Positions 1-64,000 of a DNA stretch of 64,000 nt are shown here, piece by piece. The position numbers and the translations under genes are program-made. This DNA is from Lacipirellulaceae bacterium (GTDB lineage Bacteria; Planctomycetota; Planctomycetia; Pirellulales; Lacipirellulaceae), in NCBI GenBank assembly GCA_040218535.1, contig JAVJRG010000008.1, positions 292,320 to 356,319 on the forward strand, in the 5' to 3' direction. A model generated the notes under the pieces. It ran no database searches. It was not told where the DNA came from and saw only the letters and a list, made by a program, of their open reading frames with translations. The first letter of the stretch is position 1. Every line of letters begins with the position of its first letter.

Positions 1-1164
1 TTGTTTACAGCGGAACGCTTCCCGCTGGATCATCTGCAAGTAGTTACGGGCGACTTGAACGTCTTCTGAGTGGGACTCATCAACACTCTCAAGCAAGTCA
101 TCTAGTCGGCCTTCGAGCGATTCGCTACAGAGGGCAATCGAAGCCAAAGGGTTGTTGATCTCGTGCGAAACCCCGGCGGCCAAGAAGCCAACGCTGGCGA
201 GCTGTTCACTGCGGACGACTTGGTTAGTGCGTTGGCGAACCTGATCATCAAGGTCTTCTTTGATCTCGCGGAAACGCGAAGTCATGTGATTCATCGAGGC
301 GGCAAGCTCACCCATCTCGTCTTCGGTAGTGAGCTGGATCGTGTGATCGAACTGACCTGCTGCGACCTTGCGAGATCCGCTGACGAGTTGTCCGAAAGGC
401 TTGGCAAACGACTGATAGAAGACTCGGAAGAATAATCCGAGTAGCCCAATCGCCAACACCGCGTTCACCCAGGCAATCACGATTGCCGTGCGATAGCGGG
501 CTCGCACGTCGTTCACTAGGACGGCGAAACGGCGATGCAAGTGGCTGGGGAGTTCAACAACGAGCGAAGAAAGTTGATCCACCTCGTCGCGAAGTTTACC
601 GATTTGTAGCTCGTCGAGCAGCCAGTCTTCCTTGAGTTCCTCGTCAAGATCGTTACCACTGAGGCGCTGAATCACTTCGTCGATACGTGCCAATGTTTCG
701 CGTTCGTGACGATCGTCACCGAGGCGCGTTTCCGTGAATTGGCTATTACGATCGAGTTGGCGGCGATAGCGAGCTAACGATTCGGTCAACAATTCAAACT
801 GATTGCGATACTGCTCACGCAGCCACTGGGCGTCCCAGGGGCAGTCGATGGCGTCTTTGATTTGTTCGGCGAGAACTTCGGCTTCTTCTTCATCAGGCAG
901 AGAATACTCGTCGAGCAACGTGGCCACACCGCCCGGGAGTTCAAGCCGTTCCTTCGCTTGGCTAAGCGTAATGCGCAAATCACCAACGTGTTGGCGGACT
1001 TGGCTGGCCAGCGGCAACTCAGCCGAACGGGCGCGAATACTCCGCACCAGACCGCGGTAGGAGTACAGTCCGTAATACGCGCTGCCGAACAACGAGAGCA
1101 CAGTCACGAGCAAGAGCGCGAGACCGAGTTTCAGCTTCGTGCGAATGGGCCAATGCGAGGGCAC
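1..1164 (-). CDS. HAMP-domain sensor histidine kinase (truncated at window edge)
   Basis: Reading the minus strand from a GTG at 1164 gives 388 uninterrupted codons that run off the left edge. The start is chosen because GGAGG lies 6 nt upstream. Residues about 6-30 form a membrane segment (LGLALLLVTVLSLFGSAYYG). A long, mostly helical sensor region follows, then a second membrane segment (VIAWVNAVLAIGLLGLFF), a HAMP-like linker and a HisKA dimerisation motif, GVSHEINNPL, which holds the phosphoacceptor His. The ATPase domain lies outside the window. The NtrB-like H-box suggests a membrane two-component sensor. Its signal and partner regulator are not visible. Confidence 0.85.
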   Translation of the reverse strand, partial: MPSHWPIRTKLKLGLALLLVTVLSLFGSAYYGLYSYRGLVRSIRARSAELPLASQVRQHVGDLRITLSQAKERLELPGGVATLLDEYSLPDEEEAEVLAEQIKDAIDCPWDAQWLREQYRNQFELLTESLARYRRQLDRNSQFTETRLGDDRHERETLARIDEVIQRLSGNDLDEELKEDWLLDELQIGKLRDEVDQLSSLVVELPSHLHRRFAVLVNDVRARYRTAIVIAWVNAVLAIGLLGLFFRVFYQSFAKPFGQLVSGSRKVAAGQFDHTIQLTTEDEMGELAASMNHMTSRFREIKEDLDDQVRQRTNQVVRSEQLASVGFLAAGVSHEINNPLASIALCSESLEGRLDDLLESVDESHSEDVQVARNYLQMIQREAFRCKQ

Positions 1165-1284
1165 TTGCGACCTCCGTGTCGCTTGGTGAATCGTCGCTTG
1201 CTAGGAATTTACGGGGCGGGGAGTGTAGCAAGCGGTTTGAAAATATTGCAAGGACAGTTTTCGAATCGCTGAGGACACCGCTCA

Positions 1285-1348
1285 TAACCCGAAGCGTAAG
1301 CGAGGGAGGGTCGTGACGAGTACTCTCCCTCGCTTACGCTTCGGGTTA
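1285..1348. repeat. Perfect 24-nt inverted repeat (palindromic element, copy 1)
   Basis: Arms at 1285-1308 and 1325-1348 are exact reverse complements (left arm begins TAACCCGAAGCGTAAGC) and are separated by a 16-nt spacer. The same arms with a different 16-nt spacer recur at 14114-14177. This copy sits between the start of the histidine kinase gene and the end of the LptF/G-like gene. It could also act as a transcript-end hairpin. Confidence 0.9.
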
Positions 1349-1364
1349 CGCAAGAAAGCGAAGC

Positions 1365-2549
1365 CTAGAATCGTATCACACGACGGATCAGCCAGACGCC
1401 CCACAATGCTAGCACGACGTTTCCGACCCAGACGACAACCGGCGGGACGTCACCCGATTTTGCTTCGCCAACGCTCCACATTAGCATCGGGTAGTAGATG
1501 AGCAGGATCGGCAAGAAGCAGGCGAAGAAGCTCCCCCAGAATTCACCGTGGCGACGGCGAATGGCCATGGGAGCACCGATCAGTGCGAAGCAAAGGCAAC
1601 TAAATCCCGTTGACCAACGGCGATAGGGTTCCAAGTTGAAACGGTTCAGCCGCCGCTCGGCATCCGCGACGCGATGCTTATTGCGACCCGTTTGACGTGC
1701 GGTGAGATTCTCGAAGTTGCCCGACAGCAAGGCGTAGCTGGTGACCGCCGCAAACTCTTCTTGAAACTGCTCGATTTGCACGACCTGGTGATCTTTGGCG
1801 GGTCCGATTTCGCTCAGTGCATGGTCTGAGGGGCTCTTGCTGGCACGATCGACGCCCGTGAATTGGCTAATCGGAAACGATTGCGTGAACCTTCCGGGGA
1901 GATCGACTTGCCAGTCATCACCAAACTCACCTTCGACGTTCCAGCCGGTAAAGCTAACGGTATCGTTTTCGATATCGACACTGAATTCACCCTCGTCGGC
2001 CATTGTCGTTTTCGTTGGACCATTGGATTGATGGATTTGTATCGTAGGGCCTATGAGTCGTTTTCCATCCACGAGTCGGACGTTGATCTCAAAGTTATCG
2101 CGGCGGAACTGCCGCGTTGTGCGGAGACGACCGTAGGCGATTTCTTCCAGTGATTCGATCACCACCCGACTGGTTCCTTCTCGCCCCCAAGAGACCGCAA
2201 GGTCAATCGTTTTCACTGCCGCAAAGCTAGCAACCACGGCCATGCAGAGAACGGGCCAGATGAACTTCAGCGGTGAGATACCTAGCGCTTTCGCGGCGAT
2301 GAGCTCGTTTGATCCGGCTACGCGTCCGTAGACGCTGGTGGCCGCCATGAGCATCGAACCGGGAATCGTGTACTGCATCGCTTGAGGCAGCATGTACGGG
2401 AGAATGCGAAGGATGGGTGCTAGCCCGAGCCCCTCTTCGACCGCTTGCTTAACGATCAGCACTAAGAAAATAAACAGCGTCATGCTCACAAAAGTGACCA
2501 TGAACACTTTAAGAAGTTCTTGCAGAAGGTACCGCGTAATCAGCCGCAT
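1365..2549 (-). CDS. LptF/LptG family permease (YjgP/YjgQ)
   Basis: A 394-residue membrane protein starting MRLITRYLLQELLKVF, the classic LptF/G opening. There is an N-terminal membrane helix at about 10-35, further helices at about 55-125, a soluble periplasmic beta-jellyroll-like region at about 130-290, and C-terminal helices at about 310-385. LptF and LptG form the inner-membrane part of the ABC exporter that moves lipopolysaccharide to the outer membrane. Only one paralogue is seen here and no LptB neighbour. It follows the PP2C phosphatase gene by 38 nt, so the two are probably cotranscribed. Confidence 0.85.
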   Translation of the reverse strand: MRLITRYLLQELLKVFMVTFVSMTLFIFLVLIVKQAVEEGLGLAPILRILPYMLPQAMQYTIPGSMLMAATSVYGRVAGSNELIAAKALGISPLKFIWPVLCMAVVASFAAVKTIDLAVSWGREGTSRVVIESLEEIAYGRLRTTRQFRRDNFEINVRLVDGKRLIGPTIQIHQSNGPTKTTMADEGEFSVDIENDTVSFTGWNVEGEFGDDWQVDLPGRFTQSFPISQFTGVDRASKSPSDHALSEIGPAKDHQVVQIEQFQEEFAAVTSYALLSGNFENLTARQTGRNKHRVADAERRLNRFNLEPYRRWSTGFSCLCFALIGAPMAIRRRHGEFWGSFFACFLPILLIYYPMLMWSVGEAKSGDVPPVVVWVGNVVLALWGVWLIRRVIRF

Positions 2550-2587
2550 GGGGCGGACTTTAGCAAGGTGCGGGCGAGAGGGCTACT

Positions 2588-3913
2588 TTAATCCACCCCA
2601 AGATTGATGCTCGAATCGCTGGGCGGTTCGGGACCGCTATCACGGACTGCTTGCATCAGCCGGCGGACAGCACGAGAGTACGCAACGACCGCCCCTCGTG
2701 GGTTCCCTTGGGCGATTGCTTGATGGGCCTCGCCGCGGTCGGCATGGATGTCGGTCCAATCAAACTCCCAGTCACGCTGAGATTCCAAGTCTTCAAGCTG
2801 GCGAACGATATCGGTGAGCGGCTCAATCCCTTCGGCACTCGGCGAGGCTTCATAGCGACGATAAGGAGCCTTGCCTTGCGGCCCAGGAAGCTTCGCAGAG
2901 GCGGTAGGCACCGGCTTCGGAAGGAACGCCAACAAGCTAGCGGCAACTACTGCGACGCCTGCGGTAAGCGTTCCAAACAAATGCTTGCCGGCGATCATCA
3001 GTCCCCCTGCTGCCAGAGCGCCGACGAGCCCCACAGTGATGGCCATGCTTTTTCGCTTGGCAGAGGGAACGCCGCTTGTCGTGGGCGGGTTACACTCGGG
3101 ACCTTCGGAAGAGGCTTCGCCGAGTTGCGAGACGTTTTTTACCTCCGCAACGATGACCGTAATGTTGTCGGGACCACCGAGCAAGTTGGCGAGATCGACG
3201 AGCGTCTGCGCTGCTTCTTCTGCTGGGAGCGATCCAAGAATCAAGCCGATTAACTGAGAATTCAACGGGCCGGTCAGACCATCACTACACAAGAGAAAAC
3301 GGTCGCCAGACTCCAGCGGAAAAGGACCTTCGAGATCAACTTTCACTTCGGAGTTTGGGCCAAGCGATCGTGTAATAACATTCTTAGGCACGTAAGCCGG
3401 GACTTCCTCTTCGGTGGCTTGTCCGGCAGCAGCCATTTCCCAGACCAAGCTGTGGTCGAAAGTGAGTTGCTCGAAGTACTCACCTCGTAGACGGTAGACG
3501 CGGCTATCCCCCACGTGGGCGGCGATTGCTCCGCCGGGAAGGATTGCCAGCGAGCTGCACGTGGTGCCCATCCCCTGAAAGTCGACGCTGTTCTGACCCT
3601 TGGTGTTGATCCGTGTGTTGGCGTCTCGTACGGCTTCGACAAGTGACTCGCACGGGGATAGGTCTCGCCGCTTTTGATAGGTCAAAGGGATGCTATCGGT
3701 GGCGATCTGGCTGGCGAGTTCGCCAGCAGCGTGGGCACCCATGCCGTCGGCGACAACAAAGAGGTGTCCGCGGCTCGCCCAAAGCTCAGCATCTTCAGCG
3801 ACGGCAACTGCTAGCGAATCTTGATTGTTCGCACGCCGCATTCCCACATCACTCACGGCAGCACAGTGAAGTCCCCCGACCGACTTCACGATCTTCGTCT
3901 GAGCTTGGGACAC
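2588..3913 (-). CDS. PP2C-family Ser/Thr phosphatase with C-terminal membrane anchor
   Basis: 441 residues. The N-terminal PP2C domain (about 15-265) has the metal-binding and core motifs SDVGMRRANNQD, VVADGMGAHAAGE, GMGTT, HVGDSRVYRLR, LLCSDGLTG and GGPDNITVIV. These match bacterial Stp-type phosphatases that reverse Ser/Thr kinase signalling. A low-complexity linker leads to two hydrophobic stretches at about 290-340 and a cytoplasmic-looking tail. The membrane anchor with tail is an addition to the usual ~250-residue family length. No Ser/Thr kinase gene is adjacent. It lies upstream of the LptF/G-like gene on the same strand and is divergent from the PEGA lipoprotein gene. Confidence 0.9.
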   Translation of the reverse strand: MSQAQTKIVKSVGGLHCAAVSDVGMRRANNQDSLAVAVAEDAELWASRGHLFVVADGMGAHAAGELASQIATDSIPLTYQKRRDLSPCESLVEAVRDANTRINTKGQNSVDFQGMGTTCSSLAILPGGAIAAHVGDSRVYRLRGEYFEQLTFDHSLVWEMAAAGQATEEEVPAYVPKNVITRSLGPNSEVKVDLEGPFPLESGDRFLLCSDGLTGPLNSQLIGLILGSLPAEEAAQTLVDLANLLGGPDNITVIVAEVKNVSQLGEASSEGPECNPPTTSGVPSAKRKSMAITVGLVGALAAGGLMIAGKHLFGTLTAGVAVVAASLLAFLPKPVPTASAKLPGPQGKAPYRRYEASPSAEGIEPLTDIVRQLEDLESQRDWEFDWTDIHADRGEAHQAIAQGNPRGAVVAYSRAVRRLMQAVRDSGPEPPSDSSINLGVD

Positions 3914-4113
3914 GCGGGGGCCTTGGTTCGGGTGACGTCAACTGCGGCAAAGCAAGCATCATAACTGGTGATAGCAGCGAATCGAAGGGGAAAGGGGGAA
4001 ATGACCAATGCCGATACCCGAATGACAAGTCGCAGGGAAACTCGATCTGGTCACATTTCACGGCAGTTCCTACACTCCCTCGCGATTCTCGCCCTGACAT
4101 CGGCCCGAAGTTC

Positions 4114-4722
4114 ATGACTGCAGACAGTTGGAAAGCCCGAATCTTCCTAGCAGCATCACTGCTCTCGTTGGTGGTCCTGCCTGGTTGTGTGCGCCGTCGG
4201 TTGCTTGTGAAAAGCAATCCGCCGGGTGCGACGGTTTATGTGGACAACCAACCGATTGGGCAGACCCCGTGTGCGACCAACTTCATCTATTACGGCACGC
4301 GTGAGATACGACTGGTGAAGCCGGGTTACGAAACGCTGACGATCAATCAACCGATTCCGGCACCTTGGTACGAGATTCCGCCGTTGGATTTTATTAGCGA
4401 GAACTTGGTTCCGCGTGAGATTCAAGATTACCGCACGCTCTCCTACAACTTGCAACCACAGGTCGTCGTGCCGACCGATCAACTGTTGGGTCGCGCGCAA
4501 CAACTTCGTGCGAGTACGCAGATTGGTTCGGTGGCACCAGCGGGGGCATTGGTTCCTGGAGCGACGCCAGGGCTGACGCCTCTGGGCTCGCCAGTACTTC
4601 AACCAACGCTTGCGCCAGAGCTTGGTGTTCCACAGCCTGGAGTCTTGGGAACTCCGATTCCGCAAGGTGGCGTGTTGCCTCCTGGCGGACGTACTGTTGA
4701 GCCTTTGCCGCCGGCGCGGTAG
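4114..4722 (+). CDS. PEGA-domain lipoprotein
   Basis: 202 residues from the ATG at 4114. An in-frame upstream extension looks non-coding because it overlaps the divergent phosphatase gene. A hydrophobic signal segment ends in the lipobox LPGC, with Cys25 as lipidation site. Residues about 28-75 are a PEGA domain (SNPPGATVYVDNQPIGQTPC), a small surface-layer-type beta fold. The C-terminal third is rich in Pro, Gly, Leu and Val with repeated LGxP-like motifs, probably extended. Likely an envelope lipoprotein; exact role unknown. Confidence 0.8.
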   Translation: MTADSWKARIFLAASLLSLVVLPGCVRRRLLVKSNPPGATVYVDNQPIGQTPCATNFIYYGTREIRLVKPGYETLTINQPIPAPWYEIPPLDFISENLVPREIQDYRTLSYNLQPQVVVPTDQLLGRAQQLRASTQIGSVAPAGALVPGATPGLTPLGSPVLQPTLAPELGVPQPGVLGTPIPQGGVLPPGGRTVEPLPPAR

Positions 4723-4760
4723 CCATAGTCGCGACTCGCGTAGCGAATCACGACGATTCT

Positions 4761-5930
4761 TTATTGCAGCAGTGTTGGCCGATTTGCAATCGGCGTCTCT
4801 CGATCAATCACGCCACGCAGAACTCTCGCTGGGTCGCGGGCAAGCTTATTCGTGAAGACGTGGATCTCGTCGATGATCTGACGGATACGGATGTTGATGG
4901 TCCGATCGTTGATCAGCGAACGCACGTCGCTCACGGCCCCGTTGCCGTTGTCGATCGTTGCGCTGAGTTTCACCATCACGTTACGCAACTCCTTGACGGC
5001 AGCTTCCGCATCGTCGGAGAGCGTACGGTCTTTGAGCAAGCGTCCTAGCGAGCCTTCGCTGTTATTGATGTTGGCGGCCAACTCCGCGGCGTTGGCGAGC
5101 AACTCTTCCAGGTTGCCCGCGCTATCTTCGAGGATTCCGACAATCTTCTCGCCGCGTTCGCCCAGCGGTCCAGTGAAACCTTGCAGGTTGTCGAGATTCT
5201 CCTCAGCCGAGGTTGCTACGCCTTCCAAGGCAGTGAGGATTGCTCGCGCGTCGGCGACGACGGTGGGTAGTTGAGCGATGCCTTTGCGCAGGTCTTCTTT
5301 GACGGTTTCGTCACCGATCACGTCGTCGACGTCGTCCATTACGCGACCGAAGCGCTGCATCGCGATCTCCATGGAATCGACGAGCCGCGTAATCCTTTCC
5401 ATGTCGTTGCCGCCCATGACGTTGTTGAGCCGTTCGGCGAGCATGGCAACTTCATCGCCTGCACGGCCAAGTGACTGCACCGTTTCGCGTAGATCGCCCT
5501 GCATCGTGGCGAGCATATCGACAGGGTTCGGGTTGTAACCTCCTTGGACGATTGCGCCTGGAGCGATGGCTTGGGCTCCTTCCGAGGAACGGACCGGTAC
5601 GAATTCGATAATGGCGTCACCCATAATCGAAGACTGGATGCGCGGTTTTTCGTTGGTTTTAACGACCTTTCCTTCGTTGATGTCGATCGTGATGAGCGCC
5701 CCTTCGTCGGTCGCCTCAACATCTGCCACGCGGCCGATCAGCAGCCCCCGCCGACGCACGGGCGTTTGTGGAGCGACGCCCGGCGCTTGGTCAACAAGCA
5801 TTTGCAGTTGATACTTGTCGCCGAAGGGGAGCGCTGAGAAGTCGCTGTTCCACAGGATGAGAATGCTCGCCACGAAGAACGTGGCAATGCCGAGGACGCC
5901 CAATTGAAACGCGCGTTTGCGATCGTTCAT
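4761..5930 (-). CDS. mlaD: MCE/MlaD-family substrate-binding protein
   Basis: 389 residues. There is an N-terminal membrane anchor at about 8-28. An MCE domain (about 38-115) includes GVAPQTPVRRRGLLIGRVADV and IMGDAIIEFVP. A long helical, coiled-coil-like C-terminal region ends with RGVIDRE. MCE proteins form periplasmic rings or tubes that carry phospholipids between membranes. It overlaps the upstream ATPase gene by 4 nt, and the permease gene lies further upstream, so all three should form one MlaFED-like transporter. It is longer than E. coli MlaD (~180 aa), nearer to the longer-tailed MCE proteins. Confidence 0.88.
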   Translation of the reverse strand: MNDRKRAFQLGVLGIATFFVASILILWNSDFSALPFGDKYQLQMLVDQAPGVAPQTPVRRRGLLIGRVADVEATDEGALITIDINEGKVVKTNEKPRIQSSIMGDAIIEFVPVRSSEGAQAIAPGAIVQGGYNPNPVDMLATMQGDLRETVQSLGRAGDEVAMLAERLNNVMGGNDMERITRLVDSMEIAMQRFGRVMDDVDDVIGDETVKEDLRKGIAQLPTVVADARAILTALEGVATSAEENLDNLQGFTGPLGERGEKIVGILEDSAGNLEELLANAAELAANINNSEGSLGRLLKDRTLSDDAEAAVKELRNVMVKLSATIDNGNGAVSDVRSLINDRTINIRIRQIIDEIHVFTNKLARDPARVLRGVIDRETPIANRPTLLQ

Positions 5931-6772
5931 TCTGAATCTCCGCCTTCAAACGGTTCGTCAAAAAAATCTCCCTCAGCTCCAACAGCGGCATGCATCTCTT
6001 CGAGCCGGTCTCCCGCTTCGCCACGGACGAACTGCCGCACTCGCTTGTCAGACGAGTGATCGATTTCTTCGGGCGAGCCGTCGTAGAGGATCTGGGATTC
6101 GCCCGCCCGCAGACGTGATTGCGGGTAAAGCATCACGATGCGGTCAGCTACCTTACGAGCAGAAGTCATATCGTGCGTGACGATGATGCTGGTGACGCCG
6201 TAAGCTTCGCGCGACCGGATCATCAATTCGTTAATCACGTCGCTCATGATGGGGTCGAGCCCCGTGGTCGGCTCGTCATAGAGTAGGACTTCCGGCTTCA
6301 TCACCAGTGCACGGGCCAAGCCGACTCGCTTACGCATGCCACCCGAAAGCTCAGCAGGGAATTTCGTTAGGACGTTTTCTGGCAAGCCAACTTCGCTGAG
6401 CAGTTGCAACATCAGTTCACGGCTACCGCGCTCGCGAGGGCGATGTTGCTTGAGCGGGAAGAGGATGTTGTCGGCGATGGTCATGCTGTCAAATAGTGCC
6501 GCGTTCTGAAAAACGAATCCGAACCGCGTTCGTTCTTTTGCAAGAGCGCGGTCATCCAACTCAACAAGTGACTGACCATCGAACTCCACGCGACCGCGGG
6601 TCGGTTCAATCAGGCCGATGATGGTCTTCAACAGCACGGTCTTGCCGCAACCGCTTTCCCCAATGATGGCCAGCGATTGGCCCCGCGGGACTTCTAACGA
6701 AATATCGCGCAGCACCGTCTGGCGTCCGAAGCGGACGGTTAGTTGGTCGACGGTGATGAGGGCTTCGGACAT
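5927..6772 (-). CDS. mlaF: ABC transporter ATPase, MlaF-like
   Basis: 281 residues. Walker A GESGCGKT is at about 38-45, the signature LSGGMRKRVGLARAL at about 141-155, Walker B VLLYDEPTTGLDP follows, and the H-loop is IIVTHD. This motif set is typical of MlaF/Ttg2A. It powers phospholipid movement through the MlaE permease. Its last 4 nt overlap the MCE gene. The preceding gap to the permease gene is filled by a palindromic repeat element at 6800-7043. Confidence 0.9.
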   Translation of the reverse strand: MSEALITVDQLTVRFGRQTVLRDISLEVPRGQSLAIIGESGCGKTVLLKTIIGLIEPTRGRVEFDGQSLVELDDRALAKERTRFGFVFQNAALFDSMTIADNILFPLKQHRPRERGSRELMLQLLSEVGLPENVLTKFPAELSGGMRKRVGLARALVMKPEVLLYDEPTTGLDPIMSDVINELMIRSREAYGVTSIIVTHDMTSARKVADRIVMLYPQSRLRAGESQILYDGSPEEIDHSSDKRVRQFVRGEAGDRLEEMHAAVGAEGDFFDEPFEGGDSE

Positions 6773-6799
6773 TGGGCTTTTCTATGCTTCTATTTATTG

Positions 6800-7043
6800 A
6801 CCACAGAGAACACGGAGATCACGGAGTGTTTCTATCCAAGTAATGGAACGCGGATAAACGCTGATTAAGCGGATTAGCGCAGATTTAGGAAGTCGATACT
6901 GTGATGTATTCCATTTTTTCAAGGCAGACATATCACTTTATTTTTAAGGCTTCGTCTTCGTTTTTGAATCCGCGGCCATCTGCTTAATTAGCGTTTATCC
7001 GCGTCCTATTTTCTTCCTCCGTGTTCTCCGTGCCCTGTGTGGT
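6800..7043. repeat. Palindromic intergenic element with ~9-nt-periodic arms inside the mla set
   Basis: Outer arms at 6800-6826 and 7017-7043 are inverted copies with 4 mismatches in 27. They carry the unit CACGGAGAN. Inner arms around 6848-6886 and 6967-7006 are also inverted (GCGGATAAACGC). The ~80-nt centre is AT-rich with no coding sequence. The element lies between mlaE and mlaF and may weaken or decouple transcription. The arms resemble the CACGGAT and CACAGAT arms at 14.1, 28.7/29.1 and 47.7 kb. Confidence 0.8.
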
Positions 7044-7059
7044 AAAAAGGTCTTCGTTC

Positions 7060-7932
7060 TTAGGCTCCGAATAAAGTTGGCGCTGCGGGCCAAATCGACA
7101 GGTAAATTTGGTCGAGCACGATGCTCACCAGCAAGTCGAGCACGATGATCATCATGAAGGAATAAACAAACGCCGTTGTCGCGGCACGACCGACACCTTC
7201 GGCACCGGGCTCGCAATGGAAGCCACGGTAACAACTGATAATGCCGATGGTTGCTCCGAAGCACATGCTCTTGATGATGCCGTAGAACAGATCCCAGTTT
7301 TCGACGAACTTCTTCGCGTTAGCAGAGTAATGGTGGTAATCGATGCCTAAGAACGAAATGCAATAGAGCGCGCCCCCCACGACTCCCATGAAGATGGCCA
7401 TGATCGTGAGTGAAGGGATCAAGAGAATGCAACTAAGGAATCGTGGAACCACGAGGTAATGAACAGGATTAGCGCCCATGCTGCTGAGCGCGTCGATCTG
7501 TTCAGTGACACGCATTGTGCCGAGTTCCGCCGCCATCGAACTTCCCACTCGACCGGCAAGCATCACTGCGGCAAGCACGGGGCCAAGTTCGCGAAACATG
7601 CTCTTGTTAATCACGCTACCAAGTTGCGTTTCCAGGCCGAAGGTGCGGAATTGCGTGTACGATTGGACGGCCAGAACCATTCCGGTGAAGCCGCCGATCA
7701 TCATCACCACCGGCAGGCTTTGCACGCCGATGCGATACATATTTTCGAACATCGTGTCGCGTCGCGGCAAACGGGTGAGCAGCCACGTCATCGTCCGCCA
7801 AGCGAAGAGCATCAGGTCGCCGACCGATTCAATGATGCCTACGCCGGTTTCGCCGACGTCCGCCACTGATTCTGCCAGCCCAGCAATGAGCCCACGACGC
7901 GGCGGACCTGTTGTCACGCTATCGGTAGACAT
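7060..7932 (-). CDS. mlaE: MlaE-family ABC lipid transport permease
   Basis: 290 residues from the ATG at 7932; an ATG at 7983 would add 17 residues, and neither start has a clear ribosome site. The MlaE/YrbE core shows SLPVVMMIGGFTGMVLAVQ, ELGPVLAAVMLAGRVGSSMAAELGTM and TEQIDALSSMGANP, with about five membrane helices. It is the inner-membrane channel of a phospholipid transporter and pairs with the MlaF-like ATPase and MCE protein encoded downstream. The usual E-F-D order is kept, but a repeat element separates it from mlaF. Confidence 0.9.
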   Translation of the reverse strand: MSTDSVTTGPPRRGLIAGLAESVADVGETGVGIIESVGDLMLFAWRTMTWLLTRLPRRDTMFENMYRIGVQSLPVVMMIGGFTGMVLAVQSYTQFRTFGLETQLGSVINKSMFRELGPVLAAVMLAGRVGSSMAAELGTMRVTEQIDALSSMGANPVHYLVVPRFLSCILLIPSLTIMAIFMGVVGGALYCISFLGIDYHHYSANAKKFVENWDLFYGIIKSMCFGATIGIISCYRGFHCEPGAEGVGRAATTAFVYSFMMIIVLDLLVSIVLDQIYLSIWPAAPTLFGA

Positions 7933-8063
7933 TTCGATATGCCGAGAGATGAGTTGATGAGAAAAGACGCAGCCTCCGCGCATGACGGCGGCTTATCTTT
8001 CATCGGCACATCAAAGCCAGATAGTGAACCGAACCATGGATCAAATCTGGACGGTCTCCATCA

Positions 8064-8111
8064 AGAAAAAAGGGCCCGGTTGGCCCTGCGAGGGATGCCA
8101 ACCGGGCCCTT
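8064..8111 (-). terminator. Strong rho-independent terminator
   Basis: A 14-bp perfect GC-rich stem (AAGGGCCCGGTTGG at 8070-8083 with 8098-8111) around a 14-nt loop. On the minus strand it is followed by a run of six T. It ends a leftward transcript before the mlaE start, so mlaE is not simply read through from upstream. The nearest protein gene that could feed it ends about 400 bp upstream, which suggests a separate RNA. Confidence 0.75.
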
Positions 8112-8320
8112 ACGAAAAGGAGGAAACGGAGGTTCGGCTCGCAACTGCCCGTGGTGGGATTCGTGAACGCCATACGCCGGCGTGCTGTGCGAGCGTGAAG
8201 GCACGCCTGGGTCTCTCAGCCAGGGGTCGCTCAGTTAAAGAGCGACTAGCGCGGGGGCGAAAAGTGCGTCTGGCGTGAGTAGCGTACCACTCGGTCGGAA
8301 TGAGTTAACGCACGCGGCGT
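8068..8320 (-). ncRNA. Candidate structured non-coding RNA
   Basis: No credible reading frame lies here. Reading leftward, consecutive stems precede the terminator: 8240-8246 with 8226-8232 (GTCGCTC/GAGCGAC, 7-nt loop), 8220-8224 with 8206-8210 (CCTGG/CCAGG), and 8201-8207 with 8179-8185 (GGCGTGC/GCACGCC). A possible sigma-54-like -24/-12 pair is at 8324-8309 (TGGCACG, 4 nt, GTGCG; imperfect at -12). The ends are inferred. No known RNA family is recognised; it could instead be a leader of an upstream transcript. Confidence 0.35.
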
Positions 8321-8448
8321 GCCAAAACTAAGTTGTTCACGTTTCAGGCACGAATAGAAGGTAACAACGCCGAAAGTTACGTGGCGGCTCGTTGCTAGCT
8401 TGGAAAGAATGGGCGTGGCCGGTTTGTAGAAGTTACAAAATCAGATAA

Positions 8449-8528
8449 TGACCGATGACCAAATCCAAATGCCCAAAAAGACTTGATGGGTCGCTTGCGA
8501 TTGGTCATTTAGGCTTGGTCATTGGTCA
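8449..8528. repeat. Heptamer-periodic inverted repeat
   Basis: The left arm at 8449-8474 reads as 7-nt units (TGACCGA, TGACCAA, ATCCAAA, TGCCCAA). The right arm at 8503-8528 is an inverted, imperfect copy (TTGGTCA units). The right arm overlaps the last codons of the neighbouring minus-strand gene, so the repeat supplies its C-terminal residues (VTNDQA). Confidence 0.7.
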
Positions 8529-8952
8529 CTCTGTTTCGAAACAGACTCGTCAGCATCGCCTGAAACACCGGCTCGGTCCGTGCCATCTCGCGATCTTCTG
8601 CCTGACAGATCAACAAGTAAACGGCTTCAGGCGTTTGGAAGCCTCGTAGGCGGCAGGTGTTGGTGAAGTCGAGGCAGTAGAAGTTCACTTCGTAGCCGGT
8701 AAGGGTGATGCCGTCAAAGGTTTCCGGTTCTGCCGGGTGGGCTTCGATTTCCTTGTATTCTGCCCTAAGGGCCGCCATTGCCTCGTCAAACAGCGATTCC
8801 AATTCGGTGCCAGACGGGTGGCGAGAGATCTGCCAGAAGGCGGTCTCCGGGCTGGCGACGACGGCGATCGAGTCCCCCTCAGCAGGCTCATCGAATTGCC
8901 AGTTGTCTGGGTAGTCGAAGGTAAGGCCAAGAGTTTCGCAGGTGGCAGGCAT
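8509..8952 (-). CDS. Hypothetical protein (soluble, ~147 aa)
   Basis: 147 residues, starting MPATCETLGLTFDYPDNWQFDEP. No signal peptide or membrane helix is seen. The pattern of an FxYPxxW start followed by alternating strands and helices (SIAVVASPETAFWQISRH, then a helix ESLFDEAMAALRAEYKEIEA) resembles small PsbP/DcrB-like folds, but this is only a shape impression. The C-terminal ~7 codons lie in a heptamer repeat arm. Genes nearby give no functional clue. Confidence 0.65.
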   Translation of the reverse strand: MPATCETLGLTFDYPDNWQFDEPAEGDSIAVVASPETAFWQISRHPSGTELESLFDEAMAALRAEYKEIEAHPAEPETFDGITLTGYEVNFYCLDFTNTCRLRGFQTPEAVYLLICQAEDREMARTEPVFQAMLTSLFRNRVTNDQA

Positions 8953-9042
8953 GGATTTGTAGTGGGCAGTTGTGACGGGTAATTGTTCAACTGCTCAGTG
9001 TATCACAGTGCTTTGTGATGTTGATAGCACCGATGTTTAACT

Positions 9043-9102
9043 GCGTGTGCTTGCACGGCGCTGGCAGGGGGCGTCGCAAACAATCGCGGTGCAAGCACAC
9101 GC
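9043..9102. repeat. 14-nt perfect inverted repeat
   Basis: GCGTGTGCTTGCAC at 9043-9056 is exactly inverted at 9089-9102, with a 32-nt spacer. It lies between the divergent starts of the 147-aa protein gene and the TPR lipoprotein gene. It could be a REP-like element or an operator; no T-run supports a terminator. Confidence 0.6.
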
Positions 9103-9230
9103 GGCGAAACGGAGGTGCGAGCTTCTTGCTAGCACCAACAATGCTACTGCTCGAACCGCAGGAGATTGCTACTGTTCCAACGCTTCTCTCGACGCCCAAG
9201 TCTTGATGACTCCGTGCCGAAGTATCTTTC

Positions 9231-10145
9231 ATGGCTTTTACTTCCCACAAGACGAACCGCCTGCTGATAGCAAGCTTACTGCTAGTCGTTTGTGCGACCA
9301 GCGGTTGTGCTTCGTTGCGGAAGTACAAGGTGGTGCCGGATTCGGTCGCGAAGTGCCGTCGGTTGTCGCGTGAAGGGGTGACGGCGATGGAGCGTGGCCA
9401 GTGTGAGCAAGCCCGTACCTTGCTCGACAAAGCCGTTGAGGTAAGCCCGACCGACATTGACGCACGGCGTCAGTTGGCCGAAGTGTTGTGGAACGAAGGC
9501 GCTTATCGTGAAGCCGCCGACCAAATGGAAGCCGCGGTGCGACTCGACCCAGAACACGGCCCGACGCTTGTTCGCGCCGGGGAAATGCTCCTGGCCGCCG
9601 GTTCGCCTGGTCGCGCTTTGGAACGTGCGACGGAAGCGATTTCGTTGGATCCGACATTGGCCGGCGCGTGGGCGTTACGCGGACGCGTTCATCGACGCTT
9701 GGAAAACCCCAAGCAGGCACTCGCTGATATGCAACACGCCCTCCGATACGGACCGCATGCAACCGACGTACTGCTGGATGTCTCGGAGCTGCAGTACGAA
9801 CTGGGTCGCTCGCATCGCGCGCTGACCACGTTGCATCATGTTCTCGATTCCTATGCCGTGGGTGAAGAGCCCCGTCGCGCTTTGTGGCTCGAGGGACTGG
9901 CTTACACGGCTGTGGAGCGGCACGCGGACGCGATCACCAGTTTGCAGGCGGCACACCAACGTGGCGAGCCGAACGCCGATTTGTTGTTGCAATTGGCGAA
10001 GGCGCAAGCCTCAGCGGGCCGTCCCACCGACGCCGCACAGACGGCTCAGTTGGCTCTGGCGACCGACGGCGGTCACGAGGCGAGTCGGGTGTTCTTGGCG
10101 CAGCTTCAAGTAACCGGAAGCCCTGACGGAACGATCCTGCGGTGA
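9231..10145 (+). CDS. TPR-repeat lipoprotein
   Basis: 304 residues. A basic N-terminus and hydrophobic segment end at ATSGC, with Cys26 as the lipidation site. From about residue 45 to the end there are six or more tetratricopeptide-type units (for example AYREAADQMEAAVRLDPEHGPTLVRAGEMLL and PKQALADMQHALRYGP). It is likely a periplasm-facing scaffold. It stands alone between a divergent gene and a downstream small protein with its own ribosome site. Confidence 0.8.
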   Translation: MAFTSHKTNRLLIASLLLVVCATSGCASLRKYKVVPDSVAKCRRLSREGVTAMERGQCEQARTLLDKAVEVSPTDIDARRQLAEVLWNEGAYREAADQMEAAVRLDPEHGPTLVRAGEMLLAAGSPGRALERATEAISLDPTLAGAWALRGRVHRRLENPKQALADMQHALRYGPHATDVLLDVSELQYELGRSHRALTTLHHVLDSYAVGEEPRRALWLEGLAYTAVERHADAITSLQAAHQRGEPNADLLLQLAKAQASAGRPTDAAQTAQLALATDGGHEASRVFLAQLQVTGSPDGTILR

Positions 10146-10315
10146 CGTGATCAGACGAGCCCGTCATAACCGGCACAGCCTGTATTCCTAAACAAAGTCA
10201 TGCGACTATGCCGCGTTGGTCGAATTCGTGAGCTATGTTTCCGATGGAGTGCCTATCGCTCCTCCCACCCCCTCAAGCCTTCCTGCTCGAGTGAATTCTA
10301 AATAGGAGAATCCCC

Positions 10316-10558
10316 ATGCCAGCTACGCTTACTCCGTTTGTTGATCGCCGTAATGCCGGTGCTACGAATCCTGATGCTGGGGCTTCTCCAACGGGTCGCG
10401 AACGCCGCCAGTTCACCAACAGCCACGACGATCTTTCGCCCGAAGCAAGCGAGTTGGCCGCCGCTATCGACAATTACAAACTGCAACATCGTCGCCGTTT
10501 CATCAACTTCGAAGAGATGCTCTCGGTGATGAAGTCGATCGGCTACAGCAAGAATTAG
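10316..10558 (+). CDS. Small conserved-type hypothetical protein (80 aa)
   Basis: 80 residues starting MPATLTPFVDRRN. AGGAG lies about 8 nt before the ATG and a good terminator follows at 10595-10648, so this is a convincing single-gene unit. The middle is charged (GRERRQFTNSHDDLSPEASELAAAID) and the C-terminus is helical with YKLQHRRRFINFEEMLSVMKSIGY, which looks like a short DNA- or protein-binding helix. No family is recognised for certain. Confidence 0.75.
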   Translation: MPATLTPFVDRRNAGATNPDAGASPTGRERRQFTNSHDDLSPEASELAAAIDNYKLQHRRRFINFEEMLSVMKSIGYSKN

Positions 10559-10594
10559 TTCTTAAGAAAACAGAATCGCCACGGCCTGATGCTG

Positions 10595-10648
10595 AGCCCG
10601 TGGCGCAAGCCCAAGGGAGAACCCACGGCTTGCGCCGCGGGCTTTTTT
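10595..10648 (+). terminator. Rho-independent terminator
   Basis: Stem AGCCCGTGGCGCAAGCC (10595-10611) pairs with 10627-10643 with one mismatch and is followed by a T-run. It ends the 80-aa gene transcript. Confidence 0.85.
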
Positions 10649-10679
10649 ATTGGGGAGCTGGAGTAATTTGCGAACTTAC

Positions 10680-11352
10680 TACGGCGAAGCCGTTACGCCC
10701 TATAGCCCAGGGTTGAAGCGGCGCCAGCCGCGACTACCCTGGGTGCTAGATCGCCCACACCAAAATCATCTACGCCGAAGGCGTTACGCCTACCATGCCG
10801 CAATCCCTCGCCAACGTCGCCATGCATTTGGTCTTCTCCACCAAAGACCGCCAATCATTCCTGGCCGACGATCAAATCCGCGAGGAAATGCACCGACAAT
10901 TGGGCGGAGCTTCGAAAACTCTTTCTTGTTCGCCGATGATCGTCGGTGGCGTCGAGGACCATGTCCACTTGCTAGCACGGCTCGATCGCACGATCACAAT
11001 TGCCGAGTGGGTGAAGGAGTTAAAACGTGTGACGTCACTGTGGATCTAACAAAGCTATCCACAGTACACAGATTTCCAATGGCAATCTGGCTAGGCGCGT
11101 TCTCGGTAAGCCAGTCAGAAACCCCACGCGTGAAACGATACATCGAGAACCAAGAGGAGCATCACCTTGAGCGCGATTTCAAAACCGAATTTCGTTTGTT
11201 GCTTGAGCGTCATGAGGTGCCGTATGATGAACGCTACGTTTGGGACTGACGTAACGCCGTTGGCGTATGATTCACCATGGGTTGTTTTCCCAGGGTAGCC
11301 CCGGCTGGCGCCGGGACAACCCTGGGCTGAAAGACGCAACGGCTTCGCCGTA
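10680..11352. mobile_element. REP-bounded element carrying a dead RAYT transposase
   Basis: The left arm (about 10680-10745) and right arm (about 11285-11352) are inverted copies. Each carries TACGGCGAAGCCGTTRCG plus a palindrome of the type CCCAGGGTTG...GGCGCCAGCCG...CTACCCTGGG. Smaller GGCGTTACG hairpins adjoin the gene at about 10770-10790 and 11249-11262. This is the expected layout of a REP-associated tyrosine transposase (IS200-like) with its REP sequences. A further palindrome, CCCAGGAT/ATCCTGGG, follows at about 11373-11400. Confidence 0.75.
10795..11249 (+). pseudogene. REP-associated tyrosine transposase (IS200/IS605-like), inactivated
   Basis: Reading from the ATG at 10795 gives MPQSLANVAMHLVFSTKDRQ...GGVEDHVHLLARLDR, which contains the HUH-type motif HVHLL and typical RAYT landmarks. 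The frame hits TAA at 11047-11049 (a single change from a Lys codon would repair it). A missing base near 11091 then shifts the frame. The remainder continues as GAFSVSQSETPRVKRYIENQEEHH...YDERYVWD to the stop at 11249, the expected RAYT C-terminus. The intact protein would be about 150 residues. Two lesions show it is decayed. Confidence 0.85.
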
Positions 11353-11459
11353 TTCAGAGAGGCTGCACGTGCCCCAGGATGCGTTACGCGATCCTGGGCC
11401 TAGGGGGTGGAATCGCTTAGCGATAGGGTGCGAGGGAATTACAAATCTCAGGCACCACA

Positions 11460-11795
11460 TCAGAATTTCCCCAAGAGCTTCAGAATTGCCCATGTGCCGA
11501 CACCCACAACAACGAATGGAAGTTGCAAACCATGGGCTATGTCGATGTACTTATTCAGTCGGCGCGAGAGAAAACGGTGGCACAACGGGCGAATAGTCAC
11601 GGCCGAAAAGGAAAGATAAAGCCCTGTAACCCAGCCGTGCATGATCAAAACCTCCAAGGCAAGGTGAAGGTTTTTTACCCGAGGCGCAGTCGAGAGCACC
11701 GCCAACGTCAAGAGCATACAGAATATGGATGTGGTTATCGTTGCGACTGCAAGCTTCTTGCGATTTAGTAACTCCTCTGGCTCGTTCAACCTCAA
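11460..11795 (-). CDS. Hypothetical three-helix membrane protein
   Basis: 111 residues with hydrophobic segments at about 14-35, 48-68 and 88-108. It begins with TTG overlapping the stop of the upstream CBS protein gene (TTGA), which suggests translational coupling. No family is recognised. Confidence is limited by the weak start codon and the repeat-rich downstream area. Confidence 0.5.
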   Translation of the reverse strand: MRLNEPEELLNRKKLAVATITTSIFCMLLTLAVLSTAPRVKNLHLALEVLIMHGWVTGLYLSFSAVTIRPLCHRFLSRRLNKYIDIAHGLQLPFVVVGVGTWAILKLLGKF

Positions 11796-12766
11796 ACCCC
11801 TTCCTCAGCCCGAAATAGCGCCATCCGCAGTTCGCGCCCGGTGACAAATCCAACCGTCGTCCCATCATCATCAACAACATGCCCCAGGACATCTTCTTCC
11901 TGGCTGAACTTGTGCATCGCCGAGAGGTACGTTTCGTCGGCTTCCAGCTGAAGCATCGGCAGCGGCTCGGGGAGGCGGGCGTCTTCAGAGACGAAAAGGT
12001 CGGCCACGCGGATGTAGCCCACCAGCTTGCGCTTGGGATTCACCTCTTCAACCGGCAGCAGCGTACGGCGGTGGCGTTGGGCGAGGCGGAGGGCATCGCT
12101 CTTTTTCATGTCGGTGGTCAAGCGAACGCTACGCGTGGCGGCGGTGGCGAAGCTGGAGATCGGTCGCGCGGCGACGCCGAGCATTGATTGAGCGAGTGTT
12201 CGTTGCACGGGACGCAAGAGGCCCGCCTCGTGACCCTCTTCAACGAGCTGGCTGATCTCGCGGCGGGCGAGACGCAGCGAGAGTTCTTGCGGCGTTGCTT
12301 TGGAAAAGAACTTCAGAACCTGGCTGAGCGCCCACAGCAGAATGGTGGCCGGCAAGAAAATGATGCAGCAGGCCACGAGTGCCGGTGCGCAACGTCTGAG
12401 CAAGCGATTGGGGGCATCGTAGAATAAGTTCTTGGGCATCAATTCGCCAAGAACGAAGATCACCGGGGCGATCACAATTGGGGCGAGCAAGTCAGTAAGC
12501 GTTCCGCCGCCAGGGATCAATCGTTGCGTTCCCATCACCACGGCCAGCGACGTGAGGTAATTGGCCAAGTTGTTGCCGACTAGAGCGGTAGCGATGAACA
12601 GCGACGGCTGATTGGCAAGCCAGAGCATCACCTTCGAGGCCCAATCGCCGGCCAGGCCATCAATGACCAAACGTAAACGCGTCATGCGGTAGAAACCGGT
12701 CTCGGTGCCGCTGAAGAAGGCACTAAGCATCAAGCCGATCGTAAAAAGGACCAGGGCGACGATCAC
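11792..12766 (-). CDS. DUF21/CBS-domain membrane protein (CNNM/CorC-like)
   Basis: 324 residues. The N-terminal DUF21/CNNM domain (about 1-165) shows FFSGTETGFYRMTRLRL, LVGNNLANYLTSL and VLGELMPKNLFYD. A CBS pair follows at about 190-315 (DALRLAQRHRRTLLPVEE, EDVLGHVVDDDGTTVGFVTGREL). The family is implicated in divalent-cation (Mg/Co) transport or sensing. It lacks the C-terminal CorC_HlyC domain present in its neighbour. Its start overlaps the end of the paralogous gene upstream by 4 nt, so the two are cotranslated and may form a heteromer. Confidence 0.85.
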   Translation of the reverse strand: MIVALVLFTIGLMLSAFFSGTETGFYRMTRLRLVIDGLAGDWASKVMLWLANQPSLFIATALVGNNLANYLTSLAVVMGTQRLIPGGGTLTDLLAPIVIAPVIFVLGELMPKNLFYDAPNRLLRRCAPALVACCIIFLPATILLWALSQVLKFFSKATPQELSLRLARREISQLVEEGHEAGLLRPVQRTLAQSMLGVAARPISSFATAATRSVRLTTDMKKSDALRLAQRHRRTLLPVEEVNPKRKLVGYIRVADLFVSEDARLPEPLPMLQLEADETYLSAMHKFSQEEDVLGHVVDDDGTTVGFVTGRELRMALFRAEEGV

Positions 12767-14037
12767 GGCAGCACTCCTCCATCAGGAGCAAGCCAAAGTT
12801 CGGCCGTCAGTGGGACGTGATCTTCGGCGGCGATCACTTTGAAAGCGAAGGGCCCCCACACAACTTCGTCACCCTCTTCCGGCAAGCGTTGCAATTGTTC
12901 TTGCAAGACACCCGCCACGGTGACGCTCTTTACCGCAGGAAGTTCGACGCTAAAGTGCCGCGACAGACGGCGCAGACTTGTAATCCCGGTCACCTGCCAG
13001 AGCACGTCACTGATCGGATGAATTGAGGAGGTCGCCATCAGCCGTGCGCTGCGGCTGGAGTCGCTTTGAAAGATCGTTTCGAGAATGTCTTCCAAGGTGA
13101 CAATGCCAATCGTCTCGCCATTCTCGTTGATGATGGCGGCAACCTCGCGCTGCTGATGTTCAAGCTGTTCCAGCACCGAAGCGACGTTCGTACACCACGG
13201 AACGTAAACCACCGGTCGCGCGAATTCTTCGAGGTGCCGCTTGGGGATGTTCGGCAAGTGCTTCAGCGGAATGGCGGCGGCGATTTCATCGGAGTCATAC
13301 TCAGTCACTAACAAGTAACCGCTCCGCGTCAGCTTGCCGCCAAGTTGTTCGAGGTGAACCGGCGGGCTAAACGACTGGTACTGTTTGCGAGGCCGCATCA
13401 GTTCTTCGGCCGTGAGTGTGGAGAGCAGGACGATGTTTTCCAGCGCGGATTGTTCCTGGGCGGCGAGGTCTTCATCCTGCGTGCTGAGGGTGATCGCCCG
13501 TTCGAGGTCGTTGATTTCGAGGTAAGACTCGCGCTGGAACGAGGGGAAGATCAAACGAAATAGCGTCCGGTTGATTCCGCTGAATAGGGGCATCACGGGG
13601 TCGAGAACGCGGACTGCCGTGGCGAGAGGAACGCTCAGAAGCTTGGAGATTCCCACGGCGTGCTGCACCCCAAACGTCTTGGGGAGCATTTCACTGCAAA
13701 CGATCAAGCCGAGGAGCGAGGCAATCGCAACGGCGGCTCCTTCAGCGGTGCGACTTTGTTTGTCGAGTTGGATCCCCACCACCGACGCAAGCGCGAAGTA
13801 GACGATGTTGATGATCAGGTTCCAAAACAGAATGGCCGTCAACAGTCGGTCGGGCTTGGCGAGCAAATCAATCGCCAATCGCCCTGCCCCGCCACTCTTG
13901 CCGAGACGGCGACGGTCGTCGGCTTGTAAGGAGAAGAGCGCGGCTTCGCTACAGGAAAAGAACGCGGAACTTGCCGCCAAGAGCGCCATGGCAAGAAAGA
14001 ACGGAGCAAAGTCGCTCAGCACGGCCACGGGGTTCAA
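12763..14037 (-). CDS. Hemolysin-family DUF21/CBS/CorC_HlyC membrane protein
   Basis: 424 residues. The DUF21 domain (about 10-180) contains SSAFFSCSEAALFSLQ and IVCSEMLPKTFGV. CBS repeats span about 200-325 (NVASVLEQLEHQQREVAAIINENGETIGIVTLEDILE). A CorC_HlyC C-terminal domain (about 340-420) ends near GPFAFKVIAAEDHVP. It is the full-length partner of the shorter paralogue downstream. The likely role is cation homeostasis at the membrane; haemolysin naming is historical. Confidence 0.87.
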   Translation of the reverse strand: MNPVAVLSDFAPFFLAMALLAASSAFFSCSEAALFSLQADDRRRLGKSGGAGRLAIDLLAKPDRLLTAILFWNLIINIVYFALASVVGIQLDKQSRTAEGAAVAIASLLGLIVCSEMLPKTFGVQHAVGISKLLSVPLATAVRVLDPVMPLFSGINRTLFRLIFPSFQRESYLEINDLERAITLSTQDEDLAAQEQSALENIVLLSTLTAEELMRPRKQYQSFSPPVHLEQLGGKLTRSGYLLVTEYDSDEIAAAIPLKHLPNIPKRHLEEFARPVVYVPWCTNVASVLEQLEHQQREVAAIINENGETIGIVTLEDILETIFQSDSSRSARLMATSSIHPISDVLWQVTGITSLRRLSRHFSVELPAVKSVTVAGVLQEQLQRLPEEGDEVVWGPFAFKVIAAEDHVPLTAELWLAPDGGVLP

Positions 14038-14066
14038 GCCTTTGTTGGAGTTTGGCGGTTAGTTTT

Positions 14067-14218
14067 GGCCACGGATTTCACGGATGATTTTCACATTTTC
14101 GTTTCATCAATCGTAACCCGAAGCGTAAGCGAGGGAGAACGCCGGTTGAGGCTCTCCCTCGCTTACGCTTCGGGTTATGATTTCGACCACATCCGTGTCA
14201 TCCGTGAAATCCGTGGCC
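14067..14218. repeat. Nested palindromes: 21-nt perfect inverted arms around a second copy of the 24-nt palindrome
   Basis: Outer arms 14067-14087 and 14198-14218 are exact inverted copies (GGCCACGGATTTCACGGAT...). Inside them, 14114-14137 and 14154-14177 are the same perfect 24-nt arms as at 1285-1348, again with a 16-nt but different spacer. This suggests one element entered another. It fills the gap between the ABC permease stop and the DUF21/CBS gene start. Confidence 0.9.
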
Positions 14219-14244
14219 CAATATAAACGTTGCTAGATTGATTG

Positions 14245-16086
14245 CTACAAGTCCTGTGAGGTAGTCCGTCCCGTGGCGACGTCGAATTCGTGGATCGCGG
14301 GGATGAGCATTGCCGCGGTTGCGAAGCCATAAGTTGTGAGGGTTACCAACATGGCGGCGCCGAAGTTCGCTTGCAGGAAGCTGGTCATCACAAAGAAGGT
14401 CGCGAAGGGTGCCGTGAGGCACGCGATGGCTAGGGCCTTCGATTCGTTGCGATAGGCCAGCGTCGAGTAGAGTCCCACCGCCCCGCCGAACATGAAAGCC
14501 ATGAAGGCGACGAACTGCGAGCCGAACGATGTTTGGAACGCGAGCATCATCCGCATGCAGACGGCAATGCCCATGAGTAAGAAGAGCACCGTGCCAAGGC
14601 TCGCTCCAACGGCGGTGCGTGAGTTCGGATAGCTCATCCCCAGATGCACGCCGAGCATGGCTGTAAACATCGTCAGGGTCGCGAGTCCTGCCATGAGGAA
14701 TAGCAGATTCTCCGTGCCCAGCCGGCCTGTGTACCAGAGGACGAAACACAACAGCGCGGGAAGTAGGATCATTTCCTTCGCGTTGAAGAAGATACCAACC
14801 AGTTTTCCGAAGATGATTTCTTTCGGCGAAAGATCGGTGACGAGCAACAAGTCGAGCGCTTTCAAATCGCGCTCGTTGGTGATCGAAGTGACGGCCAGCG
14901 CGTTCACCAGTAGCAAGCCAAGCACCATCAGAGGGGCGAGTGGGCGGGCTTCAATCGGGAAATTGCCGCTGGTGCGTCCGTCCTCGCCAAGAATTGTCCA
15001 CAGCCCTGCCGCGCACAGTGCGAAGACAATCAAGTAGGCGACGCGCACAAGGATGATCTTCTTGCCGTAGGCCCAGGTGCAGATTTCCCGCCAGAGGATC
15101 GGGTTATCCCAGACTTCGCGTGTTTTGTTCGAGTAGGCATGGACATCGACGCCCTCAGCCACTTCGGTCCGTTCTTCAGTAGTGCGTGGACGAGCTTCTT
15201 GCGAAGGGTTCCAAACACGCACTCTAGCGATGGCGATGAGGTTGAGAGTCAGGGCGAGTGCCGTTCCGAATAGCAAAAACAGATTCACGCCATCGGTGAG
15301 AAACGTCTCTGACAGACTCTCCCCGAGAAGTGGTTCTTGGATCGGTTGCACTGCCGCCAAGACGGCGCGCATAGGACTGAAGCCGGCTGCCAGTTGCTCT
15401 GCTGCTATGCCTCGCAAACTGGTTCCGAAAACACCACTGGCGATTGCTTCGCCCAACAGTAGCCACAGGCCAAGTACGAGCGCCGTCATCGCTAGTGTTT
15501 GAAATGTTTTCTCTCGCCACAGAGCAAGCATCGAACCGAGGCTGCCTCCGGCGACGGCTGCCACGAAGGTCACGGCAACGACTCGCACGACTTGGGTCAT
15601 GCTCACACCGCCCAGGAGGGTAAGCAACATCAGTAGGGGCAAGCTGGAAAGCACGAGCATGAGAACGCCCAGCATGCTGGCCAACAAACGGCCAAGGACC
15701 AGCTCGGAGTTGGTCATGCTGGTCATCAACAGCAAGTCGAGCGTGCGGCGGTCTTTTTCTTGGGCGACCGCGGCGGCGGTTAGTAGCGCCGAAAAGGCAA
15801 GCGAAAGCGACAATTGCACCGGGGCGATCAGCGAGAAGACCGTGGCACCGAAGCGGGAAAGGTCCCCAAGTCCGCGGACCGGTTGCGAGCCGGAGAGGAT
15901 CAGCCAGGCCGTGATCGCCAGACTGAATAACGCGGCGACATAGAGAGCCCGCAGCCCGTAGAGCCGCCAATTGCGGGGGGTCGTCGCGACTTCACGAGCG
16001 AAAGTGGGTCCGACGAGCAACGCGATTGAACTCCAGGGGAAGGTGAATCGGGCCCATCTAAGAGCATGACCCGAAGAGAACTTCAC
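14245..16086 (-). CDS. ABC-2-type permease with internally repeated domains
   Basis: 613 residues with about twelve hydrophobic helices. Two halves share one pattern: PxxxREV/IxT near the start, a helix pair, then QEKDRRTLDLLLMTSMTNSELVLGRLLASM in half one and NERDLKALDLLLVTDLSPKEIIFGKLVGIF in half two. That repeats the ABC-2/NatB-type signature, so a single chain may form the whole transmembrane part. No ATPase gene is adjacent. Substrate unknown. Confidence 0.8.
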   Translation of the reverse strand: MKFSSGHALRWARFTFPWSSIALLVGPTFAREVATTPRNWRLYGLRALYVAALFSLAITAWLILSGSQPVRGLGDLSRFGATVFSLIAPVQLSLSLAFSALLTAAAVAQEKDRRTLDLLLMTSMTNSELVLGRLLASMLGVLMLVLSSLPLLMLLTLLGGVSMTQVVRVVAVTFVAAVAGGSLGSMLALWREKTFQTLAMTALVLGLWLLLGEAIASGVFGTSLRGIAAEQLAAGFSPMRAVLAAVQPIQEPLLGESLSETFLTDGVNLFLLFGTALALTLNLIAIARVRVWNPSQEARPRTTEERTEVAEGVDVHAYSNKTREVWDNPILWREICTWAYGKKIILVRVAYLIVFALCAAGLWTILGEDGRTSGNFPIEARPLAPLMVLGLLLVNALAVTSITNERDLKALDLLLVTDLSPKEIIFGKLVGIFFNAKEMILLPALLCFVLWYTGRLGTENLLFLMAGLATLTMFTAMLGVHLGMSYPNSRTAVGASLGTVLFLLMGIAVCMRMMLAFQTSFGSQFVAFMAFMFGGAVGLYSTLAYRNESKALAIACLTAPFATFFVMTSFLQANFGAAMLVTLTTYGFATAAMLIPAIHEFDVATGRTTSQDL

Positions 16087-16402
16087 TATAAACTGACGGT
16101 CCGAGAGCGTCGACTGGGCACCAACTAACTTTCATGATCGTCACAGACCAACCTCAAGGGCGTCTGACAGTAGTCTTCTTTTTCCTGCTAGAGAACCAGG
16201 TAAGTGTACTCTGCTCGAAAAGTCGGATAGGATGAAGTCCTGTGGCTCGCGGCTTTTTGAACAATGCACCGCGAAGGTCCGTACGAGACCATTAGGTGCT
16301 GAGAGGCCGAGTTCACTTCCTAGTCTTCACCAAAGCACGTTCGTTTCACACGGTTGCCCGTAGGCGGCCTGTTGAACAACGCGAACATCCCCGAGGTTAT
16401 CG
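16087..16402. other. Divergent intergenic region, no recognised element
   Basis: 316 nt between the ABC permease start and the TPR protein start. It should hold promoters for both. GAGG lies 6 nt before the ATG at 16403. No convincing hairpin-plus-T-run or known riboswitch core was found. Confidence 0.4.
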
Positions 16403-17779
16403 ATGCTCCAAGAGATCATGCTCGTCCCATCACGTACGGTTCGAAAGCTTTTCGGATCACTCATTCTCTGCCTGTTGGCTGCTTACTCAAGTACGACGGC
16501 CCAGGCCCAATTGACAACCGAGAATCTGATCGGTGATGCCGTTTCGCTTTCGAATCGTTCCTATCCGGAAGTCGAAGACGCGATCCAGCGCTTTCGCAAT
16601 AAAGATGTCGAAGCGGCTCAGGCATTTCTTGAGCGAGCCAAAGAAAAGTATCCCAAGCTGCCGCCAACCAATGTGACCATGGCCAAGATGTTTATCGTTG
16701 GTCGCAATGGGAAAGCCGCACGGCTTCTGTTGGAGAAGGCAACCGTCGAAAGCCCGAATGATCCCGAAGCGTATTTGTTGTTAGCGGACGATGCGTTTAC
16801 TTCGGGGAGAACCACCGAAGCGGCCGTGTTGTTTGAAAAAGCTGGTGAGTTAAACGAAGCGTTTGATGAAAACGCGAAGCGCAAAGGGAAATTTGAAGTC
16901 CGGGTGATTGCTGGTAAGGCGGGGGTCGCTGAACGTCGACAGCAATGGGAGACGGCCGAAAAACTTCTTCGACAATGGATCGAGATGGACCCCGACAGTG
17001 CTCCTGGTCATCAACGTCTGGGAGTCACACTCTACCGTCTGGATAAGTTCGATGAGGCACGCTCTGAATTCAAAGAAGCACGCGAGTTGCGAGACGATTT
17101 TAACCACCCCGAGATCGTCATGGGCCGTCTGTTCGCTCGCGACGACAAGGACAAGGAAGCAAAACAAGCCTACGAAAAGGCCTACGCGGCTGATGGTGAC
17201 AATGAAGACACCGGGCGTGCCTACGCTGAGTACCTTCTCAAGGAAAACAACCTCGATGAAGCGACCAAGGTTTCCGCCAAGCTCGTCAAGCAAAACCCTG
17301 AATCGATTCCAGCTCTTCTGCTGGATAGTGTGATTGCGAAGTTGAAAGGGAGTAGCGACCTGGCGAAGAAGAACCTGACGAAGATTCTCGACATCGATCC
17401 GTCGAACGCTGACGCCACGAATCTACTGGCGATTATTCTTGTTGATAGCGAGAAACAGTCCGACAAGGACAAAGCACTGAGCTACGCCCAAGTGAATGCC
17501 CAGCGATTCGCCAAGAGCCCCCAAGCACGCGTGACGTATTCCTGGGTGCTTCATAAACTAGGCAAAAGCCGCGAAGCACAAGCGTCGCTCAAGGACATTT
17601 CTGGAAGCAACCTCACGTCCGATTCAGGCTACTTGGTTTCGCAAATGATCGCCGACTTAGGCCAGAAGGAACAAGCTCGCAAGATGCTTGCGCAAGTGCT
17701 GAAGCGTTCCGAAACGATGCTGTTGTTCGAGGCGAAAGCGCGCGATCTGCTGGCGAAGCTTGAGGCTGAGGAGAAGTAG
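16403..17779 (+). CDS. Secreted TPR-repeat protein
   Basis: 458 residues with a signal peptide (KLFGSLILCLLAAYSSTTAQAQ). From about 50 to the end it is a solenoid of TPR units, for example NDPEAYLLLADDAFTSGRTTEAAVLFEKAGELNE, DSAPGHQRLGVTLYRLDKFDEARSEFKEA and DIDPSNADATNLLAIILVDSEKQ. The start at 16403 is favoured by GAGG 6 nt upstream; an ATG at 16418 is an alternative. A periplasmic scaffold role is likely. No operon partner is evident. Confidence 0.82.
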   Translation: MLQEIMLVPSRTVRKLFGSLILCLLAAYSSTTAQAQLTTENLIGDAVSLSNRSYPEVEDAIQRFRNKDVEAAQAFLERAKEKYPKLPPTNVTMAKMFIVGRNGKAARLLLEKATVESPNDPEAYLLLADDAFTSGRTTEAAVLFEKAGELNEAFDENAKRKGKFEVRVIAGKAGVAERRQQWETAEKLLRQWIEMDPDSAPGHQRLGVTLYRLDKFDEARSEFKEARELRDDFNHPEIVMGRLFARDDKDKEAKQAYEKAYAADGDNEDTGRAYAEYLLKENNLDEATKVSAKLVKQNPESIPALLLDSVIAKLKGSSDLAKKNLTKILDIDPSNADATNLLAIILVDSEKQSDKDKALSYAQVNAQRFAKSPQARVTYSWVLHKLGKSREAQASLKDISGSNLTSDSGYLVSQMIADLGQKEQARKMLAQVLKRSETMLLFEAKARDLLAKLEAEEK

Positions 17780-17859
17780 CGTCTCTTTGCGTTTGACCCG
17801 AGAGCTGACGCTTCTCGGCTCTTGGGGACGTGACGCTTCTTGGCTCGATTACGTGAGCG

Positions 17860-17908
17860 CATAAAAAGGTCGTAGCAAGTCGATCCGTCGTCTTGCTACG
17901 ACCTTTAT
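17860..17908. terminator. Bidirectional hairpin terminator
   Basis: A 15-bp perfect stem (AAAGGTCGTAGCAAG at 17865-17879 with 17892-17906) has a 12-nt loop. It has a short T-run on the plus side and five T on the minus side. It lies downstream of the TPR protein gene in a convergent gap. Confidence 0.7.
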
Positions 17909-18012
17909 CCTGAAGCGAAACACAACTTTTGTGTTTCGCCCTCCCGTTTGCTTTGTACTAGGAGTATCGGGCGGAAGGTGTGCATCGCTCCAGTCGGTTT
18001 TTAGGATAAAAA

Positions 18013-18158
18013 GCTTTCAGCTCTCAGCCGTCAGCTATCAGCCTATGGTCCAGTCATTATCAGGGCGACTAATCGGATTAAGAAAAGCATGCGGGGATGG
18101 CTCTGCTAAGCAGGAATGCCCCTCAATTGCTGATAGCTGACGGCTGAAAGCTGATGGC
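18013..18158. repeat. Heptamer-periodic palindrome
   Basis: The left arm at 18013-18042 is a run of 7-nt units (AGCTTTC, AGCTCTC, AGCCGTC, AGCTATC). The right arm at 18129-18158 is its inverted, imperfect copy. The centre has no coding content. Related unit sets occur at 31.4 and 45.4 kb. Confidence 0.75.
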
Positions 18159-18160
18159 TA

Positions 18161-18205
18161 TAAAAACGAAGCAGGCAGGTGTCACGGGGGACACCTGCCT
18201 GCTTC
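18161..18205 (-). terminator. Rho-independent terminator for the Cys/His-rich gene
   Basis: A perfect 16-bp stem (GAAGCAGGCAGGTGTC at 18168-18183 with 18190-18205) has a 6-nt loop. On the minus strand it is followed by GTTTTTAT. It lies 170 nt past the stop of the minus-strand gene ending at 18374. Confidence 0.75.
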
Positions 18206-18373
18206 CACATTCGGCCCCATGGCTCGAGAAACACCTCACTCCCCAGTAAGCGTTCTCGGCACGAAGCCCTTGGATTGTTGGTTTGGTTTTCTTGATTGGC
18301 TAAACTTTGACGATGGGGCAGTGCCCGCGGGCTGACGCCCGATGTATCGGGACGGCTCTTTTCGATTGGCAGC

Positions 18374-19198
18374 TCAGAACGTGTTTGGATTGTCTTTCGA
18401 AATCTTGTCGAGCTGTTGTTGCTGTTGCTGTCGCCACTCGCTGAAAGACGGTACCAGACTTTGCCCTGTTGTGCCGCGAGGGACTACTGGAACAGGAAGC
18501 TGTAGATTCTCTTGGCGTGGTTGTGGTCTTGGAGGGGCTAGTTGGTCGCCCTCAAGGACGGATCCCGTTCCGATACTGCCAAGCGAAGCGAGTTCGATAG
18601 GCTCGACATTCGGCAGGTAGTGGCGGGACTTATGGGCGGGCACGGAGCAATGTGTTTCAGCGATGAAATCGGGGGCAGCTTGGTGGGCTAGTCCCTTGGT
18701 GCAGCCACCGAGACTGCCCAAGCAGCAGAAGCCCCCTGTGCAGGATCCATCTTTGCAGGAGCCGTGCTTGCGTGCGTGCCAGCGGTGGCAAGGTGGCATG
18801 CAGCAATCGGCGTAGGAGTTCCGCCAGGGGCCGTGATAACAGGCCAACGGCGTGCAGCCGCAGTGGGACTTGTACACGTGGTCTCGCCAGCGGTAGCGGC
18901 ACGCACCGTAAGTGGTGCAGTAGGCCTTTCCACAGGCACTCTTGTAGATGGGGTGGGCAAAACGGCAAGCGGGCGAAGTCGTGTGGCCGTGTTTGCAGGC
19001 ACTGAACAGCCCGTAGCGGGCCGAATCGCAATAGCGAGGTACGAAGAAATCCTGGTTCTGGTTCCAAACACAACCGCCGTCGGCTGTCGGGACGGTTGCC
19101 CCGAAAGTCTGACGAAACAGTCGTGCCTGCGCCTGAGCGGCGAGCAGCGTGAGAATCGTCAACGCCAGAAGGACGCGGGCAAAGTGGCTGAATTTCAT
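18374..19198 (-). CDS. Secreted Cys/His-rich protein of unknown function
   Basis: 274 residues with a signal peptide (FARVLLALTILTLLAAQAQA). Residues about 40-185 contain about twenty Cys in spaced pairs with many His, Tyr and Trp (RYCDSARYGLFSACKHGH, KSACGKAYCTTYGACRYRW, CHRWHARKHGSCKDGSC, GGFCCLGSLGGC). That suggests a disulfide-knotted or metal-binding extracytoplasmic domain. The C-terminal ~80 residues are Pro- and Gln-rich with a polyGln run. No known family was identified. Confidence 0.7.
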   Translation of the reverse strand: MKFSHFARVLLALTILTLLAAQAQARLFRQTFGATVPTADGGCVWNQNQDFFVPRYCDSARYGLFSACKHGHTTSPACRFAHPIYKSACGKAYCTTYGACRYRWRDHVYKSHCGCTPLACYHGPWRNSYADCCMPPCHRWHARKHGSCKDGSCTGGFCCLGSLGGCTKGLAHQAAPDFIAETHCSVPAHKSRHYLPNVEPIELASLGSIGTGSVLEGDQLAPPRPQPRQENLQLPVPVVPRGTTGQSLVPSFSEWRQQQQQQLDKISKDNPNTF

Positions 19199-19445
19199 TC
19201 GATTGAACTCGCTACATTGGGGAGTGGCGTGAAACCCAAAAGGGGCATCACAGGCGGGTAGCGTAGCTGGTACGCTAGGGGTCGGAGGAAGCGACCGCGA
19301 GGTGCTTGCTCCAACCCTGAAAGATTGGTCACGCCGGGGTGTTGAGCAAATGCCACACGCACGGTTTTCCCAGCGGGTTGCCTTTAGCTAGCCGTTACGA
19401 CCGGACGGCATGAAGTCCCCAGGAGTCTAGCGAAGCAATCGAGTG

Positions 19446-20390
19446 ATGAATGTGACGGTGGTGTCGAATATGCTGCTCTTGGGAGCACCAGCGCTTAATG
19501 AGATCGATCCCTTTCGGCTTTGCGCCGCTGGGATGGCCGGGGCGTTCATCCTGATAGGTCTCAGGCAGGTCTGGGAGACCACTCTGCGTGCACCGTTGCT
19601 CTGGAGCTTGCTGGCATGTTTTCTGTTAGCGTATGCTGAAGGGAACCTAACGACTTCAGGCGAGGAAACGCTGCAGCGAATCCCTACATACCGCTATTTC
19701 TACTACGTCTCGATCTTTTGCCCATTGATGGCTGTGCTGGGGGCGAAGCGCCCACAGAATCGCGGCTGGCAATGGATTGTACTATCGCTCTGGGTCACTT
19801 TGACCATCCCAGCTATTCAGTCGCTGCTGGACGATCCAACGGCACGGCTTGTACTTCCGGGAATGTGGAAAGGTTTCTTGTGGCTCTTGATAATGATGGG
19901 GCTTCTAAACTACTTGCCAACTCGCCATTGGCTGGCAGCGTTACCGTTTGCAATCGGGCAGGTATTCCTCTTTTGGGAGTACATATTCCCAGTGCGTCCT
20001 TCTTCCTTGGAGCTTTTGGGTGGTGAGAAACTGATTTCCTGGGGTTACTATCTGATGGCCGGCGCAGTTGGAATCGTGTGGTTGCAAAGCTTGACAAAGC
20101 GATCAGTAAACCTTGAGAAAGGTCAGCACGTCGAGCGACTTGTTCCGCAACTCGGACGCTGGCTGCGCTTCCGCGATGGTTGGGGAGCCTTCTGGACGGC
20201 GCGTTTAATGGCTCGTGTCAACCAAACGGCTGAATTACAGAAGTGGCCGATTCGCTTGTGGCCTTCGGGCTTCAAAGCGGTGGATGAGAGCGCAGACGTG
20301 GAAATCACTGAGGAGCTGGCGGCGTCGGTGGAGAAGACGCTCGACGCACTGTTGTGGCGGTTTGAGCGGGTGGACGAGCGTGACGGCTAA
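19446..20390 (+). CDS. Hypothetical polytopic membrane protein
   Basis: 314 residues from the ATG at 19446 (a GTG one codon earlier is possible). About seven hydrophobic segments span residues 5-215, then a soluble C-terminal region of ~100 residues contains GWGAFWTARLMARVNQTAELQKWPIRLWP and an acidic helix. The stop codon lies at the start of a REP-like palindrome. No family is recognised; it might serve as a membrane scaffold or sensor. Confidence 0.72.
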   Translation: MNVTVVSNMLLLGAPALNEIDPFRLCAAGMAGAFILIGLRQVWETTLRAPLLWSLLACFLLAYAEGNLTTSGEETLQRIPTYRYFYYVSIFCPLMAVLGAKRPQNRGWQWIVLSLWVTLTIPAIQSLLDDPTARLVLPGMWKGFLWLLIMMGLLNYLPTRHWLAALPFAIGQVFLFWEYIFPVRPSSLELLGGEKLISWGYYLMAGAVGIVWLQSLTKRSVNLEKGQHVERLVPQLGRWLRFRDGWGAFWTARLMARVNQTAELQKWPIRLWPSGFKAVDESADVEITEELAASVEKTLDALLWRFERVDERDG

Positions 20391-20419
20391 GCGGCGAGCC
20401 GCGGCTTGCCGCTTAGCCG
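20384..20419. repeat. REP-like palindrome overlapping a stop codon
   Basis: CGGCTAAGCGGCGAGCC (20384-20400) is inverted at 20403-20419 with one mismatch. It includes the TAA of the membrane protein gene and sits between convergent genes. Related CGGCTAAGCCGC arms occur at 41.6 kb. Confidence 0.7.
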
Positions 20420-20437
20420 CTGCGTCATTGACTAATT

Positions 20438-22174
20438 TTACGCAGCCTTTGGAAAGTTCAGTGGGAAGAGCCCGAAGATCTCGTCGCGTGACAAACCGTG
20501 CCGCCCTGCACGGCTTGGTGTTGAATCGTGCTCGTCGTTCAAAACTTGGGCGCTGAAGACTTGGGCGAACAGCTCCCGCTTTTCCTCAAGCACGGCATCA
20601 ATGCGTTCTTCGATGGTGCCGGTCGCTAGGAACCTTGTTACCGTGACTGGGCCTGCGGCGCCAATGCGGTGGGCTCGGTTGATCGCTTGATCTTCCACGG
20701 CAGGGTTCCACCAACGGTCAAAGAGAAAAACATACTGCGAGAATTGCAGATTCAGGCCGACGCTGCCAGCGCCGTAGCTCATCAGCAGAACGCTACAGTC
20801 GGCATCATCGCGAAAGCGTTCGATAACCGCGTCACGCTTCTGGCTGGGAACCTTTCCGTGATATTCCAGTGGGCCAAACCGTTGAAGTTTCTCGGAGAGT
20901 TTCTCGATCGTCTTCACCCATTGGCTAAAGACGATCGCCTTGCGTCCGCTGGCGGCGCACTCTTCGAGATCGGCTTCGAGGCGATCAAGTTTTGTGCTAG
21001 CGCCGGATACAGGATCGAAGTTGCAGATTTGTTTGAGACGCAGGACCAACTCGAACACGTGCTGAATGGTGAGTTGGGCACCTAGGTCGTTGAGCCCTAC
21101 GATGCCGTCCTCCTCGGCGGCTCGATAGGCTTCGTATTGCTCGGGTGACAAGGCGACTTTGGCATCGCGAACCAACTTGGGCGGAAGCTCTGTAAGAACT
21201 TGGTCCTTCGTGCGGCGGATAATGTGATCGCTCACGGCCGAGCGGACGGCATTGGTTTTCATCTGCGGACGTAGTCTGTCGGGCGAGACGAACTCGAAGA
21301 TACCAACAAGGTCCTCGACGCTATTCTCGATGGGAGTTCCCGTGAGCGCCCAACTGCGTTTTCTGGGGATCGAACAGATGGCGTTATTCGTTGCCCCGTT
21401 GCGATTTTTGATGCGTTGCGACTCGTCGATGACCATCACATCGTAAGGCGCAGTCGTTGCGACAGATTCGGTAATGATCTGTCGATCACGGACGACAAGT
21501 TCGTAGTTCGCAAGAATCACTCCCGAAGAGACATTCTTCCACAGCCAGTGCCGTTGGTCAGTCTTGCCTTCGATCACCGTGACCGGCATCTCCGGGGCCC
21601 ATTGGGCGAATTCGCGTCGCCAGTTGGTTACAAGCGGCTTAGGGCAAACGAGCAGCGTGCGTTGCATCAGTCCTTGGTGGGCGAGCAGTCGCAAGGCCAC
21701 GACCGCCTGCATGGTTTTGCCAAGCCCCATCTCGTCGGCGAGGACCGCTTCGTGTCGCGGATACAGGTAAGCGATGCCGTCCAACTGGTAGGGAAACGGA
21801 GTGAAAGGAAACTCAAGCGAACGCGCCTCAAGAAGATTCTCCAACGGCGGTTGGAGCAGATAGCTGAGACGGTCCGACCATTTGACAACGTCACGCGGTG
21901 GGCGAATGTGTACAGGCTTTCTAGCTTTCTCTTGTTGTTCTCGACTATGTGGTCTCCGCGCTCGTTTTGCTGGAGCCATCGCTTCTTCCGCATCTTGCAC
22001 GGCGAGTTGTCGAGCCATGTCAACACCGTCGGCGAACAGTTGGCCTTTTAACTTCACTCCCAGCGGTTCGATAGGGAGTGCAACGCACTCGATGGGCTGA
22101 AAATCCAGCGTAGTGGAAGTCGTTTTTACTTCTTTGAAGCGCAGCTCGTATTGGAAAGGGACAAGTGTGTGCAC
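20438..22174 (-). CDS. SNF2-family DNA/RNA helicase-like ATPase
   Basis: 578 residues. Helicase motifs run in order: motif I DEMGLGKT (147-154), Ia LVCPKPLVTNW, motif II DESQ (250-253) in place of DEAH/DEGH, motif III ALTGTPIENSVEDL, IV-V region IVFSQWVKTIEKL and LLMSYGAGSVGLNLQ, and motif VI QAINRAHRIG. SNF2 proteins translocate on double-stranded DNA and remodel bound proteins. The N-terminal ~120 residues are specific to this protein. The gene lies 6 nt after the 205-aa protein gene, so the two probably work together. Confidence 0.9.
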   Translation of the reverse strand: MHTLVPFQYELRFKEVKTTSTTLDFQPIECVALPIEPLGVKLKGQLFADGVDMARQLAVQDAEEAMAPAKRARRPHSREQQEKARKPVHIRPPRDVVKWSDRLSYLLQPPLENLLEARSLEFPFTPFPYQLDGIAYLYPRHEAVLADEMGLGKTMQAVVALRLLAHQGLMQRTLLVCPKPLVTNWRREFAQWAPEMPVTVIEGKTDQRHWLWKNVSSGVILANYELVVRDRQIITESVATTAPYDVMVIDESQRIKNRNGATNNAICSIPRKRSWALTGTPIENSVEDLVGIFEFVSPDRLRPQMKTNAVRSAVSDHIIRRTKDQVLTELPPKLVRDAKVALSPEQYEAYRAAEEDGIVGLNDLGAQLTIQHVFELVLRLKQICNFDPVSGASTKLDRLEADLEECAASGRKAIVFSQWVKTIEKLSEKLQRFGPLEYHGKVPSQKRDAVIERFRDDADCSVLLMSYGAGSVGLNLQFSQYVFLFDRWWNPAVEDQAINRAHRIGAAGPVTVTRFLATGTIEERIDAVLEEKRELFAQVFSAQVLNDEHDSTPSRAGRHGLSRDEIFGLFPLNFPKAA

Positions 22175-22180
22175 GATTGG

Positions 22181-22798
22181 TTAGGCAGCCGCCTGATTTC
22201 GATGTGTTTCGTTGTCGTCGACTTCTTCCTCAGCAGCTTGTTGGGCCTCGGCAAGGGCCGCCTCAATGCGTGAGAAGGGTTCGTTTAGCTCGACGTAACT
22301 TGAAAGACGATCGAGCAGTTCTCGAATGTTAGGCTCTAACTGAGTTTCCTCTGGAAATTGAACCTGACAATTGCCCCAAGTGTTGATGCTTGTAAGACTT
22401 GGTTGACGGCTAAGCGACAAGTCGCCTGTTTTCTCAATAAAGCGGTCCGCGTCGCTTGCGGCTTCGCCGTCAATCGGACTCACGACTCCCACTGGTAGGT
22501 CACAAAGCAGCGAGAGCCCCAGCATTTCGTTTTGGTTGGTAACCACCAATTCTGGACGTAGCTGGGCCTGCGAAATCAAAGGGTGTCCAAGAAGTTCGCA
22601 TAGCAAATAGGGTCGCAAAGTTTTGCCGTAGAGGATTTCCTGAGCGCGGGTCGGCTTGACCGGGGTGGTACAGCGAAACTCCAGCGGACGACCCTGCAAT
22701 GACAGCACCAAGTAGCCGCCGAAGAGTCCGTGCTGCGGACTCTCAACTGCTGTTAGGAAGCCGATAGCTGGCAAGGGTTTACCGTCGACGGTGGTCAT
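22181..22798 (-). CDS. Hypothetical partner protein of the SNF2 helicase
   Basis: 205 residues, soluble. It starts MTTVDGKPLPAIGFLTAVESPQHGLFGGYLVLSLQGRPLEFRCTTPVKPT, a strand-rich opening, then alternates helices and strands to an acidic Glu/Ala-rich tail. The stop lies 6 nt before the SNF2 start, so expression is coupled. No domain is recognised. It may provide substrate targeting for the helicase, which is inference from position only. Confidence 0.7.
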   Translation of the reverse strand: MTTVDGKPLPAIGFLTAVESPQHGLFGGYLVLSLQGRPLEFRCTTPVKPTRAQEILYGKTLRPYLLCELLGHPLISQAQLRPELVVTNQNEMLGLSLLCDLPVGVVSPIDGEAASDADRFIEKTGDLSLSRQPSLTSINTWGNCQVQFPEETQLEPNIRELLDRLSSYVELNEPFSRIEAALAEAQQAAEEEVDDNETHRNQAAA

Positions 22799-23164
22799 GA
22801 TTTTCAGTGGTGTCGATCAGAGAGGAGACGCTCAGAGCGAGCCCGGAGAACCGGCAGAATGAGTACCAGTTGGCCAAGTCGTCCCAGGTGTCATCGGGAG
22901 GCGGCTCAGGTGGACTTTAGTTCGGCAGAATCTTCCCAAATGGTTGCCCAAAGCTAGAAAAATCTTCAAGTTTGATTAAACTAACGAAATCGAAGGCATG
23001 AAAACGCTTGCTCTGAACATGCGGCGTTTGGACAGCTTTGCTAGCAGTCTTCGCGACCCAGCCAGAATCCATTCGCATTCAACCTATTCACATTCGCGGC
23101 GAAGCACTCTCCACATTGATGAGAACTTGCCTCGCGATGCATAGAGGAAGGAAAAGTAACCTCA
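22799..23164. other. Divergent intergenic region
   Basis: 366 nt between divergent genes. An AT-richer stretch at about 22965-22990 could hold a promoter. AGAGGAAGG lies roughly 15 nt before the ATG at 23165. A 39-codon frame from about 22998 has no supporting ribosome site and is not called. Confidence 0.35.
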
Positions 23165-23620
23165 ATGTCTCAGGCCCAGCCCGCAATTTTCTCCCAAGTT
23201 GATGTCACCGCAACGGGTCTTCCTGCCCACCATGATGTGGAGGACCTTGATCAAACGGACCTCTTGCGAGAAGTGTTGGCTGCCCAGGATCGGACGAACG
23301 AGATCCTTGAGGAATTGGTTTCCGTGATGTCTACGCAACAGCGTCAGCGGAACCAAGAGTTGCACAATTGGAAGAAAGCGAACCCAGAGCTTTCACGCTC
23401 TTGTCACGAAGCAGCCGAAAGCCTCGGCAAGGTGCAGCGCGATTATCTGGAGACACTCACCGACGAGGTCAACTATTCTGCGGAAGAGATGATCGACGGT
23501 GAATTCTTCCTTAACGAATTCGTGGATCGCTTCGGCCCACGATTGGCACATCTGAATGGCGTCATCCAAGTGCTCGCCCAACTCGGTACCGAGGGAAAGA
23601 CCCTCAACGGGCAGTCATAG
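23165..23620 (+). CDS. Hypothetical soluble helical protein
   Basis: 151 residues, largely helical and charged: DLLREVLAAQDRTNEILEELVSVMSTQQRQRNQELHNWKKANPEL, then a second helical block EEMIDGEFFLNEFVDRFGPRLAHLNGVIQVLAQL. No signal or membrane segment. It may form a coiled-coil oligomer. The N-terminal ~30 residues are likely disordered. Function unknown. Confidence 0.7.
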   Translation: MSQAQPAIFSQVDVTATGLPAHHDVEDLDQTDLLREVLAAQDRTNEILEELVSVMSTQQRQRNQELHNWKKANPELSRSCHEAAESLGKVQRDYLETLTDEVNYSAEEMIDGEFFLNEFVDRFGPRLAHLNGVIQVLAQLGTEGKTLNGQS

Positions 23621-23628
23621 TCTGTCTG

Positions 23629-23689
23629 TACCACCACGTTCCACGTGGTAGAGCCTTCTCCAAGACTAACCACGCGGAGTGTGGTGTTA
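23629..23689. repeat. Palindromic intergenic repeat
   Basis: TACCACCACGTTCCACGTGG... (23629-23650) is an imperfect inverted copy of 23668-23689. Each arm is itself partly palindromic (CCACGTGG, CCACGCGGAGTGTGG). It has no T-run and looks REP-like. Confidence 0.65.
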
Positions 23690-23777
23690 CTGTGGTGCGT
23701 TGTTTCTCGTCACCGCTTGCGGTAATCTACTAGCTTAGTAATTATCCGCCTTTCCCGAGTGATCCACCCCTTCGCCC

Positions 23778-24893
23778 ATGACCTCTCTTGCCTCCGACGC
23801 GGCAATTGCCGCGGCGCGTGAGCAGCTTGATGCTCACACTGTCGAAACTGTTGCCTGGCACTTTCACGAGTCCACCGGATGCCCTTTCTGGCTTGAAAAG
23901 AAGAGTGAGCTAAACTTCGATCCGCTTACGGAGGTGAAATGCTACGACGACCTCAAAAAGTTCCCCACTTTTGAGGACGAATGGCTACGTGGCGGGCCGG
24001 TTCGTCGTTGGGTGCCGAAAGGTCTAGCCGACAAGCCGGTTTATGTATTCGAAACAGGTGGCACGACGGGCGTTCCCAAAAGTCGTATTGCGGTCGACGA
24101 TTTTCGAACGGACTATTCGCTCTTCAGCGACACGCTACCGAATGAGTATTTCCCCAAGGGGGCGAACTGGTTGATGCTCGGTCCCAGCGGGCCGCGCCGA
24201 CTGCGTTTGGCGGTCGAACATTTAGCGCAGCATCGCGAAGGAATCTGCTTCTGCATTGATCTCGATCCCCGTTGGGTGGTGAAGCTCATCAAGAAGGGGT
24301 GGATGGATCATCTGGAAGAATACAAAAAGCACTGCATCGATCAGGCGATCACCGTTCTTACTGCCGGCCACGACGTGAAGTGCATGTTTGGCACGCCGAA
24401 GCTAATCGAGTCGCTCTGTCTGGAACTAGAAGAACGTGGCACCAGCCTCGCGGAGCAAGGCATCACGGGGATCTTCTCAGGCGGCACGGAGTTCACACCG
24501 CAGTGGACGAAGTTCTGTGTTGAAGAACTCTTCGGCGGCCCGCCTGAGGAGAGCGGCATCTATATGACGCCCACCTACGGCAACACGCTGATGGGCTTGG
24601 CGTGCAGCGAGCCGGTCACAGCGGAGAACAAATACAAGATCACCTACCACGCCCCGCAGCCTCGAGCTGTTTTGGAAGTGGTCGACTTTGACAACACGGA
24701 CGAACTGGTCGGTTACGGTGAAACGGGCCGTTCGAAACTGACGACACTCACGAAAGAGTTCTTCGTCCCTGGATTTCTGGAACGCGATGAAGGGGAGCGT
24801 GAGAAGCCTTACGAGAAGTACCCATGGGATGGGATCAGCGGAGTTCGGCCGTTCAGCCGGTTGGCCGGCGGGACAACTGTTGGGGTCTACTAA
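23778..24893 (+). CDS. AMP-forming ligase, phenylacetate-CoA ligase/LuxE-like
   Basis: 371 residues. The adenylate-forming P-loop is TGGTTGVPK (93-101). A middle region has IFSGGTEFTPQWTKF and the motif PTYGNTLMG typical of the PaaK/LuxE branch. The length matches LuxE acyl-protein synthetases (~370) rather than full acyl-CoA ligases (~430 or more), since the C-terminal lid is very short. It would activate a carboxylic acid as acyl-AMP. Because an acyl-reductase-type dehydrogenase lies 21 nt downstream, transfer to an enzyme thiol and reduction to an aldehyde is the likely next step. Substrate unknown. Confidence 0.78.
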   Translation: MTSLASDAAIAAAREQLDAHTVETVAWHFHESTGCPFWLEKKSELNFDPLTEVKCYDDLKKFPTFEDEWLRGGPVRRWVPKGLADKPVYVFETGGTTGVPKSRIAVDDFRTDYSLFSDTLPNEYFPKGANWLMLGPSGPRRLRLAVEHLAQHREGICFCIDLDPRWVVKLIKKGWMDHLEEYKKHCIDQAITVLTAGHDVKCMFGTPKLIESLCLELEERGTSLAEQGITGIFSGGTEFTPQWTKFCVEELFGGPPEESGIYMTPTYGNTLMGLACSEPVTAENKYKITYHAPQPRAVLEVVDFDNTDELVGYGETGRSKLTTLTKEFFVPGFLERDEGEREKPYEKYPWDGISGVRPFSRLAGGTTVGVY

Positions 24894-24914
24894 TAACTCA
24901 ATCATCATTCAATC

Positions 24915-26333
24915 ATGATCGAACTACCAGCTATTCGTTGGGGCGAGCCCTACGAGTCTCTTGAAATTGACGAAGTGAATCACTTTTACACCGGCGAGCC
25001 GGTGGCGAAGGTGCATACCGTGGGGAGCGGGATCATTCGTCGCGATGCGAAGAAGGCGAAGAATGCGCGGCGTGCGTTGCAGGAAATGATGCCGGCGGAG
25101 TTGATTGCCAAATGCAAGAAGGCGGGCGAGCTGTTTGAAAGCGGCACGCTCACCGTTGGCGATTCGACTCAATCGCCGGCAGACTTTATCGCCCAACAAT
25201 CGGCCACGACGGGGATGCCGATTTCGATGTGCGAGGCGAACGTTACGAAGAATGCCTTCGTATTGAAGAATCTTGAACAGATTCTCGACTGCCTGACGCG
25301 GGGACTCGATTTGAACATTCTCGCCCGCGGCTATGGCGAAGAGGGGCGCGGCGTGACGGTCAGTTATCAGGCCCAGTGCGATGCGTTGGGCGCGGTGTTG
25401 CCTTCGAACTCGCCCGGCGTGCATACGCTGTGGCTACCGGTGATTGCGTTGCAGATGGGGCTCGTGCTCAAGCCAGGTAGCAGCGAGCCGTGGACGCCCT
25501 ATCGCGTGTTTTCCGCGATGGTCGAAGCGGGCATACCAAAGGAAGCGTTCTGTTTGTACCCGGGTGCCGGGGCGGATATTGGCGGGGCGATTCTTGCCAG
25601 TTGTCGTCGTTCAATGATCTTTGGCGGACCGCAGACGGTCGAGCAATACTCAGGCAATCCTAAGGTGCAGGTTCATGGCCCTGGCTTTAGCAAAGTAATC
25701 TTTGGCGACGATTGTGTGGACGATTGGGAGCGCCACATCGACCTGCTCGCCGACAGCGTTTATCGCAACGGCGGGCGGAGCTGTATCAACACGTCGAGCA
25801 TCTATGCTTCCCGCCACACGAAAGAAATCGCTCAGGCCCTTGCGGAGAAGCTCGGTCCCATCGAAGTGCTACCGCCGGACGATCCGAATTCGGGACTAGC
25901 GGCGTTCACGATTGAAGGCTCCGCTAAAGCGATTTGGGGTGCGCTAGAAAACGACATTGAAGATTCTCAAGTCACTGAAATGACGGCCAAGTATGGTGAG
26001 CGGCTGGTTGAGAAGCCCCCCGTTGCTTACTTGCGTCCGGTGGTGCTACATCACGCTTCGCACGATTCTACTTCGCGCAATAAGGAGTACATGTTCCCGA
26101 TGGTCAACGTCGTCGAGTGCCCTCAAGCGAAGATGCTCGACGCGATGGAGTATTCGCTCGTTTGCACGGCAATCACCGAGGATGAAGATTTCCGACGCGA
26201 TCTGATGGCCAGCACGGAGATTGATCGTCTGAATTTAGGGCCTATTCCGACACCAAAACTTGATTGGCTGCAGCCGCATGAGGGGAATCTGATAGAGTTT
26301 CTGTATAATAATCGAGCGCTGCAGATTGCTTAA
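24915..26333 (+). CDS. Aldehyde dehydrogenase-superfamily protein (acyl reductase-like)
   Basis: 472 residues with the ALDH fold. The catalytic Cys290 lies in NGGRSCINTSS, and a cofactor-region motif reads PSNSPGVHTLWLPVIALQMGLVLKPGS. Around residue 215 is PGAGADIGGAI. The N-terminal ~90 residues are an extra region not usual in classical ALDHs. Size and arrangement suit a LuxC-like reductase that takes acyl groups from the ligase encoded just upstream. The direction (acid to aldehyde or reverse) cannot be fixed from sequence. Confidence 0.8.
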   Translation: MIELPAIRWGEPYESLEIDEVNHFYTGEPVAKVHTVGSGIIRRDAKKAKNARRALQEMMPAELIAKCKKAGELFESGTLTVGDSTQSPADFIAQQSATTGMPISMCEANVTKNAFVLKNLEQILDCLTRGLDLNILARGYGEEGRGVTVSYQAQCDALGAVLPSNSPGVHTLWLPVIALQMGLVLKPGSSEPWTPYRVFSAMVEAGIPKEAFCLYPGAGADIGGAILASCRRSMIFGGPQTVEQYSGNPKVQVHGPGFSKVIFGDDCVDDWERHIDLLADSVYRNGGRSCINTSSIYASRHTKEIAQALAEKLGPIEVLPPDDPNSGLAAFTIEGSAKAIWGALENDIEDSQVTEMTAKYGERLVEKPPVAYLRPVVLHHASHDSTSRNKEYMFPMVNVVECPQAKMLDAMEYSLVCTAITEDEDFRRDLMASTEIDRLNLGPIPTPKLDWLQPHEGNLIEFLYNNRALQIA

Positions 26334-26351
26334 GATTCTTAGTCCACAGAC

Positions 26352-26433
26352 GTTCGTAGTTCCGCCTTTAGGCGGCTTTTGAGTCAACGATCAATACAAA
26401 CCATAGCGTCGCCTAAAGGCGGAGCTACGAACT
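26352..26433. repeat. Palindromic intergenic repeat before the alcohol dehydrogenase gene
   Basis: GTTCGTAGTTCCGCCTTTAG... (26352-26376) is inverted at 26409-26433 with 2 mismatches in 25, around a 32-nt spacer. The right arm ends 2 nt before the ATG at 26436, so it may affect ribosome access. Confidence 0.8.
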
Positions 26434-26435
26434 TG

Positions 26436-27578
26436 ATGAACGGATTTGATTTTCATTGCCCGACACGGATTGTCTTCGGCCCAGGGCGATTCTCGGAGCT
26501 CGGTGAGCTGACGGCTTCGGTTGGGATCAAGCGGGTTCTCGTCGTTTCTGACCCTGGTATTGAAGAAGTCGGACACACGCAGAACGGCGTCGAGTCGCTT
26601 CAAGCGGCGGGGCTCGAAACACTCATCTTTGACGGGCTGGCCGAGAACCCGACGACTGATCATGTGGATGCGGGCGTTGCCCTGGCGAAGGAGTTTCAGC
26701 CGGAGGGAATCGTTGCCATTGGTGGCGGCAGCAGTATGGACTGCGCGAAGGGGATCAACTTCGTCTATTCCTGCGGCGGACGAATGCAGGACTATTGGGG
26801 CGTGGGCAAGGCGACCGCGGAAATGTTACCGATGGTTGCCGTGCCAACGACCGCGGGTACCGGAAGCGAGGCTCAATCGTTCGCGCTGATTTCGGATGCG
26901 GAGACGCATGTGAAGATGGCCTGTGGTGACAAGCGTGCCGCGTTTCGCGTGGCGATTCTTGATCCCGAGTTGACGCTCACGCAGCCGCCGCGAGTAACAG
27001 CACTGACTGGGATGGACGCGATTAGTCACGCCGTTGAGACGCGCGTCACGAAGAAGCGGAGTGCGGTCTCGATTGGCTTTAGCCGCACAGCTTGGCAACT
27101 CCTCTCGTCAGGAATGGAATTACTGCTGGACGATCCCGAGAGAGTCGAGTTGCGTGGAGAGGTGCAGCAAGGGGCATGCTTTGCGGGCTTGGCGATTGAA
27201 AGCTCCATGCTCGGTAGTGCTCACGCACTGGCGAATCCCCTGACGGCGACTTACGGAATTGCCCATGGCGAAGCCGTTAGTCTGATGTTGCCGCATGTCG
27301 TACGTCGCAATGGCAAGGACCGAGCGATTGCGGAAGCGTATGCTGAAATGGTGCAGACGCTTGGCGAGCCACCAAGTGATCCGGTTTCGCAGCTTGCGGA
27401 TTACCTCGCGAGTCTAGCCCAGCGTTTTGGGTTGGCTGGGAAGCTTTCCGATTGTGGTGTCGCCCGCGAAGAACTTCCTCGACTTTCCGCCGCTGCCGCT
27501 GAACAATGGGTGGGGACATTTAATCCCATCGAAATGACCGCGAACGATTATCTGAAGCTCTATGAACAAGCGTACTAA
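26436..27578 (+). CDS. Iron-containing alcohol dehydrogenase
   Basis: 380 residues from the ATG at 26436; an upstream in-frame extension would be encoded by the palindromic repeat. The start MNGFDFHCPTRIVFGPGRFSELG is typical of the family. The NAD(P)-binding motif GGGSSMDCAKGI is followed by PTTAGTGSEAQSFALIS and the metal-ligand region GMDAISHAVE...SMLGSAHALANPLTATYGIAHGEAVSLMLPHVV. It interconverts an aldehyde and an alcohol. With the ligase and reductase upstream it completes a carboxylate-aldehyde-alcohol route. Confidence 0.88.
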   Translation: MNGFDFHCPTRIVFGPGRFSELGELTASVGIKRVLVVSDPGIEEVGHTQNGVESLQAAGLETLIFDGLAENPTTDHVDAGVALAKEFQPEGIVAIGGGSSMDCAKGINFVYSCGGRMQDYWGVGKATAEMLPMVAVPTTAGTGSEAQSFALISDAETHVKMACGDKRAAFRVAILDPELTLTQPPRVTALTGMDAISHAVETRVTKKRSAVSIGFSRTAWQLLSSGMELLLDDPERVELRGEVQQGACFAGLAIESSMLGSAHALANPLTATYGIAHGEAVSLMLPHVVRRNGKDRAIAEAYAEMVQTLGEPPSDPVSQLADYLASLAQRFGLAGKLSDCGVAREELPRLSAAAAEQWVGTFNPIEMTANDYLKLYEQAY

Positions 27579-28695
27579 GACTTTGCGACTGCTTGTCACG
27601 ATCATTGCGGCAACGGCAAGCTCGGCTCTTTACGCAGACTGGCCCTTGGTGCGGGGTGACGCACAGGCTACTGGCGCTGTGAGCACGAAGCTCAAGGGCG
27701 AACTCGAGGAGCTCTGGACTTATCAGGCTGAAGATAGCGCCTTCGAGGCAACCGCGGTCATCAAGGGCGGGTTCGCTTATGTCGGCGATGTCGACGGAAC
27801 CTTCCATGCTGTCGGTGTGGCCACCAAACGCGTCAAGTGGACGAAGAAGTTTGAAGAGACTGGCTTTCTGGCTGCGGCGACAATTGACGGCGAGCATCTC
27901 TATGTCGGCGACTACAACGGCGTGGTCCGCTGCCTGTCGATCAAAGACGGCACACAGGTTTGGAAGTACGACACGCTGAGCGAAATCAATGCGGCGGTCA
28001 ATGTCCACGGCGATGCGGTGTTGGTCACCACTGAAGGCGGTTCGTTATTCTCGCTTAACAAAGAGAACGGCAAGAAAAATTGGGAGTTCACGATCGAGTC
28101 GCCCCTACGCTGCTGGCCGACGGTAGTGAAGGATCGAGTCCTCTTGGCGGGCTGTGATGGCATCCTCCATGCCGTGGACGTAAAAAAAGGCGAACGAGTT
28201 GATAAGGTGAGCATTGAAGGACCAACCGGATGCACGCCTGCCGTCTTGGCAGATCATGCCTACTTTGGGACCGAGGACGGAAATTTTTTCGCTATCAAAC
28301 TTGAACCTCTGAAAGTCGCTTGGAAGTACCGCGATCCCAAGCGTGTCTCGGGCCTCCGGACGGCTGCGGCGGTCAACAAGAAGTTCGTCATCTACGGTAG
28401 CCAAGGAAAGAAAGTGTATGCCGTTGACCGTGAAAGCGGCGAACTCGCGTGGGAGTTCCCAACCCGCACGCGTGTCGAGTGTTCGCCATTGATCGTTGGC
28501 GAGCATGTTTTCTTCGGAACCGTGCGGGGAAGACTGTATCTGGTTGACTTGAAGACCGGCGAGGATGTCTGGGACTTCAACGCGGGCGGAGGGTTCATTG
28601 CATCACCGGCGATCAGCGACGGGCGTATCATCATTGGGAACACTGATGGGACGCTGTACTGTTTCGGAGCGGGTGGAACCACAGATGAACACTGA
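27562..28695 (+). CDS. Secreted PQQ/WD-like beta-propeller protein
   Basis: 377 residues with a signal peptide (TLRLLVTIIAATASSALYA). About seven repeated blades have the pattern AY-VGDVDGTFHAVGVATKRVKW and VLLAGCDGILHAVDVKKGERV, typical of PQQ-repeat propellers. Dehydrogenase catalytic residues are not obvious, so a binding or scaffold role is likely. The start overlaps the alcohol dehydrogenase stop by 17 nt. The last codons (GTTDEH and stop) lie inside the inverted-repeat arm of the next cassette, so the original C-terminus was probably changed by its insertion. Confidence 0.82.
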   Translation: MNKRTKTLRLLVTIIAATASSALYADWPLVRGDAQATGAVSTKLKGELEELWTYQAEDSAFEATAVIKGGFAYVGDVDGTFHAVGVATKRVKWTKKFEETGFLAAATIDGEHLYVGDYNGVVRCLSIKDGTQVWKYDTLSEINAAVNVHGDAVLVTTEGGSLFSLNKENGKKNWEFTIESPLRCWPTVVKDRVLLAGCDGILHAVDVKKGERVDKVSIEGPTGCTPAVLADHAYFGTEDGNFFAIKLEPLKVAWKYRDPKRVSGLRTAAAVNKKFVIYGSQGKKVYAVDRESGELAWEFPTRTRVECSPLIVGEHVFFGTVRGRLYLVDLKTGEDVWDFNAGGGFIASPAISDGRIIIGNTDGTLYCFGAGGTTDEH

Positions 28696-29111
28696 TAAAC
28701 GCAGATGGGACGAGAATGAGATCACTGAGAAAATAATTGGTTCTGCATTCACTGTTTCAAATACACTAGGAATAGGATTTCTTGAAAAGGTTTATGAGAA
28801 TGCACTTCGCCATGAAATAACGAAACAAGGCTTGTTAGTTCAGCAGCAAGTTCCTATTAAAATCGGATACGATGGTGTTGTCGTTGGAGACTATATTGCC
28901 GACCTGTTGGTCGAGAGCCATGTCCTAGTTGAGTTAAAAGTTGCGAAAGCGCTGGACGATATTCACCTAGCACAGTGCTTGAACTATTTGAAAGGGACAG
29001 GCCTCAAACTCGCCCTTTTGATTAATTTCGGAAACACGCGAGTTGAAGTCAAACGAGTAAGAAACGATTAGCACCCGATAATCTGAGTTCATCCGTGTTT
29101 ATCTGTGGTTC
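28676..29111. mobile_element. Inverted-repeat cassette carrying a GxxExxY protein
   Basis: The 31-nt arms at 28676-28706 and 29081-29111 are inverted copies with 4 mismatches and contain ACCACAGAT and AACACNGAT units. The enclosed gene starts within the left arm, so its first residues MNTDKRRW are encoded by the repeat. The interior is visibly more AT-rich than the flanks. No transposase is present, so any movement would be driven in trans. Confidence 0.75.
28685..29071 (+). CDS. GxxExxY-family protein (PD-(D/E)XK nuclease-like)
   Basis: 128 residues. The family hallmark GFLEKVY (G-x-x-E-x-x-Y) is at about 31-37. The later DYIADLLVESHVLVELKVAK gives a D...ELK arrangement that fits a PD-(D/E)XK nuclease core. 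The family is small, widespread in Planctomycetes and relatives, and of unknown biological role. The start overlaps the propeller stop by 11 nt. AT-rich composition and flanking repeats point to recent acquisition. It is probably not part of the surrounding pathway. Confidence 0.8.
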   Translation: MNTDKRRWDENEITEKIIGSAFTVSNTLGIGFLEKVYENALRHEITKQGLLVQQQVPIKIGYDGVVVGDYIADLLVESHVLVELKVAKALDDIHLAQCLNYLKGTGLKLALLINFGNTRVEVKRVRND

Positions 29112-29124
29112 CTAATTCTTAGCC

Positions 29125-30426
29125 ATGCCTGAATCGACCAAAACTGAAGTCGGTAGCTACTTCATTAGCAATTATCCGCCGTTCTCGCAGTGGAAGACGG
29201 AGAACGTCGGTGAGGTGCGTGATAAGTTGGACTCGCCGCCTGCTGAGGTTCCGCTAGGACTGTACTTGCATATTCCTTTTTGCCGCAAACGGTGCAAGTT
29301 TTGTTACTTCAAAGTCTTCACGGACAAGAATGCGGAGAATATCGAGCGGTATCTGGCGGCACTCTCCAAAGAGATCGAACTGGTCAGCCAAGTCCCCGCG
29401 ATGGGCGGCAGGCCGTTTCGGTTTGTCTACTTTGGCGGCGGGACGCCTTCTTACTTGGCCGAGAAGCAACTCCGACGGCTTGTTGATCGTTTGGAAGCGA
29501 ACATCAGTTGGGACAAGGCAGAAGAGGTCACCTTTGAGTGCGAGCCAGGCACGCTGAGCGAGCCGAAGGTTCATGCGTTGCGCGAGCTTGGCATCACGCG
29601 TCTGAGTCTCGGCGTCGAGCATTTCGACGACGCCATCCTCCGAGACAACGGCCGTGCTCACGAGTCCGAAGAGATTCGCCGTGCGTGGCCGTGGATCAAG
29701 GCGGCCGATTTCCCCAACGTAAACATTGATCTGATTGCCGGCATGGTTGGCGAGACGGACAAGAAGTGGAAGGAGACGGTCGCGAAAGCGCTTGAGCTAG
29801 AGCCCGATAGCGTGACGATCTACCAGATGGAGTTGCCCTTCAACACGGTCTACTCGAAGGACATTCTTGGAAACGAGATCGAAACCCCGGTTGCTGATTG
29901 GCCACAGAAGCGTGCGTGGGTGGACTACGCATTCGATCAGTTTGCTGCGGCTGGCTATTCTGTTTCAAGCGCGTACACGATGGTTCGTGATGCGAGTGCC
30001 GTGAACTTCAGCTATCGGGATAATCTCTGGCAAGGGAGCGATTTGCTCGCCACGGGAATCGCCAGCTTCGGGCACATCAGCGGCGTGCATTATCAGAACT
30101 TGCCAGAGTGGGAGGACTACTGCGGCTCGCTGGAAGCAGGCAAGCTTCCCCTTTCACGCGCTTTAAGAATCACACCGCATCAGGCGCTGGTGCGAGAGAT
30201 GATCCTGCAGTTGAAGAAGGGCTATCTCGAACCGGCTTATTTCCGCAAGAAGTTCGACGTGGATATCGTCGATCATTGGCAAGCGGAGTGGAAACAACAC
30301 GAGAGCGATGGCTATGTGAAGCTGGATGGCGACCGAATCGAGCTGACTCGTGAGGGTTTGCTGCGAGTTGATGGATTGTTACCCGCTTTCTTCGAGGCGG
30401 AGCATCAAGGGGTGAGGTACACGTAG
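29125..30426 (+). CDS. Radical SAM enzyme, HemN/coproporphyrinogen dehydrogenase-like
   Basis: 433 residues. The iron-sulfur motif LHIPFCRKRCKFCYF gives Cys53, Cys57 and Cys60 (CxxxCxxC). Further landmarks are FVYFGGGTPSYL, FECEPGTL, LSLGVEHFDD and NIDLIAGMVGET, with a HemN-type C-terminal domain (TPHQALVREMILQLKKGY). True HemN makes protoporphyrinogen, but this family also includes methyltransferases and other radical enzymes. Position beside a lipoyl carrier and a ferredoxin-like protein favours a non-haem role. It is separated from the propeller gene by the GxxExxY cassette. Confidence 0.8.
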   Translation: MPESTKTEVGSYFISNYPPFSQWKTENVGEVRDKLDSPPAEVPLGLYLHIPFCRKRCKFCYFKVFTDKNAENIERYLAALSKEIELVSQVPAMGGRPFRFVYFGGGTPSYLAEKQLRRLVDRLEANISWDKAEEVTFECEPGTLSEPKVHALRELGITRLSLGVEHFDDAILRDNGRAHESEEIRRAWPWIKAADFPNVNIDLIAGMVGETDKKWKETVAKALELEPDSVTIYQMELPFNTVYSKDILGNEIETPVADWPQKRAWVDYAFDQFAAAGYSVSSAYTMVRDASAVNFSYRDNLWQGSDLLATGIASFGHISGVHYQNLPEWEDYCGSLEAGKLPLSRALRITPHQALVREMILQLKKGYLEPAYFRKKFDVDIVDHWQAEWKQHESDGYVKLDGDRIELTREGLLRVDGLLPAFFEAEHQGVRYT

Positions 30427-30431
30427 CTATA

Positions 30432-30870
30432 GGCTGTTAGCTCTTGGCTTTTGGCTGTTGGGGGAAGACGAGGATGCAAGACTATCGAAATTTGGACGTG
30501 TGGAGGTATTCACATCAGGTCACTCTTCTTGTTTACAAGGCAACAGGTTTTTTTCCCAAGGACGAACGGTTTGGCTTGGTATCCCAATTACGTCGCGCAG
30601 CTTCTTCAGTTGGATCGAATATCGCCGAAGGTTGCGGGCGAGGCAGTGATGCTGATTTCGCGAGATTTCTCCAGATGGCGCAAGGATCGGCCAGCGAGGT
30701 AGATTATCAATTACTGCTGGCAAAAGACTTGGGGTTTCTCTCGGATGAGGAGTACGAATCGATCGTAGAGAAGCTTAGTAGTGTCAGAAAGATGCTAAAC
30801 GCTCTTCTATCACGCTTACGAAGGAACTAGGTATCCGTGGCCAATAGCCAACAGCCAAGAGCCAACAGCC
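30432..30870. mobile_element. Heptamer inverted-repeat cassette carrying a four-helix-bundle protein
   Basis: The 30-nt arms at 30432-30461 and 30841-30870 are inverted with 3 mismatches and are made of 7-nt units (GGCTGTT, AGCTCTT, GGCTTTT). They bracket a single small gene. The right arm ends 8 nt before the H-protein-like start, so the element replaced the native upstream region of that gene. Confidence 0.75.
30474..30830 (+). CDS. Four-helix-bundle protein (23S rRNA intervening-sequence family)
   Basis: 118 residues starting MQDYRNLDVWRYSHQ. It carries the family pattern FPKDERFGLVSQLRRAASSVGSNIAEGCGRGSDADFARFLQMAQGSASEVDYQLLLAKDLGFL. Members occur inside 23S rRNA intervening sequences and as orphan genes, and form pentameric helical bundles; the function is unknown. 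It is bracketed by heptamer inverted repeats and is probably foreign to the redox cluster it interrupts. Confidence 0.85.
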   Translation: MQDYRNLDVWRYSHQVTLLVYKATGFFPKDERFGLVSQLRRAASSVGSNIAEGCGRGSDADFARFLQMAQGSASEVDYQLLLAKDLGFLSDEEYESIVEKLSSVRKMLNALLSRLRRN

Positions 30871-30878
30871 TCTTTTTT

Positions 30879-31316
30879 ATGATGGGCGAATTCCAGGCGG
30901 AGTTTCCCACGGATCGTCTTTACGCGAAGAACCACATGTGGGCTCGAGAGGTTGAGGGCGGCAGCTTTCGATTCGGTTTCTCAGCCTATGCGGTTCGTTT
31001 GCTCCAGGATGTTTACTTTCTTGATTGGGAAATTGAAGCAGGCATGTCTGTCAGTGAGCGGCAGGAGATTGGGCAGATCGAAAGCAAGAAGGCGGAGGCG
31101 TCTCTCTACGCTCCTGTCGCAGGGAGAGTCAGCACGATGAACGAGGCGTTGCTTCGCGACCCTTCGACGATCAATGTGGATACCTACGGCGAAGGCTGGC
31201 TTTTTAATATGGAGGCCGATGATGCTTCGCTCCTCTCCCCCGAAGACTATCTCGACCATCTGGAAGCTGTCTGGGAAGTAACGCAGCGGACAATCAAGGG
31301 GCAGATGAACGAATAG
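30879..31316 (+). CDS. GcvH-like lipoyl carrier protein
   Basis: 145 residues from the ATG at 30879 (30882 also possible). A GTG at 30837 would add residues encoded by the repeat arm and is rejected. The lipoyl motif IESKKAEASLYAPVAGRV places the modified Lys at Lys71, matching ESxKA of glycine-cleavage H proteins. The fold-wide pattern HMWAREVEGG...VYFLDWEIEAGMSV is also H-like. No gcvT or gcvP is nearby. Beside a radical SAM enzyme and a [4Fe-4S] protein it probably acts as a dedicated swinging-arm carrier. Confidence 0.8.
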   Translation: MMGEFQAEFPTDRLYAKNHMWAREVEGGSFRFGFSAYAVRLLQDVYFLDWEIEAGMSVSERQEIGQIESKKAEASLYAPVAGRVSTMNEALLRDPSTINVDTYGEGWLFNMEADDASLLSPEDYLDHLEAVWEVTQRTIKGQMNE

Positions 31317-31321
31317 AAGTG

Positions 31322-31415
31322 GGCAATAGGCAGGGGGCAGTCGGCAGTCTCCGATGCTTCACTCACGCAGTTGCATACGCTAAGCTGAAAGCTGACCGCT
31401 GATAGCTGAAAGCAC
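31322..31415. repeat. Heptamer-periodic repeat arrays
   Basis: Two short arrays in the gap before the Fe-S gene: 7-nt units of GGCANTN type (GGCAATA, GGCAGGG, GGCAGTC) from about 31324, and AAGCTGA/TAGCTGA units at about 31381-31412. The second is the reverse complement of the units at 18.0 and 45.4 kb. They end 8 nt before the ATG at 31423. Confidence 0.7.
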
Positions 31416-31422
31416 TTAAACT

Positions 31423-32493
31423 ATGCCCGCCCGTCTTAACGTCGTCGTCTCGCAGAGCCGTTCTCAGAACCCGAAGAAACGGGCGATTGAGGAGCGGATT
31501 GTTGGGGAACTGCTCGGCTCCCCGGGCATCGATGTCGCTGTGGTGCCGCATCTCTACGATTTGAAATCCGACGGGCCGGGGATACTGAGTCTCTCCGGTA
31601 TGACTGGCAATATCGTTCTCTGCAGTTGGCTCTATCCGAGGGCCGCCCGATGGACGCTCGATCGAAATGGAATATGTGGTCAAGAAGGCACCACGCTTCT
31701 GAAATCGTTGGGAGAGGATGAGGAAACAGATGAAGAGCAACCAGAAGAGGACGAAAAGCAGCGGGTGATCGAGTCGCGTGAGGTGCCACAACGCAAGATC
31801 TATTGCCTCGATTTGCGGGCCTACGATACAGCGGATGAGTACCTCACGGAAATCCGTCGCATCGCGAGTGAAGCGAGCACGCAGACGGTGGATCTCATGG
31901 GCTGGATTAATGGGTCACCCAAGCAGGAGCAGCTTGATCGTTACCTTGCCAACGGCTCCGCTAGCGAGGGCGGAGAGGGGAAGGAGGAAGGCGGAAGCAT
32001 CGAAGCGACCATTGTCGATGAGGATGCCGCGCGGCGATGGTATCCGGTGATTGACTTCAGTCGCTGCACGAATTGTTTGGAGTGCATCGATTTTTGCCTG
32101 TTTGGAGTTTACGGACTCGATGGACAGGAGACGATTCTTGTTGAGCAGCCGGACAATTGCCGCAAGGGTTGCCCCGCTTGTAGTCGGGTTTGCCCTGAGA
32201 ATGCGATCATCTTCCCCGAGCATAAGACGCCGACGATTGCTGGCAGCCCCGAAGTTGGTGGGCCGTTAAAGATTGATCTTTCGCAATTGTTTGGCGCCCC
32301 TGATCCTGGAGCCCCCGGTGCTGAGAAGGCGCACGAAGTTGCCGCGCGCGAACGGGATGAGCAACTTTTGGCCGTCGGAAGGGAAGCGGTTGGGATGGAG
32401 GTCGGCATGCCGAAACGTCAAACGCAAATCGCAAGTCAACCAGCAGATGATCTTGATCGGTTGATGGATTCGCTTGATGAACTTGATCTCTAG
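31423..32493 (+). CDS. 2[4Fe-4S] ferredoxin-domain protein
   Basis: 356 residues. The N-terminal ~190 residues form an alpha/beta-looking domain (MPARLNVVVSQSRSQNPKKRAIEERIVGELL) with an acidic insert at about 107-120. A dicluster ferredoxin domain follows: Cys215, 218, 221, 225 (CTNCLECIDFC) and Cys246, 250, 253, 257 (CRKGCPACSRVC). The C-terminal ~90 residues are Pro- and charge-rich. It is a likely electron donor or acceptor for the radical SAM and lipoyl proteins. The N-terminal domain is not recognised. Confidence 0.8.
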   Translation: MPARLNVVVSQSRSQNPKKRAIEERIVGELLGSPGIDVAVVPHLYDLKSDGPGILSLSGMTGNIVLCSWLYPRAARWTLDRNGICGQEGTTLLKSLGEDEETDEEQPEEDEKQRVIESREVPQRKIYCLDLRAYDTADEYLTEIRRIASEASTQTVDLMGWINGSPKQEQLDRYLANGSASEGGEGKEEGGSIEATIVDEDAARRWYPVIDFSRCTNCLECIDFCLFGVYGLDGQETILVEQPDNCRKGCPACSRVCPENAIIFPEHKTPTIAGSPEVGGPLKIDLSQLFGAPDPGAPGAEKAHEVAARERDEQLLAVGREAVGMEVGMPKRQTQIASQPADDLDRLMDSLDELDL

Positions 32494-32546
32494 TAGCAAT
32501 CTCTCAATTACCTAGCTCCGTTTTTTCGAGTGGGACGAACTCGTTG

Positions 32547-34367
32547 ATGAATCAGTGGAGCATCTTCTTTCGACGACTTTTCTTTTTTGAAGTCGTCCTG
32601 CTGTTGGCCACCTTGATTCTAGCGGCAGCCGCGGAGCGCTGGGTCTATGAGCAGTCGCTTGAGCAGTCTCTCGCTCGACTTCGCGGTGGGGCTGAACTTC
32701 TTGCCGAGATCTATAGGGAGGATTTCCCTCAGGACGTCGAGCCTGAGGTTGTTGAAGAGGTCAATCGCCTATCGGATCGCACGGGGTTGAGGCTGACGCT
32801 TGTTGACGATGAGGGGATTGTTCTCGCGGATTCGAGTTTCGAAACGGCTGACGGTGTTCAGGCGATGGAGAATCATCTGGAACGCCTGGAAATTGTCAGG
32901 TCGAAAAGCAGCGGAAGTGGAAACGCCGTCCGAGCAAGCCCAACGATGCAAGCCAACTATATCTATTACGCAGTTGCCTTGGCTGCGGAGGGTGATGGGA
33001 ACGAGGCGGAGCCTGAACAGGATAAGCAGCCGTTGGGCTATGTCCGTTGTTCATTGCCGGAAGCCCCGTTAGTTGCAAAAGCCGCTCAAGTGAGGCGTGG
33101 CGTTTGGCTCTTGGGGTTCTTGATCGGTCTGGTGGGGATTCCTGTCGTCGCTCTCCGAACGAATCGCCTGGTGACGCCAATTAGCTCGCTTTCCGGAGCG
33201 ATGTTGGAAGTGAAGGAGGGCCATCCGGCAGTCAAGGTTGAGGCCCCCAACAGTAAGGAGCTCACGGCACTCTTCAATCGCTTCCATGAAATGCAACGAG
33301 CAATTGATTCTCGGGAGCAGCAGCTTAGCGAAAATTTGGCCCGGCATAGTACCGTGCTGACGGGTATGGCCGAGGGCGTGATTGCCGTGGACAACCAGGA
33401 GCGAATTCTGTTCGCCAACGAAGCAGCCGGTCAGGTGCTCGATTTCTCTTTACACGACGTCAGGAATCAGACGCTGCTGGAGGTCGTACGCGATCATCAA
33501 CTCCGTCAAGTGGTTCAGCAGGTAATCCACTCAGAGAAACCCTACCGTGTGGACATCCAGTGGCGAGGTCCTCAAGAACGAGATCTTGAGATCCACGGCA
33601 CGCCGTTGCCTGGCGAACCCTGCCCTGGCGTCGTTCTTGTCATCGACGATGTGACGGCCATGAAAAAGTTGGAAGGATTGCGTCAGCAATTCGTTTCCAA
33701 CGTTTCGCACGAGTTGAAAACGCCGCTGAGCTCGATCAAGGCATATACGGAGACGTTGCTCAATGGGGCGATCGAAGATGAAGAGAACCGCGTTCGGTTT
33801 CTTGAACGCATTGACGAGCAGGCGGATCGGCTCAATCAACTGATTCACGACATGTTGTCGTTGGCCAGAATCGAGGCCGGGCGAGATATTCTTGATGTGA
33901 AGAGTCTTCCACTTGCGCCACTCATTTCGCAGTGCGTTGCTGATCACGAGTCGCTGGCGGCGAGCAAGCCGGTTCGGCTGGTCAACGAGGCAGCAGAGAC
34001 TTCATTGAAGGTTGCTGCAGATGAGGAGAGTTTGCGGCAGGTCCTTAGTAATCTGATCGACAATGCCCTTAAGTACACCCCCCCCGACGGAGAGGTGCGG
34101 GTCCGAGTGCAGCAAGACGAAGAGCTGGTGACCATCGAAGTTGCCGACACGGGGATTGGCATTGCCCCACAGCACCAAGATCGACTTTTCGAGCGGTTCT
34201 ACCGTGTCGATAAGGCCCGTTCTCGCGAGCTGGGGGGCACTGGATTGGGCCTTTCGATTGTGAAGCACCTTTGCCAAGCAATGAACGGAGAAGTCACCGT
34301 AAGCAGCGAAATTGGCAAGGGTTCGCAATTCCGTGTAAAGCTACCGGCGGCGGTTCAGTCCGCCTGA
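32547..34367 (+). CDS. phoR: Phosphate-regulon sensor histidine kinase
   Basis: 606 residues from the ATG at 32547. A membrane helix is at about 10-30, an extracytoplasmic sensor region extends to about 170, and a second helix is at about 178-200. A HAMP-like linker, a PAS domain (about 265-375, VLTGMAEGVIAVDNQERILFANEAA), HisKA with His388 in VSHELKTPLSS, and the ATPase domain with NLIDNALKYTPPDG, DTGIGI and GGTGLGLSIVKHL follow. PhoR activates PhoB when phosphate is scarce. Here it leads the pst gene set, while phoB lies at the far end. Confidence 0.9.
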   Translation: MNQWSIFFRRLFFFEVVLLLATLILAAAAERWVYEQSLEQSLARLRGGAELLAEIYREDFPQDVEPEVVEEVNRLSDRTGLRLTLVDDEGIVLADSSFETADGVQAMENHLERLEIVRSKSSGSGNAVRASPTMQANYIYYAVALAAEGDGNEAEPEQDKQPLGYVRCSLPEAPLVAKAAQVRRGVWLLGFLIGLVGIPVVALRTNRLVTPISSLSGAMLEVKEGHPAVKVEAPNSKELTALFNRFHEMQRAIDSREQQLSENLARHSTVLTGMAEGVIAVDNQERILFANEAAGQVLDFSLHDVRNQTLLEVVRDHQLRQVVQQVIHSEKPYRVDIQWRGPQERDLEIHGTPLPGEPCPGVVLVIDDVTAMKKLEGLRQQFVSNVSHELKTPLSSIKAYTETLLNGAIEDEENRVRFLERIDEQADRLNQLIHDMLSLARIEAGRDILDVKSLPLAPLISQCVADHESLAASKPVRLVNEAAETSLKVAADEESLRQVLSNLIDNALKYTPPDGEVRVRVQQDEELVTIEVADTGIGIAPQHQDRLFERFYRVDKARSRELGGTGLGLSIVKHLCQAMNGEVTVSSEIGKGSQFRVKLPAAVQSA

Positions 34368-34381
34368 GGTTTCATGTTATC

Positions 34382-34398
34382 TTAACACTTTCTTAATT
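34382..34398 (+). promoter_or_regulatory. Possible Pho box upstream of pstS
   Basis: A direct repeat TTAACA-5 nt-TTAATT, in an AT-rich stretch about 95 nt before pstS. The 11-nt period matches how PhoB/PhoP-type regulators bind tandem half-sites. Called from position and pattern only. Confidence 0.45.
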
Positions 34399-34493
34399 TT
34401 CCAGTGATAGCTTGTCCGGTTCTTGAAGGCGGAGAAACGACTGACCCCGCTTATCCAAACCCTCTAATCACTGGAAGCAAGGAACCGGATTTG

Positions 34494-35453
34494 ATGCGTA
34501 ATAACATGAGATATTTGCGAAGCACGCTCGTACTCGCTTGCCTGGTTATCTCCACTTTCGGATGCAGCGGAGGATCAGGAGAGGGTGGTGCTCAATCGAA
34601 GAATATCCGCATTGATGGCTCGAGTACGGTATTCCCGGTCTCTGAAAAGGCTTCTGAAGAGTACCGCAAAGAGAACCCAGACATTCGAATCTCCGTGAGT
34701 CAGTCTGGCACGAGTGCTGGATTCAGCAAGTTTGTCAAAGGGGAAACCGACATCTCCGATGCTTCACGGCCAATCAAAGATAGTGAAGTTGAAGAAGCGA
34801 AAGGTAACGGGATTGAGATCATCGAGTTTGTTGTCGCTCAAGATGGTTTGGCCGTTGTCGCGAATCCGGGCAATGACTGGTGTGATTCGCTAACCGTGGA
34901 GCAACTAAAGTCGATCTGGCGTCCTGAAGCTAAAGGCACTGTGATGACTTGGAAGGACGTGAACCCAGAGTGGCCTGAAGAACCACTGAAGCTTTACGGT
35001 CCTGGTACCGCGTCGGGAACCTTCGAATACTTCACAAAAGTGATTAACGGTGAAAAGAAGGCAAGTCGCCCTGACTATACGCCTAGCGAAAACGACAATA
35101 TTCTCGTTGAAGGTGTGAAGAACGAAAAAGGTGGCCTCGGGTACTTTGGATACGCCTACTACGCCGAGAATCAAGAGAGCCTGAAGCTGATTGGTGTGGA
35201 TGCGGGTGAGGGACCCGTGAAGCCGACCGAAGCTTCCGTGAAAGATGGGAGCTATAAGCCGTTGGCTCGCCCGATTTATATCTACGTGAGCAAGAAGTCG
35301 CTAGAGCGTCCTGAAGTGGCGAAGTTTGTGAAGTTCTACGTTGAGAACACGGCAGATTTTGCTGTTGCGAAACAGTACGTTGCCCCTTCGCAGGAATCGT
35401 TGGCGAAGAATGCGGAACTTCTGAAGACGGAAGTTGAACCTAACATCAAATAA
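34494..35453 (+). CDS. pstS: Phosphate ABC transporter substrate-binding lipoprotein
   Basis: 319 residues from the ATG at 34494, with AAGGA about 10 nt upstream; an in-frame upstream extension would place coding sequence over the Pho-box area. A signal segment ends at STFGCS, giving Cys24 as probable lipidation site. The PstS features [50 protein letters not shown] and [13 protein letters not shown] line the phosphate site. It captures phosphate in the periplasm for the PstCAB transporter encoded downstream. Confidence 0.92.
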
Positions 35454-35487
35454 CTCGCCTTCGGGCAAGTTGAAATTGGGATAGCCC

Positions 35488-35522
35488 GCATCCGTTGTGG
35501 CTCTTCGAGCCGCAGCGGTTGC
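35488..35522 (+). other. Hairpin between pstS and pstC
   Basis: A stem-loop at 35488-35522 (GCATCCGTTGTGGCTC pairing imperfectly with GAGCCGCAGCGGTTGC) lies after the pstS stop, with a T-run 15 nt further on. It may partly stop transcription or protect pstS mRNA, giving more PstS than PstC. Not a textbook terminator. Confidence 0.5.
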
Positions 35523-35545
35523 ATGCTTCTTATCGAGTTTTTTGC

Positions 35546-36499
35546 ATGGCGCCACTCGCAACTTCGAATTCTGACGGCACGGTGGGCGGGAGCAAGATTT
35601 CTGCCGGATCGAGCCCGTCGTACCGCAAGTACTTCGAGAAGGGTATCTCGGGTTTACTCGCTGTTTGCGCTGCCGTTTCGATCCTCACAACGGTTGGCAT
35701 CGTGGTCATCTTGTTGACGCAGTCGCTGCCGTTTTTCGGTGAAGTTTCGATTGTCGAGTTCCTAACCGGCACGGAATGGACACCTCTATTCAAGCCGCAG
35801 CATTTTGGGATTCTCCCCTTGGTCTGTGGCACCACACTCGTAGCAGGCGGGGCGGCTCTGATTGCGATTCCTTTGGGCTTAGGAACGGCGATCTATCTAA
35901 GCGAGTACGCGAGGCCAGCGGTCCGCAACACAGTAAAGCCGGCCTTGGAGATCTTGGCCGGTATCCCTTCGGTCGTGTTTGGCTACGTTGCTCTTGTGTT
36001 TATCTCTCCGCTGCTGAGGGGATGGTTTCCTTCAGCGGAATACTTCAACGCAGCAAGCGCGTGCATCGTGGTGGGGGTGATGATCCTTCCGATGGTTGTC
36101 TCGCTCAGCGAAGAGGTGCTGCGTTCGGTCCCGCGATCGTTGAGAGAGGCCTCCTATGCATTAGGAGCAACCAAGTTTGATGTGACCTGCGGAGTAGTCG
36201 TTCCCGCTGCACTGTCAGGTATCGTCGCCTCCTTCTTGCTAGCGATTGCCCGTGCGATCGGTGAGACGATGGCGGTGACGATGGCGGCAGGGGCAACCGC
36301 GCAGCTGACGCTTAACCCGTTGAAAAGTATCCAGACCATGACGGCCTACATCGTGGAAGTGAGTTCTGGTGATATTCCAATGGGTTCCATTGAATACTCA
36401 ACCGTCTTCGCGGTCGGCTTGACGCTGTTTGCCTTTACGCTTTGCTTGAACGTTCTTGCCCAGTGGATTCTCTCACGCATGCGGGAGAAGTACGAATGA
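35546..36499 (+). CDS. pstC: Phosphate ABC transporter permease PstC
   Basis: 317 residues from the ATG at 35546; an earlier in-frame start at 35495 would overlap the hairpin. Six membrane helices and the binding-protein-dependent permease motif [32 protein letters not shown]. Other family landmarks are [21 protein letters not shown] and [13 protein letters not shown]. It pairs with PstA, whose gene overlaps its stop by 4 nt. Confidence 0.92.
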
Positions 36500-37401
36500 G
36501 CAGCCAGTATTCTCAACCGCGTCAAAACTCTCTGGCGGAACATACCAGCGGTCGCCCCTACGCGAAGCTACTCTCGAAGGCTTTTGCCCTGCTCTGCGCG
36601 GCATGCACGTTCGTGTGCGTTGCTACGTTGGTCATGCTGCTTTGGAAGATTATCGAGTATGGCTGGGGTCGTGTGAGTATGGATCTCATCACCGAGTATC
36701 CCTCTTCCACCCCAGAGAAGGCGGGTATCAAGTCGGCCTTGGTCGGAAGTTTGTACCTGATTGGGCTCACGGCGTTGTTCTCGGTGCCCATTGGTGTTGG
36801 TGCAGCGATTTTCTTGGAAGAATACTGCAAGCCGAGCCGCTGGCGCACGATGGTGCAGACCAATATTGCTAACTTGGCGGGCGTTCCTTCGATTGTGTAC
36901 GGAATCCTCGGCCTGGGACTCTTCGTCCGCTACATGAACCTCAACCGCAGCGTGTTGGCCGGGGCAATGACCCTGACGCTTGTGGTTTTGCCGATCGTCA
37001 TTCTGACTGCTCAGGAGGCGCTTCGGGCTGTCCCCGGATCGATCCGTCAGGCCTCCTATGCACTGGGTGCGACGCGATGGCAGACCGTCTGGGGGCAACT
37101 TCTTCCCGCCTCGCTGCCGAGCATCTTAACAGGCGTCATCCTGGCGCTGTCGCGGGCCTTGGGGGAAGCCGCTCCGCTTCTGGCAATCGGCGCTGCAACG
37201 TATACGACATTCCTGCCAGAGAGCATTTACGACGATTTTAGTGTCATGCCACTGCAGATTTATTACTGGGCCGGCCTGCCACAAGAGGAGTTCAAGCAAG
37301 CCGCCGCGGCCGCCATTGTGGTGCTGTTGACCGTCCTGATTTGTATGAATGCTCTCGCGGTTTTTCTTCGCTATCGCTTCAGTAAGCGAATTCAATGGTA
37401 G
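36496..37401 (+). CDS. pstA: Phosphate ABC transporter permease PstA
   Basis: 301 residues from the ATG at 36496 (ATGA overlap with pstC). Six helices, with [21 protein letters not shown] and the EAA-type loop [35 protein letters not shown]. The C-terminus [21 protein letters not shown]...[10 protein letters not shown] is typical. It forms the membrane channel with PstC. Confidence 0.92.
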
Positions 37402-37440
37402 AATGAGTTCCCAGTTGACTAACCGAAAAGTTCCGCAGCC

Positions 37441-38292
37441 ATGACTGAAATGACTTCTGAAAGACCGACCAAGCCGCTGGCTGCCCCGATTGTCGAGACG
37501 AAAGGGGACGCGCCCTCAGCCGACGATCTGTTGAGCCGTCCCAAGAAAGTCTGTACGAAGAATGTTGACTTCTTTTACGGGCCTCATCAGGCACTGCATG
37601 GTATCTCGCTTGATATGCCAGAGAACATGGTGACCGCATTGATTGGTCCCTCAGGATGTGGAAAAAGCACATTCCTGCGTTGCTTGAATCGCATGAACGA
37701 CATGATCGAGAACACGATCGTACGCGGTGATATCCTGCTGGATGGGCAGGACATCTACAAATCGCGAACTGATGTGGTCGAACTTCGCAAACGGGTTGGG
37801 ATGGTCTTTCAAAAGTCGAATCCCTTTCCCAAGTCAATCTACGACAATATCGCCTATGGGCCGCGGGTCGCTGGTGTTAAGAAACGATCCGTGCTGGATG
37901 AGATCGTCGAGAAGTGTCTCCAGCAATCGGCTTTGTGGGACGAGGTGAAGGACCGGCTTACGGATTCGGCCTTGCAGCTATCCGGTGGGCAGCAGCAACG
38001 GCTCTGCATCGCGCGTGCTTTAGCCACGGACCCAGACGTCCTGCTGATGGACGAGCCCGCTTCGGCGCTCGATCCCAAGAGTACGGCACGCATCGAAGAT
38101 TTGATCTTTGAATTGAAGGATACCTACACGATCGTCATCGTGACTCACAATATGCAGCAAGCAGCGCGAGTTTCGGATCAGACCGCGTTTTTCTACGAGG
38201 GGAATCTCATTGAGGTAGGTGCGACGACGGAACTCTTCACGCGACCTACTCAGCAACAAACTGAAGAGTACATCACCGGTCGGTTCGGCTAG
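37441..38292 (+). CDS. pstB: Phosphate ABC transporter ATPase PstB
   Basis: 283 residues. Walker [10 protein letters not shown], a Q-loop region with [23 protein letters not shown] (a PstB hallmark), signature [15 protein letters not shown], Walker [14 protein letters not shown] and the H-loop [23 protein letters not shown]. The N-terminal ~35 residues are an extra low-complexity leader compared with the ~255-residue E. coli protein. Confidence 0.93.
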
Positions 38293-38359
38293 TCGGATTT
38301 TTGGCTCCGAGCCTTGGAGCGAATGCGGCTGCCGCAACGGATAAGGAAAGAAGTGAGTT

Positions 38360-39025
38360 ATGTCGAAGCACCTACAACGCGACCTCAAGAATTTGGAACA
38401 GCGCCTGCTCGATCAATCCTCGATGGTTGAGCATATGGTCTATCAAGCGTGTCAATCACTCCGTGAAATGAGCACAGAACTCCTCGCAGAAGTGCTCCGC
38501 GACGAAGAAGTTGTGAACAATCACGAAGTGGAGATTGAGGAAGAATGCCTGAAAATCTTGGCCCTGCACCAACCGGTCGCGGTAGATTTGAGAAGAGTGG
38601 CGACAGTCCTGAAAATCAACAACGATCTTGAGCGAATTGCCGATCTAGCGGTGAACATCGGTGAGCGAACTCGCAATCTCGTGATGTTTCCAGATTTCAA
38701 TGCGCCTGAAAACCTTGATGACATGGCCGAAGTAACCATCAGTATGGTGCGCGATGCATTGGATGCCTTTGTGCGCCTTGATGTTGAGGTGGCGCGGGAT
38801 GTCTGTCTGCGCGACGACGTCGTGGACAATCTGAATCGCGAAGTCATCGACATGTTGCATGAGATGGTCCATCAGCACCCGAGTGTCGTTGAGCCCGCGA
38901 TCTGCTTCTTTTCCGCGTCACGACATGTCGAGCGGATTGGTGACCACGCAACGAATATCGCTGAGGATGTCATTTACTTGGTTGACGGCGAAATTACGCG
39001 TCACCGTCATGAAGCGTCTGTTTAG
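38360..39025 (+). CDS. phoU: Phosphate signalling regulator PhoU
   Basis: 221 residues with the PhoU helical repeat: two three-helix bundles with DEEVVNNHEVEIEEECLKILALHQPVAVDLRRVATVLKINNDLERIADLAVNI and a second copy ending ASRHVERIGDHATNIAEDVIYLVDGE. It couples transporter state to PhoR activity. AAGGAAAG lies about 11 nt before the ATG. It follows pstB by 67 nt. Confidence 0.92.
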   Translation: MSKHLQRDLKNLEQRLLDQSSMVEHMVYQACQSLREMSTELLAEVLRDEEVVNNHEVEIEEECLKILALHQPVAVDLRRVATVLKINNDLERIADLAVNIGERTRNLVMFPDFNAPENLDDMAEVTISMVRDALDAFVRLDVEVARDVCLRDDVVDNLNREVIDMLHEMVHQHPSVVEPAICFFSASRHVERIGDHATNIAEDVIYLVDGEITRHRHEASV

Positions 39026-39060
39026 TAGTTCTAGTTGGTGTCATCGTACACCGCAGAAAC

Positions 39061-39765
39061 ATGGCTAAAGCACGAGTTTTGATCGTTGAGGATGATGCCT
39101 CCTTGGGTGAGGTGTTGGAGTACAATCTCAACCAAGAGGGTTACGAGACGCAACTTGCCACAGACGGCCAGCAAGGCTTGAAAGAGATTCGCTTGCGTGT
39201 GCCCGACCTGGTGATCCTTGATCTCATGCTTCCCCTGATCGACGGCTTGGAAGTCTGTCGCCTGCTTCGCGCGGATCCCACGACACAAGATGTGCTAGTG
39301 ATGATGCTAACGGCACGGAGTGAAGAGTCAGACCAGTTGGTCGGATTCTCGATGGGGGCGGACGATTATGTGACGAAGCCTTTTAGCGTGAAGGTCTTGC
39401 TGCAGCGGATCAATGCCCTGCTCCGCCGTAAGGATAAGGGGACCACAGATCGTGAGATTCTCGTTAGCCAAGGCATCATGATTGATCGGCGTCGGCATCG
39501 CGCGACCGTCGGAGATCTAGCTCTTGATCTCACGCCGAGCGAGTTCGGGTTACTTGCCGCCCTTGTCCGCCAACCCGGTCGAGCATTTAGTCGTGCCGAG
39601 CTAATCGATGTCGCTTTAGGCGATGATGCGATTGTGCTGGAACGCACCATCGACGTCCATGTTCGAGCTCTGCGTAAAAAACTCGCCGGGCACGCAGATC
39701 TCATCCAGACGGTGCGTGGCGTCGGCTACCGTTTCCGCGACCCTTCGGATGTTGCTCTCGTCTGA
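39061..39765 (+). CDS. phoB: Phosphate-regulon response regulator
   Basis: 234 residues. The receiver domain has the acidic pair Asp11/Asp12, phosphoacceptor Asp54 (VILDLMLP), Thr in LTARSEE and Lys in VTKPFSV. The OmpR-type winged helix has LTPSEFGLLAALVRQPGRAFSR and VDVHVRALRKKL-like motifs ending VRGVGYRF. Lying last in the pho set and next to phoU, it should be the partner of the PhoR kinase. Its 3' end overlaps the convergent lipoprotein gene by 40 nt. Confidence 0.9.
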   Translation: MAKARVLIVEDDASLGEVLEYNLNQEGYETQLATDGQQGLKEIRLRVPDLVILDLMLPLIDGLEVCRLLRADPTTQDVLVMMLTARSEESDQLVGFSMGADDYVTKPFSVKVLLQRINALLRRKDKGTTDREILVSQGIMIDRRRHRATVGDLALDLTPSEFGLLAALVRQPGRAFSRAELIDVALGDDAIVLERTIDVHVRALRKKLAGHADLIQTVRGVGYRFRDPSDVALV

Positions 39766-40658
39766 GCGACTCTCTTCACAGGAAGTGCCTCGATGACTTC
39801 ATGGGTGACCAAGCTGTTGGTAGGCTCAGGTAGATCGTCTTCGATCCCTGCTTGCTCCTGACAGGGTTGTCGGCCGCAGAAGTGCCTGAGTTGGCTACAT
39901 TGGAAGCCGTATTTCATGCTTGGGCAACGAATTGTGTCGTAGTACCAGTACATCACGTGGACGTGGTTCGAACGGCTCAGGTCGGGAAGCCCTCGCATCG
40001 GTGTTGGGCCTTTTACACAGTAGTTTCTCACGCCGCGGTATTTGGCGGGGGCACCGTAGCCACTAATCTCGGGTGCCCAGTAGTTCTCAACACAGCGAGC
40101 GTGACGTGTTGCACCTAGCTTGCAGAAGATCTCCTCATGGAAGTCCTCCGGCGGGTCCAGCAGGGTCAACTGAGCCATCGGCCCTTGATCGCACAGACAG
40201 GCCGCCGCCTGTGCAGCGGCGATGGTTCCTAAGCTGTGGGCGATAATCTGCGTCTGCCCAGGTACGACTCCACGGGCGCGGAGTGCGGACGCCATCATCC
40301 GGCCCTGGCACCGCCCAATGCGTTGCGGCTCGTCATTGAAGGGGCTCACGCTTACGCCGTTCCAGTCCCAGGAAAGCAGGTTGTAGCTATCCCCGCAACG
40401 ACAGCGTAGTTGCCGTGCGGACGACTGTGCGAAAATACAGCGGATGAACCTAGGCGCCGGGTTCCAGCCGTGAGTGATGACGATCGTGGGCTTTGACGGA
40501 TCAATCGGATCGCAAGGGTGTGCACCGCACGAGTAGTTGAGCAACACCCCCATCCGACCATTTCCACCCTTCTGCATAATGGCCGTGTCGAGCTTGCAGC
40601 CGCTTGCGAACAAGCAAGCTACCAACACGAAAAAAGTGAGGATGGGCGAGGCTTTCAT
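39726..40658 (-). CDS. Cys-rich lipoprotein with alpha/beta-hydrolase fold
   Basis: 310 residues. A signal segment ends at FASGC (Cys21). Hydrolase landmarks are KPTIVITHGWNPAPRF (oxyanion strand and HG), a nucleophile elbow IIAHSLGTIAAAQ with AHSLG as the GxSxG variant, LLDPPED (possible acid) and NHVHVMYWYYD (possible His). An unusually high Cys count suggests disulfide bracing outside the cytoplasm. It could be a lipase or esterase. The gene converges on and overlaps phoB by 40 nt. Confidence 0.72.
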   Translation of the reverse strand: MKASPILTFFVLVACLFASGCKLDTAIMQKGGNGRMGVLLNYSCGAHPCDPIDPSKPTIVITHGWNPAPRFIRCIFAQSSARQLRCRCGDSYNLLSWDWNGVSVSPFNDEPQRIGRCQGRMMASALRARGVVPGQTQIIAHSLGTIAAAQAAACLCDQGPMAQLTLLDPPEDFHEEIFCKLGATRHARCVENYWAPEISGYGAPAKYRGVRNYCVKGPTPMRGLPDLSRSNHVHVMYWYYDTIRCPSMKYGFQCSQLRHFCGRQPCQEQAGIEDDLPEPTNSLVTHEVIEALPVKRVAQTRATSEGSRKR

Positions 40659-40862
40659 GATTGTCGCCTAGCGAAAGTTTGAGGATTGGAGCATCGCTGC
40701 CGGGCCGGTTATAACTGTCACAGAAACCTTCGGGGCGAAGTTGGGGCCTGGTCGGTTTTGCGTCTACTCGTGTATCGGTTAGCGATGCGAAGGACTGGAG
40801 TGATTAGCACAGTCGTTACGCGGTTGGGCGTACCCTACGACACTAATCTGGAGTTGATTCGC

Positions 40863-41558
40863 ATGGCCAAGCAAAAGTTCCCAGGCTTCCCGCTGGAGAT
40901 GCTGCATTTCTTCGATCGTTTGGGGAAAAACAACAACCGGGAATGGTTTGCCAAGAACAAGCCGAAATACGAGGAGCACGTACTGGGGCCGGCCTTGTCG
41001 TTCGTCGAGGCGATGCAGGCGCCGCTGAAGAAACTCTCACCGCACTTTCTGGCGATACCGAAGCGACAAGGTGGTTCGGTGATGCGGATCTACCGTGACG
41101 TTCGCTTCAGTAAAGATAAGCGACCATACAAAACCAATTTGGGAATCCACTTTCGTCATGAGAAGGGCAAAGACGTTCACGCCCCGGGATTCTATTTTCA
41201 CGTCGACAACGATGAGGCATTTCTCGGAGCTGGGATTTGGCATCCCGACGGCCCGACGCTTCGCAGAATCCGCAAAGCGATCGACAAACGCTCTGCGGAT
41301 TGGAAAAAAGCGAAAGGCGGAGCCGCCTTCAAAAAGCGTTTTGAACTCGGCGGTGACTCGCTAGTCCGCCCACCGAAAGGTTACGACGCGGAGCATCCTT
41401 TGATCGAAGACTTGAAAAGGAAAGATCACATCGCGATGACAAAGCTCGATTACGATATCTTGCTTTCACCAGAAATAGTGAAAGAGACGACCGCAGCGTT
41501 TCGCGCTGCAAAGAACTACGTCGCGTTTCTCTGCGAGGCAATCGGCGTGAAGTTCTAA
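40863..41558 (+). CDS. DUF2461 (TIGR02453) family protein
   Basis: 231 residues from the ATG at 40863, with GGAG 9 nt upstream; a longer in-frame upstream extension looks non-coding. Family signatures are FPGFPLEMLHFFDRLGKNNNREWFAKNKPKYEE, VMRIYRDVRFSKDKRPYKTNLGIHFRH and GFYFHVDNDEAFLGAGIWHPDGPTLRRIRKAI. The biochemical role of this widespread family is not known. No operon partner. Confidence 0.85.
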   Translation: MAKQKFPGFPLEMLHFFDRLGKNNNREWFAKNKPKYEEHVLGPALSFVEAMQAPLKKLSPHFLAIPKRQGGSVMRIYRDVRFSKDKRPYKTNLGIHFRHEKGKDVHAPGFYFHVDNDEAFLGAGIWHPDGPTLRRIRKAIDKRSADWKKAKGGAAFKKRFELGGDSLVRPPKGYDAEHPLIEDLKRKDHIAMTKLDYDILLSPEIVKETTAAFRAAKNYVAFLCEAIGVKF

Positions 41559-41572
41559 CCGCTGGGCCGCTC

Positions 41573-41630
41573 GCGGCTTAGCCGATTGCGTTTTTTCGGC
41601 GACGCGACAATCCTAGTGCGGCTAAGCCGC
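41573..41630. repeat. REP-like palindrome at the 3' end of the cyclophilin gene
   Basis: GCGGCTTAGCCG at 41573-41584 is exactly inverted at 41619-41630. The left arm contains the TAA of the minus-strand gene. A GCCGC/GCGGC hairpin with a run of six T at 41590-41595 could end the plus-strand DUF2461 transcript. Confidence 0.55.
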
Positions 41631-42519
41631 AAGCGGCAAGCGCTAGAGCGCCGGGCTCAGGGACGCTGTTGGCCGCGGGAAGGCTGGCAGCAGTGGCGGC
41701 ACGTTGCCAGCCGAGGATGTCATCGCCGTCGACATCACCATCCATGTCGAGATCGCCATCATCCCAAAAGGCTCCGGTAGCGAGTCCAAAGTTATCTTCG
41801 ATAATGGCCAAGTCAGCTTCGTTGACTTGGCCGTTGAAGTTGACGTCTCCGAACTTGGGATTGATGACCGAAGCCCGAGTAATCTTCACAAAGTTCTCGT
41901 CCTGGACAAAGTTGCCTGGAGTGTAGTCTTGTAAAGGTAGACTCGTCCAAGCGGGGTGTAAGCTCGAGCCATTGAATGTTGGCAGAGCATTGATCGAATC
42001 GGCCACATTCATACCGCCAAAGAGTACCGCTCCGAACGCAGAGAACCCCCCATCGGGCCTGGTTGGGTCATCCAAACTTGAGTTGTCGTTCAGGTTGATA
42101 AACCATTGGCTGGTTACGGTGTCAGGGCCGCTCTTAGCAAAAGCAATTGTGCCGCGAGTATTCGAAGGGCCAGCAACTCCGCCGCCAGGCTCATCATCAA
42201 TCGCGGCGTCGAGTGTGATAGTTCCGGCACCAGTCGTTTCGCTATAGGTAAACCCGCCACCTTGGATGACGAAAGGTTGCCCGCCGGAGAAAGCATTACG
42301 ATGAACAATCGTGTCGTCGTAGCGAGCGGAATTCACATAGCTGAGGAAGTTGTCCACGCTGCGGGGCATTTCCTCGTCGAAGAGTTGGAACACGATGGTG
42401 CCTTCGGTCGTGATGAAGCGAACGAAGGTGCCAGCCTCTGCCTTCGAGCCGAGCGAAGCGCCGAAGCAGGCGATCATGACCAGGCAACTCTTTAGGATGT
42501 ACCGTCTACTTGTCTGCAT
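41578..42519 (-). CDS. Secreted cyclophilin-type peptidyl-prolyl isomerase with dockerin-like region and PEP-CTERM tail
   Basis: 313 residues. A signal peptide comes first. The cyclophilin domain (about 30-205) has IVFQLFDEEMPRSVDNFLSYVN, IVHRN, RGTIAFAKSG and TSQWFINL, keeping the Arg and Gln expected at the active site. A dockerin-type Ca-binding stretch (DVNFNGQVNEADLAIIEDNFG, DLDMDGDVDGDDILGWQR) precedes the sorting tail VPEPGALALAACGLAALGLSRRR. It should be exported and anchored or processed by an exosortase system. A paralogue is encoded next on the same strand. Confidence 0.88.
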   Translation of the reverse strand: MQTSRRYILKSCLVMIACFGASLGSKAEAGTFVRFITTEGTIVFQLFDEEMPRSVDNFLSYVNSARYDDTIVHRNAFSGGQPFVIQGGGFTYSETTGAGTITLDAAIDDEPGGGVAGPSNTRGTIAFAKSGPDTVTSQWFINLNDNSSLDDPTRPDGGFSAFGAVLFGGMNVADSINALPTFNGSSLHPAWTSLPLQDYTPGNFVQDENFVKITRASVINPKFGDVNFNGQVNEADLAIIEDNFGLATGAFWDDGDLDMDGDVDGDDILGWQRAATAASLPAANSVPEPGALALAACGLAALGLSRRRKNAIG

Positions 42520-42820
42520 TGTGGGACCGTAAGCTGTGTCGAGAGCATTTGGTTACTATCCATGAAGTCCAAAGCTCGTAAGAAATTTTCCGTGTAGAGG
42601 CCTCTTCCCAACTGAGGCCGTCAATTCCCGCGACTGCCACGCCCTTTTTGCGGGTTACGTTCCGTGCGGAAAGTCTCTAATTCAAGGTAATTCGCTAAAG
42701 AAAGGCTGTCCACAATCGTGTGATTAGGTTCGCCCTAAGCTTTAATATACGCGAAGGATTAAACTCAGTTTTCATACAGCCCTTATAACCCTCAGCAAAG
42801 ATGAGTGGCTAGGTAGACAG
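42520..42820. other. Gap between the two cyclophilin genes
   Basis: 301 nt holding the probable promoter of the downstream minus-strand gene. The AT-rich part lies at about 42700-42790. A small hairpin GGCCTC/GAGGCC is near 42599-42622. No coding sequence or known regulatory RNA was recognised. Confidence 0.35.
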
Positions 42821-43735
42821 TTAATGTCGGCGCCGTCTGACAGCCAGCGGCAAGCCGATTGTCAGTGCAGCAAGGAGCAGGGTCGTCGGCTCGGGAACTG
42901 CCGTTGCCGCATGGAGGGCTCCACTCGTGACAAGTTGCTGTTGCCAAATCAGAAAGTCACTCCCATCAACAACGCCACTGCCATTTCCATCCGCTTCGAC
43001 GTCGAGTGCGGAACCGAAGTCGGTTTCCCAAACGACGAGATCAGCATTGCTGACAACGCCATTGAAAGTGTAGTCGGCATCGGGGTTGGTAAGTATCGAA
43101 ATGTCGTTGAAGAGGGCTAGGTTTTCGCGGAAAATTGTGCCGCCTTGAAAGTCGATGACCGGCAAGGTCGTAAAGGCACCCCCAGCATTGACCCGAGGTA
43201 GATTAGCTATCGCATCAGCGACCGCCATACCGTTCCCGACAACTCTGCCGAAAACAGTGAAGCCGCCGTTTTGATTGTCGAGGTTTGATGCGTTGTCTGC
43301 GAGATTAAAGAAAAAACCGCTGGTAGCACTATTGATGGTAGTGGGATTGGGCGGCTGTCCCTCAGGTGGTCCTACTTTGGCATAGGCAATCGTGCCGCGA
43401 ATATTCGTAATTCCAAATTCGTTGAGAATCGGGGGATCAGTCGGAACATTCTGGACGCCCACGCCTTCGGGAAAATTGAATCCGCCCGCTTGAATGATGA
43501 ACCCAGGAACACTCCGATGGACGAAGTTATCTTCGTAATCACCATCGTTGATGTAGTTGATGATGTTTTGGGTCGAGATCGGTGTGGCGGCATCAAATAG
43601 CCGAACATCGATCGCCCCTAAAACTGAGTCGAACCGCACAACGGTTGCCCGCGCCTGGCAAGCAGCGAAAGTTGCCAGGATTGAGAACGTCATCAAGAAA
43701 GATGCAAGGATTCGGGCGCGTACCGCTAAACTCAT
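42821..43735 (-). CDS. Secreted cyclophilin-like protein with PEP-CTERM tail (paralogue)
   Basis: 304 residues. Signal peptide, then a cyclophilin fold with VRLFDAATPISTQNIINYIN, FVHRSVPGFIIQAGG, RGTIAYAKVG and GFTVFGRVVGNGMAVADAI. The usual SQFFIN active-site segment reads SGFFFN, so the catalytic Gln is replaced by Gly; isomerase activity may be reduced. A dockerin-like stretch (DYTFNGVVSNADLVVW, GNGSGVVDGSDFLIWQQ) and VPEPTTLLLAALTIGLPLAVRRRR follow. Tandem with the gene at 41578-42519. Confidence 0.87.
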   Translation of the reverse strand: MSLAVRARILASFLMTFSILATFAACQARATVVRFDSVLGAIDVRLFDAATPISTQNIINYINDGDYEDNFVHRSVPGFIIQAGGFNFPEGVGVQNVPTDPPILNEFGITNIRGTIAYAKVGPPEGQPPNPTTINSATSGFFFNLADNASNLDNQNGGFTVFGRVVGNGMAVADAIANLPRVNAGGAFTTLPVIDFQGGTIFRENLALFNDISILTNPDADYTFNGVVSNADLVVWETDFGSALDVEADGNGSGVVDGSDFLIWQQQLVTSGALHAATAVPEPTTLLLAALTIGLPLAVRRRRH

Positions 43736-44004
43736 AGGTCGTATCTACTTACTGTTCGAAGTCTGTTCCGCTGGCGAGTCTCAACAGGTGAGACCCTCGA
43801 ATCCTCGACATTGCTTACCAGAGAAGCAAGAGCGTGCATGTCGAGAGTATCTATCTGATAGCCTACTTGTCCGAGGCGGAACTGTCCACAAATGGGACGG
43901 CCCCCTGCCCAAACTAAGGAGGGTTCTGTTAAAATCCGCATTCGGCATTGCTACACAACGAACAACCCTCCGTCAGCATCTTCAGGATGTTGCCCAATCT
44001 CAAC

Positions 44005-45315
44005 ATGACCGCATTTCCAGAAATCGAAAAGATCCCCTTTGAAGGCCCGGAAAGCCGCAACCCTTTGGCGTTTCGCTACTACGATGCAGACGAGTTGGTT
44101 GAAGGCAAAACGATGCGTGACCGTTTGCGGTTTAGCGTCGTCTACTGGCACACGTTCCGTGGGCAAGGCTCCGACCCGTTTGGTCCTGGGACAGCCGTGC
44201 GACCTTGGGAGGACGGGAGCGACTCGGTTGAGAACGCCCAGAATCGGGTGCGCGTCGCCTTCGAGTTTATTGAGAAGTTGGGCGCGCCGTTCTATGCGTT
44301 TCATGATCGTGATGTGGCACCCGAGGGAGCAACTCTCGCGGAGTCGAATGCCAACCTGGACGCGGTCGTCAAGGTCTTGAAGGAGGAGCAGGAGCGCACC
44401 GGCATCGAACTGCTCTGGGGCACGGCCAATCTGTTTAGCAACCCCCGCTTCATGCACGGTGCCGCTACGAGCCCCAACAGCGAGGCGTTCGCCTTTGCCG
44501 CGGCTCAGGTCAAACATGCGTTGGAAGCAACGCATGAGCTGGGTGGGCATGGGTACGTGTTCTGGGGTGGGCGTGAAGGTTATCAGAACCTCTGGAACAC
44601 GGACATGAGCCGTGAGTTGGACCACCTGGCGAAGTTCCTGCACATGGCGGTCGAGCACGCGAAGAAGATTGGTTTCAAGGGCCAGTTTTACATCGAACCC
44701 AAGCCGAAAGAGCCGACGAAGCACCAGTACGATTCCGACGCGGCTGCCTGTCTCAACTTCTTGCGACAGTACGATCTGCTCGACCATTTGAAGCTCAATT
44801 TGGAGACCAATCATGCGACACTCGCGGGGCATACCATGCACCACGAGTTGGAAACCGCCGGAGCAGCCGGAGCGTTGGGATCGATCGATGCCAACACCGG
44901 CGACTTGCTGCTGGGTTGGGATACGGATCAGTTCCCAACGGACATCTACCTCACCTCGCAGTGCATGTACGCAATTCTCAAGTACGGCGGGCTGACTACT
45001 GGCGGCGTGAACTTCGACGCCAAAGTCCGTCGCGAGAGCTTCGAACCAATCGACTTGTTCTATGCTCACATCGGTGGAATGGATGCATTCGCCCGTGGTT
45101 TGAAAATTGCCGCTGCGATGCGTGCTGATGGCAAGCTGGAAGGACTTCTCAAAGAACGGTACTCCAGTTGGGATAGCGGCACAGGAGCAGAGATCGAAGC
45201 CGGCAATCACAGCTTGGAATCGCTCTCGAAGATCATGCTCGAAAAAGGCGAGATCAGCGGCAACGCTAGCGGTCGCCAAGAGATGATCGAGAATCTGATC
45301 AATACTTATCTCTAA
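44005..45315 (+). CDS. xylA: Xylose isomerase
   Basis: 436 residues from the ATG at 44005 (43987 is an alternative). Family motifs are [33 protein letters not shown], the catalytic-His strand [43 protein letters not shown] and [14 protein letters not shown], which supply the two metal sites. It converts D-xylose to D-xylulose. No xylulokinase or transporter is adjacent. The length matches class II enzymes. Confidence 0.94.
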
Positions 45316-45381
45316 CGAGTTGCTTGCGTGCTTGTCAGCGGAGGGAAGTCTCTTGGCTTGAGTTGCTAAATAGTGATTCGG

Positions 45382-45416
45382 GCTCTCAGCTTTCAGCCAT
45401 CAGCTCTCAGCTTTTT
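45382..45416. repeat. Heptamer repeat array before a glycosyltransferase-like gene
   Basis: 7-nt units of the AGCTTTC/AGCCATC/AGCTCTC type, followed by TTTTTT. It shares units with 18.0 and 31.4 kb. Reading it as coding would add about 19 residues to the next protein, but this is rejected as repeat-encoded. Confidence 0.65.
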
Positions 45417-45429
45417 TGAACCAGGATTT

Positions 45430-46482
45430 ATGCTCGACTGGTTGGTTATTGGCGCTGACGCGAAACCAGCCGGTCGTGGCGTGCGGGGGATGGCGCTCGT
45501 CTGGTTCCTGCGGACTTACTTTGGTCGCCAAGCCGTGCAGTATCTTGAGCCAGGTCAGTGGCACAGTGATAGGCCCTCCGCAGAGACGATTTTTTTGGGG
45601 CTGCCGACGACGCTCACGCCTGAGGAAATCGAGGGCTTGCGGGAGAGCAGCGGCTGCCGGCGCGTCGTTGCCTTCAACTACTTCGATGAGCATGAACTGG
45701 CTTGGAGTGAAGACCAAGCGGCGGCGTTTCGCAAAGCGGGCGAGGTTTATCTCAAGCCCTGGAAGGAACCCGTGTGGGCGACGTTGCCGGAGTATGCCGA
45801 ACTGAAAATGGGGACCCTGCCGATTCGCCGCTACGGTCGGTTCACCTGGGCAAGGCGGATTGATCGTTGGAAAGGTTGGTTCACAAAACGTCCTGAGCCG
45901 AAGTACGACGTGGCCTTTCTGGGACGACCGAATCACACGCGATACCTCATCGACGGCGAAATCACCAGCATTGACCAGCGTGTTGAGTGGATGCTTGACC
46001 TGAAACGCAACGCGCCTGAGCTGAAAGTTTGGGGCGGCCTCGTTGAAGTCAACGAAAAGCAGCGTCAATCTCTGACAGAGCGTCACGGCAACATTGATGA
46101 TTTGCTGTATCAAGGCAACAAAGTGAATTTCGCCAAGTACTGGCAGAACATCCGGCGTAGCCGAGTGCTTTTGGCGCCCGGCGGGAATGTGCCTTGGACG
46201 TACCGTCATTACGAATGTCTTTATGCCGGCGCCGCGGTCGCGACGCTAGATTTTCGTGAGCGGGAGATGCTCGTGCCCATGCCGACACACAACATGACGC
46301 ATGTGCCGGATGGCGAGTCTTGCCTGCCGGCGGTTCGCGAGGCGCTGGAGATGTACCAAACACGCCCTAGACTGGGTGCCGAGAACATTGAGTTTCTCGA
46401 AACGTATCTCAAGGATGCGGCCTATTCGCAGTCACGGGCGGCGCTGATTGTGCGGTTTCAGGAGCAGTTGGGGATTCGATAG
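45430..46482 (+). CDS. Glycosyltransferase-like protein (GT-B-type C-terminus)
   Basis: 350 residues from the ATG at 45430. The C-terminal part (about 225-345) reads NIRRSRVLLAPGGNVPWTYRHYECLYAGAAVATLDFREREMLVPMPTHNMTHVPDGESCL. It matches the donor-binding, exostosin/GT1-like pattern of an ER-YE type motif followed by PxPxHNxxxVPDG. The N-terminal half is less typical. It converges with the heptosyltransferase gene, and together they suggest envelope glycan synthesis. The specific reaction is unknown. Confidence 0.65.
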   Translation: MLDWLVIGADAKPAGRGVRGMALVWFLRTYFGRQAVQYLEPGQWHSDRPSAETIFLGLPTTLTPEEIEGLRESSGCRRVVAFNYFDEHELAWSEDQAAAFRKAGEVYLKPWKEPVWATLPEYAELKMGTLPIRRYGRFTWARRIDRWKGWFTKRPEPKYDVAFLGRPNHTRYLIDGEITSIDQRVEWMLDLKRNAPELKVWGGLVEVNEKQRQSLTERHGNIDDLLYQGNKVNFAKYWQNIRRSRVLLAPGGNVPWTYRHYECLYAGAAVATLDFREREMLVPMPTHNMTHVPDGESCLPAVREALEMYQTRPRLGAENIEFLETYLKDAAYSQSRAALIVRFQEQLGIR

Positions 46483-46483
46483 G

Positions 46484-47572
46484 TCACGCGGCGACCTTTC
46501 TCTGGCTCTTCTTTTGGAGCGAATCAAGAACCGCGGTATGCACCCGATCCACACTCAGGTCTTGCATGCACCGATGATGCTTCAGCGGGCAAGTTCGCTG
46601 CATGCAGGGGGCACAATCGAGATTGAGTGAGAGTGGCGTCTCGCAGTTTGAGTAAGTGCGCGTCCACAACGTGCTCGTAGGGCCGAAGAGGGAAACGGTT
46701 GGCACGCCAAAGGCGATACCGAAAAAGCGCGGGCCACTGTCGGTGCTCACGAGTAGTCGGCTGCGACGGATAATGGCTTTGCTGAGGCCGATCGGTAGAT
46801 CGGAAATCGGTGCCAGACTTGTCACCCGCGAGTCGGACGCTTCGTCGACGATTGCCTGGGCGACTTCGCGTTCGCTCGGGCCGCAGTTGATCAGCACATG
46901 TAAGTCTTGCTCGCGGGCGATGCGTCGGGCCAGATCCGTGAAGTGTTCCGCAGGCCAATCCTTCGCGGCTCCAAAGGCACCGCCGGTGTTGAACACGACG
47001 ACTCGATCCGGGCTAGGCAGATCGAGCTTGTTCCAGGCTTCGTCGGCAGCTTGCTCATCCGCTGCGGTGGTTGCTAGTTCTAAAGTTGGCGGTTCTGGAG
47101 GGCACCCGGCAGCAGTTGCGACTTGAAGGTAGCCATCAGTCGCCGGGAGTTGAAGTTTTTCTTGGCGATTCCGACCATAATTCCCGAAGGAGCGTCCTCG
47201 CTTCGGTTCGTAAACGCGCGTTGTCAGGAGTAGTCCACGCAGGTCACGAGCGGTACCGATTCGCTCGGGGGCACCCGATTGGCGAGCCATCCAAGCCGTG
47301 CGGAGTGAATTGGTGAGTAGCACGATCCGGTCGAGCTTAGCTGCGCGAAGGAGAGCTTTCACCTGTGACCATTGAAGTTCTGGCTTGTCCGACTTTTTCG
47401 CCCAAAAGATCCGATCGTCGAACCAAGGGAGCCCGTCCAGCACTTGGCCGACGTAAGGTCGCATGATGCCAACGAACTGTCCCTGGGGATCGAGTTTCCT
47501 GAGTGCGCGTATCGCTGGCGTCGCCATGACGACGTCGCCAATCCAGTTGGGAAGAAAAACGCCTGTACGCAT
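46484..47572 (-). CDS. waaF: ADP-heptose:LPS heptosyltransferase (GT9)
   Basis: 362 residues of GT-B fold. The N-terminal MRTGVFLPNWIGDVVMATPAIRALRKLDPQ (acceptor loop with Asp) and the C-terminal LLVSTDSGPRFFGIAFGVPTVSLFGPTSTLWTRTYSN (nucleotide-sugar site) are textbook WaaF/GT9. It adds heptose to the LPS inner core or an analogous glycan. A Cys cluster CAPCMQRTCPLKHHRCMQDL near the end is common in WaaF. Symbol given by family; true acceptor unknown. Confidence 0.85.
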   Translation of the reverse strand: MRTGVFLPNWIGDVVMATPAIRALRKLDPQGQFVGIMRPYVGQVLDGLPWFDDRIFWAKKSDKPELQWSQVKALLRAAKLDRIVLLTNSLRTAWMARQSGAPERIGTARDLRGLLLTTRVYEPKRGRSFGNYGRNRQEKLQLPATDGYLQVATAAGCPPEPPTLELATTAADEQAADEAWNKLDLPSPDRVVVFNTGGAFGAAKDWPAEHFTDLARRIAREQDLHVLINCGPSEREVAQAIVDEASDSRVTSLAPISDLPIGLSKAIIRRSRLLVSTDSGPRFFGIAFGVPTVSLFGPTSTLWTRTYSNCETPLSLNLDCAPCMQRTCPLKHHRCMQDLSVDRVHTAVLDSLQKKSQRKVAA

Positions 47573-47694
47573 GGGGCAGCCGTAGGAGTTGGGGGGAAAA
47601 CAGGGAGACTACGAGATTTCTCGCTAGCGGACAACAGAAGACGAGTTGGGTTGAGGGTGCTAGCTTTATTCGAGAACCAGCGCTCCGTTTTGAA

Positions 47695-47760
47695 CACGGA
47701 TCGCACGGATTTCACGGATCAATAATCAACGATCATCCGTGAAATCCGTGTCATCCGTGG
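47695..47760. repeat. ~9-nt-periodic CACGGAT inverted repeat
   Basis: CACGGATCGCACGGATTTCA... (47695-47721) faces the inverted copy at about 47731-47759 (ATCCGTGAAATCCGTG...). It has the same unit as the outer arms at 14067-14218. It lies between divergent genes. Confidence 0.75.
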
Positions 47761-47822
47761 CCTAAATATTTGCTATGTTGTTCTTTCAAGTTTCTTCCTG
47801 ATACCCGGCCCCCAGTGCTTCT

Positions 47823-48971
47823 ATGTCACGTCAACGTTTTTTTCTGTGTTTGTTTCTTCTCGTATCGCTGACTTCGATCGCGACATCTGCTGAGCGTGTT
47901 TTCGATGAGAAGGAAATCGACAACGCGCGGCTCTACTACCAGGGCGAAATCCCAATCGCAATCTTTTCTGGCACGCCGGAGCAGATGGGGCGGCAGCAGG
48001 CGGAGTTGCTCGCTAAGTCGAGCCAGCCCGTGATGGTTTTCCCGAAGCAGTTCATGGCGGAGTACGGCATGGACCATTTTTGGCCGTTAGCGACCGCCGC
48101 TGCTAAGACGTTGATGCTCAACGCGCCTGAGCACCATCAGCGCGAGTTAAAAGCAGCATCGGAACATGCCAACTTCGATGCTTCGATTCTTGATGTGGCT
48201 AATACCTTGCTCGAGTTGCGTCGCCTTGGCTGTTCGACAGTGGTGGTCGATTCGCAGATCACAGCCGGCGGCAAGCCCTTGTTCGGAAGGAACTTCGACT
48301 TCCCGACCTTGGGGATTCTTAACAAATACAGCTTGCTGGCAGTCTACCGCCCAGAGGAAGGGCACGCGTTTGCTTCAGTTGGCTTTCCCGGACTAAGTGG
48401 CGTCTTCTCGGGGATGAACGATGCGGGGCTCGCCGTGGCGACGCTCGATGTTTACCGTGCTGGGGACGGTTCGAAAAAGTACGCGCCTGATGGCGTGCCG
48501 CTGGGATTCGTCTTTCGAAGGATCTTGGAGGAATGCAGCACCGTTGATGAGGCCGAAGCGTTGCTTGCCAAAGTTAAAGCAACGACGTGGATGAACCTGA
48601 CGGTCTGTGATACACAAAGCGGGGCCGTCTTCGAAATCTCGCCAAAGCAGATCGTCCGTCGCGATGCCAACCCAGCCGAGATGGTCTTGCCGGCGACGAA
48701 TCATTTTCGCACCGAAGAGCTTTCCGTCGGCGAACGCTGCTGGCGAATTCCTCGTTTGATGAAGTTAGGAGAGCAGCAAGGCGTGACGGTTGCTGATGTC
48801 CACAGCTATCTCCAACGGGTGAGCTTTAAGGACATGACCCTTCAGACGATGGTCTTTGAGCCTGAGTCGCAGGTAATTCATCTCTCGATCGGGGACGTTC
48901 CGAGTGCTAGCGGCGAGTTGACGCGGATTGACTTGAAGCCGTTGTTTAGTAGCCCTATCGCTCCGCGATAG
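47823..48971 (+). CDS. Secreted C45-family peptidase / acyltransferase-like Ntn hydrolase
   Basis: 382 residues with a signal peptide (FFLCLFLLVSLTSIATSA). The C45/AAT hallmark LGCSTVVVDSQITAGGKPLFGRNFDF places the likely nucleophile at Cys137, which becomes N-terminal if the precursor self-cleaves. Further landmarks are GMNDAGLAVATLDVY and LTVCDTQSGAVFEISP. The family includes penicillin acyltransferase and acid ceramidase-like amidases. Substrate unknown. Confidence 0.82.
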   Translation: MSRQRFFLCLFLLVSLTSIATSAERVFDEKEIDNARLYYQGEIPIAIFSGTPEQMGRQQAELLAKSSQPVMVFPKQFMAEYGMDHFWPLATAAAKTLMLNAPEHHQRELKAASEHANFDASILDVANTLLELRRLGCSTVVVDSQITAGGKPLFGRNFDFPTLGILNKYSLLAVYRPEEGHAFASVGFPGLSGVFSGMNDAGLAVATLDVYRAGDGSKKYAPDGVPLGFVFRRILEECSTVDEAEALLAKVKATTWMNLTVCDTQSGAVFEISPKQIVRRDANPAEMVLPATNHFRTEELSVGERCWRIPRLMKLGEQQGVTVADVHSYLQRVSFKDMTLQTMVFEPESQVIHLSIGDVPSASGELTRIDLKPLFSSPIAPR

Positions 48972-49199
48972 GAAAGCAGCATCACTTAATAGCGCTAGCT
49001 CACTTTCGAGGGATCGCCTCCTCAGATTCAGCATTTCCTGCCGCGGAGCGTCAGGGCTACATTGTTCGTGTCAATCTGGGCGATTTGGCAACGACAGCAC
49101 GGGCACTTCGAGATTCTGTGAGGCCGTCGTCGAGGTTAGGGCGAAGAGAAATACATCTGCCCTGCCCTTTTGCCTTGCCCAAATCGCGAGTTGATTGCC

Positions 49200-49973
49200 G
49201 TGTCTAGCGATTTCTCGAAGCTTACCGCGCTTGTTACCACCAGCAGCCCCAAAGCCACAACGCGACTGCTGCGTAGCTTGGACCGCTACTGCGTTGGAGT
49301 GAATTCCTTGGTCGCCACCGATGAGCAGTTGGACGGTGACTCCGCAACGGCGGTCGGAGTGCCCGACACGCGGGATGTGAATACGAGCCGCAATGCGTTA
49401 CTCGCCCGCGTGCGTACGCCTTACGTGCTGTTGCTGGACGATTCGATGGAGCTGACCAAAAAGTCACAGGTCGGACAGATGCTCGAAAGTGCGGTGACTG
49501 CCAAGTTCGATTTACTCGCGGGTGAGTTGCTGAGTTGTACAAAGAGCTGGGGGCTGTTCACCAAGCGAGAACCCAACCCCTCGCACGGAATCATCCAAAC
49601 GCAAATGCCAGCGACGGGCGAAAAGGTTGAGTTTCAGCCCAAGGAGCTTTCAGGCAAAACCGCCCTGCCCTGCGACTTTACTCAGAGCTTCTTGGTTGCC
49701 CGCACCGACAAGCTGCGGGCACTAGGCGGCTGGACTTCGGCGTCCCCGTTTGACGAGCGAGAAGAATTATTTTTGCGAGCGAAACGCTTCGGCTTACAGG
49801 TTGGTCTGCTTCCGACGTCGACTGCCTCACGTTGGGTTAGTGATCGTCGTTCGAACGAGGATCAGAAGGTCGCCAAGCTGGCTGCTCTCTCTGAGCTAGG
49901 TGTGTCACAGGTGGTTGATTGCGAAGGGAATCAACTACAGGTCTCTTCGACTCAGCTTTCGCAGGCCGCTTAA
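49200..49973 (+). CDS. GT-A-type glycosyltransferase-like protein
   Basis: 257 residues from the GTG at 49200; TTG at 49170 would add 10 residues. The core VNTSRNALLARVRTPYVLLLDDSMELT is the family-2-like segment where a DxD metal motif sits, here DDS, so metal binding may differ. Later motifs GKTALPCDFTQSFLVARTDKLRALGGWTSASPFDEREELFLRAKRFGLQVGLLP resemble the second half of such enzymes. It may act on surface glycans with the GTs at 45.4-47.6 kb. Confidence 0.62.
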   Translation: MSSDFSKLTALVTTSSPKATTRLLRSLDRYCVGVNSLVATDEQLDGDSATAVGVPDTRDVNTSRNALLARVRTPYVLLLDDSMELTKKSQVGQMLESAVTAKFDLLAGELLSCTKSWGLFTKREPNPSHGIIQTQMPATGEKVEFQPKELSGKTALPCDFTQSFLVARTDKLRALGGWTSASPFDEREELFLRAKRFGLQVGLLPTSTASRWVSDRRSNEDQKVAKLAALSELGVSQVVDCEGNQLQVSSTQLSQAA

Positions 49974-50071
49974 AAGCAGTGTAGTTGCGAGTTTTAATTC
50001 ACTCGCTCACGCTTCGTGCTTGTATTGGGTTTGGTTTATCGTTCATGCCGATTCGCGGTATGTTGATAACC

Positions 50072-50854
50072 ATGAGCAACGTTTCAGCCGAGCCTCGTTC
50101 TCTCCCTTCCAACCAGTTGCCCAAACCGGACGGCAAGCCCGTGTTGCGAGCCGAGTGGCGGCACTTGGCGATGATCAACTACGAGATCGATCCGAAGGTC
50201 GTCGAGCCACTTGCCCCGGCGGGGACCGAGATCGACTTCTGGGAGGGTAAGACCTATGTCTCGATGGTCGGTTTCCTGTTCCTCAACACGCGCATCTTTG
50301 GAATGCCGATCCCCTGGCACATCAACTTTGAGGAAGTGAATCTTCGTTTCTACGTTCGACGAAAAGGTCCCGAGGGTTGGCGGCGAGGTGTTGTTTTCGT
50401 GCGCGAACTGGTTCCTCGCTGGGCGATTGCCTTCGTCGCACGTAAGCTTTACGCAGAAAAGTACTGGTCGACGAAGATGAGCTACGCAATCAGCCCGAGT
50501 AAAGAAAGCTCACCTCCCGAGAAGGCAACGTACCGTTGGGACTGGCGTGGAAAGCCCTACTTAATGACCCTGCAATCGAGCGACGAACCGATCGTGCCGG
50601 AAGAAGGATCGCAGCCCCAGTTTATCGCCGAGCATTATTGGGGCTACTCCGCTCAGCCGAATGGTACGACGAAAGAGTACCGTGTGGATCACCCCACGTG
50701 GCGCGTTTCGCCGGCTAGTTTTGCGAAGTTTGAGGGAGACTACGCTCACCTCTATGGCGATGAGTTTGCTGAAGCCCTAAGCGAGCAGCCTGCGTCTGCG
50801 TTTTGGGCTAAGGGGTCGGAGGTGTCGGTTTATCAGGGAATCCGACTTGGCTAG
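50072..50854 (+). CDS. DUF2071 (YqjF) family protein
   Basis: 260 residues from the ATG at 50072; earlier in-frame starts would add an unrelated N-terminus. Family pattern RAEWRHLAMINYEIDPKVVEPLAPAGTEIDFWEGKTYVSMVGFLFLNTRIFGMPIPWHINFEEVNLRFYV and later RGVVFVRELVPRWAIAFVARKLYAEKYWSTKM. Role not established. A REP-like hairpin follows. Confidence 0.8.
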   Translation: MSNVSAEPRSLPSNQLPKPDGKPVLRAEWRHLAMINYEIDPKVVEPLAPAGTEIDFWEGKTYVSMVGFLFLNTRIFGMPIPWHINFEEVNLRFYVRRKGPEGWRRGVVFVRELVPRWAIAFVARKLYAEKYWSTKMSYAISPSKESSPPEKATYRWDWRGKPYLMTLQSSDEPIVPEEGSQPQFIAEHYWGYSAQPNGTTKEYRVDHPTWRVSPASFAKFEGDYAHLYGDEFAEALSEQPASAFWAKGSEVSVYQGIRLG

Positions 50855-50879
50855 TAACGTATACTCATCTGGCGGACTA

Positions 50880-50902
50880 CCCGTGGGCTGACGCCTCACG
50901 GC
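50880..50902. repeat. REP-like hairpin between convergent genes
   Basis: CCGTG...CACGG around GGCTGACGCCT. Similar GGGCTGACGCC sequence occurs near 18330. The position between two stop codons is typical of REP sites. Confidence 0.5.
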
Positions 50903-50922
50903 TCAAAGTTAGGTGGTAGACG

Positions 50923-51900
50923 CTACTTGCGTGCTAGGGTGATCGACATTGCGAACCCACGACACAGCAAGTGAGCGAGTTTTACAGGTAGCTTTTCGAT
51001 CATCGGTTCGAGAAGCTGCTTGGCAAGTCGCCCTCCTCCGCCACAGGTGATCAGTCGTCCAGGAATCGAAACTAACGGCGTGCCGATGCTGCGGAAGCCG
51101 GCTTGCTTGAGTAGCATGACGACCTCCGCGAGGCGATATTCTTTCAAGTGCAAGCCGCGGGCTTCGGTTCTCAGCGGGCAGAAATCGCCGGTGACATCCG
51201 AAGGACGCAGCAGCCAGTTGGGGGTAATCGTGACCAGCGTGCCGCCGGGGGCGAGCAGCTCGTAGAGTTTGTTGAGATAATCACTGATTTCGTCAGGAGC
51301 GATGTGCTCGAAGACATCGTTCCAATAGATGGCCGTTGGTCGAATCTTGAGTGACTCTTCATCGACTTGTAAGAGATCACCCAGCAGAAGATTCTCCTCT
51401 TGCCGTTGCCCGAGGACCTCGACGGCTTGATCGCGCATCGTCGAAGAGACTTCGATGCCGCTGATGTTGTAGCCCTGACCGCGGACCTCTTCGAGCAGCT
51501 TGCCGCAGCCATAGCCGACTTCAAACAACGAAGGCCTAGCGATGCCTCGTTGGTATTGGCGTTCCAAGAGATTGAGGACCAAGCGAATATAGCGCTGGTC
51601 CATGCCCATCTCGAGCGGCTCTTCCCCCTCCTGCATTGCCGCTAAGATTGAGCAGACCGTGTTGTAGGCTTGGCCGGTAACGAGGGCTCGCTCGTTGGAG
51701 CCTTTGGGATAGGCAAGGATCGCACTGGCGAACTTCTGCTCTTGCTCCCACTGCAGCTCTTTCAGTTGCTCGGGGGCAAGCGGACTCAAATCGCAGAGTT
51801 GCCCATTAGCGAGCATCACTTCATTGGGCTCGCTGGCCGCCTCTATCGGGGCAGGCGTTTCGTTTTCAGCAATCGTTGGGGCAAGGGTGGCCATAGTCAT
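50923..51900 (-). CDS. Class I SAM-dependent methyltransferase
   Basis: 325 residues from the ATG at 51900. A further upstream ATG (52068) is in frame, but the added 56 residues run across a GC-rich hairpin-like stretch and look non-coding. SAM motif I is LFEVGYGCGKLLEEV, with IYWNDVFEHIAPDE (motif III-like) and LAPGGTLVTITPNW. The ~120-residue N-terminus is helical with Glu/Gln. Substrate unknown; it may modify glycans or lipids. Confidence 0.78.
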   Translation of the reverse strand: MTMATLAPTIAENETPAPIEAASEPNEVMLANGQLCDLSPLAPEQLKELQWEQEQKFASAILAYPKGSNERALVTGQAYNTVCSILAAMQEGEEPLEMGMDQRYIRLVLNLLERQYQRGIARPSLFEVGYGCGKLLEEVRGQGYNISGIEVSSTMRDQAVEVLGQRQEENLLLGDLLQVDEESLKIRPTAIYWNDVFEHIAPDEISDYLNKLYELLAPGGTLVTITPNWLLRPSDVTGDFCPLRTEARGLHLKEYRLAEVVMLLKQAGFRSIGTPLVSIPGRLITCGGGGRLAKQLLEPMIEKLPVKLAHLLCRGFAMSITLARK

Positions 51901-52221
51901 TTCGCCGCGGCACTCGTGCCGCGCTGCATCGGGTCGTGATTTCGAGAAAAGATGCCCAACCCGCATGGGAATCGGGCACCCTGAAACTCTACTACGCACA
52001 GCTACCTCAGCGAGACTGTCGTGAAAGTATTTGGGTGCGGTCGTTTGCATTGTGACGATTATCTCCACACTATTATCCGCCCTGGACTGCTACCCCGTGA
52101 GGCGAACCCCGCTGGCGGTTATGATGTCAGTCGTGCATGACAGGGCAAACCGAGGGTTTACGCCCTGCGGCTCCGAAGCTCTGCAATCAGTTCCGATCGG
52201 TTCCGACGTCAGTACAATTCG

Positions 52222-52722
52222 ATGAGTTCTCCCCTGACAATTCGCCTGGCTACGGTTGACGATCTGGCGTCGATTAATGCGATCTACAATGAGTACCCCT
52301 CCACTTCGACGACCACCTACGATCTTGAACCCTGGTCGCTGGAGCGCCGCCAGGAGTGGTTCGCAGGTCGAGAAGAGATTCACCCGGTGACGGTGGCTTA
52401 TCGGAACGGCGAGGTTGTCGGTTGGGGAGCCTTGAGCACCTTCCGTTCACGCCCCGCTTATCGACAGACGGTCGAGAACTCGGTTTACGTGCATCCCGAT
52501 CATGTCCGACAAGGCATCGGCAGCCAGCTCTTGGCAGACCAGATCGAGCGTGCGCGAAAATTGAATCTGAAAACGATCATCGCGGCGATCGACAGCGAAC
52601 AGACGGGTAGCCTCGCGCTCCATCAGAAGTTCGGTTTCGTTGAACACGGGCGATTCGTTGATATCGGCTACAAGTTCGACCGCTGGCTAACCTCGGTGTT
52701 TATGCAGTTGATGCTGGATTGA
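52222..52722 (+). CDS. GNAT-family N-acetyltransferase (phosphinothricin-acetyltransferase-like)
   Basis: 166 residues. TIRLATVDDLASINAIYNEYPSTSTTTYDLEP and SVYVHPDHVRQGIGSQLL (acetyl-CoA pyrophosphate loop, HVRQGIG) with HQKFGFVEHGRFVDIGYKFDRW. These are hallmarks of the pat/bar branch that acetylates small amines. The actual substrate is unknown. It is followed within 70 nt by a transporter gene, possibly cotranscribed. Confidence 0.85.
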   Translation: MSSPLTIRLATVDDLASINAIYNEYPSTSTTTYDLEPWSLERRQEWFAGREEIHPVTVAYRNGEVVGWGALSTFRSRPAYRQTVENSVYVHPDHVRQGIGSQLLADQIERARKLNLKTIIAAIDSEQTGSLALHQKFGFVEHGRFVDIGYKFDRWLTSVFMQLMLD

Positions 52723-52792
52723 ACCTTCCCGATTCTGCCGTGTCATTCTGGCAATGCGTGCCATTCGCGTAGACCCTGTGCCAGGACTATTG

Positions 52793-53737
52793 ATGTCGGT
52801 TTCTACTTCTGAAGTTGTTACAAGAGCCGATCAAGACGAAGAAATAGCTGGCTCTCAATTCAGCTCAGGCGTCGTGCTTGCCATTATCGGCACTTTTCTG
52901 TTTGCTCTAAAGTCGATTTTTATCAAGCTCGCGTTTGCTGCCGGTGCGGGACCGACGCTGTTACTGACGGTGAGGATGCTTTTCTCGTTGCCGTTCTATG
53001 CAATCGTGCTGTGGCGTTTGAGGTCTGCTTCGAACTGTCCGACGTTGTCTCGATCTCAGGTGATGAAGGCCCTTGGTCTTGGTTTTTTGGGTTATTACCT
53101 AGCCTCGTTCCTCGATCTTTCGGGACTTGAGCTGATCTCGGCGCAGTTAGAACGCCTAACGCTGTTTACTTATCCGGCGATGGTCGCGGTGTTGGCTTGG
53201 TTGTTCTTGGGAGAACGAATCGGACCACGGATTATCGCCGCGATTGTGCTCTGCTACGTCGGAGTCTTATTGATGTACGGACAGGAGAAAACGCTCGACG
53301 GCGGATCACAGGTCGGCACGGGCGTGCTCTTAGTTCTAGGGTCGGCCCTGAGCTACTCGCTCTACATCCTGTTCGCCAAGCCGGCGATGCAGCGGATCGG
53401 CAGCTTGCAATTCACCTGCCTAGCGATGATTGGCTCGACGTTTTTCGTGGTCGTGCACTACCTCGCGACATGCGAAGCCAGCGAACTGTTCGAAGCTCAA
53501 TCGGTGGTCTACCTGTACGGGCTTGTTCTCGCCTTCGTTTGTACCGTGCTGCCGAGCTTCATGATCAACGAAGCCATCGTCCGCATCGGAGCGACCCGCA
53601 CGACGGTCATTGGCTGCGTTGGGCCGGTGCTGACCATGCTGCTCGCGATTTCTGTGCTCAGCGAGCCCTCCTCGCCGCAGCACTTTGCGGGGATGGCGGT
53701 GGCGGTGGTTGGCGTGAGTTTGGTGGCGAAGAAGTAG
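52793..53737 (+). CDS. EamA-family drug/metabolite transporter
   Basis: 314 residues from the ATG at 52793, with AGGA 6 nt upstream; 52754 is another in-frame ATG. Ten hydrophobic helices in two EamA halves (LAIIGTFLFALKSIFIKLAFAAG and GTGVLLVLGSALSYSLYILFAKPAM) with a long-range LLAISVLSEPSSPQHFAGMAVAVVGVSLV ending. It exports small metabolites or amino acids. It may serve the acetyltransferase encoded just upstream. Confidence 0.85.
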   Translation: MSVSTSEVVTRADQDEEIAGSQFSSGVVLAIIGTFLFALKSIFIKLAFAAGAGPTLLLTVRMLFSLPFYAIVLWRLRSASNCPTLSRSQVMKALGLGFLGYYLASFLDLSGLELISAQLERLTLFTYPAMVAVLAWLFLGERIGPRIIAAIVLCYVGVLLMYGQEKTLDGGSQVGTGVLLVLGSALSYSLYILFAKPAMQRIGSLQFTCLAMIGSTFFVVVHYLATCEASELFEAQSVVYLYGLVLAFVCTVLPSFMINEAIVRIGATRTTVIGCVGPVLTMLLAISVLSEPSSPQHFAGMAVAVVGVSLVAKK

Positions 53738-53780
53738 AGTAACGAAGGTGATTTATGAGCCGTCAAGTTGTAGCCAATGA

Positions 53781-54218
53781 TTAATCGAGATTATTGACGA
53801 CTTCGTCAAAGGACAATTTCATGTTGATCGGTTGGAAGAAGGTGAGGCTGTAACCATCTGGGTCCTGCAAGGAAAACTCGCGGGCATTCCAGGGCTGATC
53901 TCTGGGGCCCGTGAAATTGACAACCCCTTTGGAGATCGCCTTTTCTGCAAATTTGTCAATGGAACGATTACCCATTGCAAAGTTTAGTGAAACGCCTACT
54001 CCCTTGCGTTCCTTTCCAGACTTTCCTTCGGGTAGCAACAAGAGATCGGCATACTTAGCCCAGCGCAAATGTGACAGAACCGGAACGCCTGCAGGCCCAG
54101 GCATTTCGAAGATCATCTCGAAAGCAAGCTTGTCGCGATACCACAGTGTTGATGCACTTATGTCATGCACCGACAACTTGGTAAAAGATGGCATCGGGTA
54201 GATCTCAGGTGTCGTCAC
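53781..54218 (-). CDS. VOC (glyoxalase/dioxygenase-fold) protein
   Basis: 145 residues. FTKLSVHDISASTLWYRDKLAFEMIFEMPG is a VOC half-motif, then SLNFAMGNRSIDKFAEKAISKGVVNFTGPRDQPWNAREFSLQDPDGYSLTFFQP completes the fold. The metal-ligand His and Glu positions cannot be settled without a structure, so it may be an enzyme or a binding protein. Confidence 0.8.
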   Translation of the reverse strand: MTTPEIYPMPSFTKLSVHDISASTLWYRDKLAFEMIFEMPGPAGVPVLSHLRWAKYADLLLLPEGKSGKERKGVGVSLNFAMGNRSIDKFAEKAISKGVVNFTGPRDQPWNAREFSLQDPDGYSLTFFQPINMKLSFDEVVNNLD

Positions 54219-54499
54219 AACTACGCCTTCTTGCTTGGGTGATAAATTCGAGCAGTGCTAAATAGCGACACAATAGCCAGATTGTTGGTTCGAATTATGT
54301 TTTCGAGATGAAGCTATAGGGCAATATTCACCCGCTCCTGAGACACTAAGGCCTAGTAGTGAGAATCACGACATTAGTTCACACAAGGGCCCAAAAATTG
54401 TATACAATGCATGAGTAGCTCTGAGTGCGGGGCTCAGCCGCATACGGAACAGAGCAAATCCCAGTCAGTAGCCACTCGGCTCCCCTTCTACTCTTTTGC

Positions 54500-57400
54500 A
54501 TGTCTCGATCTATGTCTTTCCTTCGCATGAAGCACGCCGCCCGATCTCATCAGTCGGCGAACCTCTCTACGCAACTTCGTTTAGAGCAGCTTGAGCCGCG
54601 GCAGATGCTTGCCGGGGATGGGTTGGTTGGTGAGTACTTCAACGGTCAAGACCTTGACCAACCTGCCGGGATGCGGACCGATGCGACGGTCGACTTTGGC
54701 AACGATGCGCTGGGGGTTAATGCGTCGGGCATGGTCACCGGCGACGACATCTACTCCATTCGTTGGACCGGTTGGGTGCAGGTCGACACGGGCGGCCAGT
54801 GGCAGTTCACGACGTTCAGCAACGATGGCGTCAGGCTGTGGGTGGACGATACTCAAATCATCGACAACTGGACCACGCACACCAGCACGCGCGATGATGG
54901 GGCCATTACGCTCGACGCGGGCTGGCATCCAATTCGGTTGGAATATTTCCAGCAGGCCGGCACGTCGGACATGCGGCTTTTGTTCTCCGGTCCTGGTCAG
55001 AGCGAAATAATCATTCCGCAGTCGCACCTTTGCACGACACTGCCAGACACCGGCCAACCGATTGCCAACGCCGGGCCGGATCGTGTCGTGCTGCTGCCTG
55101 CGAATAGTGTGATTCTTGACGGTTCCGCGACCGACAACGGTTCGATCTCTACTTACGCTTGGTCCCAGCTGAGCGGACCCAGTACGTCGCAACTCGCCGG
55201 GGCGAATACTGAAGACCTTACGGCAAGCAACTTGGTTGAGGGTGTTTATCAGTTTCAACTGATGGTGACCGACAACGAGGCGAACACGGACACCGATACC
55301 GTCACTGTGAATGTGGTGCCGGAAACCGGCGGAGCCGTCATCACTGGCGAGTTAAAGCAGTGGCACAAGGTCACGCTCGACTTCGAAGGACCGACCACCA
55401 GCGAGACAGCCACCAACAATCCGTTCTTGAACTACCGGATGGATGTCACTTTTACGCACGCTGATTCAGGCGAACAATACGTGGTGCCCGGGTATTTTGG
55501 GGGTGATGGAAACGCGGCCAACACGGGTGCCAGTTCGGGCAATGTGTGGCGAGTTCACTTCGCACCCAGCGAAATTGGCGATTGGACGTATACCGCGTCG
55601 TTCCGCTCGGGGACGAACGTTGCCGTGAGCACCAATCCGCTAGCCGGTGCCAGTGGCGGTTTCTTCGACGGCGCCGGCGGAGCTTTTGCCGTTGCTGCGA
55701 CGGACAAAACCGGTCGCGATCTGCGTGGTAAAGGTCGACTCGAATACGTGGGTGAGCGGTATCTGAAATTCGCCGGCAACGGTGAGTACTTCTTGAAGCA
55801 AGGGCCCGACGCCCCGGAGAATCTGCTCGCCTACGAGGATTTCGACAACACCACGAACGAAGGGGGCCGCCGCAAGTCGTACGCTGCCCATGCGGGCGAC
55901 TGGAATCCGGGCGATCCTTCCTGGGATGGTGGAAAGGGAACCGAACTGATCGGGGCGGTCAATTACTTGGCTTCTGAGGGGCTTAACGCGTTCTCATTCC
56001 TGCCGATGAACATTGAGGGGGACGACAAGAACGTCTTCCCTTACATCTCGAAAGCTGCTGCGGACCGCACGCGCATGGATGTGTCGAAGCTGGACCAATG
56101 GGAAATCGTCTTCGAACACGCCACGCAGCAAGGTTTCTTCCTGCACTTCAAAACGCAGGAGACCGAGAACGACCAGCTACTCGATGGCGGTGCGTTAGGC
56201 AATCAGCGACGGCTGTACTATCGCGAGTTGATCGCCCGGTTCAGCCATCACTTGGCGTTGAACTGGAACCTGGGCGAAGAGAACACGAACACGACGCAGC
56301 AGCGGAAGGATTTCGCGCAGTTCTTCTACGACAACGATCCGTACAACCACCACATCGTGATTCACACGTTCCCGGGGCAGAAGGATGCGGTTTACGATCC
56401 GCTGTTGGGCAACGCGTCGAAGCTCACGGGTGCGTCACTCCAGACGAGCAACTCCAGCTTCACGCAAGTGCATGCGGACACGGTGAAGTGGGTGAACGAT
56501 TCAGCTGCTGCTGGCAAGCCGTGGGCGATTGCAGTGGATGAGCCGGGTGATGCTCAAGCTGCTTTACGTCCCGATAACGACGCTGGAAATAGCCATGAGG
56601 ATGGTCGCAAGAACGCCCTCTGGGGAACCCTCATGGGCGGTGGCTACGGCAACGAGTGGTACTTTGGGTACGGTCACGCTCATTCCGACCTCACTCTCGA
56701 AGACTTTCGCAGCCGGGACGATTGGTGGGACTACACACGCTACTCGCTAGATTTCTTCTACGACAACGAGATCCCGTTCTGGCGAATGCAGAATGATAAC
56801 TCGATTAGCACGGCTTCGAACGACTACGGCTTCTATGAGCCGGGCGAAGTTTACGTTGCTTACCTGAAGAACGGCGGCACAACGAACATTGACTTGGCTG
56901 GTGCAAGTGGGCAATTCGAGGTGAAGTGGTTCGACCCACGCAACGGGGGCGACCTGCAGAACGGCTCGGTCACGACTGTAGCCGGTGGCACTTCCCAGAA
57001 CGTCGGGCAAGCACCGGACACGACGGGACAAGACTGGGTCGTACTCGTTCGCAAGCCTTTGATCGTCGATCAAGGTCCCTTTGGCGGCACGCCTCATCAG
57101 GTTGCCGATGGAACAATTATCCAGTTCGAGGATTACGATGAGGGCGGCGAAGGCAAAGCCTATCACGACACAACGGCCACCGGATTTGGCAACCATGCTC
57201 GCGGGGGAAGTGTTGATGCGGGGCCTGCCACGGGGGCAGTGGGAGAACGAATCGGCTGGATTGATGATGGCGAGTGGCTGGAGTACACGGCTGACATTAC
57301 CGCGGGGACCTACTACGCGACGGTGCGTTACTCTTCGATCGTCAATAACGCAGGCACCGTCCGACTACTATTAGGTGACGGGCCAGACGGAGAGAACTTC

Positions 57401-59551
57401 ACCGAGCTGGCGACCTTCAATTTGCAATCCACGGGCGGTTTCACTCAGTGGGCTGATCTGTCGATTCCAGGGATCACGCTTGCCGAGGCTGATGGCAAGG
57501 TTCTACGAGTCGAGCTTGAAGGTTCGCTGTTTGAACTCGACTACTTCCAGTTCACCACAGCACCGCCGACGAATACGGCCCCAGACGTGACGATCGATAG
57601 CGTCACGCAGGTGGTAACTGAGAATCCCAGCGATGGGGTTTACCAGGAATCAGGCGGGTTGGTAATTATGGAGATGGAGAACACCACCTCGCCGTTGGGA
57701 CTCTGGCAGCCGCAGACTGCGTACGCGAATTTTACGGGAGACGGGTACCTGCAATTTACAGGGAATGGCACCGCCAGTGGCCCGCCGAACTCGCCGTTGG
57801 AGTTCAAGTTTAAGATCAATCAGCCCGGTTTATACTACCTGCACTTGCGAGCCGCTCGCGACACCACCAACGGTCAGCCCAGCGATCACAGCAACGACGC
57901 TTACGTTCGGGTGGAGGGTAACTACGGGGCAGGCCCCAATGCCGGCAATACTCACGGTGACGATGCTCCGCTAAGCATGTTGATGAGCGACACGAAGTTC
58001 TTCGGCGGCACAGCGAATAGTTTTTCTTGGAACTCGGGCAATCGCCTCGATCCCGGCGGGCACGACAATAAGCGGGTCGCAGTTTACGATTTCCAAGCGG
58101 GTGAGGAGTACACGCTGGTTGTGTCGGGCCGCTCAAAGTTCTTTAGCGTCGATCGCATTATGTTCCGTCACGCGAGCGTTGCCACCGGCACGGCTCAGAG
58201 CTTAACCAATCCCGAGTCCTCTCAGTCGGGCGGAGAAGAAGTTGCCGAGCGGACCTTCGAGATTGAAGCGACCGTGACTGATGACGGGCGGACGAATTCT
58301 CCACCGATTTTGCAGTGGACGAAGCTATCAGGTCCTGGAACCGTTACCTTTGACGATCCCAATGCGGAAGACGTCACCGCTGAGTTCAGTGCCGACGGAA
58401 ACTACGTCCTTCGCCTGACCGCCGACGATGGCGAGAATATCACAAGTGAAGATGTCGCCGTGGCCGTGCAAACTGTGGTCGAACCGCTTAGCTTCAACGC
58501 GATCGATGATGCCTATCTCGAGAACAATAACCCATTCAATGATGGTTTTCTCAAAGTTGAGAATGCCTCGCGTAATCGAACGAGTTATCTGAAGTTCGAT
58601 GTTTCTGGCTTGGGTGGGAACGAGGTCACCAATGCGACCTTGCGTCTACAAGTGAACGGCGACGCGGGTTCTGGCGGAGTTACCGCTTACCTTGGCAGTC
58701 ACAACTCTTGGACAGAAACGACGATTACCAATGCCAATAAGCCGACAGCCGGTGTCGCTCTGGATACCGTCAGTGGCTCGCACAGCATTGGCCAGACGCT
58801 TGAGTTTGACGTCACCGATGCCGTGAATGGCGACGGACAAGTGACCTTCGTCTTGCAATTGGCCTCCGGCGGCAATGACGTCTGGTTTAGTTCCAGCGAA
58901 GGAGCGGCTCCGCCGGAACTTCTGATTGAAGCGGCCCCCGTGTTGCCCGGACCGGGCGACTTTGACACCGACGACGACGTCGACGGATTCGACTTCCTTA
59001 CTTGGCAGCGGGGGTACCCGAGCCCTTACAACAGCAATGATTTGGTTGACTGGCGAAACCACTACGGCGTGGCCGATTCGCCTGCCGATGGCTTCCAGTT
59101 CCTTGCTATGCAGCGTAGCTATGGGGAACCGTATGACGGAGAAGACATTTCCTCATGGCGAGACGGCTATGGCTCGACGGCGTCGCTAAGTCAGGTAAGT
59201 GCCCCAGCTTCATCGGAGACTCCAGCACCCCTCGCAATCGCTTCTGTTGTTGCCGCTGATAGCAGTGAGCTCGCTTGGCTTGCGCAGGCAGCTCTACGCG
59301 TCGATGTGCAAACGTCTGTCGGCACCTTAGAGCCACCTGGATCTGAACAACAGCTTAGCAGCCAGATACCGCTTGTTGTCGATTCGTTGTTCGGAGTCTC
59401 TGCTTCTGAATCTCAAGACGCTGCTATCGGCGCTGTGGACCATCGAGCCGCCGTTGATCTCGCTCTAGCCGATCTCGATGCCGATTCGCTCGATGCATCA
59501 AGCCTTCGAACAAACTCGTCCGAAGCTGAGAGCAAGTCGAGTTTGAAATAG
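54500..59551 (+). CDS. Giant secreted multidomain glycoside-hydrolase-like protein with LEPR motif
   Basis: 1683 residues from the ATG at 54500 (a GTG at 54425 is an alternative). The planctomycete export motif LEQLEPRQMLAGDG is at 54575-54616. By DNA position: PA14-like domain (54620-55025), PKD/cadherin-like module with ANAGPDRVVL (55045-55320), DUF5060-like domain (55360-55640), TIM-barrel-type core with NWNLGEEN and AVDEPGD (55770-56840), a collagenase-C-terminal-like module (56850-57060), CBM6 (57080-57560), a further sugar-binding-like module (57650-58185), a PKD-like region (58200-58480), a DNRLRE-like domain (58490-58930) and dockerin-like repeats (58950-59180). It likely degrades a complex polysaccharide outside the cell. 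Confidence 0.82.
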   Translation: MSRSMSFLRMKHAARSHQSANLSTQLRLEQLEPRQMLAGDGLVGEYFNGQDLDQPAGMRTDATVDFGNDALGVNASGMVTGDDIYSIRWTGWVQVDTGGQWQFTTFSNDGVRLWVDDTQIIDNWTTHTSTRDDGAITLDAGWHPIRLEYFQQAGTSDMRLLFSGPGQSEIIIPQSHLCTTLPDTGQPIANAGPDRVVLLPANSVILDGSATDNGSISTYAWSQLSGPSTSQLAGANTEDLTASNLVEGVYQFQLMVTDNEANTDTDTVTVNVVPETGGAVITGELKQWHKVTLDFEGPTTSETATNNPFLNYRMDVTFTHADSGEQYVVPGYFGGDGNAANTGASSGNVWRVHFAPSEIGDWTYTASFRSGTNVAVSTNPLAGASGGFFDGAGGAFAVAATDKTGRDLRGKGRLEYVGERYLKFAGNGEYFLKQGPDAPENLLAYEDFDNTTNEGGRRKSYAAHAGDWNPGDPSWDGGKGTELIGAVNYLASEGLNAFSFLPMNIEGDDKNVFPYISKAAADRTRMDVSKLDQWEIVFEHATQQGFFLHFKTQETENDQLLDGGALGNQRRLYYRELIARFSHHLALNWNLGEENTNTTQQRKDFAQFFYDNDPYNHHIVIHTFPGQKDAVYDPLLGNASKLTGASLQTSNSSFTQVHADTVKWVNDSAAAGKPWAIAVDEPGDAQAALRPDNDAGNSHEDGRKNALWGTLMGGGYGNEWYFGYGHAHSDLTLEDFRSRDDWWDYTRYSLDFFYDNEIPFWRMQNDNSISTASNDYGFYEPGEVYVAYLKNGGTTNIDLAGASGQFEVKWFDPRNGGDLQNGSVTTVAGGTSQNVGQAPDTTGQDWVVLVRKPLIVDQGPFGGTPHQVADGTIIQFEDYDEGGEGKAYHDTTATGFGNHARGGSVDAGPATGAVGERIGWIDDGEWLEYTADITAGTYYATVRYSSIVNNAGTVRLLLGDGPDGENFTELATFNLQSTGGFTQWADLSIPGITLAEADGKVLRVELEGSLFELDYFQFTTAPPTNTAPDVTIDSVTQVVTENPSDGVYQESGGLVIMEMENTTSPLGLWQPQTAYANFTGDGYLQFTGNGTASGPPNSPLEFKFKINQPGLYYLHLRAARDTTNGQPSDHSNDAYVRVEGNYGAGPNAGNTHGDDAPLSMLMSDTKFFGGTANSFSWNSGNRLDPGGHDNKRVAVYDFQAGEEYTLVVSGRSKFFSVDRIMFRHASVATGTAQSLTNPESSQSGGEEVAERTFEIEATVTDDGRTNSPPILQWTKLSGPGTVTFDDPNAEDVTAEFSADGNYVLRLTADDGENITSEDVAVAVQTVVEPLSFNAIDDAYLENNNPFNDGFLKVENASRNRTSYLKFDVSGLGGNEVTNATLRLQVNGDAGSGGVTAYLGSHNSWTETTITNANKPTAGVALDTVSGSHSIGQTLEFDVTDAVNGDGQVTFVLQLASGGNDVWFSSSEGAAPPELLIEAAPVLPGPGDFDTDDDVDGFDFLTWQRGYPSPYNSNDLVDWRNHYGVADSPADGFQFLAMQRSYGEPYDGEDISSWRDGYGSTASLSQVSAPASSETPAPLAIASVVAADSSELAWLAQAALRVDVQTSVGTLEPPGSEQQLSSQIPLVVDSLFGVSASESQDAAIGAVDHRAAVDLALADLDADSLDASSLRTNSSEAESKSSLK

Positions 59552-59598
59552 GCTTTCCCACTGAAACGATCACTCCCTTTAACGCTTTTGAGGTATTC

Positions 59599-61197
59599 AT
59601 GAGTTCCAGGCTCGTTGTCGTAGCACTCTGCACTGTCGCAATCGGCGGTCAGGCCTTTAGCAAAGCACCCCACGACCCCACCCAACCTCACCCACTCGTC
59701 GAGCCCGCTTTGGAGAAGGTGGAAGCAGGAATTGGCGAAGGTCCGTTTGAAGCAAACTGGAAGTCCCTAGAGAGCTACGAAATTCCTCAGTGGTACAAAG
59801 CTGCCAAGTTCGGAATCTTCATTCACTGGGGTGCGTACAGCGTGCCCGCTTTCGGTAGTGAATGGTATCCCAGGCAGATGTATATCAAGCACGAGCGACG
59901 TGGCGACAATTTCTACGAGCATCACCTGAAAAAATACGGACCGCACAAAGACTTCGGCTACAAAGACTTCATCCCGCAGTTCAAAGCGGAGAAGTTTGAC
60001 GCCGCAGCCTGGGCCAAGCTGTTCAAGGAGACAGGCGCCCGTTATGTAATTCCGGTCGCTGAGCACCACGATGGCTTTCCGATGTACGACTGTGCGTACA
60101 CACGTTGGGACTCGACGGAGATGGGGCCCAAACGCGACGTGATTCAAGAGCTTTCCGAAGCAGTTCGAGCGGAAGGCTTAAAGTTCGGAGTAAGTAGCCA
60201 TCGAGCGTTCAATTGGATGTTCTACGTCCGCGACGAATCGTTCGACAACGCTGATCCGCAGTACGCCGATTTGTACGGCCGTCCGATGCCCTTCCTGTTT
60301 GAAGACGATGCGTGGGATTACAAGAAAACCTTTGTACCTCAAGACAAACAGTTCATGGACGATTGGCTGGCTAGAAGCTGTGAACTCGTTGACAAGTATC
60401 AGCCTGATGTAATCTGGTTCGACTTCGGCATCACCCCTGGCCGACAGGAAGCGACTTACGACGACAATCCTTTCGGCGAGCACTTGCAGAAGTTTGCAGC
60501 GTACTACTACAACCAGTCTTCGAAACAAGCCGACGGGCTTGGCATTATCAATTACAAATGGGGCGCTTTCCCCGAGACGGCCGCTGTGCTGGATAAAGAG
60601 CGGTCGAAGATGGCCGAGATTCGTAAGCCGTTCTGGCAGACCGACACGGCGGTGAGCGCCAGTTCCTGGGGTTATACGGAGAACCAACGCTATAAGAAGC
60701 CGGGGCGATTGATCAACGATCTGGTCGACATCGTCAGCAAGAACGGTTGCTTGCTTCTCAACGTCGGCCCACGTCCCGACGGGACGATCCCCGAGGAAGA
60801 TCAAGCGATCCTCCGCGCTATCGGTGACTGGCTGAAGATCAACGGCGAGTCGATCTACGACACCACCTACTGGAAGACTTTTGGTGAAGGGCCAACCGGC
60901 GTCTCGACGGGACATGTCTCAGAGTCGAAGGACAAGCCTTTCACGGCTGAAGACCTTCGCTTTACCACGCGTGACGACATCCTCTATGTCACGGGGCTCG
61001 CTTGGCCTGAGGACAACAAAGTCACTGTGAAGACGCTGGCCAAAGGCAGCGAACACTATCCCGAGGAGATCGCGGAGATCGTTCTCTTGGGGTCTGATGC
61101 CAAACTGAAGTGGAGCCGCGACGAGTCTGGGCTTTCCATCGAGTTGCCTACGGAAAAGCCTTCAGAGTATGCTTATGTCTTGAAAGTGACCAAATAG
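59599..61197 (+). CDS. Alpha-L-fucosidase, GH29
   Basis: 532 residues, signal peptide included; GAGG 7 nt before the ATG. Family landmarks are KFGIFIHWGAYSVPAFGSEWYPR, VAEHHDGFPMYD and the nucleophile strand PDVIWFDFG with Asp275. A C-terminal beta-sandwich follows. It releases L-fucose from glycans. It lies 47 nt after the giant hydrolase-like gene, in line with joint attack on a fucosylated polysaccharide. Confidence 0.9.
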   Translation: MSSRLVVVALCTVAIGGQAFSKAPHDPTQPHPLVEPALEKVEAGIGEGPFEANWKSLESYEIPQWYKAAKFGIFIHWGAYSVPAFGSEWYPRQMYIKHERRGDNFYEHHLKKYGPHKDFGYKDFIPQFKAEKFDAAAWAKLFKETGARYVIPVAEHHDGFPMYDCAYTRWDSTEMGPKRDVIQELSEAVRAEGLKFGVSSHRAFNWMFYVRDESFDNADPQYADLYGRPMPFLFEDDAWDYKKTFVPQDKQFMDDWLARSCELVDKYQPDVIWFDFGITPGRQEATYDDNPFGEHLQKFAAYYYNQSSKQADGLGIINYKWGAFPETAAVLDKERSKMAEIRKPFWQTDTAVSASSWGYTENQRYKKPGRLINDLVDIVSKNGCLLLNVGPRPDGTIPEEDQAILRAIGDWLKINGESIYDTTYWKTFGEGPTGVSTGHVSESKDKPFTAEDLRFTTRDDILYVTGLAWPEDNKVTVKTLAKGSEHYPEEIAEIVLLGSDAKLKWSRDESGLSIELPTEKPSEYAYVLKVTK

Positions 61198-61241
61198 TGA
61201 ATCGTTTTTCGTGCGTCGCTTACCCGTTAGCTTGAATCCCC

Positions 61242-63158
61242 ATGAGAAAATCCGTGTCGCCTTTAGCACAGAGACTCCTTAGTTGCGTTCTGATACTAGT
61301 CTCTACGGTCGCGCACGCGTCCGTGGCTCATGCCGCGGAAGATTCTCTGCTGGTTGAAGCAGAAGGCTTCGAGAAGCATGGCGGCTGGAAGCTTGATACT
61401 CAGTTCATCAACGTGATGGGTTCGCCCTATCTGTTGGCTCACGGACTAGGTCAGCCTGTCGAGAATGCTGCGACGAAGGTCGAGTTTCCCAGTGCTGGAA
61501 AGTATCGAGTTTTCGTCAGAACAAAAGATTGGGTTGCCAAGTGGAACGCGCCGGGTGCGCCTGGAAGGTTTCAATTGGTGGTCAATGGTCAGCCACTTGA
61601 ACACACGTTCGGCGCTCAAGGTAAAGATTGGCACTGGGAATCTGGCGGTGAAGTTGAAATAACCGACACCTCGGCGACGATTGCTCTAAACGATCTGACC
61701 GGTTTCGACGGTCGCTGTGACGCAATCTTCTTCACCAAGGGCAATGAGGCTCCCCCCGAGGACTCGAAGATCCTTTCCGATTGGCGTCAGCAGCAACTAG
61801 AGCTTCCCGCCGAGCCGCAGGAAAAAGACGGTTATGATTTAGTCGTCGTCGGTGGCGGTTATTCGGGGATGGGGGCCGCGATCTCGGCTGCCCGTTTGGG
61901 TTGCAAAGTAGCACTGATCCAGAACCGCCCCGTGCTGGGTGGCAACGGCTCAAGTGAAGTCCGGGTTTGGTCACAAGGGTTAGTACGTCGCGGAAGATAT
62001 CCCCGTGTTGGCGAAATCGTTGACGAGTTCAGCGAAAACGCGAAGAAATCGCCTGGCACTTACGAGGAGTTCGAAGACGCCAAGAAGGAGTCGATCGTTC
62101 GGGCTGAAGAGAACATCGACCTGTTCCTGAATCATCACGCCTATGAGGTTCAGACACAAGGAAATCGAATCACCGCGGTAACAACGCTCAACACAAAGAC
62201 AAACGAGCGTACCAAATTCAGTGGTCGCAACTTTGTTGATTGCACTGGCCACGCAACCATTGGTTTTCTTGCCAAAGCGGATTGGGAAATGACCCCCAAA
62301 GGCCGCATGGGAATGAGCAATATGTGGGCCTGGGCTGAGTCTCAAGGGGAGAAGAGCTTTCCCGAGACACCTTGGGCCCTTCAGCTGACGATGGACGATT
62401 TTCCCTATCCTCGCGACCACCACGGACAATGGTTCTGGGAGGGGGGCTTTGATAAAGATCCAATCAACGAAGCCGAGGCAATCCGCGACTGGAATCTACG
62501 GGCCGTCTTCGGTGCTTTTAACGCGATGAAGAACGGCGACGGGGCCGAGGAACACAAGACCGCTTACATGACCTGGGTGGCGTATATCGGTGGGCCGCGC
62601 GAGTCGCGCCGCCTGCTCGGTGATGTGATTCTCACGCAGGAAGATATTGCCGAAAAGCGCGAGTTCAAGGACGGCTGCGTACCTAGCACGTGGAGCATTG
62701 ACCTCCACTATCCGAAGAAGGAATACGCGAAGAAGTTTCCCGACAACCCGTTCATTTCGATTGCCGTGCACGATCGCAATATCGATCGGACCTATGGCTA
62801 CCCCGTTCCGTACCGCTGCTTTTATTCTCGCAACATTGAGAACCTATTCATGGCAGGTCGGTGCATAAGCGTCACGCACGAGGCACTGGGTACGACTCGT
62901 GTGATGCGAACCTGCGGCATGATGGGTGAAGTAGTCGGCAAAGCGGCCACGGTCTGTGCGGCCCGGGATTGCACTCCTCGTGAAGTCTATGAACAGCATT
63001 GGGAGGAAATGGATCAACTACTCAAGCTTCCCGGTAAAGCGTATCGAGCCAGCTTCGATGACGACTTCACGGTTCCTGAGGATGCGATGCCCCTCGCGCC
63101 TGCCAAGGGGCGGACCTACGACGAACGGAAGACTGCAGCAGCGGCTAGTGAAGAATGA
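61242..63158 (+). CDS. Secreted FAD-dependent oxidoreductase
   Basis: 638 residues with a signal peptide. Residues about 35-170 form a beta-rich, possibly carbohydrate-binding module. An FAD-binding Rossmann motif DLVVVGGGYSGMGAAISAARLG is at about 200-221, followed by GGNGSSEVRVWSQG and a C-terminal substrate/FAD region ending FMAGRCISVTHEALGTTRVMRTCGMMGEVVGKAA. The last bases overlap the next gene (ATGA), so it is coupled to an FMN-binding electron-transfer protein. The redox substrate is unknown but may be a sugar released by the neighbours. Confidence 0.82.
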   Translation: MRKSVSPLAQRLLSCVLILVSTVAHASVAHAAEDSLLVEAEGFEKHGGWKLDTQFINVMGSPYLLAHGLGQPVENAATKVEFPSAGKYRVFVRTKDWVAKWNAPGAPGRFQLVVNGQPLEHTFGAQGKDWHWESGGEVEITDTSATIALNDLTGFDGRCDAIFFTKGNEAPPEDSKILSDWRQQQLELPAEPQEKDGYDLVVVGGGYSGMGAAISAARLGCKVALIQNRPVLGGNGSSEVRVWSQGLVRRGRYPRVGEIVDEFSENAKKSPGTYEEFEDAKKESIVRAEENIDLFLNHHAYEVQTQGNRITAVTTLNTKTNERTKFSGRNFVDCTGHATIGFLAKADWEMTPKGRMGMSNMWAWAESQGEKSFPETPWALQLTMDDFPYPRDHHGQWFWEGGFDKDPINEAEAIRDWNLRAVFGAFNAMKNGDGAEEHKTAYMTWVAYIGGPRESRRLLGDVILTQEDIAEKREFKDGCVPSTWSIDLHYPKKEYAKKFPDNPFISIAVHDRNIDRTYGYPVPYRCFYSRNIENLFMAGRCISVTHEALGTTRVMRTCGMMGEVVGKAATVCAARDCTPREVYEQHWEEMDQLLKLPGKAYRASFDDDFTVPEDAMPLAPAKGRTYDERKTAAAASEE

Positions 63159-64000
63159 CGAGCTCCGGTTCGCACCCTCGTCGCATCGCTCATCTGGGCT
63201 CTCCGCTTCGAAAATACGTGCTGCATGCAACGCGGGTAGCGATTTTCATCGCGATCATCTGGCTGATCCATGACCGGCATCAGCGACACATGGAGAATGT
63301 CGCCGGTGAGGCGGCGATACCCCTCGATCATCTGCAAGAGTATTTCCCTCAGGGCGTTATGGTTGCTGCGGATGCCGAAGGAAGTAGCCTACACTCTGTC
63401 ATTTTGGATGAGAACGGCGAGATCGTGGGACGGTTTTTTGAGACCTCGCCAGAGGGCGACGACATTATCGGATTCTCTGGCCCAACCAACGCCCTAGTTG
63501 CGTTTGATGCTGAAGGCAAGATCTGTGATGTATCGATCCTCTCCAGTCAAGACACCCGCGACCACGTTAATCAGGTAAAGAACGACGAACACTTTCTGAA
63601 ATCGTTTAATGGCATGACGCGGGAAGAGGCAGCCCAGTCCACTGAAGTGGACAGTGTCTCGGGGGCAACGCTGACGGCCCTTGCCATTCGACAGGCGATC
63701 ATCAAGCGTCTGGGTGGAGGGCAACGTTCGTTGAAGTTTCCCGAGCCACTTTCCGTCAAGGATGTTCGCCCGTTCTTCCCAGAAGCGATCAGCGTTAGTG
63801 TCGATGAGGCTTCCAGAGTTTGGGAAGTCAAAAACGACCACGGTGACACTTTGGGAACCGTCTTGCGTACGGCTGATGCGGCAGAGAACATTATCGGCTA
63901 TCAAGGACCTAGCGATTCGTTGATCGGATTAAGCACGGAAGGAAAAGTCATCGGGCTGGCGATTCGCAAGTCCTACGATAACCAGCCTTACGTGGACTAC
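63155..64000 (+). CDS. FMN-binding electron-transfer protein, NosR/RnfG-like (truncated at window edge)
   Basis: 282 codons run off the right edge; the ATG overlaps the FAD oxidoreductase stop. A short membrane helix is at about 27-40. The first FMN_bind domain has VDSVSGATLTALAIRQAI, the SGATxT motif used for covalent FMN in NqrC/RnfG. A second similar half begins at about residue 215 (VWEVKNDHGDTLGTVLRTADAAENIIGYQGPSDSLIGLSTEGKV). It probably feeds or drains electrons for the secreted FAD enzyme. Further domains may lie outside the window. Confidence 0.82.
   Translation, partial: MTSSGSHPRRIAHLGSPLRKYVLHATRVAIFIAIIWLIHDRHQRHMENVAGEAAIPLDHLQEYFPQGVMVAADAEGSSLHSVILDENGEIVGRFFETSPEGDDIIGFSGPTNALVAFDAEGKICDVSILSSQDTRDHVNQVKNDEHFLKSFNGMTREEAAQSTEVDSVSGATLTALAIRQAIIKRLGGGQRSLKFPEPLSVKDVRPFFPEAISVSVDEASRVWEVKNDHGDTLGTVLRTADAAENIIGYQGPSDSLIGLSTEGKVIGLAIRKSYDNQPYVDY

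Follow-up and report, generated by a model that had tools for sequence, protein, structure and literature searches.

A dispersed inverted-repeat element of Planctomycetota found inside an unrelated palindromic repeat, and its association with class 3 Y1 transposases

The nested palindrome and its surroundings

The window analysed here is a stretch of 64,000 nucleotides on contig C8 of the genome of a Lacipirellulaceae bacterium (G000; 5.36 Mb, completeness 95.8%). It contains two perfect inverted repeats placed one inside the other, which an earlier note had described from the sequence and which are both present: an outer one of 21 nt (repeat O, 14067–14087 pairing with 14198–14218) and an inner one of 24 nt with a 16-nt spacer (element A, Table 1). 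The right arm of O is longer than the left, and its final 21 nt are those that pair with the left arm. The left arm of A is extended outward by TCG, from 14111. The second copy of the inner palindrome named in that note is likewise there, with the same arms, a spacer that is also 16 nt long and another spacer sequence.

The folding of both A copies in the window is far beyond chance. A single strand of the nested copy folds with −36.3 kcal/mol (z = −12.3 against dinucleotide shuffles), and z is −10.9 against such shuffles for the second copy. Rfam covariance models gave no match at gathering score within the window, and the reading of A as a member of one of these RNA families was rejected.

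Two other features of the window were observed. An IS200/IS605-like Y1 transposase gene at 10730–11258 (L012), broken by a stop and a frame change, is closely related to an intact copy, L009, located at G000:C8:260743, and both are framed by a repeat family other than A, CCCAGGGT...ACGGCGAAGCCGT. A arms are absent within about 700 nt of the IS200-like Y1 genes of this genome (L009–L012), and a link of A to these genes, the broken copy in the window included, was rejected for this reason. A 59-nt direct repeat with 73% identity (36113–36171 and 37015–37073, 902 nt apart) lies perhaps inside a duplicated coding sequence.

Table 1. Positions of the nested palindrome, its parts and the second copy of element A, in window numbering.
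Feature	Positions	Strand	Basis
Left arm of outer repeat O, GGCCACGGATTTCACGGATGA, two 9-nt units CACGGATNN	14067–14087	+	sequence
Right arm of outer repeat O, three 9-nt units, ATCCGTGTCATCCGTGAAATCCGTGGCC	14191–14218	-	sequence
Left arm of element A (REP)	14114–14137	+	0-mismatch match to family arm
Element A spacer, 16 nt between 24-nt arms (20 nt between 21-nt core arms)	14138–14153	.	
Right arm of element A (inverted REP)	14154–14177	-	family arm match
REP mini-hairpin, CCC-GAA-GC-GTAA-GC-GA-GGG	14117–14135	+	DNA fold, loop-base variability and core beside class 3 genes
Mini-hairpin loop	14125–14128		
Free loop base	14127		
Second A copy, left arm	1285–1308	+	
Second A copy, spacer	1309–1324	.	
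Second A copy, right arm	1325–1348	-	

Distribution and variation of element A

The 21-nt core of the A arm, allowing up to three mismatches, has 34 forward and 36 reverse matches in the whole genome, and the reversed control has none. Element A is present in about 38 copies in this genome, nearly all of them +/− inverted pairs, and 22 copies in this genome fit the strict pattern. The gap between the 21-nt arms is 20 nt in 27 of the 35 well-defined copies, 21 nt in five, 19 nt in two and 22 nt in one. The earlier note had considered that the window pair might be the only two copies or that spacer length might vary freely, and neither is the case; what is borne out is a family scattered through the genome whose arms and spacing are both conserved.

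The arms are far more uniform than the sequence between them, with a mean pairwise identity of 0.942 as opposed to 0.494 for the spacers and 0.374 for the middle of the spacer, where composition alone would give 0.257. The spacers do differ in sequence, as had been claimed, but they are not free, since they share an oriented consensus (GCCACGC...TTTT or AGAACGC...TTCT) that is clear at positions 1–7 and 17–20.

The long near-perfect stem, its strong folding and the mostly intergenic position of A would fit an RNA hairpin selected in the host, such as a terminator, an mRNA stabiliser or an RNase III site, in which the long stem is under selection. This explanation is very improbable. Within the 20-nt spacer class only one of 33 arm changes is matched in the opposite arm, which speaks against compensatory selection on the A stem; the 32 uncompensated changes show no trace of selection for pairing once a copy is inserted, and indicate decay after copying. 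The neighbouring genes are mainly in tandem (19 cases), and convergent contexts are no commoner than divergent ones (four each), so that there is no terminator-like bias and the terminator reading was rejected. The lack of an Rfam match in the window also speaks against an RNA hairpin, as does an orthologous site in a genome of the same genus, where A is missing and the flanking genes are retained. The earlier note had attributed the conserved arms either to selection on the hairpin shape or to structure-guided copying; copying that depends on the hairpin is the best explanation, while selection that would act on the long hairpin of inserted copies is not supported.

A single A arm can itself fold on DNA, as CCC-GAA-GC-GTNA-GC-GA-GGG. 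This fold is weak for a lone arm (−2.4 kcal/mol, no better than many shuffles), and it is the distribution of the changes that argues for a mini-hairpin. Of 27 copies, 11 have a change at the loop base N in the GTNA tetraloop, compared with 22 of 540 for the other positions together (Fisher p = 3e-8), and N is the sole freely varying position of the arm. Such variability fits a mini-hairpin made by the half-arm and not the long stem, where N would simply be one of the paired bases. The core of the half-arm, GC-GYNA-GC, is also found beside class 3 transposase genes, and the half-arm mini-hairpin appears to be the recognised unit.

A second, rarer inverted family, B, has the same half-arm plan (CAC-GCA-GC-GCTA-GC-AA-GTG) and is located at L057 2070–2130, G000:C5:470376–470439 and G000:C10:161033–161097; it resembles the repeats adjoining another class 3 transposase (L304). 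At L124 (6677–6813) three direct A arms follow each other in 33-nt steps and are succeeded by one inverted arm, an arrangement that is possibly a halfway form between an array and a doublet.

In a scan of one genome per species the A palindrome was found at 120 loci or more (at least 120), and those listed all belong to Planctomycetota and to the orders Pirellulales, Planctomycetales, Gemmatales and Brocadiales; the identity of the arms across these loci, except at N, follows from the construction of the search pattern. Copies of the strict pattern reach 143 pairs in Neorhodopirellula pilleata. Among G000 and 58 relatives the strict pattern occurs in four of the 59 genomes, G000 counted, and the same-genus genome G001 has three strict copies versus 22 in G000. 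The spacer is typically 20 nt here, mostly 30 nt in N. pilleata, 14 nt in SJ86, mostly 14 nt in MaH-09apr19-81 and 34–35 nt in PL25a_bin.70. Spacer length is fixed within genomes and not between them, a pattern that speaks for descent from founder copies more than for a constraint of geometry.

The last point bears on the reading of A as a dyad site for a chromosomal protein, in which the 41-nt arm-to-arm spacing, about four helical turns, would place the two half-sites on one face of the DNA. The near-constant spacing in G000 and the phylum-wide identity of the arms, as searched, are what such a site would show. It is nevertheless scarcely probable, since spacers range from 8 to 36 nt between genomes with the same arms, A is missing from most of the relatives, unlike a conserved host site, and its arms flank one transposase clade.

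Equally improbable is the explanation that the arms are kept perfect by template switching between them (palindrome correction) and not by selection at copying. In its favour, MaH-09apr19-81 carries nine elements with a 14-nt spacer, eight of them near-identical, in which the paired loop position is C/G or A/T and always matches between the arms. A double change in one ancestor, spread by copying, would explain this as well, the arms in N. pilleata vary independently (11 matches, 13.1 expected), and 32 of the 33 arm changes of G000 stand uncorrected. Arm-to-arm correction is accordingly not general. Two of the MaH-09apr19-81 elements (L153 6400–6475 and L154 2064–2139) are identical at all bases compared except the loop position, which is changed matchingly in both arms, A/T in one and C/G in the other.

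Repeat O and the nested copy

O is a repeat of the 9-nt unit CACGGATNN in inverted arms, with about 130 unit matches genome-wide and none for the reversed-pattern control. Its strict pattern is rare elsewhere in the phylum (three of 199 genomes, G000 counted). In the 36 paired O copies that were read, the space between the arms is short (8–36 nt), or is occupied by A (five copies), by B, by a C or D palindrome or by other sequence. O encloses palindromes of the types A, B (AACACGCAGCGC...), C (GAACAGGAGGAAACGGAGG...) and D (GGATGGCCACTCCTGGCCGTC...) at window positions 14067–14218 and at L021, L029, L046, L052, L054, L057, L062, L067, L074, L075, L085, L088, L094, L097, L101 and L108.

The five A copies inside O exceed by about 28 times the roughly 0.18 expected (p about 1e-6), an estimate that takes 38 A copies, about 50 O pairs with a target of about 60 nt each and about 640 kb of intergenic DNA, drawn from 1.19 Mb of genome tiles of which about 12% is intergenic. 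With the expectation nearly tripled, p is 2e-4. This excess is the one feature that a compound element of two nested inverted repeats, A plus O, would account for, and that explanation is dismissed because most A copies lack O and most O pairs lack A, O also encloses B, C and D palindromes or nothing, the position of A inside O differs among copies, and the corresponding site in G001 has an O arm without A. The outer O and the inner A are unrelated elements and not one structure.

The orthologous site in G001 retains the flanking genes and, at the same place, the O arm CCACGGAGGACACGGGT, while A is missing. In the 400 kb of this genome that were searched, both flanks were tightly joined only for the copy at 14111–14180. 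The presence of the O arm without A indicates that A was probably inserted into O, and the simplest history of this copy would probably be that O was there first and A came later. The comparison points to gain rather than loss, although A may instead have been lost from the G001 site. No target-site duplication or exact empty site is readable against the nearest genome, because the two are only about 73% identical. A possible cause of the preference of insertions for O is the exposure of single-stranded loops when the O palindrome is extruded. Nested palindromes can thus arise without any compound function.

Class 3 transposases and comparison with known systems

Only three of 120 related A loci lie near Y1 genes, with about two expected from gene density, so proximity of the loci to such genes is near chance and the informative test is to read the flanks outward from the genes. 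In Planctomycetaceae bacterium ACE_PLA28 (L225) a Y1 gene with an open frame of 179 residues has exact A arms on both sides. Its product, P0001, contains a Y1_Tnp domain (PF01797, 34.3 bits, cut-off 23), and the motifs HVH, WWA and YTTQAQ read from its sequence correspond to the HUH, W[TA] and Y----Q motifs.

A search with this protein followed by flank reading gave 38 class 3-like genes. The inverted core GC-G[CT]NA-GC is present in the expected orientation upstream of 28 and downstream of 30 of them, compared with 6% of random 300-nt windows. In three genomes, ACE_PLA28 (L225/L379), N. pilleata Pla100 (L381) and Alienimonas chondri (L380), a class 3 gene is bordered by exact A arms, and these genes have REP-type hairpins on both sides, the arrangement of a REPtron. 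Together with three genes that have near-A arms they form a clade in which six of six are A-type (SH-aLRT 99), in a tree made by a quick method with no bootstrap, where the mistranslated row L323 stands as a lone long branch. Two more genes outside this clade were labelled A-type by the loose pattern; in each of them at least three arm positions depart from A. Where these genomes hold class 3 genes beyond the A clade, other REPs flank them. In N. pilleata the class 3 tnpA lies amid an array of about 20 A-type arms that recur at periods close to 32 and 65 nt (L381 700–2500), and this gene copy has one in-frame stop.

The class 3 search had no match in three of the eight A-bearing genomes tested. 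A Y1 gene flanked by the same REP, found in the three other A-bearing genomes above, was not found in G000, whose two class 3 genes bear other repeats (CCGAGAAGCGTCAGCTCTCGG at L013, AGCCCTAAGCGTCAGCGCCGG at L015). A is consequently an orphan family here, unless its cognate gene is located in the missing ~4% of the assembly.

The exact A arms at class 3 genes and the uniform A-type clade suggest that A is a non-autonomous element of a class 3 REPtron. The preferred explanation, with a probability of roughly 0.86, is that A is a miniature mobile element of the REPIN/BIME type that owes its spread to a REPtron-type TnpA of class 3, a Y1 (HUH tyrosine) enzyme. The unit would consist of two inverted REPs that form mini-hairpins with a GTNA tetraloop on single-stranded DNA, with a short, weakly constrained spacer copied along. 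The class 3 TnpA would recognise the folded REP arm on single-stranded DNA and move or copy the doublet, as was proposed for REPINs (PMC3116915). Intact arms would be needed in each round and spacers would drift over many rounds: arm identity would persist because a copy whose arms are damaged is not copied further, and spacer length would be constant per genome because the copies descend from few founders. Once inserted, copies would decay. As the cognate transposase in G000 would be absent or placed in the missing part of the assembly, the copies there are probably relics or are poorly mobilised in trans. The copy at 14111–14180 would have been inserted into the older, unrelated palindromic repeat O, hence its nested appearance.

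A bolder proposal, which is unlikely, starts from a 21-nt REP identical over four orders, beside transposases that have diverged to about 55–60% identity. Here one arm would template the other through a folded single-strand intermediate, and the palindrome would be rebuilt in each round.

The kind of element is known, while the A family and its conservation across the phylum seem to be undescribed; no description of the A repeat itself was found in the literature searched. REPs are usually described as species-specific (PMC6006769), whereas one REP arm, identical as searched, here extends over four orders and follows one clade of class 3 TnpA, proteins that have so far seen little experimental study. 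N. pilleata, which is cultured and has 143 pairs and a flanked gene with one in-frame stop, offers a defined enzyme–substrate pair for testing REPIN mobility.

A is similar to the REPINs of Bertels and Rainey 2011 (PMC3116915): it occurs as dispersed inverted REP doublets, mostly intergenic and commoner than singlets, which are decayed in those elements as in A, with conserved ends, a less conserved spacer, a preferred spacing and a single-strand hairpin. Unlike in REPINs, the A arms are perfectly self-complementary over 24 nt, the association is with class 3 and not with a classical RAYT, the arm is conserved across the phylum and no cognate transposase was found in G000. BIMEs and the GTAG/CGTC-tagged REP dimers, whose survey included Planctomycetes (PMC3733652), likewise consist of inverted REP dimers, whose spacers are comparable in length and vary in sequence; unlike the tagged REPs, the aligned A copies have no GTAG or CGTC tag at their ends. 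The subterminal hairpins of IS200/IS605 elements are single-stranded hairpins recognised by a Y1 transposase, which is predicted for A, although A has no transposase gene of its own.

Another close counterpart is found in the class 3 REPtrons, for which flanking structures in high copy number were already noted (Quentin et al. 2018, PMC6006769). As in that description, planctomycete Y1 HUH proteins with HVH, W[TA] and Y----Q motifs are encoded by genes flanked by inverted hairpin repeats, which are present in high copy elsewhere in the genome. The 5' foot of class 3 REPs is given there as CnGA. Several other class 3 REPs show nGAGCC, in agreement with it, and A differs, with mostly CGTA or CATA before ACCC in the aligned G000 copies, where CnGA is not obvious. 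Beyond that work, the repeats flanking class 3 genes are resolved here to the common core GC-GYNA-GC.
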